30,159 nucleotides of DNA. Source: a virus. The notes under the pieces are model-generated. The model was not told the DNA's origin. It ran no database searches and was given only the letters and a program-made list of their open reading frames with translations. The DNA lies in IMG/VR virus record IMGVR_UViG_3300003702_000017, positions 8,244 to 38,402 of that record. One strand, given 5' to 3'. The position numbers were made by a program, and so were the translations under genes. The number at the start of each line of letters is the position of its first letter. Positions within the stretch are counted from its first letter, which is position 1. Shown here one piece after another: positions 1 to 30,159 of the stretch.

Positions 1-2
1 CA

Positions 3-599
3 TTTGGGGTAGCTGAAGGTATAGAACGTCTTAAACAGTTGGCCGGTATACAAACATTATTAGAAGCAAACATTGAACCTAAAAGTTTAGAACTTCTTGA
101 TCAATGGATTCATGAAATGGGTGAGGATATAGAAGATTCTAATCCTAGTATTAATCATACCGCTTTCTTAAAAAGAATGAAAAAGGATATTATTAATAAT
201 CAGGCTTGGGCTAGTCCAGGACTGATTGACAACAAAGTATTATTGCCATACAAACCTAAAAAAACAGATCCTGATTATATCAAAAATGCTACAGAAGAAG
301 TGTATTGGATTAAACCACAACAGTTGGTTAGTTTAATGAATGATATACATGATCTTTTTATACCTGATGAAGGTGAACCTACTGCTCATGCACCGTTTTA
401 TAAATTTCATGAGTTAGTTAAAGATGAAAAAACATTAGATCCTGCTGTTAAAAATAAACTTGTTCCTCTTAAACAAAAGTATGAGCAAGGTAAATTTGAT
501 TTCGCAGGTCTAAAACAAGCAATGGAAGTTATGACTACATTGGGTGCTCAAAAATGGAAATATGATAAAGTAGAAAGACAAAGTTTAAAAATGGAATGA
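3..599 (+). CDS. 5'-truncated phage protein, probable N-terminal part of a PcfJ-like protein
   Basis: The frame is open from the left edge, so the gene starts outside the window. A TTG at 39 is the first in-frame alternative start, but the upstream codons read as protein and end in an LAGI tag (IERLKQLAGI) like those of two other genes here. The remainder is a charged, helix-rich sequence with no catalytic motif that I recognise. It contains a short HAPFYK motif that recurs as HAPFPK in the gene at 1276. Its stop overlaps the next start (ATG at 596, TGA at 597-599), so the two genes are translationally coupled. The next ORF begins exactly where the conserved half of PcfJ-type proteins begins, so this ORF may be the N-terminal half of the same protein. 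Function is unknown; the PcfJ link rests on context only. Confidence 0.6.
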   Translation, partial: FGVAEGIERLKQLAGIQTLLEANIEPKSLELLDQWIHEMGEDIEDSNPSINHTAFLKRMKKDIINNQAWASPGLIDNKVLLPYKPKKTDPDYIKNATEEVYWIKPQQLVSLMNDIHDLFIPDEGEPTAHAPFYKFHELVKDEKTLDPAVKNKLVPLKQKYEQGKFDFAGLKQAMEVMTTLGAQKWKYDKVERQSLKME

Positions 600-1267
600 T
601 GTGGGTACGTTTAGACTCCCAAGAAGAAATGCACCGCGAAGGCGAAATGATGCAGAATTGCATTAGTGGTTATTGCCCAGTCGGCGAGGGCGTAGATTTA
701 ACTCTAGGATTAAGAGATTTATTTGCCAGAGAAATGGATGGCGAACCAGGTACCGATGATGATGCTTTTGAATGGCTTGCAGGGTGGTTCGAAGAGAATG
801 ATACAGATGTTCAGGATTATATAATGAATCAATTGGATGAACTTGATATTGAGCCTGAACATTGGGACTTTGTAATGGGTATGGACGAAGACGAAGCATT
901 CGACTGGATGTTAGAGCAAATTCTTGATGCCGATACGGACGAAGAAACTGGACTAGTAACTGATGGCCATCTAATTTATAGTTTGCGTGATAAGAATGGA
1001 GAGTCTCATGTAGCTGCAGAATATGATCCAAATGTAGATATGAGTTATATAGAGCCAGAAGAAGCATTAGGCAAACAAAATGAACCACCTGTTGAAAAAT
1101 ATAAACCATATATTGAAAAATTGAATAACTTTTTTCAAGAACATCCTGAAACATTTGGTCCTAAAGGTAACACAAAGGATATGGCATTCCACCCAGATTA
1201 TGATGATGATCGCGAGCATACTGAATCTGCTGATTTAGATCGTATTAAACATTTAGCAGGTATATAA
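596..1267 (+). CDS. PcfJ-like protein, C-terminal half, with a long acidic insertion
   Basis: The start of the protein (WVRLDS, then EGEMMQNCISGYC) matches the PcfJ signature in which an EG..M..C..Y block follows a W-hydrophobic-S stretch. A second family block lies near residues 127-160: IYSLRD, a basic/acidic strand, then GKQNEPP and a Y-P-Y-I helix. In ordinary PcfJ proteins these blocks are roughly ten residues apart, whereas here about 95 very acidic residues separate them. The protein ends in DRIKHLAGI, an LAGI tag shared with other genes in the window. PcfJ was named from a conjugative plasmid; the role of phage copies is not known to me. The start overlaps the previous stop in an ATGATG context with no separate Shine-Dalgarno. 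The family assignment comes from motif reading. Confidence 0.6.
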   Translation: MMWVRLDSQEEMHREGEMMQNCISGYCPVGEGVDLTLGLRDLFAREMDGEPGTDDDAFEWLAGWFEENDTDVQDYIMNQLDELDIEPEHWDFVMGMDEDEAFDWMLEQILDADTDEETGLVTDGHLIYSLRDKNGESHVAAEYDPNVDMSYIEPEEALGKQNEPPVEKYKPYIEKLNNFFQEHPETFGPKGNTKDMAFHPDYDDDREHTESADLDRIKHLAGI

Positions 1268-1270
1268 ATA
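1263..1270 (+). promoter_or_regulatory. Late promoter TATAAATA, leaderless context
   Basis: Exact match to the T4 late promoter octamer. In T4 the octamer covers about -13 to -6, which puts +1 at 1276, the A of the next ATG. No Shine-Dalgarno lies between. Confidence 0.75.
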
Positions 1271-1275
1271 ATATT

Positions 1276-1632
1276 ATGAAAGTTTTTGATTTATTAAATG
1301 AAGCATTAGATGATGAGTTTGGTCAATATATAGTTCGTGACGTGACTCGTCCAGACCATGAATGGTCTGCTGATACTAAAAAAGATGTTATTGATGCTAT
1401 TATGGCAAATGCTATTACAAAATGGCAGGTTATAGAAGCAGGCTCAGATGAAATACTTGCAGATTATCATCATGATTCTATTTTAAATGGTAAAATTACG
1501 CCTAAAGATAAAACATTTAATCGTATACAAGAGTTAATGTTTAATGCTGAAGATGATACACCTGATCATGCACCGTTTCCTAAAGTTAAAGTTGATATGG
1601 AAGTGGTTGATCCGGATCTTGACTTGGAATAA
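1276..1632 (+). CDS. Small late protein with capsid-targeting-like N-terminus
   Basis: A 118-residue acidic protein beginning MKVFDLLNEALDD. The MK..x.L..EA pattern resembles the capsid-targeting sequence of T4 internal head proteins (MKTYQEFIAEA type), which the prohead protease cleaves after (L/I)xE; here the candidate cut would be after LNE at residue 9. The body holds no recognisable domain. HAPFPK near residue 99 repeats HAPFYK of the gene ending at 599, and 13 identical bases underlie the two motifs. A perfect late promoter sits 5 nt before the start codon. The 3' end overlaps the convergent minus-strand gene by 47 bases. A packaged internal head protein is an inference. Confidence 0.65.
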   Translation: MKVFDLLNEALDDEFGQYIVRDVTRPDHEWSADTKKDVIDAIMANAITKWQVIEAGSDEILADYHHDSILNGKITPKDKTFNRIQELMFNAEDDTPDHAPFPKVKVDMEVVDPDLDLE

Positions 1633-2548
1633 TACCATATTCCATATACAATAATGCGTGTCGCATAGGCACTGGTCTAATAATATTTCCATCTTCATCA
1701 AGTGATCTAGCTGTATGTATTGCTTTACTATATGTTAAGTTGCATTTTTCTATTATTGTATCATAATGTTTTTCATATTTACGCCACCAAAAGTCAGTAC
1801 CAAAGTGTTGCATAAATTCTAAACCTATCCATACTTCAGCTATACTAATAAATTTAAAATCATTCATAAGTTTTATAGGTCCATTTTCTCGTTTTCTTGA
1901 ATAACGTAATCCTATACGATGTACATTCATACCAAATGCTTTACTTAATGAAAAAGTTATTGTTTTAATAGCAGGATGATCTACATTAAAGTTAATATTT
2001 CTACAGCAAGGATACCATGCCGCATCAATATGTACAGGTATGTCTAATAGTAAACATCGTTCTAAAATTTCTGGCAGTTCAGGATGGATGTCATTATCGT
2101 AGAATGTAAATGGTGTTGCTATAATTAATACATCTCCAATGTGCAGTGTTTCTACAGTTCGTGTAAAGATATCAGGAAATAATCTATTATGATAAGGATA
2201 GTCTCCATCAAACACAACTATTTTTTTGTTATGCATCATATGAAGTTCATCAAGTTGATTTGTTACGCCAGCACAAATGTCTTTGTCTGGAAATGCCTCT
2301 AATCCAATAAATGAAATTAGTTTATGATTACAAATCCAATTATGCATTTTTTCTTTAAATTGTTCTGTTATTATATTATAATCTTCAGTATCTCTTATTG
2401 TAATAGTTTTATAATTATCAAATCGCATTGTATTATGTAAAGAATTGTGAAATTTATGTACCTCTTTATCAAACATTGGTCGTTTGCGAGATCCTGGTTT
2501 TCTATCTATTAAACTGTTTAATATTTTTATATCTGGTGTAAATGTCAT
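1586..2548 (-). CDS. Fold-type-I PLP-dependent aminotransferase-like enzyme
   Basis: The 320-residue protein follows the class I/II aminotransferase plan. A GVTNQLDEL helix (about residues 94-102) is followed by a strand ending in a D-Y-P-Y turn (about 114-119). A nucleotide-like strand precedes HIDAAWY (residues 173-179), where D175 is the expected pyridine-N partner and Y179 the expected O3' partner. SLSKAFG (residues 200-206) supplies the PLP lysine K203, and R211 follows in the usual SLSK..G..R..G context. The substrate cannot be read from sequence; the length is a little short for the family. It is the last gene of a minus-strand run behind two radical SAM genes, 12 nt after the previous stop. 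Base composition matches the surrounding AT-rich phage DNA, so no recent transfer is evident. No Shine-Dalgarno is visible. Confidence 0.75.
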   Translation of the reverse strand: MTFTPDIKILNSLIDRKPGSRKRPMFDKEVHKFHNSLHNTMRFDNYKTITIRDTEDYNIITEQFKEKMHNWICNHKLISFIGLEAFPDKDICAGVTNQLDELHMMHNKKIVVFDGDYPYHNRLFPDIFTRTVETLHIGDVLIIATPFTFYDNDIHPELPEILERCLLLDIPVHIDAAWYPCCRNINFNVDHPAIKTITFSLSKAFGMNVHRIGLRYSRKRENGPIKLMNDFKFISIAEVWIGLEFMQHFGTDFWWRKYEKHYDTIIEKCNLTYSKAIHTARSLDEDGNIIRPVPMRHALLYMEYGIIPSQDPDQPLPYQL

Positions 2549-2560
2549 TTGTTTTTCTGT

Positions 2561-3988
2561 TTAGGTTGCACGAATTTCTTTTAATTGTTGTTTTAAATAT
2601 GTAACTGTTTTAGCATTAAACGCATAATTAAGATTTTGTAAATGATTATGTAATCGTATATATCTATCAATACGTATTTCCATATTGTTATTTTCAGTAT
2701 GCCAGTGTCCATTATTATCCCATTCAATGTTCCATAAATGACGATCATCATTTAATGGTGCTCCTTCGACAAGATCGCATGGCGGACCGAGAATAACTTT
2801 AACTAGTCCCTTGTCACTTAATGGTTTTATTTCTGTAAAAAAATTATAAGTTTCAAGAAAGTCATCTTCTGTTTCTGTAGGATATCCAATCATCATTAGC
2901 ATTGATATTTTAATATCGTTTTTGTCGCATTGTTCTAATGTATAATATAAATCTTTATTAGTAAAATATTTTTTCATATCTCGTCTTACTTTGTATGATA
3001 CACTTTCAACACCTATTGCTAAATCTAAAAATCCTGCTTTAGCAATATCTTTATATATCTCAGGTGGTAGTTGAGTCTCAGGCCTGCAAATATATTGTGT
3101 ATGACAATGAAAAGGTTTTATATTGTTTGTTTCATAATATGTTATTAGTTCTTTTAATAGGTCATTAAATTGTTTTACATTACCGTTTATTAAGCTATCT
3201 GTAAAGTAAAAATTTCGAATATCATATAATTCGTATTGTGTTGACATTTCGTTAGCAATAGATTTTGGACTTCTATATCTAAATTTAGGCCATTGATAAC
3301 CTATATCGCAAAATGTACATCGTCTAACACATCCACGAGAACCAGTAATATAAAGTATATCAGCACCAAGATCATCTCGTATAGAGGGATCTTTATAATT
3401 TTTTGAATAAATTGAAAAATCGTAATCAGAATAATCAGGAATAGGAACAGAATCTAAATCATTTATTTGAGGTGCCCAGCCATTGATACCAGGATGCTCA
3501 TCTCCTTTTAATAAAGCAAGCATTGCTTCTTCTCCTTCGCCTTTAATAAAAACATCGCATTTTTCTTGTTTTAAAAATCTGTCACCACAATAGTTTGTAT
3601 ATGGGCCTCCTAAAACAATTTTAATTTTTGTATTATGATTTTTAAGTTCGGTACATATTTTTTCACATATGTATAACGAACGTTGTGAAAATAATGACAT
3701 GCCAAACCATGTAGGATTTTCTTTTATAATATATTGTACCCATTCTTTAACATGTGGTTCCATTAATGGATATGATTTATTAAATTGTTCTCGTTGCCTA
3801 AATGTTGTATTAGTGTCAATCCACCATCCAGAATTTTCTGGTCCTACTTTTTCCCATAAATCAATATTCCAATCTACTAAATGACAAGAAAAATTATTTT
3901 GTTGTAACACAGATTTTAAAATCGCAGGGCCAGTAATGGGAGACCGAGTATGTAATCTAGGTAATGTTGCTATAATGCAATCAATCAT
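2561..3988 (-). CDS. Radical SAM protein with cobalamin-binding-like N-terminal domain
   Basis: Residues 1-165 look like the Rossmann-type domain that precedes many radical SAM cores: a DCIIATLPR strand, a VDWNIDLW turn, a KIVLGGPY strand and a GEGEEA segment. The B12-ligating D.H..G motif is not present, so cobalamin binding is doubtful. The radical SAM core follows, with C220, C224 and C227 in GSRGCVRRCTFCDIG for the 4Fe-4S cluster. Further family marks are AIGVES and MMIGYPTE, the latter typical of B12-domain radical SAM and MiaB-like proteins. The reaction is unknown. The start overlaps the end of the upstream twitch radical SAM gene by 8 nt, indicating one operon and coupled translation. 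Confidence 0.85.
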   Translation of the reverse strand: MIDCIIATLPRLHTRSPITGPAILKSVLQQNNFSCHLVDWNIDLWEKVGPENSGWWIDTNTTFRQREQFNKSYPLMEPHVKEWVQYIIKENPTWFGMSLFSQRSLYICEKICTELKNHNTKIKIVLGGPYTNYCGDRFLKQEKCDVFIKGEGEEAMLALLKGDEHPGINGWAPQINDLDSVPIPDYSDYDFSIYSKNYKDPSIRDDLGADILYITGSRGCVRRCTFCDIGYQWPKFRYRSPKSIANEMSTQYELYDIRNFYFTDSLINGNVKQFNDLLKELITYYETNNIKPFHCHTQYICRPETQLPPEIYKDIAKAGFLDLAIGVESVSYKVRRDMKKYFTNKDLYYTLEQCDKNDIKISMLMMIGYPTETEDDFLETYNFFTEIKPLSDKGLVKVILGPPCDLVEGAPLNDDRHLWNIEWDNNGHWHTENNNMEIRIDRYIRLHNHLQNLNYAFNAKTVTYLKQQLKEIRAT

Positions 3989-5216
3989 TGTTTTCTTCTG
4001 TGTATGTATTAATTATATCTGCGATATATTTATGTTCGTCTTGTATATTAAATTTGCGAACAGTATTCATCCAATTGGTAAATTCTATAAATGATTCATA
4101 ACGATTATACGAATCATCATCTTTGTTTATTACTAGAAATGCACTATCTATATTAAAAATTATATTTTTTATGCTTTGTAATTCGATTGAAGGAATAATA
4201 AATGCACTTTTTTGAATTTCTTCTATTATTGTTTTAAATATTGTGTTTTGATGTTGGTTCAATAATAAGTTAGCACACAGGTATGGTTGTATTGCAGGAT
4301 AGATGCTTATATTATTTTGACTAAAAATATTGTTTTGATATTTTGAAAAGTAATTAATAGTATCTATTATATTTCCAACATTGTATATGCTTAAAACAAA
4401 GTTAATTCCAAGTACAGAAATACTTGGATGGTTTAATAATAGTTGAAAGTTTTTGTCTATGTTACTAAAGTTTGTTCCTCGGATCCATTCATATGTTTTA
4501 CCTATGCCATCAATGCTGGCAAAAATTTCTATATCTTTTAGTTTGCTAAATGTTTCAAGAGTTTTTTTGGTTATTGTTGTAATGTTGCTAACCATTCTTA
4601 TTTTTAGAGTTGGTTTAACATTACTAATTTTATCTAGAAATGTTAAGCAGTTTTTATCGTATAATGGTTCTCCACCTTTAATAATTAATAGTTCTAAGTC
4701 GTTTATATTGTCTAAAATTGATTCAAGTACTTCTTTTTGTAGAACAACTGGCTTGAATTGATTATAGTCATAGTGTGTTTTTAATGCATTGAGTGCTTTT
4801 TGCGGCATAGATTTTTCTTGTTGATGCCAATGTGAACTATGAATGCTGTTACACATAACACATCCTAAATTACATTGATTGCTAAAACTAATATCAAGAT
4901 ATTTAATTTTTGGTGTAAGATCTTCTGGTAATCGCTTTCGAGACATTGCATATTTAATTCGTTTACTTTCAAGATTGTGTTGTTCTCTACTATAACAATA
5001 TTTGCAAGCATTAATATATTCATCGTTAAGCATCTTTTCTCTAATCTCTTTTATACGCTCACCATAGAATATGTTTTCTATTGTAGTAGTCGATTCTGTA
5101 AAGTCGTGTAGACTGTGGTCTGCCTCATCAGACCAAACAGGGCATAATTGAGCATGACCTCGTGGGTCAATTGTAATACCATCAAAGGGTATATAACAGA
5201 AATGTTTCTTATTCAT
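3981..5216 (-). CDS. Twitch-type radical SAM protein
   Basis: I place the start at the ATG at 5216 (MNKKHFCYIPFDG), because the longer frame to 5282 adds a low-complexity segment that would run through the promoter region. From this start the protein has 411 residues. The N-terminal auxiliary cluster domain has C7, C25, C71 and C74 (CKYC), arranged as in twitch/SPASM-like proteins but placed ahead of the core. The radical SAM cluster residues are C115, C119 and C122 (QCNLGCVMC), followed by a KGGEPLYD strand that contacts SAM. Such proteins modify peptides, sugars or small molecules; the substrate is not deducible. It is the first gene of the three-gene cassette and diverges from gp32 across about 130 bases. 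Confidence 0.85.
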   Translation of the reverse strand: MNKKHFCYIPFDGITIDPRGHAQLCPVWSDEADHSLHDFTESTTTIENIFYGERIKEIREKMLNDEYINACKYCYSREQHNLESKRIKYAMSRKRLPEDLTPKIKYLDISFSNQCNLGCVMCNSIHSSHWHQQEKSMPQKALNALKTHYDYNQFKPVVLQKEVLESILDNINDLELLIIKGGEPLYDKNCLTFLDKISNVKPTLKIRMVSNITTITKKTLETFSKLKDIEIFASIDGIGKTYEWIRGTNFSNIDKNFQLLLNHPSISVLGINFVLSIYNVGNIIDTINYFSKYQNNIFSQNNISIYPAIQPYLCANLLLNQHQNTIFKTIIEEIQKSAFIIPSIELQSIKNIIFNIDSAFLVINKDDDSYNRYESFIEFTNWMNTVRKFNIQDEHKYIADIINTYTEENND

Positions 5217-5267
5217 ATATTGATATGTGATAAATACATATATAATATATTTATTGTAATTTTTTAC

Positions 5268-5296
5268 TTGACAATTGTACACATAGGCATTATAAT
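5268..5296 (+). promoter_or_regulatory. Sigma70-like promoter of gp32
   Basis: TTGACA (5268-5273), a 17-nt spacer and TATAAT (5291-5296). The expected start near 5303 gives a leader of about 46 nt ending in an AAAGGAG ribosome binding site. On the other strand TTGTCA overlaps the same -35 region and could serve the divergent radical SAM genes, but that reading is weaker. Confidence 0.8.
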
Positions 5297-5348
5297 ATAA
5301 ACATTGGTATAATAATATACTAATTTAGGCTAATAAAGGAGAACTAAT

Positions 5349-6311
5349 ATGGCTACATTGGCAGAATTAAGGGCAAAACTCGCGGCACAAGACCAGCGCC
5401 AAGCTGGATCTCGCGAAACAGATAACGCAATTTATACGTTTTGGAATATTCCTAACGATACTACAGCAACATTGCGATTCTTACCAGACGCAGAACAGAG
5501 TAATACATTCTTTTGGCAAGAACGACAAATGATTCGGATGCCTTTTCCGGGTATAAAAGGACAAGACGAAGCAAAAGCAGTTACGGTAAATGTACCGTGT
5601 ACTGAGATGTGGGGAGAAACTTGTCCAGTACATGCTGAAATTCGACCGTGGTTTAAAGATCCGACACTTGAAGATATTGCACGTAAATATTGGAAAAAGC
5701 GTTCATATATTTTCCAAGGACTTGTTATAAATGATCCGCTCGGTGAAGAATCACCGCCAGAAAATCCAATTCGTCGGTTTGTTATCAATCCGTCGATATA
5801 TAAGATTATTAAAGCAGCTTTGATGGATCCTGATATGGAAAATCTACCAACAGATTATGTTAATGGTACTGATTTCCGTCTTACTAAAACACAGAAAGGT
5901 CAGTATGCTGATTATTCAACATCAAATTGGGCACGACGTGAGCGTGGTTTATCAGAGGATGAACTTGAAGCAGTAGAAACCAATGGGTTGTATACTTTAA
6001 GTGATTATCTTCCAAAGAAACCATCCGCTGATGGTGTAAAGATAATTTACGAAATAGCATCAGTTGATGGCGAATTGTATGATCCTGATAAATGGAGCGA
6101 TTGGTATAGGCCGTTTGGTGTTTCGGCATCCTCAACAAGTACTTCAGTTTCAACAGAGGGTACTGTATCAGCTAAACCTGCAAGTGTTCCTATTGAAACA
6201 GAGGTTGTGAAAACAACAACTGATGATACTTCTACCAATTCTGGTAGTGCAGATGCTCAAGATATACTTGCAATGATTCGAGATCGTGCAAAAGCAAAAG
6301 ATACTGCTTAA
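5349..6311 (+). CDS. 32: gp32-like single-stranded DNA-binding protein
   Basis: T4 gp32 coats ssDNA and organises replication, recombination and repair. The N-terminus (LAELRAKLAAQ) is the short basic helix used for cooperative self-association. The OB-fold core follows, with a zinc-type CTEMWGETCPVH motif (C84, C92, H95) and the marker PWFKDPTLEDIARKYWKKR. T4 uses one His and three Cys at the equivalent site, so one ligand here is uncertain. Residues 250-295 form a Ser/Thr-rich linker to a short charged C-terminal tail that would bind partner proteins. Length is near T4 gp32 (301 aa). A strong promoter and AAAGGAG precede it, a hairpin follows, and UvsX comes next, as expected for a middle-expressed recombination block. 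Codons are more G+C-rich than in most neighbours, consistent with high expression. Confidence 0.93.
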   Translation: MATLAELRAKLAAQDQRQAGSRETDNAIYTFWNIPNDTTATLRFLPDAEQSNTFFWQERQMIRMPFPGIKGQDEAKAVTVNVPCTEMWGETCPVHAEIRPWFKDPTLEDIARKYWKKRSYIFQGLVINDPLGEESPPENPIRRFVINPSIYKIIKAALMDPDMENLPTDYVNGTDFRLTKTQKGQYADYSTSNWARRERGLSEDELEAVETNGLYTLSDYLPKKPSADGVKIIYEIASVDGELYDPDKWSDWYRPFGVSASSTSTSVSTEGTVSAKPASVPIETEVVKTTTDDTSTNSGSADAQDILAMIRDRAKAKDTA

Positions 6312-6324
6312 TATCTTTTATATA

Positions 6325-6344
6325 AGGAGGGGGCAACCCCTCCT
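6325..6344 (+). terminator. Hairpin after gp32, probable attenuating terminator
   Basis: An 8-bp stem (AGGAGGGG with CCCCTCCT) closed by a GCAA tetraloop, followed by only four T's before the uvsX leader. Partial read-through into uvsX is likely. Confidence 0.7.
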
Positions 6345-6363
6345 ATTTTCTGGAGGATAGATA

Positions 6364-7440
6364 ATGGTAAAACCATATGACTTTTCAAAATTAAGAAAAA
6401 GTTTAACAAAAAATATTGATGGATTAAGTTTAGGATTTCATGATCCTAAAGATTGGATTAGTACTGGCAGTTATGCATTGAATTATCTTATTAGTGGAGA
6501 TTTTTATAAAGGTGTCCCATTAGGACGAGTAACGATGTTTGCAGGAATGTCAGGAAGTGGTAAGAGTTTAATTGCAAGTGGTAATCTAGCAAGCAACGCT
6601 CAGAAAGCTGGGTGTTTTGTTGTTATGATGGATAGTGAAAATGCATTAGATACCGATTGGTTACAGGCACTTGGTGTAGATACAAGTGAAGAAAAATTAT
6701 TAAAAATTGGTGTTTCAATGATAGATGATGTTGCTAAAACATTATCAGAATTCCTTAAAGGATATAGGGAAGAAAATGAAGAAACTGATTATGAGGATTG
6801 TCCAAAAGTAGTCATTATTATTGATAGTTTAGGTATGTTGTTATCGCCTACAGATGTTAAACAATTTGAGGCCGGCGATTTAAAAGGTGATTTAGGACGT
6901 AAACCTAAAGCACTTACAGCATTGATTCGTAATACTGTTAATAGTATTGCTCCTTATCCAATAGGACTTATAGTGACCAATCACACTTATGCATCGCAGG
7001 ATATGTTTGATCCTGATGATAAAATTAGTGGCGGTGCAGGATTTGTGTATGCTTCATCTATTGTAGTTGCTATGAGGCTTCTGAAGTTAAAAGAAGACGA
7101 AGAAGGTAATAAAATTACACAAGTTCGAGGTATTAGAGCTGCGTGTAAAGTTATGAAAAGTAGGTTTTCAAAACCATTTGAAGCAGTTCAAATTAAAATA
7201 CCATACGAATCTGGTATGGATGCGTACTCGGGTTTAGTAGATTTGTTTGAAAAATCTGGTGACTTTGTTAAGAAAGGCAATAAATTAGTTTATATTGATT
7301 CAGCTGGTAATGAACATAGTTATTTTAGGAAAGGATGGAATGCCGAAACACTCGAACTGGTCCTTCAAGATAAGGTAAATGATGAAGTATTTTCATCAAT
7401 AAATGAAGAATTAGTATCAGAAGAAATAATAGAAGATTAG
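6364..7440 (+). CDS. uvsX: UvsX RecA-like recombinase
   Basis: UvsX is the T4 strand-exchange ATPase; it forms filaments on ssDNA with UvsY and gp32 and drives recombination-dependent replication. The 358-residue protein has Walker A GMSGSGKS (residues 61-68), a MMDSENALD strand (about 88-96) holding the catalytic acidic residue, Walker B VVIIID (149-154), and a LIVTNHTY strand near residues 202-209, followed by a D-D-K-ISGGAGFVYASS loop. The C-terminus is acidic, as in T4 UvsX. Length is close to T4 UvsX (about 390 aa). GGAG lies upstream of the start. It follows gp32 in the same direction and is followed by the small acidic gene and the probable UvsY. Confidence 0.95.
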   Translation: MVKPYDFSKLRKSLTKNIDGLSLGFHDPKDWISTGSYALNYLISGDFYKGVPLGRVTMFAGMSGSGKSLIASGNLASNAQKAGCFVVMMDSENALDTDWLQALGVDTSEEKLLKIGVSMIDDVAKTLSEFLKGYREENEETDYEDCPKVVIIIDSLGMLLSPTDVKQFEAGDLKGDLGRKPKALTALIRNTVNSIAPYPIGLIVTNHTYASQDMFDPDDKISGGAGFVYASSIVVAMRLLKLKEDEEGNKITQVRGIRAACKVMKSRFSKPFEAVQIKIPYESGMDAYSGLVDLFEKSGDFVKKGNKLVYIDSAGNEHSYFRKGWNAETLELVLQDKVNDEVFSSINEELVSEEIIED

Positions 7441-7478
7441 GTAAATATCAAAATTACTTATATGTTGGAGAATAGTAG

Positions 7479-7697
7479 ATGGATATTAGTCCTGAGACAT
7501 TAATAGAAATATGGAATATGATGAAAAATTATATTCCTAAAAAAGAAAGACTTGATGCGGCAGCTACCCTTCTTAATTATTATGATGCTAATGGTGACAT
7601 TGAAGATTTTAGAGGTTTAGAAGGACATGATTCAAGTATAGATACTGTGTTAAGTGAAGAATATTTTGAAGAAGAAGAGGAAGAAGAAGATTTTTAA
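7479..7697 (+). CDS. Small acidic protein between uvsX and uvsY-like gene
   Basis: A 72-residue protein: an N-terminal helical region (SPETLIEIWNMMKNYIPKKER) and a central DANGD-containing helix pair end in a run of glutamates (about residues 62-70). No known domain is recognised. The position between recombinase and mediator genes, with the stop overlapping the next start (TAATG), suggests a role in or near the recombination complex. The acidic tail could mimic DNA or contact gp32/UvsX; that is inference. TTGGAG, 8 nt before the ATG, supports this start. Confidence 0.7.
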   Translation: MDISPETLIEIWNMMKNYIPKKERLDAAATLLNYYDANGDIEDFRGLEGHDSSIDTVLSEEYFEEEEEEEDF

Positions 7698-8182
7698 TGG
7701 CGTCTTGGTATCAACAAGTTGTTAACAATATTGCTGTATTGCCTGATTGTATAGATTCTTTTGAAGAGCAGTTCGAAGAAGCACGATCAGAAGTTAAATT
7801 TAGTGGTAGTATAGAAAAAGCATCCAGTGCTATTCCTGCAATTGTGCAATTACGATTTTCACAATTACAAGAAATTGAAGCAATCTTAGAACATCTAAAT
7901 ATTCATTTACGAAAATTAAGAGCACAAGTTTTTAAAAAGTATTTAGAAAATTATAATAGACAATTAAGTTCTAGAGATGCTCAAGCATATGTTGATGGTG
8001 AACAAATAATTGTAAATCAAACAGAATTAATTAATGAGTTTGGATTATTAAGAAATCAGTTTTTAGGAATATTAAAAGCATTGGAAGCAAAGCAATTTCA
8101 GATTAATAATATTGTAAAATTGCGAGTTGCTGGTCTTGAAGATTCCGAAATTAATATGTTTTATGGTAATCCGAATAAGTAA
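7697..8182 (+). CDS. uvsY: Probable UvsY-like recombination mediator
   Basis: T4 UvsY loads UvsX onto gp32-coated ssDNA. This 161-residue, mostly helical protein has the UvsY-type layout: an N-terminal helix, a basic segment around residues 75-95 (LRKLRAQVFKKYLENYNRQL), a spacer, and a C-terminal helix in which an LLRNQFLGILKALE stretch leads to QINNIVKLRVAGLED. T4 UvsY is 137 aa. The position two genes after uvsX, with start overlapping the preceding stop (TAATG), supports the call. UvsY proteins diverge strongly, so position and architecture carry more weight than single residues. Confidence 0.6.
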   Translation: MASWYQQVVNNIAVLPDCIDSFEEQFEEARSEVKFSGSIEKASSAIPAIVQLRFSQLQEIEAILEHLNIHLRKLRAQVFKKYLENYNRQLSSRDAQAYVDGEQIIVNQTELINEFGLLRNQFLGILKALEAKQFQINNIVKLRVAGLEDSEINMFYGNPNK

Positions 8183-8202
8183 TAGAAATATGTAATTTAG
8201 TG

Positions 8203-8232
8203 TTGACAACTAGGTTACTTATAATGTATAAT
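8203..8232 (+). promoter_or_regulatory. Sigma70-like promoter
   Basis: TTGACA (8203-8208), an 18-nt spacer and TATAAT (8227-8232), with a second TATAAT just upstream at 8220. It serves the coiled-coil gene at 8266, whose ATG follows AAAGGAG. Confidence 0.75.
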
Positions 8233-8265
8233 GTATTACATGAACTATTGTAAAGGAGAATTGTA

Positions 8266-8688
8266 ATGGACATCAATTTACGTAAAGCTGCTACTTTGCA
8301 GGAACAAGTTAGACAAGCTATAAGTGATATTAGTTTAGATACCAAGAATGATGGAACCGGTCGAGTTGTTGAAGATAACTTGGTTGAACGGTTAATTCGG
8401 GTAGAAGAATTAGAATCTGTGTTGTATAGTCTACGTGACAAAGTTGGCAAAGCAAATGTTGAAACAGGTGTTAGTACATTATTAACAAAACGGGTACAAC
8501 TTAATAATTTAATTAGTCGATATGAAAAATTAGTTCGCAACGGACATGAAAGTTTTAAAGTAAAGTTGTCAGATTTCCGTCGTGAGCGTGTTAAGATTAG
8601 CGAAAGTATTCTTGAATTAAATGTTGGATCTAGTGTTAATGTAGCTGATGCTGATGTTGAAATTTTAAATAATGAAAACATCATATGA
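8266..8688 (+). CDS. Helical/coiled-coil protein, weakly DIP1984-like
   Basis: A 140-residue protein made mainly of long helices. A LQEQVRQ segment near the start, an ELESVLYSLRDKVGKAN segment in the middle and LLTKRVQLNNLISRYEKL afterwards give the order helix, N-x-x-T turn, helix seen in DIP1984/septicolysin-like small proteins. The match is by pattern only. It has its own strong promoter and a good Shine-Dalgarno, and its codons are slightly more G+C-rich than average here, so it is probably well expressed in the early or middle period. No enzymatic motif is seen. Confidence 0.7.
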   Translation: MDINLRKAATLQEQVRQAISDISLDTKNDGTGRVVEDNLVERLIRVEELESVLYSLRDKVGKANVETGVSTLLTKRVQLNNLISRYEKLVRNGHESFKVKLSDFRRERVKISESILELNVGSSVNVADADVEILNNENII

Positions 8689-8689
8689 C

Positions 8690-8697
8690 AATAAATA
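8690..8697 (+). promoter_or_regulatory. Late promoter AATAAATA upstream of a candidate ncRNA
   Basis: One mismatch from TATAAATA. Its predicted +1 (8703) is the first paired base of an 11-bp RNA stem, and no ORF longer than three codons follows before the terminator at 8810. Confidence 0.6.
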
Positions 8698-8702
8698 TAT
8701 AT

Positions 8703-8840
8703 AGTTAAGCATTGTATATGTACATAAGATAATAAGAATAACATAATACTTGCTGATTGTATTAGATTAAAAGTTATATTGGTAAAGAGGAAATGCTTAA
8801 CTAATTGATGAAAGGGTGCCGATCGGCACCCTTTCTTTTT
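8703..8840 (+). ncRNA. Candidate late-expressed structured non-coding RNA
   Basis: A transcript of about 138 nt would start at 8703 and end at the T-tract at 8836-8840. Its first 11 bases (AGTTAAGCATT, 8703-8713) pair with 8792-8802 (AATGCTTAACT). Inside, TAATAC (8744-8749) pairs with GTATTA (8759-8764) around a 9-nt loop, extended by ATAAC (8738-8742) with GTTAT (8773-8777) across an asymmetric bulge. An AGAGG lies just before an ATG at 8793 that opens a three-codon frame (Met-Leu-Asn-stop) within the closing stem. No real ORF fits. The terminator hairpin completes the unit. A leader or 3' UTR remnant is the alternative. Confidence 0.5.
8810..8840 (+). terminator. Intrinsic terminator
   Basis: An 11-bp perfect stem (GAAAGGGTGCC, 8810-8820, with 8825-8835), GATC loop and five T's. 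Confidence 0.9.
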
Positions 8841-8844
8841 AACG

Positions 8845-8875
8845 TTGACAAATCTCCAATTTTTGTTATTATAAT
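8845..8875 (+). promoter_or_regulatory. Sigma70-like promoter with the ATCTCCAA element
   Basis: TTGACA (8845-8850), then ATCTCCAA directly downstream, and TATAAT (8870-8875) after a long 19-nt spacer. AATCTCC (8851-8857) and GGAGATT (8881-8887) form an inverted repeat around the -10. The predicted start near 8882 makes the GGAG at 8881-8884 nearly the first bases of the message. The same element occurs at 10005 and 10363. Confidence 0.7.
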
Positions 8876-8890
8876 TGTATGGAGATTATA

Positions 8891-9100
8891 ATGAAAAATA
8901 ATAAATCAGATGAAATAGTATCAGAATGTGTTAAAGCAATTAGTGGTATAGCAGATAGGAATAATATAAATATTGTTGATGAGGATTTTATCAAAGACAT
9001 AGCATTGTCGGCAAAATTTTTAAATGCCGCATTTACTCGTCAATTAGGTCAATCAAATATATTACATGAGCATATGTCAAAGATAATGAATTCTATATGA
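8891..9100 (+). CDS. Small hypothetical protein
   Basis: I use the ATG at 8891 (MKNNKSDEIV), because transcription should begin near 8882, after the in-frame ATG at 8879; GGAG then sits 6 nt upstream. The 69-residue product is helical and charged with no recognised domain. Its TGA is directly followed by the ATG of the dioxygenase-like gene, so the two are probably co-transcribed from the promoter at 8845. Confidence 0.6.
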   Translation: MKNNKSDEIVSECVKAISGIADRNNINIVDEDFIKDIALSAKFLNAAFTRQLGQSNILHEHMSKIMNSI

Positions 9101-9922
9101 ATGATTAACAGCGAGATTCTCCAGCAGTATGTTGACGACGGTGCAACCGTAGTTCGAGGTTGTCTCAGTGAAGAATGGTTAGACCTATTGCGGATGGCTG
9201 TTGAACGTGATATTGAGAACCCTGGTCCAATGGTTCTCGATTATATTGAGGGGAATCAATCTGTACCAGGTGCCGGCCGCTTTCACGGTAATCTTCGTAT
9301 TTGGGAAACCGACGACACCTTTCGGGATTTTTGTTTGAATTCTCCACTGCCAGAGCTAGCGGCCGAATTTCTCAGTTCGAAAAAAATTAATCTTTTTTAT
9401 GATCAGTTGTTTGTCAAGGAGCCGGGTATGCTCAATAGAACACGTTGGCATAATGACCATCCCTACTGGCCTATACGAGGCTGGCAGGTTTTGAGCTTCT
9501 GGGTTGCACTGGATCCTGTAAATGCAAGAAATGGTGTTCTTGAATTTATACGTGGTTCACATCGCTGGGGCCGATGGTTTCGACCAGATCTGACATATGA
9601 CCATGAACGTAATCCTAATTATGAGATTATTCCAGATATTGAGGCAAACCGCGATCAGTACGAGATTATGAGCTGGGAGTTGTCGCCAGGCGATGTTTAT
9701 GTGTTTCATGCGTTGACGGTGCATGGTGCTGGTGGAAATGAGAGCAGTGATGTTCGTCGCCGAGGTTATACAGTGCGCTATACAGGTGATGATGTGGTTT
9801 ATGATACTCGTCTTGGAACTAATAAGAGATTATGCTCTGATATACATAAAGATGGCGACCCGCTTGATAGTGAACGTTATCCAGTGGTCTGGCCCCTTGT
9901 ATTTAAGGATTTGCTAATATAA
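9101..9922 (+). CDS. Phytanoyl-CoA dioxygenase (PhyH)-like Fe(II)/2-oxoglutarate oxygenase
   Basis: The 273-residue protein has the double-stranded beta-helix signature of PhyH enzymes: iron ligands H117 and D119 (RWHNDH) and distal H208 (VHGAGGN), with the 2-oxoglutarate-binding basic residue expected in RRGYTVRY (about 219-227). SFWVALDPVNARNGVLEFI is the usual core strand pair between them. These enzymes hydroxylate small molecules using O2 and 2-oxoglutarate; the substrate here cannot be read. Base composition and codon choice are clearly richer in G+C than neighbouring genes, and a 16-bp tandem duplication spans the stop codon, both consistent with fairly recent acquisition. No Shine-Dalgarno is seen; the start directly follows the upstream stop, so coupling is likely. 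An auxiliary metabolic gene is the best description. Confidence 0.88.
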   Translation: MINSEILQQYVDDGATVVRGCLSEEWLDLLRMAVERDIENPGPMVLDYIEGNQSVPGAGRFHGNLRIWETDDTFRDFCLNSPLPELAAEFLSSKKINLFYDQLFVKEPGMLNRTRWHNDHPYWPIRGWQVLSFWVALDPVNARNGVLEFIRGSHRWGRWFRPDLTYDHERNPNYEIIPDIEANRDQYEIMSWELSPGDVYVFHALTVHGAGGNESSDVRRRGYTVRYTGDDVVYDTRLGTNKRLCSDIHKDGDPLDSERYPVVWPLVFKDLLI

Positions 9923-9936
9923 GGATTTGCTAATAT
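9905..9936 (+). repeat. 16-bp perfect tandem duplication at the end of the PhyH-like gene
   Basis: Bases 9905-9920 (AAGGATTTGCTAATAT) are repeated at once at 9921-9936. The first copy encodes the last residues; the stop codon falls at the junction. Confidence 0.95.
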
Positions 9937-9997
9937 ATACCCTTAAAATCCACACTAAAATAGTGGTATTATTGTTGTAAAAAACCCACACTTTTTC

Positions 9998-10020
9998 GTT
10001 AAGATTGACAGATCTCCAAC
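9998..10020 (+). repeat. 23-bp promoter repeat, copy 1
   Basis: Identical over 23 bp to 10356-10378. It contains the -35 hexamer TTGACA and the following ATCTCCAAC. Confidence 0.95.
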
Positions 10021-10032
10021 TTATGCTATAAT
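10005..10032 (+). promoter_or_regulatory. Sigma70-like promoter with the ATCTCCAA element
   Basis: TTGACA (10005-10010), 16-nt spacer, TATAAT (10027-10032); predicted start near 10039. It drives the two tiny membrane proteins at 10059 and 10217. The stretch between the PhyH stop and this promoter has two similar AT-rich segments around CCACAC but nothing else I can name. Confidence 0.8.
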
Positions 10033-10058
10033 ATATGTATAATAAAAGAGTGAGAGAA

Positions 10059-10220
10059 ATGAAAGAAATCAAAAAAGTAGAAAATCGTAAAATTGGCATA
10101 TTGCCAAAAGTAGCGGCAACAGCGGCTGTAGCGTATGGTGCTTATAAATTAGGATACCACTTAACAGCCAAAAAAGGTACGCGACGTGAATGGCATCGTA
10201 AATCAGGTGAAACTGTATGA
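10059..10220 (+). CDS. Small membrane protein with YGAYKL/KKGTRR module
   Basis: The start is set at the ATG at 10059 (MKEIKK): the in-frame ATG at 10035 lies upstream of the expected transcription start, and GTGAGAG sits just before 10059. The 53-residue product has one hydrophobic helix (about residues 13-31, ILPKVAATAAVAYGAYKL) followed by a basic tail HLTAKKGTRREWHRK. The same module closes the late structural protein at 21130 (YGAYKLAHHLTSKKGTRRDWH), with 18 identical bases at DNA level. A role in membrane anchoring is plausible but unproven. The stop overlaps the next start (ATGA). Confidence 0.7.
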   Translation: MKEIKKVENRKIGILPKVAATAAVAYGAYKLGYHLTAKKGTRREWHRKSGETV

Positions 10221-10360
10221 TTGAACTTTTATTATTTTTAATCTTGTTGGTTTTGGTAGTTAAGTGTCTACCAGGATTAGCGAGTTTTTTGGTTAGCACT
10301 GTTATAGTACTTTGTGCTCTTATTGGTGCAATCGTTTTATATTTCGCAATTGCTAGTTAA
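10217..10360 (+). CDS. Tiny two-helix membrane protein
   Basis: A 47-residue ORF whose ATG overlaps the preceding TGA. Nearly the whole product is hydrophobic: one helix at residues 2-15 (IELLLFLILLVLVV), a KCLPG turn, and a second helix at about 22-46 ending in LYFAIAS. It could be a phage membrane effector or a minimal holin-like protein; no family is recognised. Its stop codon lies inside the second copy of the 23-bp promoter repeat. The ATGA overlap and clean hydrophobic profile argue that it is real despite its size. Confidence 0.6.
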   Translation: MIELLLFLILLVLVVKCLPGLASFLVSTVIVLCALIGAIVLYFAIAS

Positions 10361-10378
10361 GATTGACAGATCTCCAAC
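10356..10378 (+). repeat. 23-bp promoter repeat, copy 2
   Basis: Perfect copy of 9998-10020, placed ahead of the AAA ATPase gene and overlapping the stop codon of the 47-residue ORF. Confidence 0.95.
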
Positions 10379-10390
10379 CTGTAGTATAAT
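10363..10390 (+). promoter_or_regulatory. Sigma70-like promoter with the ATCTCCAA element
   Basis: TTGACA (10363-10368), 16-nt spacer, TATAAT (10385-10390). The leader to the ATG at 10434 carries an ACGAGG ribosome binding site. Confidence 0.8.
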
Positions 10391-10433
10391 GTATATAATG
10401 TTAATTTTAGATTAATAACCCACGAGGTAATCT

Positions 10434-11480
10434 ATGTCCGCTCAGAAGTTAGTAAAGATTAATGGGTCCTATCGGAATACGCCTGTTCCAGGTGTTGTAT
10501 TTCCGTTAGTCAAGGCCCTAACAAAAGGTAAGAAAGGTGACTTTGTTACCGTAGATGGAACAACAGTTTCTGGATACCCAGATCGTCATCTTCGTATTAA
10601 GGTGGCAAGTAAGTCAGATTATGAATTTGTCAAATCTGACACTCCTGTGGGATTACCAGAGAATGCTCCCAAGACAGTAGAAACCGATGAAGAAGCAATT
10701 GCGCGAATACGCGATCGGTTTTCAATTCTTGACGAAATGACCGAAGCTACTATTGAGGGCACGGTGCGAGGCATGATTGTCTCAGGCCCTCCAGGCGTTG
10801 GTAAGTCGTATGGTGTAGAAACTGTATTAGAGCGATCTAATACTTTTAATAAACTTGCCGGTAAGAAATGCAAGTATGAGATTGTTAGAGGTGCTATGAC
10901 AGCATTGGGCCTGTATGCTTTACTTTTTAAGTGGAGCGACCCCGGCAAAGTATTAGTGCTCGATGATTGTGATACAGTTCTTTGGGACGAACTTTCGCTG
11001 AACCTTCTTAAAGGTGCACTGGACTCCAGTAAACATCGGCGGCTTTTTTGGAATGCTGATAGTCATAAATTGCGTGGCGAGGGTATTCCAGATCAATATG
11101 AATTTAATGGCTCGATCATCTTTATATCGAACTTGAAATTTGATCAGATAACGAAGAGTGGTCGGATTGGTAAAATTAAGGATCACTTGGAAGCAATTAT
11201 TTCCAGATGTCACTATTTGGATCTGACACTGGATACAATGCGCGACAAGATGCTCCGTATACATCAGATTGTTGGCGATGGTATGTTGAATGAATATAAG
11301 TTCAACAGTGACGAGACAAAGATGATTGTTGATTACATTGACGAGCATAAAGAAAAGTTGCGTGAAGTGAGTTTGCGTATGGTGCTAAAGATTTCAGACT
11401 TGTACAAGATGGCACCCAAGAACGATCACTGGAAGAGACTTGCCGAGACAACTTGTATGCATCGAGAGGTATTAGTATAG
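10434..11480 (+). CDS. AAA-family ATPase
   Basis: The 348-residue protein has an N-terminal region of about 85 residues without a recognised motif, then a single AAA module: Walker A GPPGVGKS (118-125), Walker B VLVLDDCD (173-180), a sensor-1-like FISN (230-233) and a small helical lid toward the end. It does not read as the T4 clamp-loader gp44 or helicase Dda; the long WDELSLNLLKGALDSSK stretch after Walker B suggests a remodelling or loader ATPase. It has its own promoter and a strong terminator, so it is a one-gene unit. Codons are more G+C-rich than in uvsW and uvsX, suggesting high early expression or a different origin. The client is unknown. Confidence 0.85.
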   Translation: MSAQKLVKINGSYRNTPVPGVVFPLVKALTKGKKGDFVTVDGTTVSGYPDRHLRIKVASKSDYEFVKSDTPVGLPENAPKTVETDEEAIARIRDRFSILDEMTEATIEGTVRGMIVSGPPGVGKSYGVETVLERSNTFNKLAGKKCKYEIVRGAMTALGLYALLFKWSDPGKVLVLDDCDTVLWDELSLNLLKGALDSSKHRRLFWNADSHKLRGEGIPDQYEFNGSIIFISNLKFDQITKSGRIGKIKDHLEAIISRCHYLDLTLDTMRDKMLRIHQIVGDGMLNEYKFNSDETKMIVDYIDEHKEKLREVSLRMVLKISDLYKMAPKNDHWKRLAETTCMHREVLV

Positions 11481-11505
11481 TTTACACTATCTGAGCGGAT
11501 GGTGG

Positions 11506-11529
11506 CCGGGGGGCAACCCCCGGTTTTTT
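11506..11529 (+). terminator. Intrinsic terminator after the AAA ATPase
   Basis: A 7-bp stem (CCGGGGG with CCCCCGG), GCAA tetraloop and six T's. The loop and G/C core match the hairpin after gp32. Confidence 0.92.
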
Positions 11530-11532
11530 ATA

Positions 11533-11561
11533 TTGACTTTTTTTCCTTCTTAACGTATAAT
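11533..11561 (+). promoter_or_regulatory. Sigma70-like promoter of uvsW, leaderless context
   Basis: TTGACT (11533-11538), 17-nt spacer and TATAAT (11556-11561). Six bases follow before the ATG at 11568, so the standard +1 is the A of the start codon. Confidence 0.8.
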
Positions 11562-11567
11562 AGTATT

Positions 11568-13022
11568 ATGGCAACAGCGAAATTAATTATTCGCGATGAG
11601 GTTAATATTAAATTGGATAACATAGATCCAAGTACTCGTCGTAAAATGTCTGCCGCTCTTAAGTTTATGCTTCCGTATGCTTATCATATGCCTGCGTATA
11701 AGTTAGGACGCTGGGACGGCATGATTAGATTTTGTGATATCGGTGGTAGAACTTATTTAAATTTATTGGATACATTGCTACCAATAATCCAAAGTGCTGG
11801 TTATGATATTGATATTGAAGATCATAGAGAAACATGGAATCTCAAATTTGATGAAATAGATGAAAATTATTTAAGTGATATTAAATGGCCAAAAGGTCAT
11901 ATTGCGGCCGGTACGAATATAGTTTTACGAGATTATCAAGTAGAAGTTGTAAATAATTCTATTAATCATTTACAAAGTTTGCAAGAAGTTGCTACTGGTG
12001 CAGGTAAAACAATTATAACTGCTACGTTGAGTAAATTGTGTGAGGTGTATGGTAGGACAATAGTTATAGTGCCAAATAAAAGTTTAGTAACTCAAACAGA
12101 GGAAGATTATATTAATGTAGGACTTGATGTAGGTGTGTTTTATGGTGACAGAAAAGAGTATGGGCGCCAACATACCATATGTACTTGGCAGTCATTAAAT
12201 GTATTGCTTAAAAAAAGTAAAAAGAAAATAGCTGATATAGATATAGAGCAATTTATTGATGGTGTTATTTGTGTAATGGTAGACGAAGTACATCAAGCAA
12301 AAGCAGATGTATTAAAAGAATTACTTACAGGTGTGTTTGCTAATATACCTATACGTTGGGGTCTTACTGGTACAATTCCTAAAGAGGAATATGAGTTTAT
12401 AAGTTTAAAAGCAAGTCTTGGTGAAGTTATTAATAGAGTAAGTGCTCATTCATTACAAGAACAAGGAATATTAAGTAATTGCGAAGTTAAAGTTTTACAA
12501 TTAAAAGATGATGTTGAATATCCAAATTATCCAAGTGAATTAAAATATTTGGTTACTGATAAAAATCGAGTAGATTATCTTGCTAAAGTAATAGAAGATA
12601 TTTCTAATACTGGTAATACTCTCGTTTTAATACATCGTATTAAAACAGGTGATATGTTAATTGAAAGATTATCAAATGCAGTATTTGTTAGAGGCTCAAC
12701 TAAAAATGAACAACGGAAAGAACATTATGATGAAGTAGCAATAAGAAACGACAGTCTTATTGTAGCAACGTATGGTGTTGCATCAGTTGGTATTAATATT
12801 CCTCGTATATTTAATCTTGTATTAGTAGAACCAGGTAAAAGTTTTGTAAGAGTAATACAAAGTATAGGACGAGGTATTAGGAAAGCTCCGGATAAAGATT
12901 TTGTTCAAATATGGGATATTACTAGTAATTGTAAATATAGTAAACGGCATTTGGCAACAAGAAAAAAATATTATCGCGATGCTCAATATCCGTTTACTAT
13001 TGAAAAAATTTCTTATAAATAA
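11568..13022 (+). CDS. uvsW: UvsW-like ATP-dependent helicase
   Basis: UvsW is the T4 superfamily 2 helicase that unwinds R-loops and branched recombination intermediates. I start it at the ATG at 11568 (MATAKLII), because the longer frame from 11499 would run through the terminator and promoter. From there 484 residues include an N-terminal UvsW domain (PAYKLGRWDG near 42-51), a Q-motif-like LRDYQ, Walker A ATGAGKT (142-148), DEVH (239-242), LTGT (266-269) and motif VI QSIGRGIRK. Length is close to T4 UvsW (about 500 aa). It has its own promoter, and no Shine-Dalgarno precedes the ATG. Confidence 0.94.
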   Translation: MATAKLIIRDEVNIKLDNIDPSTRRKMSAALKFMLPYAYHMPAYKLGRWDGMIRFCDIGGRTYLNLLDTLLPIIQSAGYDIDIEDHRETWNLKFDEIDENYLSDIKWPKGHIAAGTNIVLRDYQVEVVNNSINHLQSLQEVATGAGKTIITATLSKLCEVYGRTIVIVPNKSLVTQTEEDYINVGLDVGVFYGDRKEYGRQHTICTWQSLNVLLKKSKKKIADIDIEQFIDGVICVMVDEVHQAKADVLKELLTGVFANIPIRWGLTGTIPKEEYEFISLKASLGEVINRVSAHSLQEQGILSNCEVKVLQLKDDVEYPNYPSELKYLVTDKNRVDYLAKVIEDISNTGNTLVLIHRIKTGDMLIERLSNAVFVRGSTKNEQRKEHYDEVAIRNDSLIVATYGVASVGINIPRIFNLVLVEPGKSFVRVIQSIGRGIRKAPDKDFVQIWDITSNCKYSKRHLATRKKYYRDAQYPFTIEKISYK

Positions 13023-13023
13023 G

Positions 13024-13052
13024 TTGTGTTTTGTTATGTAATATTATATAAT
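13024..13052 (+). promoter_or_regulatory. Possible sigma70-like promoter
   Basis: TTGTGT (13024-13029), 17-nt spacer, TATAAT (13047-13052). The -35 matches four of six bases. GAAGG before the ATG at 13075 supports a separately translated message. Confidence 0.45.
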
Positions 13053-13074
13053 ATAATAAATTAGAAGGTATTTA

Positions 13075-13578
13075 ATGCACATATTAACAATAGAAAATGA
13101 ATCATATAGTTTAAATAATTTACCAGATGTAATAGGTGATGTTAGGTATTGTGTTTTAGATACAACAGATCCTACTTTTATTGATTATTACTTTTTACCA
13201 TTAATATTTTTAGAGAGTTTTAGTACGCCAGCTGTGGTATTACAGATTGGCCCATATCAAATTCAAATGCCATTAGATTGGAGTGTGTTGATAGGTGAAC
13301 CCAGTCAGGGTGATATGGAAGTTATACCTCTTGCTAATCTTAATGATAGAGGGTTTATCACTTTATTGTATAATCCATTAAAAGGTTATATGCCAACTTG
13401 GGAGCCAATACAAATAATAAATGTATTTGTTGAAGTTAAATGGTTTTTTCCAAAATTAAAATTTGGTCATTTATTAGCAATGCCTATACAGCAAAAAACG
13501 AATCCCCTTTGTGGATTTTTTGTTAAAGAAACAAATAAAATACCTGATGTAATTGACATTGGTGATATTATTATATGA
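13075..13578 (+). CDS. Conserved marine-phage-type hypothetical protein
   Basis: A 167-residue beta-rich protein. Its core runs AVVLQIGPYQIQMPLDWSVLIGEP, then LNDRGF, then a W-F-P-K-L-K segment and NPLCGFFVKE near the C-terminus. The general look is familiar from T4-like marine phages, but I cannot attach a function. Soluble; no signal peptide or membrane segment. It heads a run of overlapping genes (ATGA with the next), continuing to the zinc-finger and DnaE-like genes, so it may be co-expressed with them. Confidence 0.75.
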   Translation: MHILTIENESYSLNNLPDVIGDVRYCVLDTTDPTFIDYYFLPLIFLESFSTPAVVLQIGPYQIQMPLDWSVLIGEPSQGDMEVIPLANLNDRGFITLLYNPLKGYMPTWEPIQIINVFVEVKWFFPKLKFGHLLAMPIQQKTNPLCGFFVKETNKIPDVIDIGDIII

Positions 13579-13850
13579 ACGAATTTATTGTAACGTGGGA
13601 AGTAAGGTATTATGATTATGAACCAGAAAAGGTATATTTTGCAGAAGAATATATTGAATCTAAAGATTTAGATTCTTTAAAGGAATATTTAGGTGAAAAT
13701 GCTATGGAGCATACACCAGAAATGAATGTTCCATTTGCAACTGGTGACTTTAATATTGAATGGATTAAGATTCAGGATGCAAACACTGAAAAAGAATTAT
13801 GGCGTGACCCATATACAGAGTTTAAAGAAAAGATTGACAATGAAAGTTGA
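13575..13850 (+). CDS. Small hypothetical protein
   Basis: 91 residues; beta-strand then helix pattern (FIVTWEVRYYDYEPEKVYFAEEYIESKDLDSLKEYL), acidic throughout. The start overlaps the previous stop (ATGA) and its end overlaps the next gene by 11 nt. No family recognised. Confidence 0.7.
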   Translation: MNEFIVTWEVRYYDYEPEKVYFAEEYIESKDLDSLKEYLGENAMEHTPEMNVPFATGDFNIEWIKIQDANTEKELWRDPYTEFKEKIDNES

Positions 13851-14331
13851 TATGTTTAAAGAAATTCTTCCTGCAATAGGCAAGAAGGATAGAAGTTTTT
13901 ATAATGAGTTGCCCGAAACAACGGCTAGTACTAAATTAGGTTTTTGGATGATACACAGATGGGCAACATGTTCTATAAAAAATAAAGAGCATTATATTTT
14001 TCTTGTTAATGAATTGTGTAATCGACATTATAGTGAATTAAGTAAGTATCCAGAATTGCAATGGTTGTTATTAAGTGTTATTGGATTAGGAAAAGAGAAG
14101 TATTTTAAGCAATGGGTCGGTGTGCCCAATAGTTTGTCAGAAACAAATTCTATTGATGACTTTTTATTAAAAGTTTATCCAGCTATAAACGATGACGAAT
14201 TAAATTTATTAAAGGAAATGAATACAGAAGATGACTTTGAAACTCTTGCAAAAGAAATGGGACACAACGACCAACAAATTTCTGATATCTTTGGTGGAAA
14301 ACATAGAAGTAAAAAAGACAACAGGGTTTAA
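13840..14331 (+). CDS. Conserved hypothetical protein upstream of zinc-finger gene
   Basis: I start at the ATG at 13840 (MKVDMFKEILPAIG); the longer frame from 13726 overlaps the previous gene heavily. The 163-residue protein is helical with a conserved-looking core: FYNELP, a W-M-I-H-R-W helix, HYIFLVNELCN, then KYPELQWLLLSVIGLGK. It occupies the kind of place where T4-like phages keep small replication proteins, but it does not resemble gp62 clamp-loader sequences as I know them, so no symbol is given. The 3' end overlaps the zinc-finger gene in another frame. Confidence 0.7.
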   Translation: MKVDMFKEILPAIGKKDRSFYNELPETTASTKLGFWMIHRWATCSIKNKEHYIFLVNELCNRHYSELSKYPELQWLLLSVIGLGKEKYFKQWVGVPNSLSETNSIDDFLLKVYPAINDDELNLLKEMNTEDDFETLAKEMGHNDQQISDIFGGKHRSKKDNRV

Positions 14332-15001
14332 GTGTAAATTTTGTGAAAGAGAGTTTAAGAGTGTTAAGACACTAGCTGCACATACCTGTGAACAAAAGCG
14401 TCGGCATATAGCACAAAATGAAAAACAAGTGCAACTTGGTTTTCGTGCATTCCAACGATTTTATGAATTAAATTCAACTGCAATTAAACCTAAACCTAAA
14501 ACGTTTGGTGAATTTAGATTATCTAATTATTATCTTGCGTTCGTTAAATTTGGTAAATTTGCTAAAGAAGTAAATTGTTTACGATATGAAAGTTTTGTTG
14601 ATTGGCTTATTAAAAATAATTTACGATTAGATGAGTGGGCAAAAGATGGTGCTTATGAATTATTTGTTAGAGATTATGTAAATTATGAATTAGCAGATGA
14701 AGCAATAGCACGAAGTATAAAATTTATGCAAAGATGGGCAGAAAAAGAAAAAGAACAATGGCATTTATTTTTTAATAAAGTAAATTCTAATATTTTTGTT
14801 TATTGGATTAGAACTGGAAGGTTATCTCCTTGGATAGTTTTTAATTGTCAATCTGGGCAAATAGCATTGACTAATTTAAGTGATGAACAAATGGGTTTAA
14901 TTGCTGATGCTTTAGATCCTACTTTTTGGAATAAACGTTTTTTAAATTCACAGGATGATGTTAATTTTGTTAAACGTATTTTAGTTGAGGCTGGTTTATG
15001 A
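14294..15001 (+). CDS. C2HC zinc-finger protein
   Basis: The frame is open from an ATG at 14231, but that start lies deep in the preceding gene; GTG at 14294 is a shorter alternative just ahead of the conserved region, so the start is uncertain. With GTG at 14294 the zinc site is C14, C17, H30, C32 (CKFCEREF, then HTC). Behind it come a basic helix (EQKRRHIA), a GFRAFQRFYEL helix and a long helical body with YYLAFVKFGKF and a C-terminal region around RTGRLSPWIVFNCQSG. A nucleic-acid-binding role is expected from the finger. The stop overlaps the start of the DnaE-like gene (ATGA), making a coupled pair. Confidence 0.75.
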   Translation: MENIEVKKTTGFKCKFCEREFKSVKTLAAHTCEQKRRHIAQNEKQVQLGFRAFQRFYELNSTAIKPKPKTFGEFRLSNYYLAFVKFGKFAKEVNCLRYESFVDWLIKNNLRLDEWAKDGAYELFVRDYVNYELADEAIARSIKFMQRWAEKEKEQWHLFFNKVNSNIFVYWIRTGRLSPWIVFNCQSGQIALTNLSDEQMGLIADALDPTFWNKRFLNSQDDVNFVKRILVEAGL

Positions 15002-15561
15002 AATTACCTGATATTGATATTGATTTAAAAAATCGAGAAGACGTATTAAGTATATTAGAACATATACCAGCAAGTCTTGATGGATCTAAAAAGCACAATA
15101 CGGGTGTATATTTTACTAATGTTCCAGTTAATCCATTAACTAATGTTTCGAGTATAAATTATAAAGAAGCCGAAGGACGGGGTTATTTTAAACTTGATCT
15201 TTTAAATGTTAGTGTGTATGAGAATATAAAAAATGAGGAACATTTAAATGAATTAATATCTCAAGAACCTGTTTGGGAACTGCTAGAACATAAAGAAATA
15301 GTAGAACAATTATTTCATATACATAACCATTATAATATTGTAAAACAATTAAAACCAAAAAGTATAGAACAATTAGCGGCTGTATTAGCAGTTATTCGTC
15401 CAGCAAAAAGATATCTGTTAAAAGAAGGATGGGATAAAATTAACGAAGAAGTTTGGATTAAACCAGAAGATAATAGTTATTATTTTAAAAAATCTCATTC
15501 TATTGCATATGCGATAGCAATAGTAGTTCAATTAAATTTATTAGTAGATGATATTGATTAA
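14998..15561 (+). CDS. Miniature DnaE-like (C-family) DNA polymerase core
   Basis: The 187-residue protein follows bacterial Pol III alpha (DnaE) landmarks in order but in miniature. LPDIDIDL (residues 3-10) matches PDFDVDF of E. coli, placing D5 and D7 at catalytic D401 and D403. KKHNTGVYFT (31-40) matches the KHAGGVVI strand. YFKLDLLN (63-70) matches VKFDFLGL, placing D67 at D555. PKSIEQLAAVLAVIRPAKR (120-138) matches the fingers segment ending ALFRPGP. YFKKSHSIAYA (162-172) matches FNKSHSAAYA. All three catalytic aspartates are kept, yet PHP, clamp-binding and tau-binding regions are absent: DnaE is about 1160 aa. T4-like phages replicate with a B-family polymerase, so this is not the replicase. 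It is coupled to the zinc-finger gene by ATGA. Catalytic activity is inference. Confidence 0.7.
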   Translation: MKLPDIDIDLKNREDVLSILEHIPASLDGSKKHNTGVYFTNVPVNPLTNVSSINYKEAEGRGYFKLDLLNVSVYENIKNEEHLNELISQEPVWELLEHKEIVEQLFHIHNHYNIVKQLKPKSIEQLAAVLAVIRPAKRYLLKEGWDKINEEVWIKPEDNSYYFKKSHSIAYAIAIVVQLNLLVDDID

Positions 15562-15932
15562 TCAAATTTTCTAACTAGTTGTACAGTTCGTCTTTTAACT
15601 CGTTTTCGTATAATATTGTGGAGACTTGTAATTGGTCCAAATAAAAATTCTACATCCTTGCTAATAAAATTTCTTAAACAATATCTAAATTCTTCAGTTT
15701 CAATTGGTAAAAATAAGTTAATTGGTGTTATACGATTACTTTCCCACCACCAAATTTCTCCAATACGAAGGAATTTTTTCTTATGCTCTTCGTTTTTTAG
15801 TCTTTCAAAACAATATATACTGGTTATTTGATTATTATGATTTTGAACAATGCCAACAATTTCTTCATTAGAATGAGATATACCCGTCAAAAATGGATAT
15901 TTTTTAATTGTAGATGAGATATCGTCGATCAT
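15558..15932 (-). CDS. Conserved hypothetical protein (WWWESNR)
   Basis: The start is taken at the ATG at 15932 (MIDDISSTIKK); the longer frame to 15977 begins with a low-complexity stretch inside the divergent promoter region. The 124-residue protein contains IGEIWWWESNR, then PINLFLP and EFRYCLRNF, and ends in a strongly basic segment (RKRVKRRTVQLVRK). The tryptophan block looks familiar from marine T4-like phages but has no function known to me. The basic C-terminus suggests nucleic-acid contact. It converges on the DnaE-like gene, with stops overlapping by 4 nt, and diverges from the structural gene at 15977. Confidence 0.75.
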   Translation of the reverse strand: MIDDISSTIKKYPFLTGISHSNEEIVGIVQNHNNQITSIYCFERLKNEEHKKKFLRIGEIWWWESNRITPINLFLPIETEEFRYCLRNFISKDVEFLFGPITSLHNIIRKRVKRRTVQLVRKFD

Positions 15933-15950
15933 TATTATATACTTATTATA

Positions 15951-15958
15951 GATAAATA
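15951..15958 (+). promoter_or_regulatory. Late promoter GATAAATA
   Basis: One mismatch from the T4 late octamer; predicted +1 at 15964, 13 nt before the ATG at 15977. It lies in the 44-bp divergent gap with the minus-strand gene. Confidence 0.65.
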
Positions 15959-15976
15959 TCTTAGAGTATAATAACA

Positions 15977-16765
15977 ATGGCTACTGGTAATCTATATATT
16001 TATAAACCGACATATAAGTTAACCATATCCAATGATGGCCATAGACTGGAAGGACAAATGTATAATAATTCAATAAAAGTTCATAAAGGTATAGATGATA
16101 CAATTACATTTAACGTGTATGATGATTCTCGAAGGCTTGCTAATATTAATAATGTAACATTATCATTTAATGTTATTGATGCTAATTCTGGAATTAGTGT
16201 GTTAAATAAAGTCCCAATTGTGCATTCTCAAGACAAAGGTAAGTTTGATGTAAAATTTAATAGAGATGAAGTTGCTAATATGGATCCTGGATTGTATGAG
16301 TATAGTGTAATAATAACAACTGTTGAGGGTGATACTAGTGTAGCTTATACTGATTTATCTCAAACTGCTACTGGTGTAATAGAATTAATTGGTGATATTT
16401 TACCAGATCCAGCTAGTACACTTGTAGTAGATTCATTTACTATAAATGGAACGCGGCATGAAAGTTATGCTTTTACTGCAAAACCAAATCGAAGTTATCA
16501 ATCATCATTAAATACGTATGCGGTTTATCTAACAAATTATTCTGGTAAATTTTATTTTGAAGGTAGTCATGATATGACAGCACCAACTAATTGGTTTGTT
16601 GTTGATTTGCAATCAGATAATTCTTTAATTGATTTTAATCTTTATGCATCAAAATCAGGTATTGATCCAGGTAATTTTGAAATTTCTACAAATTGGTTCA
16701 GAATAGTTCATGTTCCTGACGGTGCTAACGTTGGAACCGTTGACAAAGTGTTAATAAGAAGTTAA
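15977..16765 (+). CDS. Probable virion structural protein with BppU-like N-terminal domain
   Basis: 262 residues, beta-rich. Residues about 35-120 (GIDDTITFNVYDDSRR, then TLSFNVIDANSG, then a GKFDVKFNRDEVANMDPGLYEYSV stretch) have the immunoglobulin-like alternation seen in BppU-type N-terminal domains of phage tail and baseplate proteins. The second half is another beta domain ending in HVPDGANVGTVDKVLIR. A late promoter lies directly upstream, matching a virion role. It interrupts a run of replication genes, as late genes often do in marine T4-like genomes. The exact virion location is unknown. Confidence 0.65.
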   Translation: MATGNLYIYKPTYKLTISNDGHRLEGQMYNNSIKVHKGIDDTITFNVYDDSRRLANINNVTLSFNVIDANSGISVLNKVPIVHSQDKGKFDVKFNRDEVANMDPGLYEYSVIITTVEGDTSVAYTDLSQTATGVIELIGDILPDPASTLVVDSFTINGTRHESYAFTAKPNRSYQSSLNTYAVYLTNYSGKFYFEGSHDMTAPTNWFVVDLQSDNSLIDFNLYASKSGIDPGNFEISTNWFRIVHVPDGANVGTVDKVLIRS

Positions 16766-16774
16766 AATATATTA

Positions 16775-17764
16775 GTGTTAATAGATAAGATAAAATCTTT
16801 AATACTATCTCGTTTGGTAGGCAAAAAAACTTCACCTAGTGGATGGATTACATTAAATTGTCCCATGTGTGTTAGTATGGGAGAGCCTCGACCAGATACA
16901 AGAAATCGAGGTGGTTTTAATTTTAGTATGAATGATGTTATATCCTATCATTGTTTTAATTGTGGACATACAACAGGGTATAGACAAAGTGGTATATTAG
17001 GAAAAAAGTTTTTTACTTTATTAATTAATATAGGCGTTGATGATAATGTAGTTAAGAAATTAAAAATTGAAAGTTTAAAAGAAAAAGATAATATCGAAAT
17101 AGTCGAGACAGTTAATAAGATAAATTTAGATTGGAAAGAAGTTAAATTACCGAAAGGTGCTAAACTGGTTTCAGATGAAACAAATAAAAATGTATTATTA
17201 TATTTACAGTCTCGTGGTAAAGGGATTTATGAAAATTGGGATTATTATTGGACACCCGATACTTATATGGAATTGAATCGACGTATTATTGTTCCTTGTT
17301 ATTTTAAGCGTAAAATAGTAGGATGGGTATCGAGACATATTAAACCAAATAAAAATACTACACCAAAATATTATGTTAGTGTTCAACAAGATTATTTGTT
17401 CAATGTAGATCAATTGTATACAAAAGATAGAAAATATGTTATAATAGTAGAAGGACCATTTGATGCAATAGGTATCGATGGTGTTGCATTGTTAGGTTCT
17501 CAAGTAACTGATAGGCAAGCAGAGTTTTTAAATACATTTAATAAAAAAATAGTGCTTGTACCAGATAGAGATAAAGCAGGAAAAAAATTAATAGCAAGTG
17601 CAATAAAGCATGGATGGTCAGTTAGTTTTCCTGAATGGGAAAAGGATGTTAGAGATGTAGCCGATGCTGTAAAAAAATATGGTCGGTTGTTTACATTAAA
17701 GAGTATAATTGGTGCTATTGAAAATAGTCAATTAAAAATTAATGTTTTAAAGAGGCGAATATAG
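16775..17764 (+). CDS. 61: gp61-like DNA primase
   Basis: T4 gp61 makes RNA primers and works with the gp41 helicase. The 329-residue protein has a zinc ribbon with C29, C32 (CPMC) and C60, C63 (CFNC), then a TOPRIM catalytic core with E226 in VIIVEGPFDAI and D264/D266 in VLVPDRDKAGK. Length agrees with T4 gp61 (342 aa). The start is GTG at 16775 with no Shine-Dalgarno; a weak late-like octamer (TTAAAATA, 16762-16769) ends 6 bases before the GTG. The primase lies directly ahead of a small linker gene and the helicase gene. Confidence 0.93.
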   Translation: MLIDKIKSLILSRLVGKKTSPSGWITLNCPMCVSMGEPRPDTRNRGGFNFSMNDVISYHCFNCGHTTGYRQSGILGKKFFTLLINIGVDDNVVKKLKIESLKEKDNIEIVETVNKINLDWKEVKLPKGAKLVSDETNKNVLLYLQSRGKGIYENWDYYWTPDTYMELNRRIIVPCYFKRKIVGWVSRHIKPNKNTTPKYYVSVQQDYLFNVDQLYTKDRKYVIIVEGPFDAIGIDGVALLGSQVTDRQAEFLNTFNKKIVLVPDRDKAGKKLIASAIKHGWSVSFPEWEKDVRDVADAVKKYGRLFTLKSIIGAIENSQLKINVLKRRI

Positions 17765-18103
17765 ATGTCACAAATTAGCGATTTATATAAAAAAGTAAAA
17801 GGACTTCAAGAACAAATAGATAAAATAAAAATTCAAAATCAAAAATTTCAAGATATAATTGATGCGTCAGGTGGTACTTTACCGAAAAAAAAGACTGGAG
17901 ACACACCCCCATCCTCTAGTGGTAAACTTGTAGGAAATTGTGGTGTGAAATTAAGTTATAAAGAACAGGTAGTATTAAAATCAATAACAACGCAATTGAC
18001 TGTTAAACGAGTAATGATGATTAAGTTATTAAATTTTACAGATAGATTGTTGAAATCGGATCCACATTTTGTTCATCAAGTGAATAAAGAGAAAACGTCG
18101 TAA
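17765..18103 (+). CDS. Small coiled-coil protein between primase and helicase genes
   Basis: 112 residues. The N-terminal third is a clear coiled coil (LYKKVKGLQEQIDKIKIQNQ), followed by a Pro/Ser-rich linker and a C-terminal helical region (SYKEQVVLKSITTQLTVKR). The ATG directly follows the primase stop and its stop overlaps the helicase start by one base (TAATG), so the three genes are co-translated. A link between primase and helicase is a reasonable guess, not shown by any motif. Confidence 0.75.
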   Translation: MSQISDLYKKVKGLQEQIDKIKIQNQKFQDIIDASGGTLPKKKTGDTPPSSSGKLVGNCGVKLSYKEQVVLKSITTQLTVKRVMMIKLLNFTDRLLKSDPHFVHQVNKEKTS

Positions 18104-19485
18104 TGCCAAAAGAATTTACAGAAGATTTACAAAAATTATTTTTAAGTTTTTTAATTAGTGATAAAGAGTTATTTCTTCGTGTGCAAAGTTTAGTTGTACC
18201 TGAATATTTTAATAACAAACTGCGGCCAGCAGTTAAATTAATTCGAGAACATGCTGACAAATATAATAGTGTGCCGACAGTTGAACAAGTTAAGGGTAAA
18301 GCAAATGTTCAATTAGAATTAGATAAAGATATAACTGCTAGGCATAAAGAATGGTTTGTAGATGAGTTTCAAGATTTTGCAAAGTTTAAAGCACTTGAAA
18401 GAGCAATTTTGGCAAGTGCTGATGATATTGAAAAAGGCGAATATTATTCTGTAGAAAAAAGAATTAAAGAAGCATCGGACGTAGGATTAGCAACAAATTT
18501 AGGAACTAATTATTTTAATAATCCATTAGAGAGATTAAAAAGTTTAAGGGATAATAATGGGCAAGTAAGTACAGGATGGACAGCAATTGATAAAAAGTTA
18601 TTTGGTGGATTTAATAAAGGAGAACTTAATATTTTTGCTGGTAGTAGTGGTGCAGGAAAAAGTTTATTTTTACAAAATCTTGCTTTAAATTGGGTGCTTC
18701 AAAAACTTAATGTTGTTTATGTTACATTAGAGTTAAGTGAAGAATTAGTAGCAATGCGATTAGATAGTATGAATACTGGAATGAGTAGTAGAGCATTATT
18801 TAAAAATATGGAAGACGTTGATTTAAAAGTGCGTATGATTAAAAAAACTTCAGGCGCATTGCAAATTGTGTATTTGCCAAGTGGTGTAAATGTATCTCAA
18901 CTTAAATCATATATTAAAGAATATGAAATTGCGAGCGGATTGCAACCACAAGCAATTATAATTGATTATCTTGATTTAATGATGCCTATTGATAGACGGG
19001 TAAGTCCAAGTGATTTATTTGTTAAAGACAAATATGTTGCTGAAGAATTGAGAAATATGGCAGTAGAGTTAGATATATTATTAGTAACAGCATCACAATT
19101 AAATAGGACAGCAGTTGAGGAAATTGAATTTGACCATAGTCATATTGCTGGTGGATTAAGTAAAGTTCAGACAGCAGATAATGTTATGGGTATATTTACA
19201 AGTGCGCCAATGCGTGAAAGAGGGCGTTATCAAATTCAATTTATGAAAACTAGAAGTAGTAGTGGTGTCGGACAAAGAGTAGATTTGCAGTTTAATATAG
19301 AAAGTTTGCGGATTAGTGATTTGCCCGAAGGTGAAGAAGAAGAACCAGCTGAGATATTATATAGTAATATAGTTAGAAAGAGTTCAGTAACAGATGATAA
19401 AGAATCTGATCCTGCCCGAACTACTGAAGTTAAAGCATCGAATTTAAGAAAAATGATTTCAAATATGAATAAGTTGAATAGATAA
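18103..19485 (+). CDS. 41: gp41-like replicative DNA helicase (DnaB family)
   Basis: The hexameric helicase of the T4 replisome. It has 460 residues with an N-terminal helical domain, then the RecA-like DnaB core: STGWTAIDKKLFGGF (about 156-170), Walker A GSSGAGKS (180-187), VTLELSEE (about 207-214) carrying the catalytic glutamate E210, Walker B IIIDYLDLM, and a VTASQLNR strand (motif H3 type). A GGLSK..QTADNV loop and an FMKTRSS strand near the C-terminus complete the pattern. Length fits T4 gp41 (475 aa). The C-terminal 50 residues are acidic and variable. Coupled to the upstream linker gene. Confidence 0.95.
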   Translation: MPKEFTEDLQKLFLSFLISDKELFLRVQSLVVPEYFNNKLRPAVKLIREHADKYNSVPTVEQVKGKANVQLELDKDITARHKEWFVDEFQDFAKFKALERAILASADDIEKGEYYSVEKRIKEASDVGLATNLGTNYFNNPLERLKSLRDNNGQVSTGWTAIDKKLFGGFNKGELNIFAGSSGAGKSLFLQNLALNWVLQKLNVVYVTLELSEELVAMRLDSMNTGMSSRALFKNMEDVDLKVRMIKKTSGALQIVYLPSGVNVSQLKSYIKEYEIASGLQPQAIIIDYLDLMMPIDRRVSPSDLFVKDKYVAEELRNMAVELDILLVTASQLNRTAVEEIEFDHSHIAGGLSKVQTADNVMGIFTSAPMRERGRYQIQFMKTRSSSGVGQRVDLQFNIESLRISDLPEGEEEEPAEILYSNIVRKSSVTDDKESDPARTTEVKASNLRKMISNMNKLNR

Positions 19486-19499
19486 AAAGATCTTTTTTA

Positions 19500-19507
19500 G
19501 ATAAATA
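19500..19507 (+). promoter_or_regulatory. Late promoter GATAAATA
   Basis: Predicted +1 at 19513, followed by a short leader with AAGGG before the ATG at 19528. It starts the late block after the helicase gene. Confidence 0.7.
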
Positions 19508-19527
19508 TTATTTTAAGGGCAATTGTA

Positions 19528-19803
19528 ATGAAAATAAAAAGTATATTGAGTGAAATTGATAATATTCTTCCTGAAAAGAATAGAGATTTAATTGTTGAAA
19601 GTCGAGCAAGTCATGTTATTGTTAGTGCTAATAATATTATGCAATTATTAGAAAAAAATTATGATATAGAAACTTCTGAAAAATTACAAAAGAAGTTTTT
19701 AAATGCTATTAGATCAGGTAAAATAGAAAAATTTAGCAATGCCCTAAAACGATTAGACGATGCAAATCACCGAATTAATATTAAACACACGACAGAAGCG
19801 TAA
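19528..19803 (+). CDS. Small late protein, probable virion-associated
   Basis: 91 residues beginning MKIKSILSEIDNILPEK, another MK-type N-terminus with an LSE site at residues 7-9 that could be a prohead-protease cut. The middle (ESRASHVIVSANNIMQLLEKNY) and the following KLQKKFLNAIRSGKIEKFSNALKRL helices resemble small proteins found next to DUF6267 genes in marine T4-like phages. A late promoter and Shine-Dalgarno precede it. Its 3' end overlaps the next gene by 44 nt. Confidence 0.7.
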   Translation: MKIKSILSEIDNILPEKNRDLIVESRASHVIVSANNIMQLLEKNYDIETSEKLQKKFLNAIRSGKIEKFSNALKRLDDANHRINIKHTTEA

Positions 19804-21118
19804 ATTCCGCGGGCCACGGCTGGTTCGTAAAACAGGTATAGACTTCCATAAACTTGCAAAAGTGCGTAGAGCCATCGCGGATGATATTGAATTAGATGAA
19901 GCTGCTAATGTTCATTTAACTCATTTCGAAGATAAAGTTTTACATGGCGGCTATAACGGTGCTGAAGAAGCATTAAATATTGCATTTGCTCTTTTAGATA
20001 TGCTTGAAGGTCATGTAAAGTCTCCAATAAATATAACAACAAAATGGGACGGTGCTCCTGCTATTCTTACAGGTAGAGATGCAACAACTGGTAAATTTGT
20101 AATGGGGGACAAAGGTATTTTTGCAAAAACTGGTGCTCGTATTATGGATACTCCGGATGCTATTGATCAAAATAAACCAGATAAAGGAAGTGAAGACCGA
20201 ACTGGATTGCGTGATAAATTAAAAGAAGTATTAATACATTTACCGAAAATTTTCCCACCTAACTTTAAAGGATTATTACAAGGAGATTTACTTTTTACTT
20301 CGGCTACTAAAGAATCAATGACAATTGATAATGAAGAGCATATTACTTTTACTCCAAATACATTAACATATGCAGTTCCTGTTAATAGTGATATTGGGAA
20401 GACAATTGAAAAAGCAAATATAGGTATAGTGTTTCATACCAGTTATCCTGATTGGCCAGCAAGTAACGATGCAAAATATGGTGCAGGTGTAGATGATTTG
20501 AATGAAACATCTACTGTATGGTTTCGAGATGCCGCTATACATGATGTTAGCGGACAAGTAACTTTAACATTAGATGAAACTACACAAATACGGGGAGCAA
20601 TTAATACTGCAAAGAAAAGTTTAATTGAAACCGGTGAGAAGTTTTTTGATTTTCTAAAAACAGATGCTTTTGGTAAAGAGTTTAGTAAGCAATTAGAAGC
20701 TACAATTAATGCTAGTATTAAACAGCAAGGCACAATTCCAACAGATGCAACGTCTTTTGCTTCAAGTTTTATTGGTCGGTTTGAAGATAAAACAGAAACA
20801 GCAATAGCAAATCTAAAGAAACAAGGTTCTATTGATGCTAAAACACAAGAACTTGAAAAAGGATTACAATTTTTTGAGGCAAATAGAGAAAAATTTATTC
20901 AACTATATAATTTATGGTATCTATTGTTTAGTGTTAAGAGTTTGTTTGCTAAAAAAATGAATGGGATTCGAGCAATGGATACTTTTGAAATTATGGATGA
21001 TGGTACAGTTGAAGTTAGGGATCCAGAAGGTTTTGTAGCAGTTGATCATATTGGTAATGCAGTAAAAATTGTAGATCGTTTAGGATTTAGTGCCGCGAAC
21101 TTTAAGAAAACGTTTTAA
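19760..21118 (+). CDS. DUF6267-like protein with nucleotidyltransferase (ligase-type) motifs
   Basis: 452 residues. A DEAANVHLTHFEDKVLHGG block near residues 46-64 marks the family. Then TTKWDGAPAIL (93-102) contains K95-W-D-G98, the form of motif I in covalent nucleotidyltransferases (RNA/DNA ligases), where the lysine takes AMP. GKFVMGDKGIF follows, and GLLQGDLLFT (171-180) resembles motif III (GEL type). No convincing motif V was found, so catalysis is uncertain. The family is usually listed as a virion or unknown protein of marine T4-like phages. The ATG at 19760 lies inside the previous gene; the first 40 residues (basic, RKRKFRGPR region) are less certain. It is expressed in the late block. 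Confidence 0.7.
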   Translation: MQITELILNTRQKRKFRGPRLVRKTGIDFHKLAKVRRAIADDIELDEAANVHLTHFEDKVLHGGYNGAEEALNIAFALLDMLEGHVKSPINITTKWDGAPAILTGRDATTGKFVMGDKGIFAKTGARIMDTPDAIDQNKPDKGSEDRTGLRDKLKEVLIHLPKIFPPNFKGLLQGDLLFTSATKESMTIDNEEHITFTPNTLTYAVPVNSDIGKTIEKANIGIVFHTSYPDWPASNDAKYGAGVDDLNETSTVWFRDAAIHDVSGQVTLTLDETTQIRGAINTAKKSLIETGEKFFDFLKTDAFGKEFSKQLEATINASIKQQGTIPTDATSFASSFIGRFEDKTETAIANLKKQGSIDAKTQELEKGLQFFEANREKFIQLYNLWYLLFSVKSLFAKKMNGIRAMDTFEIMDDGTVEVRDPEGFVAVDHIGNAVKIVDRLGFSAANFKKTF

Positions 21119-21124
21119 TAAATA
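21117..21124 (+). promoter_or_regulatory. Late promoter AATAAATA, leaderless context
   Basis: It ends 6 bases before the A of the ATG at 21130, so +1 coincides with the start codon. It overlaps the stop codon of the upstream gene. No Shine-Dalgarno. Confidence 0.65.
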
Positions 21125-21129
21125 CTATT

Positions 21130-21918
21130 ATGGAATTAACTTTTATAACTGACTTGTGTGAAAGCAGGTTAATTCGTCAAAAAAAGCAGATGAAACAATT
21201 TACTGCTAAAGATGCCGCTGATTTGGTATTTTTATATGCGTGTATACTGAATATTCTTAAAAATGAATTTAAATATGCTCCTGTAGCAGCGCAATATGCT
21301 AAAAAAACAATAATGTTTAATAATTTTAATACATTTCGTGTAACTGGTACTGATATGTATATATTATTAACAGGTTTAATAGGAACTGATGATACAAATA
21401 CATTATTTGGTGATCAAGAAGCAAGTCAAATGTTTATAAATGATCTTCGGGTAAATGAACCTCAATTAAAGGCATGGTTATTAATTACTGCTAAAGGTAG
21501 AGTAAATAAAAGTGTTGATTCTCAATTTTTATTTAGATTAGAACGTCAGTTAAAAATTGATAATTCACAATATAAATCCGCTCGTCGTTTGTCATCCGAT
21601 TGGGCAAATTTAAAGCATGGACAAAAAACTTTAGTTTTGACACGACTTATACAAGCACTTAGAGCAAGGGCCTTTCGTTCTGAACTTATGCCTGTTTTAA
21701 TGAAATTAGTTAAAGAGAAGAAATATGTTCCAACAACTAAAGTTAAAGATATGGAATTAGCACAGCCAGCCGCAACAAAAGGCGGTATGTCTACAAGATC
21801 AAAGATTGCAATGGGCATTGGCTTAACAGGTGCAGCTTCATATGGTGCTTATAAATTAGCTCATCATTTAACATCAAAAAAAGGTACACGACGAGATTGG
21901 CATCAAAAACCGAAGTGA
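21130..21918 (+). CDS. Late protein with C-terminal YGAYKL/KKGTRR membrane module
   Basis: 262 residues. Residues 1-210 are mostly helical and charged with no recognised domain (KQFTAKDAADLVFLYACILN near the start, RLIQALRARAFRSELMPVLMKLVK near 172-195). The last 38 residues (225-262) form a Gly/Ala-rich hydrophobic helix (KIAMGIGLTGAASYGAYKL) and a basic tail HHLTSKKGTRRDWHQK. This module is nearly the same as the whole of the small protein at 10059. Late transcription and location favour a virion or membrane-associated assembly role; not proven. The start is leaderless by prediction. Confidence 0.7.
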   Translation: MELTFITDLCESRLIRQKKQMKQFTAKDAADLVFLYACILNILKNEFKYAPVAAQYAKKTIMFNNFNTFRVTGTDMYILLTGLIGTDDTNTLFGDQEASQMFINDLRVNEPQLKAWLLITAKGRVNKSVDSQFLFRLERQLKIDNSQYKSARRLSSDWANLKHGQKTLVLTRLIQALRARAFRSELMPVLMKLVKEKKYVPTTKVKDMELAQPAATKGGMSTRSKIAMGIGLTGAASYGAYKLAHHLTSKKGTRRDWHQKPK

Positions 21919-21949
21919 TTAACAATTGTGTTATAAAATAGACTTCGAT

Positions 21950-21957
21950 GATAAATA
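21950..21957 (+). promoter_or_regulatory. Late promoter GATAAATA
   Basis: Predicted +1 at 21963. The leader carries a 5'-terminal hairpin and a strong AAAGGAG before the ATG at 22006. Confidence 0.7.
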
Positions 21958-21966
21958 AATGTAAGC

Positions 21967-21982
21967 ACTGATATAAATCAGT
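21967..21982 (+). promoter_or_regulatory. 5'-leader hairpin
   Basis: ACTGAT (21967-21972) pairs with ATCAGT (21977-21982) around an ATAA loop, beginning 4 nt after the predicted transcript start. Hairpins in this place protect mRNA from 5'-dependent decay. Confidence 0.55.
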
Positions 21983-22005
21983 CATAAGATAAAGGAGAAA
22001 ATCCA

Positions 22006-22293
22006 ATGGTAGCAAAAGTTAATGGTGCAGTAGCAGCTGGTCAATTTCTAGGTCATGATGTAGATCATTTTACAATTTCAGGCGTAGACTTGGGCGTAGC
22101 AGCTAACGCACAACACGTAGCAGACACAATCGAACAGAAAGCAACAGTTATAATGATTGGCGCACTGGGTGATGGTTCTGCTTCGCCAGCAGTAGGCACA
22201 CGTATTGCAGTAGAGTCACCAAGTGGGTGGACAGCGGCAGCTTTACAGACAGCACTGGGTGGTTCATATACCGCAACTGCTTACACATACTAA
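22006..22293 (+). CDS. Small late protein, probably very highly expressed
   Basis: 95 residues, Ala/Gly-rich and beta-prone (GQFLGHDVDHFTISGVDLGVAANAQHV, then KATVIMIGALGDGSASPAVG, then GWTAAALQTALGGSYTATAY), with only one basic residue after the N-terminal region. No known family. It is a self-contained transcription unit: late promoter, 5' hairpin, strong Shine-Dalgarno, and the strongest terminator in the window. Codon use is more G+C-rich than in the flanking late genes. Together these point to an abundant protein, perhaps a capsid decoration or tail component; the role is inference. Confidence 0.75.
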   Translation: MVAKVNGAVAAGQFLGHDVDHFTISGVDLGVAANAQHVADTIEQKATVIMIGALGDGSASPAVGTRIAVESPSGWTAAALQTALGGSYTATAYTY

Positions 22294-22320
22294 GATTTGA
22301 TTATAATCAAAGTAAAAAAA

Positions 22321-22343
22321 CCCCCTCCTTGAGGGGGTTTTTT
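22321..22343 (+). terminator. Strong intrinsic terminator, possibly bidirectional
   Basis: CCCCCTC (22321-22327) pairs with GAGGGGG (22331-22337) around a 3-nt loop, followed by six T's and preceded by seven A's. Confidence 0.93.
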
Positions 22344-22349
22344 AATGTT

Positions 22350-22357
22350 ACTAAATA
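22350..22357 (+). promoter_or_regulatory. Weak late-promoter-like octamer ACTAAATA, leaderless spacing
   Basis: Two mismatches from TATAAATA but the same 5-nt spacing to an in-frame ATG (22363) as the better examples. Because the gene follows a strong terminator it needs its own promoter. Confidence 0.4.
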
Positions 22358-22362
22358 TTTTT

Positions 22363-22749
22363 ATGCACGAGTTTAATTCAGATACGGCAACTTGGTTTAC
22401 TGTTTATACTTTAATTGATATTACACAATCCTCAAGACGCAAAGATTTATCTCAAAAAAATTGGGATATGATTATTAATTGTATTAGTATGAGTTGCCAA
22501 CCATTAGGATCTAATATACCAAATAAGAAAAAAAGAAAACTTTCTAAATATAAATTTGGATCAGATTATAAAAATAAGATACGAAATGTGTGGTCTTGGT
22601 CATTTGCAGTTGAACATGTAGGAGCAATATCATTAGATAAATTAGTTAATGATTTAAATGGTATTCCTATGTTAGATAAGTTAGAATATATAGAAACAAA
22701 AAATTTAAAAATAAAAAATACATATTTTTCTATTAATGATAATAGATAA
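22363..22749 (+). CDS. Late hypothetical protein
   Basis: I use ATG 22363 (MHEFNSDTATWF) rather than the in-frame ATG at 22345, because the latter abuts the terminator T-tract and the former has late-promoter spacing. The 128-residue product has a WFTVYTLIDITQSSRRK segment, a RKLSKYKFGSDYKNKIRNVW basic stretch and a C-terminal VNDLNGIPMLDKLEYIETKNLK region. The segment order resembles small proteins of marine T4-like phages of unknown role. Its final codons overlap the late promoter of the next gene. Confidence 0.6.
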   Translation: MHEFNSDTATWFTVYTLIDITQSSRRKDLSQKNWDMIINCISMSCQPLGSNIPNKKKRKLSKYKFGSDYKNKIRNVWSWSFAVEHVGAISLDKLVNDLNGIPMLDKLEYIETKNLKIKNTYFSINDNR

Positions 22750-22752
22750 ATA
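22745..22752 (+). promoter_or_regulatory. Late promoter GATAAATA, leaderless context
   Basis: Five bases separate it from the ATG at 22758, so +1 is the start codon. No Shine-Dalgarno. Confidence 0.65.
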
Positions 22753-22757
22753 TATGT

Positions 22758-23027
22758 ATGGCAAATACTCCTAGAATACAAAAATTATATACTCATCCAT
22801 CTGAAACGTATGATATTGAAACAGAAAGCCTCGAAGCACATGTTGCTATTTGTAGTGAACGGTATTTTGCTATTCATCAACATTTGCAAGATTCTGAAGG
22901 ACGTTTATCAATAAAAATTGATACAAATACAGCACAAATTTCTCGAATGGAGAAATTAGTATTTTGGGGCATTGGTGCAATTTTTATAACTCTCCTTGGT
23001 AGTATCCTCGCAGTAATTTTAAAATAA
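22758..23027 (+). CDS. XhlA/holin-accessory-like membrane protein
   Basis: 89 residues. A helical segment LEAHVAICSERYFAIHQHLQ (about 25-44) and an amphipathic stretch lead to one C-terminal membrane helix (about 67-88, KLVFWGIGAIFITLLGSILAVIL) with almost no tail. This is the layout of haemolysin XhlA-type proteins that sit in phage lysis or holin modules: charged coiled region followed by a FW-IGAI membrane helix. No endolysin is next to it in this window, so a lysis role is tentative. Late, predicted leaderless. Confidence 0.6.
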   Translation: MANTPRIQKLYTHPSETYDIETESLEAHVAICSERYFAIHQHLQDSEGRLSIKIDTNTAQISRMEKLVFWGIGAIFITLLGSILAVILK

Positions 23028-23044
23028 TCTAAAAACTCATTTGA

Positions 23045-23052
23045 TATAAATA
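23045..23052 (+). promoter_or_regulatory. Late promoter TATAAATA, leaderless context
   Basis: Exact consensus with five bases to the ATG at 23058. No Shine-Dalgarno. Confidence 0.75.
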
Positions 23053-23057
23053 TAAGT

Positions 23058-23393
23058 ATGAATCTGGGTGACTTGTATGAAGATGATCCAATGCTCGAAG
23101 CACGGCGTGTATGGGCACGTCGCGGTAATAAAGTAGTACAAAAATTTCGTTGTACATCTGGATGGCGTAAAGGAAGATTGGTAGCAACTCCTGCAAGTTG
23201 TTCAAAACCATTGGATATTAAGAAAAGATATACAATTAAAAAGACAAGAGCACGATTAGGTAAAAGAATTACTCGAAGAACACAAAGAATGAAACGGTTT
23301 AATCCAATTACTAAACGTATTACAACAATGAATAAATCAACCCGGCCTAAAATAAAGAGTGGTGGTTCTACCAAGTGGTGGATAAAACGATGA
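23058..23393 (+). CDS. Small very basic protein, probable nucleic-acid binder
   Basis: 111 residues; after an acidic first 12 residues the chain is dominated by Arg and Lys. A conserved-looking core reads RRVWARRGNKVVQKFRCTSG, WRKGRLVATPASC (two cysteines, C32 and C48, that might bind metal or pair), then KKTRARLGKRITRRTQRMKR. This fits a DNA-binding protein packaged with, or used on, the phage genome. Late promoter with leaderless spacing; the stop overlaps the next start (ATGA). Confidence 0.7.
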   Translation: MNLGDLYEDDPMLEARRVWARRGNKVVQKFRCTSGWRKGRLVATPASCSKPLDIKKRYTIKKTRARLGKRITRRTQRMKRFNPITKRITTMNKSTRPKIKSGGSTKWWIKR

Positions 23394-23845
23394 AAATAGA
23401 TGAACTTTATATAGGTCGACAACTAACAAAGCAAGATCATAGAGGAATGGATAAAACTAAAAGTCCAGATAATGGTAAGGAAATTAAGTCTATTTCTCCT
23501 ACTACACAAGAGCCAGTAGCTGATAAGCAACCCATGGATCCTAATCAAATTACAGCTGTCAGAAAAGAAATTACAGGAATAGCAGATCCTGCTTTTAAGG
23601 GTACTAGTCTTGCACGTCTGCTTAATAACATGGATTTGAATACAGAAACTACTAATGAACCTCAAGGTTCAGTATCATCGGTTGCACCAGGTACTACGGT
23701 AACCGGTAAAGCCGATGCTGACGGTAATTTTGTTCTTTCGACTCCGGGAGATGATAGTGGTGAAGAGATATTCGTACCAGCGGCAATTGTAAAGGCGCAG
23801 AATCCATTAGAAAATTTGCAAATACTTGCAGGGATAAAAAAATGA
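23390..23845 (+). CDS. Late protein with MK-type N-terminus and C-terminal LAGI tag
   Basis: The start is ATG 23390 (MKIDELYIGRQL), which overlaps the previous stop as ATGA; the longer frame from 23375 is not needed. 151 residues, hydrophilic, rich in Asp/Thr/Pro, probably extended in the middle (QEPVADKQPMDPNQITAVRKEI). The last residues NPLENLQILAGIKK carry the LAGI tag found also at 1267 and at the left edge. No domain recognised. The overlap with the next gene (ATGA at 23842) makes a tight late operon 23058-24603. Confidence 0.7.
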   Translation: MKIDELYIGRQLTKQDHRGMDKTKSPDNGKEIKSISPTTQEPVADKQPMDPNQITAVRKEITGIADPAFKGTSLARLLNNMDLNTETTNEPQGSVSSVAPGTTVTGKADADGNFVLSTPGDDSGEEIFVPAAIVKAQNPLENLQILAGIKK

Positions 23846-24603
23846 AATTAAAAGATATTGGTGTTACTCCACTTATAGAAATGTCAGCAGGTGGTACAAC
23901 ATCTGCTGGTGGGATTGCTTCTGTTATGGCTCCTTTAGGTAAAGCAATAATCCGAAGAAAAAAGAAGAAAGATAAAAATCCTAGTATATATGGTGGCTCA
24001 TCTGAAGAAAATGTATTGTTTGCAGAAGGTTCTGCTAGACCCGAGTATCATAATACACAAGTTAAAGGTAGTGATGCAACGCCAAAAGCAAAGCCTGGAA
24101 GAACTAAACATCCTTTTAAAGGTAAGTTAGTTGGCGAAGGTGACATGGAAGCAGATCGAGAAGCAGGTATCAAATGGGTTGATAATCCAGAATGGGAACA
24201 GTTGCATAATATGAATTTAGATATGATTAAGGATTTTCTTAATCATAAAGAAAATGTTCCGGAAGCAGTAGGAGATTCAGCAAAACCGTTATATGACTTA
24301 CAAGATGAATTAGGTTTGGAAGATAATATCCTAGTTGACGAACTCGCTAGATATTTAGATGTTGATCAGATTGCTGACTTTGTATCACAGTTTCGTAGAC
24401 ATCACAACGAGAATTATTCTAATAATGATGAAGATACACAAATAGAAAGGAAACTCTCCGGAGAAGAAAAAAAAAATAAAGAACACAATGTAAAAAAGTT
24501 AAAGAAACATAAAGGTGATTTTTCAAAATACGGAAAGGATGCCGAGAGTGTAATGTATGCGGTAGCAACAAAATCCGCAAAAAAAGGAAAAAAGTACAAG
24601 TAG
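23842..24603 (+). CDS. Late hydrophilic protein, HPFKGKLVG motif
   Basis: 253 residues, beginning MKLKDIGVTPLIEMSAGG; LIE at residues 11-13 could be a prohead-protease site. The N-terminal quarter is Gly/Ala-rich then basic (IIRRKKKKDK). KHPFKGKLVGEGD (about 93-105) and the C-terminal ESVMYAVATKSAKK segment look like short linear motifs shared by several marine T4-like phage proteins. The middle has paired acidic helices (LYDLQDELGLEDNILVDELARYL). Soluble, no enzyme motif. A head-associated role is inference from the operon and N-terminus. Confidence 0.65.
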   Translation: MKLKDIGVTPLIEMSAGGTTSAGGIASVMAPLGKAIIRRKKKKDKNPSIYGGSSEENVLFAEGSARPEYHNTQVKGSDATPKAKPGRTKHPFKGKLVGEGDMEADREAGIKWVDNPEWEQLHNMNLDMIKDFLNHKENVPEAVGDSAKPLYDLQDELGLEDNILVDELARYLDVDQIADFVSQFRRHHNENYSNNDEDTQIERKLSGEEKKNKEHNVKKLKKHKGDFSKYGKDAESVMYAVATKSAKKGKKYK

Positions 24604-24612
24604 GAGACTAAA

Positions 24613-25065
24613 ATGACAGTAATAACTTATATGGATTTAATCGAGCAGATGAAAGCATTAGCTGAAAAGATTAATAAACATTATGATAGTGTAACTCTAG
24701 AAACAGAGATACCTATTGAAGACGAAACGTCAAGAATCTTGCGTGAAGCAGGTATTGTAGAGGATAATGACGATGAGACATCAGAGGATGAATCGACAGT
24801 GGCCGAAGAGACAGAAGCACAGTCTGATGAAGAGGAAACCATTGAAGAAGTTGAATCAACGGAAGACGACGAAGAGGATCGGATAGAAGAGGAACTTTCT
24901 GCCGCGCAGAAGAAGTTACCAGCTGGTCTACAAAATGCTATTGCTAAAAAGCAGGGCGATTCAGTTGAAGAAAAAGATGAAGATGATGACAGCAAAGAAG
25001 AAGTTGATGAGTCAGAGAGCATGACCGAATTGCGTCATTTGTTAAATCGTTTAATTAATCGATAA
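24613..25065 (+). CDS. Highly acidic late protein
   Basis: 150 residues: a short helical start (MDLIEQMKALAEKINKHY), then about 60 residues dominated by Glu/Asp/Ser/Thr, a conserved-looking island KKLPAGLQNAIAKKQG (about 100-115), another acidic run, and a C-terminal helix ELRHLLNRLINR. GGAG lies upstream of the ATG. The charge pattern suits a scaffold-like or DNA-mimicking protein, or a partner of the very basic protein two genes upstream. No family assigned. Confidence 0.65.
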   Translation: MTVITYMDLIEQMKALAEKINKHYDSVTLETEIPIEDETSRILREAGIVEDNDDETSEDESTVAEETEAQSDEEETIEEVESTEDDEEDRIEEELSAAQKKLPAGLQNAIAKKQGDSVEEKDEDDDSKEEVDESESMTELRHLLNRLINR

Positions 25066-25076
25066 TGGTATAATAT

Positions 25077-25283
25077 ATGAAATGTATTGAAGTATTAGGG
25101 AATTTGCGTACTTATATTAGCAATGAAGAGAATAATATTCTCGAAATAGTTCAATCTGGTGATATTAAATATCGTAATGAATTTAGTGAAAGAGAATTAG
25201 AGTTAGTAAATGGTCTTGTTAAACGTGGAATATTGTCTCGTCATAAAGACGATTATGGTTTATTTTTTAATTTGATTAAATAA
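25077..25283 (+). CDS. Small helix-turn-helix-like protein
   Basis: 68 residues. The predicted order helix (NNILEIVQSGD), helix (FSERELELVNGLVKRGILSRHK) and a final beta hairpin (DDYGLFFNLIK) resembles a compact winged-helix domain, so DNA or RNA binding is possible. No Shine-Dalgarno; TATAAT at 25069 is too close to the ATG to be a normal promoter. Coded in the same AT-rich style as neighbours. Family not identified. Confidence 0.55.
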   Translation: MKCIEVLGNLRTYISNEENNILEIVQSGDIKYRNEFSERELELVNGLVKRGILSRHKDDYGLFFNLIK

Positions 25284-25289
25284 AATATA

Positions 25290-25736
25290 ATGAAACTACA
25301 AGTATTAAATAGGCTTGATGCATTAATAAAAAATATTGCATTAGATGTTGTTACCGCTAATAAACCAGTTATTTATAAGGATGGTATATTAGCTAGTACT
25401 TGGGAAGTTAAAAAATTAGAGAAAAATAATTATTGTATTGTTTGTAAGAAAACTGATACTATGTTAGTAGAGAATATAGAGTTATATGAGGTAGCATTTA
25501 ATATTGCAAAGTTAGTTAATAAGGGATATATAATTAATTCAAAAAATGTTAGAGAAATTTTAGCATATCATAGACAGTTTTCAGAGAAGTTTCATGAGGC
25601 AATTTTTTGTAAAGAACGAAGAAATCTGTATGCTAAAGAGTCAGATTGGTTAAAATTTGATGTTATGGATGCAAAATATAAACAGGCCAAGGATCTTGCA
25701 CATGTAGCCAAAAAGAAACTTCGAGAATCATATTAA
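25290..25736 (+). CDS. Conserved hypothetical late protein
   Basis: 148 residues with an N-terminal helix, a small beta unit (PVIYKDGILASTWEVKKL, then NYCIVCKKTD), then helices with LYEVAFNIAKLVNKGY and a C-terminal charged helix (DAKYKQAKDLAHVAKKKLRE). The layout recalls small conserved proteins of marine T4-like phages. No enzymatic or membrane features. Followed at once by a late promoter for the next gene. Confidence 0.65.
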   Translation: MKLQVLNRLDALIKNIALDVVTANKPVIYKDGILASTWEVKKLEKNNYCIVCKKTDTMLVENIELYEVAFNIAKLVNKGYIINSKNVREILAYHRQFSEKFHEAIFCKERRNLYAKESDWLKFDVMDAKYKQAKDLAHVAKKKLRESY

Positions 25737-25740
25737 AATA

Positions 25741-25748
25741 GATAAATA
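25741..25748 (+). promoter_or_regulatory. Late promoter GATAAATA
   Basis: Predicted +1 at 25754, then a 25-nt leader with AGGGG before the ATG at 25779. Confidence 0.65.
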
Positions 25749-25778
25749 TGATTAACTAAGAATATATAGGGGATAACA

Positions 25779-26483
25779 ATGTTTTTAAACGATTTATCAA
25801 GTAAAACCACACAGTTTGGTAGAATTAATCGTTGGCTTAATAAAGAATTCGGAATTCGCGTTGATGAACAATCATCTACAAAAAAATTATCATCCGCAAA
25901 AATAACATTAGAAGAGCACAAGAATTTAATAGTAAAAAAATCTCAATTTAATGCTACACATCAGGATAAGCATTATATGAAGACAGTTCTTATGCTAGAA
26001 GCAGTCAATATACTTCTTTCTAATAATGATTCAATTATTGCTACACCAACATCATTAACTGAGCAAACTGACGAAATGGAAAATGCACAGATTTTACTTG
26101 CCGCGCAAGATATGGTAGATAAACTTGCTGGAATGGCAGAAGATCTTGCAGAACTCCAGACTAAGGCGTTAATGCCATTAGTTGATGAAATTAAATATAA
26201 TGTAGGTCAGCAACAAGCACAATCATTTAATGATACAGCAAAAGCTCAGTTACAGTCTGCATTAGATGCTATTTCATCTGTTAAGGATGCAATGGGCGAT
26301 CAAGTTCTTGCTTTACAAGGCGGCCAGTTGCCAGCAACTGATATGGAAGCGCCAATGCCAGAATTAGAGCCAGAAATGCCAGCAGAAATGCCAGCAGAAG
26401 TACCAGGTGACGATATGATGGGCGGTGCAGATGAAGTTGCAGGTCCAGCAGAAGCACCTCTTGGTAGAGAAGAGAAGATTTAA
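25779..26483 (+). CDS. Late protein, probable virion or head-assembly protein
   Basis: 234 residues. The central part is helical and repetitive (ENAQILLAAQDMVDKLAGMAEDLAEL, then LMPLVDEIKYNVGQQQAQSF, then AQLQSALDAISSVKDAMG). A Pro/Glu/Met-rich linker follows (MPELEPEMPAEMPAEVPGD), and the chain ends APLGREEK. This architecture resembles proteins found among virion genes of marine T4-like phages. It has its own late promoter and Shine-Dalgarno. The stop overlaps the next start (TAATG). Confidence 0.65.
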   Translation: MFLNDLSSKTTQFGRINRWLNKEFGIRVDEQSSTKKLSSAKITLEEHKNLIVKKSQFNATHQDKHYMKTVLMLEAVNILLSNNDSIIATPTSLTEQTDEMENAQILLAAQDMVDKLAGMAEDLAELQTKALMPLVDEIKYNVGQQQAQSFNDTAKAQLQSALDAISSVKDAMGDQVLALQGGQLPATDMEAPMPELEPEMPAEMPAEVPGDDMMGGADEVAGPAEAPLGREEKI

Positions 26484-26830
26484 TGAAACTAGCCGAGCTT
26501 TTTTTCGGTGAGATGCAATCGGTCGATCAAGTTAGAAAAGGGATCGCTGATGTGGTATTTCAACAAAAAGAGCAAGGTATTATTTCAATGGCCATGTCTG
26601 AATTTATTGAGAAGTTATATGAATATGGAATAAGAGATTTTGTAGATAGTGATGAAGAATCAGTTAAAAGTTTGGTAGATGTTTTAAATGATATGCCAGA
26701 GCTTGTTACAAGTGCAACAGTTAGTGAAGTTTCGTTTAAAGGTTCAGAGTTACCAGATGCTGTGTCTGATCAAAGCAACGCACAGGATACTGTAGCAAAC
26801 GCGGCGGATTCAGCGAATCCGTTAACATAG
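26483..26830 (+). CDS. Small late protein with MK-type N-terminus
   Basis: 115 residues starting MKLAELFFGEMQSVDQVRKG. FGE at residues 8-10 is a weaker match to a prohead-protease site. The first 75 residues are helical (VVFQQKEQGIISMAMSEFIEKL), the rest a Ser/Ala/Asp-rich tail ending in SANPLT. Translationally coupled to the upstream gene. No family recognised. Confidence 0.6.
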   Translation: MKLAELFFGEMQSVDQVRKGIADVVFQQKEQGIISMAMSEFIEKLYEYGIRDFVDSDEESVKSLVDVLNDMPELVTSATVSEVSFKGSELPDAVSDQSNAQDTVANAADSANPLT

Positions 26831-26843
26831 GAGAAGGTTAGTA

Positions 26844-27458
26844 ATGACAATATTGATTAGTGCCGCAGATGCAAAATTGCAAGGGCAAGGAAATCTTGTT
26901 ATACTTAAAGAAGTTCGTGCAATTGAAGAAGCAGTTTTAACTGCGATTGATAATAGTTTATTAACTGCTACAGTTTCTGATGATTCTGTAATGACAATGT
27001 CTACCCCTAGCATTGATGTTATAGGAACACTTAATGGTCCAGCTCTTACAATTGGAAATACTTTTTTAATTAATGCAACAACTGTTACATTAACTGGAAC
27101 TAATATAAATTCTGTAGTTGATGATATTAATACATTAGGAATTACAGGAATTACAGCAAGTAAAACAGCAGTAGCAGGCGCACTTAAAATTAATAGTGAT
27201 AATAATAACTTTTCATTAATAATTGCCGCTGGTACTGGTACAGTATTAGCTGATTTAGGTATTGTAGCATCGACTACTAATACCACAGATGTAAGTAAAG
27301 CCTATTATACGGTATGGAAAAATACAACTGTAAACACTACATATGTACAACAAATGGCAGAAATAATTAAACATTTTACTGATTTAGGTTATACAATTCT
27401 TCGTCAAGCAAACGCAATAACATCAAATGCTACATTTAAATGGGTTGTAACTTGGTAA
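26844..27458 (+). CDS. Virion-type protein with inserted flagellar-hook IN-like domain
   Basis: 204 residues. The ends match a small marine T4-like structural family: VRAIEEAVLTAIDNSLLTATV (about 24-44) and YYTVWKN, QQMAEIIKHFTDLGYTILRQ, TFKWVVTW at the C-terminus. Between them (about 56-142) lies a repeat-like beta domain whose TTVTLTGTNINSVVDDINTLG, then GITASKTAVAGALKI, then GTVLADLGI order mirrors the IN motif of flagellar hook-associated and some phage fibre proteins. The outer parts alone would make a continuous protein of about 115 residues, so this looks like a domain insertion. An AGGAGAAGG ribosome binding site precedes the ATG. Confidence 0.65.
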   Translation: MTILISAADAKLQGQGNLVILKEVRAIEEAVLTAIDNSLLTATVSDDSVMTMSTPSIDVIGTLNGPALTIGNTFLINATTVTLTGTNINSVVDDINTLGITGITASKTAVAGALKINSDNNNFSLIIAAGTGTVLADLGIVASTTNTTDVSKAYYTVWKNTTVNTTYVQQMAEIIKHFTDLGYTILRQANAITSNATFKWVVTW

Positions 27459-27463
27459 ATTGA

Positions 27464-27493
27464 TTGACATATAATATTATTTTGTAGTATACT
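27464..27493 (+). promoter_or_regulatory. Sigma70-like promoter of the nuclease gene, leaderless context
   Basis: TTGACA (27464-27469), 18-nt spacer, TATACT (27488-27493). Six bases follow, so +1 falls on the ATG at 27500. Confidence 0.75.
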
Positions 27494-27499
27494 ATATTA

Positions 27500-28177
27500 A
27501 TGTTGTTTAATGAATTATATAAATATCCAAAGTTAAAAAGAGTAGACACCAATGGCCAGAGATTATATGATACTGGCAAAGCCAAAGTTCCATCTGTAAC
27601 AACTATTCTTGGCCGTATGAAAGACATGACAGGAATTAATAAATGGCGTGATAGGATAGGCCATGAAGAAGCACAACGTATTTTAACGGAAGCTGCAAAT
27701 TTAGGTACAGCAACACATAAACAAATTGAACAATTTATATTTGATGAAGAAAGAAAAGTAGGTGGAAATTTAATTCATCAGATTGCTTCTAAATTAGCTG
27801 ATGTAATTATTAACGAAGGTCTTTGTAATATTAATGAAATATGGGGATCTGAAGTAAGTTTATATTCCCCAGAATTATATGCAGGAACAACAGATTGTGT
27901 TGGTGTATGGAATAGTCAAGATGCAATCATTGATTTTAAAACTTCACGTTCTGTAAAAAAACGAGAATGGATTGATGATTATTTTTTACAAGGCGTTGCA
28001 TATGCTATGGCGCATAATGAGTTATTTGAAACAAACATTAGAACAGTTGTTATAATGATGGTAACACATGCTGGTCAATATTTAGAATTTTCTATTACTA
28101 ACGATGAGTATATTGTGTATGAGAAAAAATGGCTTGATAAACTAAAAGAGTATTATCAGGTATATGATAAATACTAA
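27500..28177 (+). CDS. PD-(D/E)XK-family exonuclease
   Basis: 225 residues with RecB-type nuclease motifs in order: PSVTTIL near 31-37, GTATHKQIE (69-77) with H73 as the motif I histidine, E118 in WGSEVSLY, GTTDCVGVW (129-137) with D132, IIDFKTS (143-149) giving the D145/K147 pair, and a QGVAYAMA helix (164-171) with Q164 and Y168. These residues bind metal and cut DNA. The enzyme probably processes DNA in recombination or host DNA degradation; single-strand or double-strand preference is not readable. Its sigma70-like promoter sets it apart from the late genes around it. No Shine-Dalgarno. Confidence 0.88.
   Translation: MLFNELYKYPKLKRVDTNGQRLYDTGKAKVPSVTTILGRMKDMTGINKWRDRIGHEEAQRILTEAANLGTATHKQIEQFIFDEERKVGGNLIHQIASKLADVIINEGLCNINEIWGSEVSLYSPELYAGTTDCVGVWNSQDAIIDFKTSRSVKKREWIDDYFLQGVAYAMAHNELFETNIRTVVIMMVTHAGQYLEFSITNDEYIVYEKKWLDKLKEYYQVYDKY
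28166..28173 (+). promoter_or_regulatory. Late promoter GATAAATA
   Basis: Overlaps the end of the nuclease gene; predicted +1 at 28179. The leader has CGGAG before the GTG start at 28204. Confidence 0.65.
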
Positions 28178-28203
28178 TATTAAGTATTATCGGAGAACAG
28201 CTT

Positions 28204-29691
28204 GTGGCTAAAATAACTAAAATGCAACAACGTCGTGGTTTGCGACGAGATTTACCTGTACCGCTTGCCCCGGGAGAATTTGCTTTAGCAACTGATAGTC
28301 GTGAGTTGTTTATTGGTAGTGAAGTTACCGATTCATTGAGTGGTATACATAATAGAACTATACAAATAGGAACTTTTACTGCTGGCTTTGATTTTGCTAG
28401 TAGTCATTTACAGAGTAATATTACTGAATTTATAGTTAAAAGAGATATTATTACTGGTGTAACTGGAACAGGTGCAGCTGAGAGTGGCGGTGGATTCGCG
28501 ATACTTTCGTTGCATTCAGCGTTAAGTCCAACAGCTGCTCATGCTAGTGGTGTAAAACTTGAAGGAGGTATTAATGATCAAACATTAACAATTCATAAAT
28601 ATTCCCCTACAGACTCAAGTCATACCCTTTTACAACCAGGTGATCCAGATGGTACGCCAGTTACTATAAATGATTATAAGTTAGTTGGTGGTGGTGCCAC
28701 ATTAAAAATATTATTTACTAAAGCATTGGTTGTAACTGATAAAGTTTATATAGTACATTTACGAAAGAAAGATTTAGATACATATCTTATTGATCCGTTT
28801 AATGCTAGTTATGATATTACAGCAGGTGGCGGTAATCCTCTTGCAGATTTGTCATTAAAATTAACAACAGATCAATTATATTTTGATGAATCAACTGGTG
28901 AGGGATTTATTGGTTTTAATAACGCACAAGTTACGACTTTGGTTGCTACTAAAACTGTTAAAACATGGTTTGATATTTGGATTTCAGCTGCTGATACTAA
29001 ATTAAATCTTAATATTAGTGCGTTAGGCAATACATATTGGGGTGATAAAGATGGTACAATAGCTGATAGTAGTATCTATGGCGGCCGCGCATTAGCAAAA
29101 TTTGGTGATGATACTTCAACAACAGTACCAGCATATAATATTGATTCAAATATAACATTTGCTTCTCGAAGTCATGGCGGTGCTGTTAATTTATCAAAGT
29201 TTTTAAATCATGCATGGTTGTCTGAAGGTTCTGATCCTACTAGACAATTAACACATATGCGTTCAAATATTAGAGTTGTTACTGAAACAAATGTCGGCGA
29301 TGTATTTTCTAATCTTACGGTAAGTAATCCTATAGTTCGAACGTTAGGAGTAACTACAGCAGTTACTGGCTCAAATAAAATAAACGGTACACAAGTTTTT
29401 CGATCAGTTGGCTCTACGTCATCAACGACACAAACGTTAATGGGTGTTATTAAATATGATTTAACAACAATAACAAATTTAGAAGTTGATTATAATGTTG
29501 CGTTTACAGATAGTGCAGGTTCTCCAACTTATTATATAGTTCGGGTTGGTGATGCTTCTGTAGGGTTTCTTCTTGTTAATAGTGCAAATTTATATGGTCA
29601 TGGTGCAGTATTAGATACATGGAATGAAGTAGATGTATTAGATTCTGCTGGTGCTACGACTGCTTTTCTTGCAACGCAAGAATTTACTTAG
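28204..29691 (+). CDS. Tail-fibre-like protein with Mtd-type N-terminal domain, frame broken at 3' end
   Basis: 495 residues from a GTG start preceded by CGGAG. Residues about 5-40 (QQRRGLRRDLPVPLAPGEFALATDSRELFIG) match the N-terminal domain of major-tropism-determinant-like and tail-collar fibres, in which an R-R-x-x-AxGE..ATD...l.IG pattern recurs. The rest is Gly/Ser/Thr/Asp-rich beta sequence typical of fibres. The TAG at 29689-29691 is immediately followed, in the -1 frame, by a long open frame of the same composition to the window edge, so the protein probably continues. A late promoter drives it. The receptor is unknown. Confidence 0.75.
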   Translation: MAKITKMQQRRGLRRDLPVPLAPGEFALATDSRELFIGSEVTDSLSGIHNRTIQIGTFTAGFDFASSHLQSNITEFIVKRDIITGVTGTGAAESGGGFAILSLHSALSPTAAHASGVKLEGGINDQTLTIHKYSPTDSSHTLLQPGDPDGTPVTINDYKLVGGGATLKILFTKALVVTDKVYIVHLRKKDLDTYLIDPFNASYDITAGGGNPLADLSLKLTTDQLYFDESTGEGFIGFNNAQVTTLVATKTVKTWFDIWISAADTKLNLNISALGNTYWGDKDGTIADSSIYGGRALAKFGDDTSTTVPAYNIDSNITFASRSHGGAVNLSKFLNHAWLSEGSDPTRQLTHMRSNIRVVTETNVGDVFSNLTVSNPIVRTLGVTTAVTGSNKINGTQVFRSVGSTSSTTQTLMGVIKYDLTTITNLEVDYNVAFTDSAGSPTYYIVRVGDASVGFLLVNSANLYGHGAVLDTWNEVDVLDSAGATTAFLATQEFT

Positions 29692-30159
29692 TAACAATAA
29701 AGGGTGATCCAGTTATTGAAAATGATTGGCTATTATATCATCCAACAGTTTCTGGTGCACATTTAACTATGGATACATTTAGTGCAGCTGATGCGTTAAG
29801 AACAGCAGGCACATATACTGGAAAAACTGGTACATCGGGTGGTTCTGGTACAGTAGGAACATTTAATATTGTAGTTGGTGCCGGCGGAACAGTTACATCT
29901 GCTGTAGTTGCTACAGGTGGTAGCGGCCACGCAGTAAATGATACCATTACAATTGCAGATTCAAATTTAGGTAATGGTGGCGCCGCTAATTTTACAATGG
30001 ATGTTGCTACAATAGCTAATTCATTTGCAGGTAAGTATGGTACTACTGCTAATATATTGAATACTGATGTTTTTTATGTAGATAGTGATACAACAAGTAC
30101 AACATATCAGAACTATTTTGGATTTTTAATGTATAAAAATACTCGTCCTGTAGATGGCA
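29688..30159 (+). pseudogene. Frameshifted continuation of the tail-fibre gene, runs off the window
   Basis: From 29688 the -1 frame is open for 157 codons to the end (VTIKGDPVIENDWLLYHP near its start, then Gly/Thr-rich beta repeats such as GGSGTVGTFNIVVGAGG). It has no plausible start near its beginning: the first in-frame ATG is at 29767 with no Shine-Dalgarno. One extra T at the ACTTAG junction would join the frames. I call it a continuation of the gene at 28204; whether the shift is real or an assembly error cannot be told from this sequence. Confidence 0.6.

Follow-up and report, generated by a model that had tools for sequence, protein, structure and literature searches.

PLP-dependent and radical SAM (rSAM) enzymes hypermodify DNA bases in some phages, and in 2-deoxystreptamine biosynthesis the rSAM enzyme BtrN acts on an aminocyclitol. 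The rSAM gene sets of marine phages have previously been noticed in the open-licence literature without a function. In the accessible portions of two such papers, rSAM cassettes vary between pelagimyophage host-recognition clusters (PMC7029224), and a T4-like marine phage genome carries 12 rSAM genes (PMC5332604). Here we analyzed a stretch of 30,159 nucleotides of viral DNA (IMG/VR record IMGVR_UViG_3300003702_000017, positions 8,244 to 38,402; hereafter the window), which holds two rSAM genes and the gene of a PLP enzyme next to gp32. The source of the window is probably a large T4-like marine phage, since the nearest isolates by its uvsX sequence are the jumbo phages Phosso, XaC1 and Atu_ph07 (61–64%).

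Layout and borders of the cassette

The initial annotation, made from the letters of the window, had described a minus-strand run of three genes lying between gp32 and late genes that run the other way. All three genes are intact on the minus strand (Table 1); the two rSAM genes overlap by 8 bp, and a 12-bp gap separates the B12-binding-domain rSAM (B12-rSAM) gene from the PLP gene. The gp32 flank and the opposite orientation of the neighbors also held, as the genes on either side of the cassette are on the plus strand, but the late genes did not: the right flank consists of gp32, uvsX and replication genes (helicases, primase). On the left, the 3' ends of orf1276 and the PLP gene overlap (1586–1632). 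On the right, the cassette ends at the gp32 promoter, and a comparable promoter is present in sibling phages in which the site is empty. The GC content of the cassette genes is 0.28–0.30, compared with an average of 0.34 over 13 other genes.

Table 1 Features of the cassette and its flanks (positions in the window)
Feature	Position	Strand	Basis
orf1276, left flank marker	1276–1632	+	next gene upstream of gp32 in siblings with an empty site
Compact fold-type-I PLP enzyme	1586–2548	−	AlphaFold model, fold matches, residue conservation
PLP enzyme, Arg211	about 1916–1918	−	model and conservation
PLP enzyme, Lys203	about 1940–1942	−	model and conservation
PLP enzyme, Asp175	about 2024–2026	−	model and conservation
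B12-binding-domain radical SAM protein	2561–3988	−	PF02310 and PF04055
B12-rSAM cluster cysteines C220/C224/C227	about 3308–3331	−	
Twitch radical SAM protein (N_Twi_rSAM)	3981–5216	−	NF033640 score
Twitch rSAM cluster cysteines C115/C119/C122 (CxxxCxxC)	about 4851–4874	−	
Sigma-70-type promoter upstream of gp32	5268–5296	+	12/12 consensus positions
gp32 single-strand DNA-binding protein, right flank marker	5349–6311	+	phrog_1192 E 1.5e-59, PF08804
uvsX	6364–7440	+	

The best start of the twitch rSAM gene is the ATG at 5216, with the stop at 3981. A longer form beginning at a GTG (5282) was rejected because its frame would extend across the gp32 promoter, a perfect sigma-70-type consensus. Separately, the left-flank proteins (1276–1632, 596–1267 and 3–599) have short motifs in common, namely an N-terminal MKVFDLLNEA and RIKHLAGI or RLKQLAGI with LLEA, which by eye resemble T4-type capsid-targeting or internal-protein sequences.

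Two radical SAM proteins and a compact PLP enzyme

The twitch rSAM protein scored 231.7 bits against the NF033640 (N_Twi_rSAM) model, above the cut-off of 170. In addition to the three cysteines of the SAM cluster, it has four N-terminal cysteines for the auxiliary cluster (C7, C25, C71 and C74). All seven, which are the cysteines expected of NF033640 members, are invariant across 43 diverse relatives, and each of these relatives matches the model, confirming the initial assignment as a twitch rSAM. A search of the PDB with the single sequence returned no match. With the family profile, the twitch part aligns to the cluster cysteines of BtrN (Cys169/187/232/235), with E-values that are weak both by itself (0.009) and within the whole profile (3e-7); the profile also matches SkfB and CteA-type maturases and, weakly, many peptide-maturase models.

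The second rSAM protein had been annotated with a Rossmann-like front domain. This domain scored 47.2 bits against PF02310 (gathering score 32.1) and is therefore of the B12-binding type, and the rSAM domain scored 70.3 bits against PF04055 (gathering score 29.5), placing the protein in the class of B12-binding-domain rSAMs. Its predicted structure (pLDDT 83) is nearest to AprD4 (Z 24.2), a dehydratase that acts on paromamine, and to OxsB (Z 23.7). The protein fell under the cut-off of every named subfamily, including TIGR03975 (95.8 vs 281.85), TIGR04479 (84.7 vs 600) and the AprD4 model NF033070 (17.5 bits vs 500). Its best NCBIfam score, also under the cut-off, was to a model of RiPP C-methyltransferases.

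This score and the maturase matches of the twitch profile raise the question of whether the substrate is a ribosomal peptide, or else a protein of the virion or host, with the enzymes acting like SPASM/twitch peptide maturases; rSAMs with twitch or SPASM domains often act on peptides. We consider such a substrate quite unlikely. No small ORF that could be a RiPP precursor peptide is conserved within 9 kb across the loci of the PLP gene, and the neighbors of the cassette site persist where the cassette is absent.

Neither Pfam nor PHROG has a family that matches the PLP protein. A profile of its family found valine-pyruvate aminotransferase (E 9e-4), while the protein scored 15.8 bits against the valine-pyruvate transaminase model (cut-off 402) and thus lies outside the curated Pfam and NCBIfam aminotransferases (Aminotran_1_2). 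The AlphaFold model built from a 61-sequence alignment (pLDDT 90.5) has an aminotransferase/C-S-lyase fold, which Foldseek and VIA-align place in fold type I. C-S lyases, OvoB, ACC synthase, MppP and aminotransferases are tied near Z 18–19 as its closest relatives, and NifS is also among the nearest. In the family alignment, Asp175 and Lys203 are invariant and 59 of 61 sequences retain Arg211, so that the fold, the Schiff-base lysine, the aspartate for the pyridine nitrogen and the phosphate arginine of a fold-type-I enzyme are all present, in agreement with the initial annotation of a fold-type-I enzyme with its lysine kept. The protein should bind PLP. However, Trp178 is located where Tyr225 is usual, and the asparagine of the NPTG motif is lost in the alignment to valine-pyruvate aminotransferase; plain transamination is therefore not assured.

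The PLP enzyme might instead be a sulfur donor or a C-S lyase that feeds rSAM or PP-loop partners in a thiolation, as suggested by NifS, C-S lyases and OvoB among its nearest folds and by a PP-loop gene less than 100 bp from the PLP gene in 15 of 58 dereplicated loci. We regard this role as very improbable: plain aminotransferases equal C-S lyases by Z, and the window cassette has no PP-loop gene.

Co-occurrence, mobility and phage islands

A profile search of viral contigs with the PLP family yielded 119 relatives, of which 80 were kept. N_Twi-type rSAMs accompany the family in 78 of 82 loci; the four others are phage Mosig, L015 and the short contigs L048 and L082. Neither gene was found in any of 61 control gp32 phage loci (551 kb), which are more distant gp32 relatives and not size-matched islands. 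The co-occurrence of twitch rSAM and PLP genes thus exceeds chance. Of the three-family association proposed initially, this pair stood, while the B12-rSAM is absent from the sibling cassettes at the gp32 site; at the family level, however, the three do meet, since B12-rSAMs of the window type (31–37% identical) occur alongside PLP and twitch genes in the islands of other phages (L020, L026, L028, L029, L032, L042 and L043/L044). These relatives came through the PLP neighborhoods; a search of viral contigs with the single B12-rSAM sequence found none, as its exact 8-mers were too strict. The conserved unit at the window locus is therefore the twitch rSAM and the PLP enzyme, whose ligand residues are kept across diverse relatives, with the B12-rSAM gene as an addition. 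The two B12-rSAM junctions show short similarity, a hint of microhomology in sequence too AT-rich to count.

The site between orf1276 and gp32 holds the twitch rSAM and PLP genes in five siblings (L093, L094, L097, L099 and L101) and is empty in L104–L110, where orf1276 ends 151–177 bp before gp32; the nearest sibling contig, L092, stops inside the twitch gene. Furthermore, the window uvsX is nearest to that of L010 (dN 0.026), whereas the window PLP gene is nearest to those of L008, L002 and L009 (dN 0.10–0.12, compared with 0.28 for L010), indicating that the cassette moves apart from the core genome. The dN/dS ratios of the twitch gene (0.09–0.22 among siblings) and the PLP gene (0.13–0.34) are similar to those of gp32 and uvsX. 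These sequence comparisons show the pair to be a mobile module, exchanged between phages and kept by purifying selection.

The position beside replication genes, together with the precedent of other phages, would suit hypermodification of the phage DNA bases. Adjacency to gp32 is confined to the small clade of the window, however, and other phages carry the module elsewhere, so we consider this function improbable. A search for the 5-hmdU DNA kinase (HMUDK) found it in none of 18 carrier records, which are possibly fragments, and the controls were equally silent.

We also asked how tightly the two partners are matched. One fixed twitch rSAM orthologue as the constant partner of the PLP enzyme was rejected: orthologue labels changed 21 times on the tree, compared with 36 when shuffled, and were uniform only in the clade of the window. 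The distance matrices of the PLP enzyme and its nearest twitch rSAM correlate (0.49; none of 2000 permutations was as high), which shared phage ancestry could explain.

In some large relatives the PLP gene lies in larger islands, whose records contain up to 19 twitch rSAM matches, some of them partial or under the cut-off. The PLP gene itself is present once in each of 16 profiled island records and twice in a few loci. Its island neighbors include other rSAMs, 2OG oxygenases (among them an Asp/Arg hydroxylase), a PP-loop ATPase, a nitroreductase and methyltransferases, and further companions are an amidinotransferase, an AMP-binding enzyme and a protein of the saccharopine-dehydrogenase type. 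Glycosyltransferases were absent among the matches listed (25 of 50 matched families, from 91 phage-island companion proteins).

Several features of the islands deserve mention in their own right. Those of L005/L052, L020, L026 and L027 are very dense in rSAM genes, with as many as 19 N_Twi matches over 66 kb, and also encode 2OG oxygenases in tandem and kinase-like proteins that match no Pfam family. The phage-borne amidinotransferase (L040, 14313–15524) recurs near PLP islands and is related to enzymes of the HsvA, SxtG and StrB1 type. Another recurring protein resembles the core of class-II aminoacyl-tRNA synthetases and is EpmA-like by eye (L107, 12586–13416; L110, 11321–12154; L011, 3533–4423).

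The PLP family looks virus-restricted in the sequences searched. When 84,980 genomes were scanned with a strict pattern, the single relative found was on a phage-like contig in a metagenome-assembled genome, and a profile search of 398 genomes of the same phylum recovered that contig and three marginal matches. Among isolated-phage records, phage Mosig has the sole relative (26%), near genes for a DegT-type aminotransferase, a carbamoyltransferase and tail fibres; queries with two other family members gave none.

Proposed function and comparison with known systems

In cellular genomes, the NF033640 cut-off was exceeded in 3 of 398, 2 of 385 and 1 of 78 genomes (overlapping samples). All three cellular loci examined are sugar or surface-polysaccharide clusters with no close relative of the PLP enzyme. 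L182 encodes RmlC, RmlD, WbsX, an ABC-2 permease and methyltransferases; L183 an epimerase and GT2; and L188 enzymes of the GT2, GT8 and GT41 types, an epimerase, methyltransferases and a B12-type rSAM. In L182, a single ORF of 854 residues (8579–11143) fuses an ABC ATPase with a Wzt C-terminal domain to a twitch rSAM; Wzt is the ATPase of an O-antigen exporter.

The small rSAM and PLP pathway suggested by the initial annotation is favored by the conserved ligands, the co-occurrence, the purifying selection and the mobility of the cassette. Our tentative proposal, held with less than even confidence, is a tailoring module in which rSAM chemistry precedes PLP chemistry and the substrate is most likely of the sugar type, with the product, the order of steps and the benefit inferred. 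A sugar-type substrate is our best guess because of the cellular twitch loci, the relatives acting on aminosugars or aminocyclitols, and the host-recognition cassettes described in the available part of PMC7029224; the first and last of these also lend indirect support to the surface sugar that had been listed initially as one option. The Mosig relative of the PLP enzyme, with its neighboring aminotransferase, carbamoyltransferase and tail-fibre genes, points the same way as the best guess. The SAM cluster of the twitch rSAM would generate a 5'-deoxyadenosyl radical, and the enzyme, with its auxiliary cluster taking up an electron, would oxidize or rearrange a carbon that is not activated, in a molecule of the sugar or aminocyclitol type. 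At the new carbonyl, the PLP enzyme would then catalyze amination or elimination, following the logic of BtrN and its PLP aminotransferase. In the window phage, the B12-family rSAM may add a third step, for example C-methylation or dehydration. The product would most likely decorate a host-envelope glycan or another surface molecule of host or virion during infection, which is the least certain step.

Against a sugar stand the missing glycosyltransferases among the island companion families listed, the breadth of the fold ties of both the PLP and B12-rSAM models, and the two replaced residues of the PLP enzyme noted above; moreover, the argument relies on three cellular loci, none of which has a close PLP relative. 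The 2OG oxygenases, PP-loop and amidinotransferase genes suit amino-acid chemistry equally. Together with the nitroreductase, the AMP-binding and saccharopine-dehydrogenase-type companions, and the amino acids on which fold relatives of the PLP enzyme act, they would fit a cassette that serves not a glycan but the synthesis or alteration of a free, amino-acid-like small molecule, such as a natural product, a cofactor or a metabolite directed at the host or at competitors. We consider this product possible but unlikely: the cellular N_Twi genes are located in polysaccharide loci, and two genes, being too few for a complete pathway, would need a precursor from the host. Returning to the sugar-type substrate, a broader idea that we hold with more doubt than the tailoring proposal is that the virus-specific PLP family may anchor large rSAM islands building glycan- or aminocyclitol-type molecules unknown from cells, of which the window cassette would be the minimal form. 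A virus-restricted and usually single-copy PLP gene beside rSAMs provides a handle for finding and testing such a pathway; the version with two genes is compact enough to be expressed. Should the outcome be an altered surface glycan, phages would have a new route to changing host or virion surfaces.

The locus can be compared with known systems as follows. First, like the phages of PMC7029224 and PMC5332604, it belongs to the variable rSAM gene sets of marine T4-like phages; the accessible text of those papers names no PLP family, twitch rSAM/PLP module or function, and the window site adjoins gp32. Second, the twitch protein exceeds the curated cut-off of NF033640 with all cluster cysteines kept, but is paired with a PLP gene that the model does not name. 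Third, the window enzyme shares fold type I and the Lys/Asp/Arg PLP ligands with valine-pyruvate aminotransferase and the PatB/MalY-type C-S lyases, although its family is only ~10% identical, is compact (280–320 residues), lacks a Pfam aminotransferase match and differs in the NPTG asparagine and at the Tyr225 position. Fourth, the B12-rSAM resembles AprD4, OxsB, MgmA, CysS and TsrM over its whole length (Z 24.2 to 21.3), but with 17–21% identity or less and with cobalamin binding only predicted. At last, BtrN and its PLP aminotransferase offer a works-like analogy, an rSAM with a four-cysteine twitch cluster beside a PLP enzyme, in which the twitch is C-terminal rather than N-terminal as in the window protein and the specific alignment is limited to the twitch part.

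Follow-up and report, generated by a model that had tools for sequence, protein, structure and literature searches.

Phage T4 produces two small RNAs without an assigned role, RNAC and RNAD, from its tRNA region, and the accessible part of a 2010 review states that no small trans-acting regulatory RNA of T4 had been functionally characterised by then (PMC3014915). The T4-like cyanophage S-PM2 expresses CfrI, a non-coding RNA of about 225 nt without an assigned role that runs antisense to both psbA and a homing endonuclease gene, and the phage's late promoter consensus is NATAAATA, according to the accessible text of PMC2984593. RNAs of the Rfam types abiF, wcaG, manA and glnA are carried by T4-like cyanophages, as the available section of PMC9964418 describes, and a further study sought structured RNAs in Pelagibacter and, in its available section, not in phages (PMC2704228).

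The window analysed here is a 30,159-nucleotide stretch of viral DNA (positions 8,244 to 38,402 of IMG/VR record IMGVR_UViG_3300003702_000017), and a structured RNA gene of about 135 nt was located at its positions 8703-8839. Like RNAC and RNAD, it is a small RNA without an assigned role; unlike them, it lies in a window that contains no tRNA, behind a late octamer and between recombination-linked genes. It resembles CfrI in being a non-coding RNA of a T4-like phage, but CfrI is expressed and antisense, whereas this RNA is predicted from sequence, is structured and lies between a 140-aa and a 73-aa ORF on their strand. With abiF, wcaG, manA and glnA it shares the character of a structured RNA in a T4-related phage, but unlike them it has no Rfam match at gathering score: no family of Rfam 15 reached the gathering cut-off anywhere in the window (0 matches), and a permissive search of 8640-8900 returned 24 sub-threshold matches, the best of them mostly on or including the terminator hairpin. 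The octamer, its spacing and a gp55 homologue in the lineage agree with T4-type late promoters (TATAAATA; NATAAATA in S-PM2), but here the octamer stands before a non-coding RNA in place of a protein gene. Judged by their descriptions in the accessible texts, none of these known RNAs matches by position or family, and no paper describing this RNA was recognised in searches of open-licence literature. We class it as a new family within the known kind 'phage small RNA', with early and late units nested.

An earlier sequence-only reading had compared the RNA with those of T4-like phages. The phage is indeed related to T4, though not closely to its classical form: the nearest isolates by UvsX/UvsY are mainly jumbo phages, and those listed (Phosso, Atu_ph07, 121Q, PBECO4, CBB and others) show 64% identity at most. 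In the related contig L024, UvsX (2167-3192) is 95% identical to that of the window, and the nearby gp32 and 140-aa ORF are 75% and 69% identical; this contrast can be read as a sign of recombination. Elsewhere in the window, a 187-aa ORF (14998-15558) matches the short DNA polymerase family phrog_11778 (E 3e-70), and several ORFs may together make up the polymerase. Genes for two radical SAM proteins, of which one has a B12-binding domain, and for a PhyH-type dioxygenase lie at 1586-5282 (minus strand) and 9101-9922, and a 320-aa ORF without Pfam match adjoins the radical SAM proteins; the radical SAM and PhyH-type genes are possible metabolic cargo beside the replication genes.

Anatomy of the element and conservation of its fold

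The features of the locus, all on the + strand, are as follows.

8203..8232, +, sigma-70 promoter TTGACA-N18-TATAAT, 12 of 12 match, upstream of the 140-aa ORF
8244..8265, +, leader of the 140-aa ORF, with AUUGUA flanking the Shine-Dalgarno (8247-8252, 8260-8265); possible operator
8266..8688, +, 140-aa ORF; no PHROG match, no Pfam match at E 0.001
8690..8697, +, late-type octamer AATAAATA, fitting the NATAAATA late consensus
8702..8713, +, 5' arm of the closing stem, pairs with 8792-8803
8703..8839, +, small RNA, from the predicted +1 at 8703 through the terminator
8711..8715, +, AUUGU element 1, at the closing stem's inner end
8748..8756, +, loop motif ACUUGCUGA (ACUUGCUAA in many copies), candidate seed
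8756..8760, +, AUUGU element 2, directly 3' of the loop motif
8792..8803, +, 3' arm of the closing stem, pairs with 8702-8713; two-sided changes in relatives
8810..8840, +, intrinsic terminator, 11-bp stem (8810-8835) and T5
8845..8872, +, sigma-70-type promoter of the downstream 73-aa ORF (8879-9100), after the terminator

The sequence-only reading had proposed a late octamer, an 11-base perfect pairing, an internal two-part hairpin and a strong terminator. Direct reading of the sequence found the octamer AATAAATA at 8690-8697 as claimed; 8703-8713 (AGTTAAGCATT) and 8792-8802 (AATGCTTAACT) are perfect reverse complements of each other, and the terminator has 11 pairs at 8810-8835 with a T5 tail. 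The T-A pair 8702/8803 adds to the 11-bp core, and the closing stem counts 12-13 bp. The interior between the two arms is A+U-rich with CUUGCU, and the motif at 8748-8756 sits in a weak hairpin (8745-8749 / 8759-8763). The two-part hairpin exists in the minimum-energy fold of one sequence, but only a 5-bp AAUAC/GUAUU-type hairpin is partly kept, with a two-sided change in 1 of 5 pairs and 84% pairing over 14 distinct copies, which weakly supports it.

The claim that no ORF exceeds three codons was nearly right: the window has a 10-11-codon frame that starts at UUG/AUG in the linker and runs into the terminator. A 26-codon frame occurs in L005, L006, L010 and L011 and is missing from the other 9 copies listed, and no conserved reading frame was found in the RNA among these 13 copies. 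On the minus strand, a 197-aa frame (8151-8744) lies antisense to the 140-aa ORF with its start inside the RNA, and similar overlapping frames occur in L004 and L027; it is probably a shadow frame.

A lack of compensatory changes in the closing stem among relatives was one of two findings that the earlier reading had named as refuting its RNA, and the RNA passes this test. Two-sided changes were observed in 9 of its 13 consensus pairs across the 14 distinct copies, with 92% of cells paired, and in 8 of 12 pairs on an alignment built from sequence alone; the 14-copy alignment had been fitted to the structure. The terminator showed two-sided changes in 7 of 11 pairs with 100% of cells paired. 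RNAalifold, given the sequence-only alignment of 13 distinct copies, recovered both closing stem and terminator with 14 of 23 pairs two-sided. The whole structure was paired at 93.8% on the fitted alignment, falling to 38-50% when slid by 1-3 columns, and at 93.6% against 42-55% on the sequence-only one. None of 500 shuffles reached the covariation score on either alignment. Four of five covariation measures lay beyond all 500 shuffles on both, and the fifth, further pair types, was reached by 403 of 500 shuffles on the sequence-only and 23 of 500 on the fitted alignment; related sequences may beat shuffles even without structure.

The deviations from Watson-Crick pairing are informative about the strand. 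Among 182 cells of the closing stem, 19 G-U, no A-C, 14 other mismatches and 2 gaps were counted, and the terminator has 18 G-U and no A-C wobbles. Since G-U outnumbers A-C by 19 to 0, selection acts on the + strand RNA. The fold of 8703-8840 has -40.7 kcal/mol (z -5.5, matched by 0 of 200 shuffles), and without the terminator (8703-8806) -19.7 (z -2.6, 2 of 200). Single-sequence folds of 8 relatives reach a z of only -0.7 to -2.8 and their interiors differ, so the evidence is comparative, not energetic. The sequences compared show a + strand fold kept by compensatory changes, along with the promoter-to-stem geometry, the terminator and the surrounding unit, and the RNA seems to be kept for its shape more than for its sequence.

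The same changes bear on the idea that the transcript primes replication through an R-loop, like that of T4 oriF/ori(uvsY) but driven by a late promoter. The locus lies beside uvsX-uvsY and is A+T rich, and the minimal sequences of T4 oriF and oriG include a promoter and an A+T-rich unwinding element; loss of late transcription also alters replication from oriC, as unpublished data cited in the accessible part of the same review indicate (PMC3016281). The same text states that R-loops at T4 origins require no specific sequence, whereas at this locus compensatory changes, with G-U wobbles, preserve a fold of the RNA. A strong terminator moreover ends the transcript, and the cumulative GC skew of a 107-kb relative keeps rising through the locus without a turn. 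Such a priming role is very improbable.

Surrounding unit and late promoter

The 140-aa ORF has an AlphaFold model with a mean pLDDT of 90, which resembles PDB 3kdq (Foldseek probability 0.97, TM 0.60, but E 0.25), a Corynebacterium diphtheriae protein without assigned function which we take to be the one named DIP1984. Between uvsY and this ORF, a perfect TTGACA-N17/18-TATAAT was found in all 14 loci examined out of 29, two of them of the divergent L017 type described below, and 8203..8232 is the predicted early promoter for the unit of ORF and RNA. No + strand terminator-like site was listed in the window between this promoter and the RNA. Behind the terminator, the promoter of the 73-aa ORF recurs in all but one (L017) of the 12 loci examined, with agreement at 11-12 of 12 positions and a spacer of 16 or 19. 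For the 73-aa ORF itself, neither PHROG nor, at E 0.001, Pfam gave a match. Because the late promoter is nested behind the sigma-70 promoter, the RNA can form as the tail of the early ORF transcript and later alone, and it is probably made also as the 3' end of the early transcript. What appears to be new here is the unit as a whole, consisting of sigma-70 promoter, 140-aa DIP1984-like ORF, nested late promoter, RNA and terminator.

The order of structured RNA, terminator and gene would suit a riboswitch or attenuator for the 73-aa ORF. The separate promoter at 8845..8872, placed after the terminator like its counterparts in 11 of 12 loci, argues against it; the 73-aa ORF was not found in the L017 group, where an RNA-like unit persists, and no alternative antiterminator pairing was seen by eye. 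A riboswitch is the least credible of the readings, and both it and origin priming fit the locus worse.

The early promoter in 14 of 14 loci, the lack of a listed + strand terminator-like site before the RNA and the fresh promoter behind the terminator agree with an element that is a 3' UTR only, which would stabilise or end the early ORF mRNA and read-through from uvsX-uvsY and shield the next gene, the octamer being incidental. Two contigs, L024 and L025, do keep the RNA with no recognisable octamer. A stabiliser, however, needs no invariant loop motif, and the behaviour of the octamer also stands against this reading. TATAAATA is present in 10 of 15 loci and AATAAATA in 3, so that NATAAATA occurs at the same place in 13 of 15, yet it is rare (138 occurrences in 646,404 strand-bases of six contigs). 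What stays nearly constant is its spacing from the stem, since it ends 3 or 5 bases ahead of the second column of the consensus stem; its distance to the ORF stop codon is variable, with overlap of the stop in some copies. We regard a 3' UTR function alone as unlikely.

T4 late transcription starts at the sixth base after the octamer. As the octamer ends 3 or 5 bases before column 2, the predicted +1 is a stem base in all 13 octamer loci, and the start is predicted to within a base or two. In 13 of 15 loci, all but L024 and L025, the octamer thus has the spacing from the predicted 5' end that is expected of a T4-type late unit. Within the window alone the octamer is uninformative, because 152 copies with at most one mismatch were found against a shuffle mean of 152; it is the conservation in relatives that convinces. 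A gp55-type late sigma gene was detected on the L016 contig (E 1e-25), the only one of 16 records searched to give it, most of them short. Neither the window's own 38-kb record nor G010, G011 and G012 (117-203 kb), from more distant UvsX relatives, yielded one. Covariation, the kept octamer-to-stem spacing, the gp55-type gene of a relative and the lack of a conserved ORF together support the earlier proposal of a structured non-coding RNA with a late promoter.

Elsewhere in these genomes, exactly 5 bases separate the octamer from the next ATG in 10 of 37 occurrences of TATAAATA, compared with a mean of 1.7% and a highest value of 7.9% for 55 permuted octamers, which lends the spacing independent support; the ten cases are not independent, since they fall into about four gene families. 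The arrangement occurs at 1263-1278 and 23045-23060 of the window and on the contigs G001, G002, G003, G005 and G006, and these sites are predicted to give leaderless late mRNAs.

Distribution among relatives

Relatives were found with the upstream ORF (8266-8685) as query against viral contigs. It is encoded in 28 of them, and a profile search gave an equal number. The full element was present in 20 and cut by the contig end in one (L015); the other 7 (L017, L018, L019, L021, L022, L029 and L030) have a divergent unit in its place. Several of the contigs are near-identical, so independent copies are fewer than contigs, and 14 distinct RNAs were obtained from 15 loci. All show the order gp32-like gene, uvsX, small ORF, uvsY and 140-aa ORF over the length that each contig covers. 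Among the loci searched, the RNA was seen only beside the 140-aa ORF, a co-occurrence that is partly by design because the ORF served as the query.

A covariance model was built on 11 copies, leaving out L020 and L023-L028, which represent two lineages. The left-out copies were recovered at 48-52 bits (E 2e-7 to 3e-8), and over the 28 contigs the model gave 48-137 bits in the 20 with the full element and 51 bits in the cut L015. Five divergent contigs (L017, L018, L019, L021 and L022) scored 31.2 bits and L029 29.6 bits, which does not establish membership because opposite-strand matches to the terminator alone score up to 34.6 bits; L030 had no match. The group is classed as divergent by its position, octamer, 9-bp CUAAACACU/AGUGUUUAG stem and terminator, as seen in the sequence. 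When ten whole records were searched, seven had one strong match each, and none was found in G004, G005 and G009, which are of the divergent type.

Wider scans added no member. An exact-motif scan of the viral collection gave 17 stretches, of which 5 lie on the known contigs L012, L013, L112, L117 and L122; the other 12 had by eye neither closing stem nor terminator and reached at most 21.5 bits. At least 120 stretches came from a gapped-pattern scan. Among the 80 listed, 78 were new loci with one true member, L209, which is the contig already counted as L006; L207 reached 29.1 bits only. In 78 UvsX-relatives without the 140-aa ORF, 6 model matches of at most 31.9 bits were rejected because opposite-strand terminators reach 34.6 bits and L069 and L073 share just the terminator. 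Exact TATAAATA with a perfect stem and terminator occurred only in L016 and L020 in 2.1 Mb of both-strand loci. For the 140-aa ORF, no relative was found in 50,697 phage records or, in one scan, in the genome collection. In Phosso, the best isolate match by UvsX, 38 bases separate the UvsY homologue and the next annotated gene, which leaves no room for the RNA at that place, and the model finds none in the 6-kb stretch around it.

Interior motif and possible role

The interior of the RNA is variable except for CTTGCT, which is invariant in 13 of 13 rows of the sequence-only alignment A2 and in 11 of 11 of A3. Two further elements keep their places: of the 12 family members listed, 11 (all but L020) have (A/G)UUGU at RNA position 11, and all 12 have AUUGU at position 50-64.

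The RNA keeps paired ends and, within a loose interior, a fixed motif, and it has its own predicted promoter and terminator; this is the anatomy of a stable trans-acting small RNA. The reading we favour, at a probability of about 0.5, is a dedicated gene for a trans-acting late small RNA. Early in infection, the sigma-70 promoter at 8203-8232 would give a 140-aa ORF mRNA ending in the element; later, a gp55-type late sigma would start at 8703 and yield a free RNA of about 135 nt. Its first base belongs to the closing stem, and a few bases separate the 3' arm from the terminator; with both ends thus paired, a stable RNA is expected. Its A+U-rich interior would display the ACUUGCURA motif, most likely as a seed for base-pairing with phage or host mRNA. 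Transcription, timing, stability and the base-pairing mode we infer from sequence features.

Targets of the motif were sought in the start regions of ORFs in five contigs, sorted into 42 ortholog groups, with permuted motifs as control. For the best start-region target of the 42 groups, 8 of 60 permuted motifs did as well or better, and for the second best 1 of 60. Among 8 neighbouring genes, none reached the 5% level in 300 permutations, the best being 7.7%. These planned tests gave no significant target. A set chosen post hoc, 24 of 292 genes with LxE[AGSN]-type N-termini, was equalled by 0 of 100 permuted motifs, but we keep it as a lead only: several of its strongest pairings fall at the 3' end of the gene before, in AAACATTTAGCAGGT and variants which encode a recurring ...KHLAG(I/V) tail, the motif sites occur on both strands, and G005 of the L017 type has the tails but a different RNA. 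Neighbouring proteins with this common tail are encoded at 596-1267 and 1276-1632 of the window, 28339-31646 of G001 and 9225-14621 of G006. Several of them begin with MKxxDLLxEA or similar, ending in LxE[AN], and are reminiscent of capsid-targeting sequences cut by a T4-type prohead protease.

The kept UUGU elements suggest another use of the RNA, in which an RNA-binding protein of phage or host recognises (A/G)UUGU(A) and the late RNA could serve as decoy or feedback for the regulator of the ORF, perhaps the product of the ORF. AUUGUA flanks the Shine-Dalgarno of the ORF on both sides, and the 22-nt leader is better conserved than the first 120 nt of the gene (mean pairwise identity 0.87 against 0.74 in 12 loci); of 7 genes this holds only for the 140-aa ORF, not for gp32, uvsX, uvsY, the 73-aa ORF, the AAA gene or uvsW. 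Leader and RNA share the 10-nt TATTGTAAAG in L009; in L007, L012, L020 and L024 they share 8-9 nt of this stretch or of a variant, but in the window, L005 and L016 no common stretch of 8 or more exists (8 loci compared). The element is short and A+T rich and was noticed post hoc, the joint presence of ORF and RNA follows partly from the search design, and RNA binding by the ORF product is conjectural. This protein-binding reading, the main and the bolder rival of the favoured one, is tentative. Quite unlikely is its extension to one control circuit of protein and RNA, in which a regulator, perhaps the 140-aa protein, binds AUUGUA around the Shine-Dalgarno and the late RNA, with the same elements on a fixed scaffold, titrates it, giving early-to-late control of the ORF. 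If this is true, a T4-type phage would possess a late timing switch based on RNA.

The accessible part of the 2010 review expresses the hope that T4 relatives will suggest candidates for small trans-acting regulatory RNAs (PMC3014915). The RNA described here is such a candidate, with comparative evidence for its structure, a predicted start and a motif that is defined for mutation. It further suggests that RNA genes, in addition to protein genes, may be under T4-type late promoters.

Follow-up and report, generated by a model that had tools for sequence, protein, structure and literature searches.

A marine, uncultivated T4-like phage encodes a probable C-terminal half of split minimal DNA polymerase III alpha

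Main findings

We describe a 187-residue protein from an uncultivated T4-like phage that is a new marine member of an already described system, the split minimal DNA polymerase III (Pol III) alpha. The window, by which we mean the whole stretch of DNA analysed (30,159 nucleotides, positions 8,244 to 38,402 of IMG/VR record IMGVR_UViG_3300003702_000017), carries the gene for the C-terminal half, hereafter B; in relatives, the other half of the palm, hereafter A, is encoded by a second gene. B probably contributes the metal and template binding to a minimal DnaE-type polymerase that has two chains and no thumb, is assembled in trans with A, and is auxiliary to a B-family replicase. With somewhat less assurance, we favor the view that these two small proteins, ~360 residues together, form a working thumbless C-family polymerase beside the B-family replicase, perhaps the smallest of its family, and that the pair either is a relic or represents DnaE in extremely reduced form.

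An initial annotation, made from the letters of the window, had considered a C-family core in a phage of this kind unexpected. That judgement is superseded by Iyer et al. 2021 (PMC7824862), who describe group 2.2 jumbo phages with a split minimal Pol III alpha that is encoded by distant genes and accompanied by a B-family polymerase. To that description we add a clade of uncultivated phages, residue-level matching to E. coli DnaE backed by invariance counts, a tiling of the two folds, co-occurrence counts, and conserved synteny, as well as carriage of the split system below 200 kb.

The window gene and its family

14998..15561, plus strand: B gene, C-terminal ('B') half of split minimal Pol III alpha, 187 aa, PHROG 11778

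The open reading frame lies exactly where the initial annotation had placed it, and all five DnaE-like motifs named there occur in the order given. Its start codon, ATG 14998, overlaps the upstream stop codon as ATGA, and an in-frame stop sits a few codons 5' of this ATG, so that any N-terminal extension of B past the metal motif could be at most a few residues long. The protein matches PHROG 11778 over residues 5-185 (E = 2.6e-70) and, more weakly but significantly, phrog_405, the family of full-length phage DnaE (E = 8.7e-8). Single-sequence searches were unproductive, with no match in the PDB and only below-cut-off results in Pfam for the window protein alone, and profiles and a predicted fold were therefore needed; among 26 members of the B family, 16 were matched by the NCBIfam Pol III alpha model TIGR00594 (best 6.1e-9).

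The family is widespread. GenBank phages gave 65 matching records, 63 of them covering at least 80% of the query, with 36-57% identity among the matches listed and with carriers including RaK2, PA5oct, Atu_ph07, Phosso, SCTP-2, XacN1, 121Q, GAP32, and CBB, while at least 599 stretches of viral contigs matched the window protein. Comparison of the window gene with close relatives yielded dN/dS values of ~0.09-0.20, which indicate purifying selection. Naming of the B protein is inconsistent among GenBank RaK2-like records, in which it appears as DNA polymerase, hypothetical protein, or putative membrane protein.

Residue equivalence and invariance

Residues were mapped onto E. coli DnaE from anchor motifs, as follows.

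15010..15024, plus strand: DIDID motif; D5, D7, and D9 correspond to E. coli DnaE D401, D403, and D405
15091..15105, plus strand: KHNTG motif; H33 corresponds to E. coli H511
15190..15198, plus strand: K-L-D; K65 and D67 correspond to E. coli K553 and D555, D67 being the third catalytic aspartate
15397..15411, plus strand: RPAKR of the fingers; R134 corresponds to E. coli R639
15484..15513, plus strand: FKKSHSIAYA fingers helix; H167 and Y171 correspond to E. coli H760 and Y764

The proposed relationship to the palm and fingers of DnaE, with D5, D7, and D67 as the catalytic D401, D403, and D555, thus holds by alignment, and so does the conservation that the initial annotation had called for: these three aspartates, together with D9, H33, G36, and K65, are identical in 110/110 proteins covering these positions. 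Further, R134, P135, K137, H167, and Y171 are identical in all 111 B proteins that cover them (one sequence in the B conservation alignment is a fragment). Across the C family, D401, D403, and D555 are absolutely conserved, and D405 is conserved in all DnaE groups, its counterpart in PolC being Asn (PMC3919608); the presence of D9 in 110/110 proteins therefore marks the window protein as DnaE-type and not PolC. For Pol III, H760 has been proposed as the steric gate (PMC8485763), and the invariance of its equivalent, H167, suggests at the sequence level that dNTPs are used.

Predicted fold of B and its missing parts

An AlphaFold2 model of B built with 88 relatives (pLDDT 91.7) bore out the fold comparison proposed in the initial annotation, as it consists of a DnaE palm plus fingers, and only C-family chains match it over its whole length. 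In a Foldseek search against the PDB, ranks 1-15 were all Pol III alpha or PolC-type chains, with a modest best E value of 3.9e-3 at probability 1.00. VIA-align placed residues 1-187 on E. coli 398-780, Taq 459-837, and PolC 969-1295, and Z scores against C-family chains were 6.4-10.1, the first unrelated chain reaching 3.8. The matches of a B profile search fell on the metal motif, on the fingers, and on the FNKSHA helix. Two other leads fell away: with the fold in hand, the length shared with T4 gp55 was judged coincidental, and the C-terminal QLNLL was not taken for a clamp-binding motif, since it belongs to a helix whose E. coli homologue is the fingers helix.

Like bacterial DnaE (E. coli Pol III alpha, 2HNH; Taq, 2HPI and 3E0D), the B protein has the palm and fingers fold with the equivalents of D401/D403/D405/D555, H511, K553, R639, H760, and Y764. 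What sets it apart from bacterial DnaE is a palm split over two chains, along with the absence of most of the fingers and of the PHP, thumb, clamp-binding, OB, and C-terminal domains. The reductions can be read from the spacing of conserved residues, D9 and H33 being 24 residues apart in B versus 106 in E. coli (the thumb is absent) and R134 and H167 being 33 residues apart versus 121 (most of the fingers is absent). As no residues of the chain come before the metal motif, B has neither the GRGS loop, which is E. coli 361-368, nor the initial half of the palm. A search for the PHP domain (PF02811) in 22 carrier genomes returned none over the cut-off.

Partner protein A

The complementary piece was recognized through Pfam PF07733, which in every complete carrier genome matched a small open reading frame at profile positions ~12-98 of 260 only. 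The A proteins (PHROG 11127) are mostly 164-201 aa long, ~173 residues, and all 65 that were aligned match PF07733 and also Pol III alpha models. Each of 103 A proteins carries GRGS (or the GRGSC variant form), with none lacking it. The chain ends with a stretch like WGVGRGSSVASYVLYLIGIHKVDSIKYDLDFNEFLK (...EFLK/R) and then stops; an equivalent stretch is present in E. coli DnaE, on which A ends exactly where B begins. The model of A (pLDDT 89.5) aligns to E. coli 277-393, and a profile search of A gave E. coli 321-393; with A at 277-393 and B at 398-780, the halves tile the DnaE palm without overlap. A split intein, as in cyanobacterial DnaE, was considered and set aside, there being no extra residues for an intein half at the C-terminus of A or the N-terminus of B. 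The two genes are separated by tens of kb or more: in RaK2, A is near the gp44 clamp-loader gene and ~34 kb from B, and in PAC2 the distance is ~44 kb. Over 590 viral-contig stretches were found for each half.

Co-occurrence of A, B, and a B-family polymerase

We checked 22 records of at least 140 kb for all three genes, and every one carries A, B, and a B-family polymerase, while a search for the polymerase A family (PF00476) found none in 19 records. The sets of GenBank phage records with A and with B are nearly identical, the exception seen being a 109-kb partial record, and two A-bearing contigs, fragments of 156 and 159 kb, gave no B match. Across 24 genomes, distances in A and in B are correlated (r = 0.78; 0 of 2000 permutations reached this r), a correlation that could come from vertical descent of both genes alone. 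The split system is also carried by Slicko01, which at 141 kb is below the 200-kb jumbo threshold.

Neither A nor a B-family polymerase was found in the window's own record, a 38-kb fragment. A profile of 98 A proteins, run with all filters off against contigs of the window clade, gave nothing significant, and A was not found on contigs (fragments of up to 107.5 kb) of relatives 74-80% identical in B. A 66-kb contig whose B is 68% identical carries A ~44 kb from B.

Gene neighborhood

The surroundings of the B gene are a replication/recombination block, with the following features in the window.

11499..13022, plus strand: UvsW-type helicase that bounds the conserved replication/recombination block on its upstream side
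14231..15001, plus strand: PHROG 11058 gene with a weak C2H2 zinc-finger match, directly upstream of B
15558..15977, minus strand: PHROG 11637 gene, convergent, conserved beside the B gene in RaK2 and PAC2
16775..17764, plus strand: gp61-type (Toprim) DNA primase, in the downstream part of the block
18103..19485, plus strand: gp41-type DnaB helicase, downstream in the block

The window and Klebsiella phage RaK2 share the order UvsW - 11279 - 11758 - 11058 - B - 11637(-) - 14467 - gp61 - gp41; in RaK2, one extra gene follows UvsW and another separates 11058 from B. The PHROG 11058 gene also lies 5' of B in RaK2 and, directly, in PAC2. In the window, gp32 and UvsX are found upstream.

Several minor observations concern these neighbors. 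The ATGA overlap of the PHROG 11058 gene with the start of B suggests coupled translation and a possible partner. The PHROG 11637 gene is the sole opposite-strand gene of the block and stands tail-to-tail with B in RaK2, PAC2, and the window. Just before UvsW is an AAA ATPase gene of PHROG 1250 with weak clamp-loader similarity (10434-11480, plus strand), and a phytanoyl-CoA dioxygenase (PhyH) gene (9101-9922, plus strand) lies between recombination genes. Two radical SAM genes (2561-5282, minus strand), one with a B12-binding domain and one SPASM-like, form a pair that is unusual beside a T4-like replication block.

Proposed function and alternative explanations

In the arrangement that we consider probable, B would give all three catalytic aspartates, the region around H511/K553, and those parts of the fingers that touch the incoming dNTP (equivalents of R639 and H760), and A, encoded far off, would give the first palm half and the GRGS loop for the dNTP triphosphate, such that association of the two in trans would rebuild one C-family active site. 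The resulting enzyme may then work beside the B-family replicase in short synthesis during recombination-dependent replication, repair, or primer hand-off, roles to which the neighboring genes and the constant presence of a B-family replicase point. We infer that A and B associate physically, that together they have polymerase activity and a cellular role, and that the window's own phage has A as well. Loss of the thumb and of most of the fingers predicts weaker DNA binding, and the activity may be feeble, helper-dependent, or something other than templated DNA synthesis. A search of the open-licence literature found no biochemical or experimental follow-up of the split polymerase.

The last of these options leads to a different reading, which we regard as unlikely, namely that A and B form a nucleotidyltransferase of another kind (end-tailing or RNA-repair transfer) with a pol-beta-like palm and no true template-directed DNA synthesis. 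Untemplated transfer is common among small pol-beta-fold enzymes, a missing thumb and strongly reduced fingers would leave a poor grip on DNA, and jumbo phages are reported to have RNA-repair systems; however, the dNTP-contacting residues of the fingers, including the proposed steric gate, are invariant, and the B gene is placed amid genes of DNA replication and recombination. Still harder to credit is a polymerase-dead pair with a structural or regulatory place in the phage replisome, e.g., modulating the B-family polymerase, the primase, or the clamp loader. The presence of a B-family polymerase in every large carrier and the missing C-family DNA-binding parts would fit such a pair, but the catalytic aspartates and nucleotide-contacting residues of both halves are invariant at ~40% overall identity, which is unusual for a dead enzyme.

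We give very little credence to the idea that B acts alone, whether it suffices by itself as a miniature polymerase or inhibits the host replicase or serves as its decoy. It does keep the three catalytic aspartates and a confident fold on its own, yet the GRGS loop and the initial half of the palm are not in its chain, the missing piece accompanies it in 22/22 large carriers, and catalysis would not have to be invariant in a decoy. The initial annotation's phrase "miniature C-family polymerase" is accordingly wrong for B by itself, as in relatives the GRGS loop and the nucleotide-binding palm segment are on a second gene, and its suggestion of host replicase inhibition found no support, the invariance of catalytic and substrate-binding residues arguing against it.

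Relation to known systems and significance

The two-chain DnaE-type polymerase that we prefer agrees with the split model that Iyer et al. 2021 (PMC7824862) predicted from jumbo-phage genomes, and does so independently; that paper suggests that the split polymerase either cooperates with the B-family enzyme or represents an ancestral state. Compared with that system, the window protein is a stand-alone C-terminal unit with the metal- and template-binding parts. Its source is an uncultivated T4-like phage, in whose clade B is 68-80% identical and at least 42% different from that of every named phage. Relative to PHROG 11778 and PHROG 11127, both labelled 'DNA polymerase', it differs by sequence divergence only. 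Earlier papers noted single pieces, i.e., CBB_328 (172 aa) and Atu_ph07 gp316, and many GenBank copies of proteins of these two PHROGs are still entered as 'hypothetical protein' or 'putative membrane protein'.

If the halves are active together, two polypeptides would be enough to build a C-family active site, with no need of a thumb, a PHP domain, or clamp-binding parts. Such a result would set the minimal catalytic core for the bacterial replicase, bear on the ancestral versus reduced origin of such phage enzymes, and imply the use of two unrelated polymerases by many large T4-like phages. Both families are broad enough for picking well-behaved proteins.

An unsplit phage DnaE of 548 residues was also seen on two contigs.

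L053 541-2184, minus strand, and L256 145-1785, minus strand: unsplit 548-residue phage DnaE with PF07733 plus PF17657, contigs G003 and G053

As in B, its C-family palm and fingers come without a PHP domain; unlike B, it is a single chain with a thumb region. It shares both contigs with a B gene and is apparently a further C-family polymerase beside the split type.
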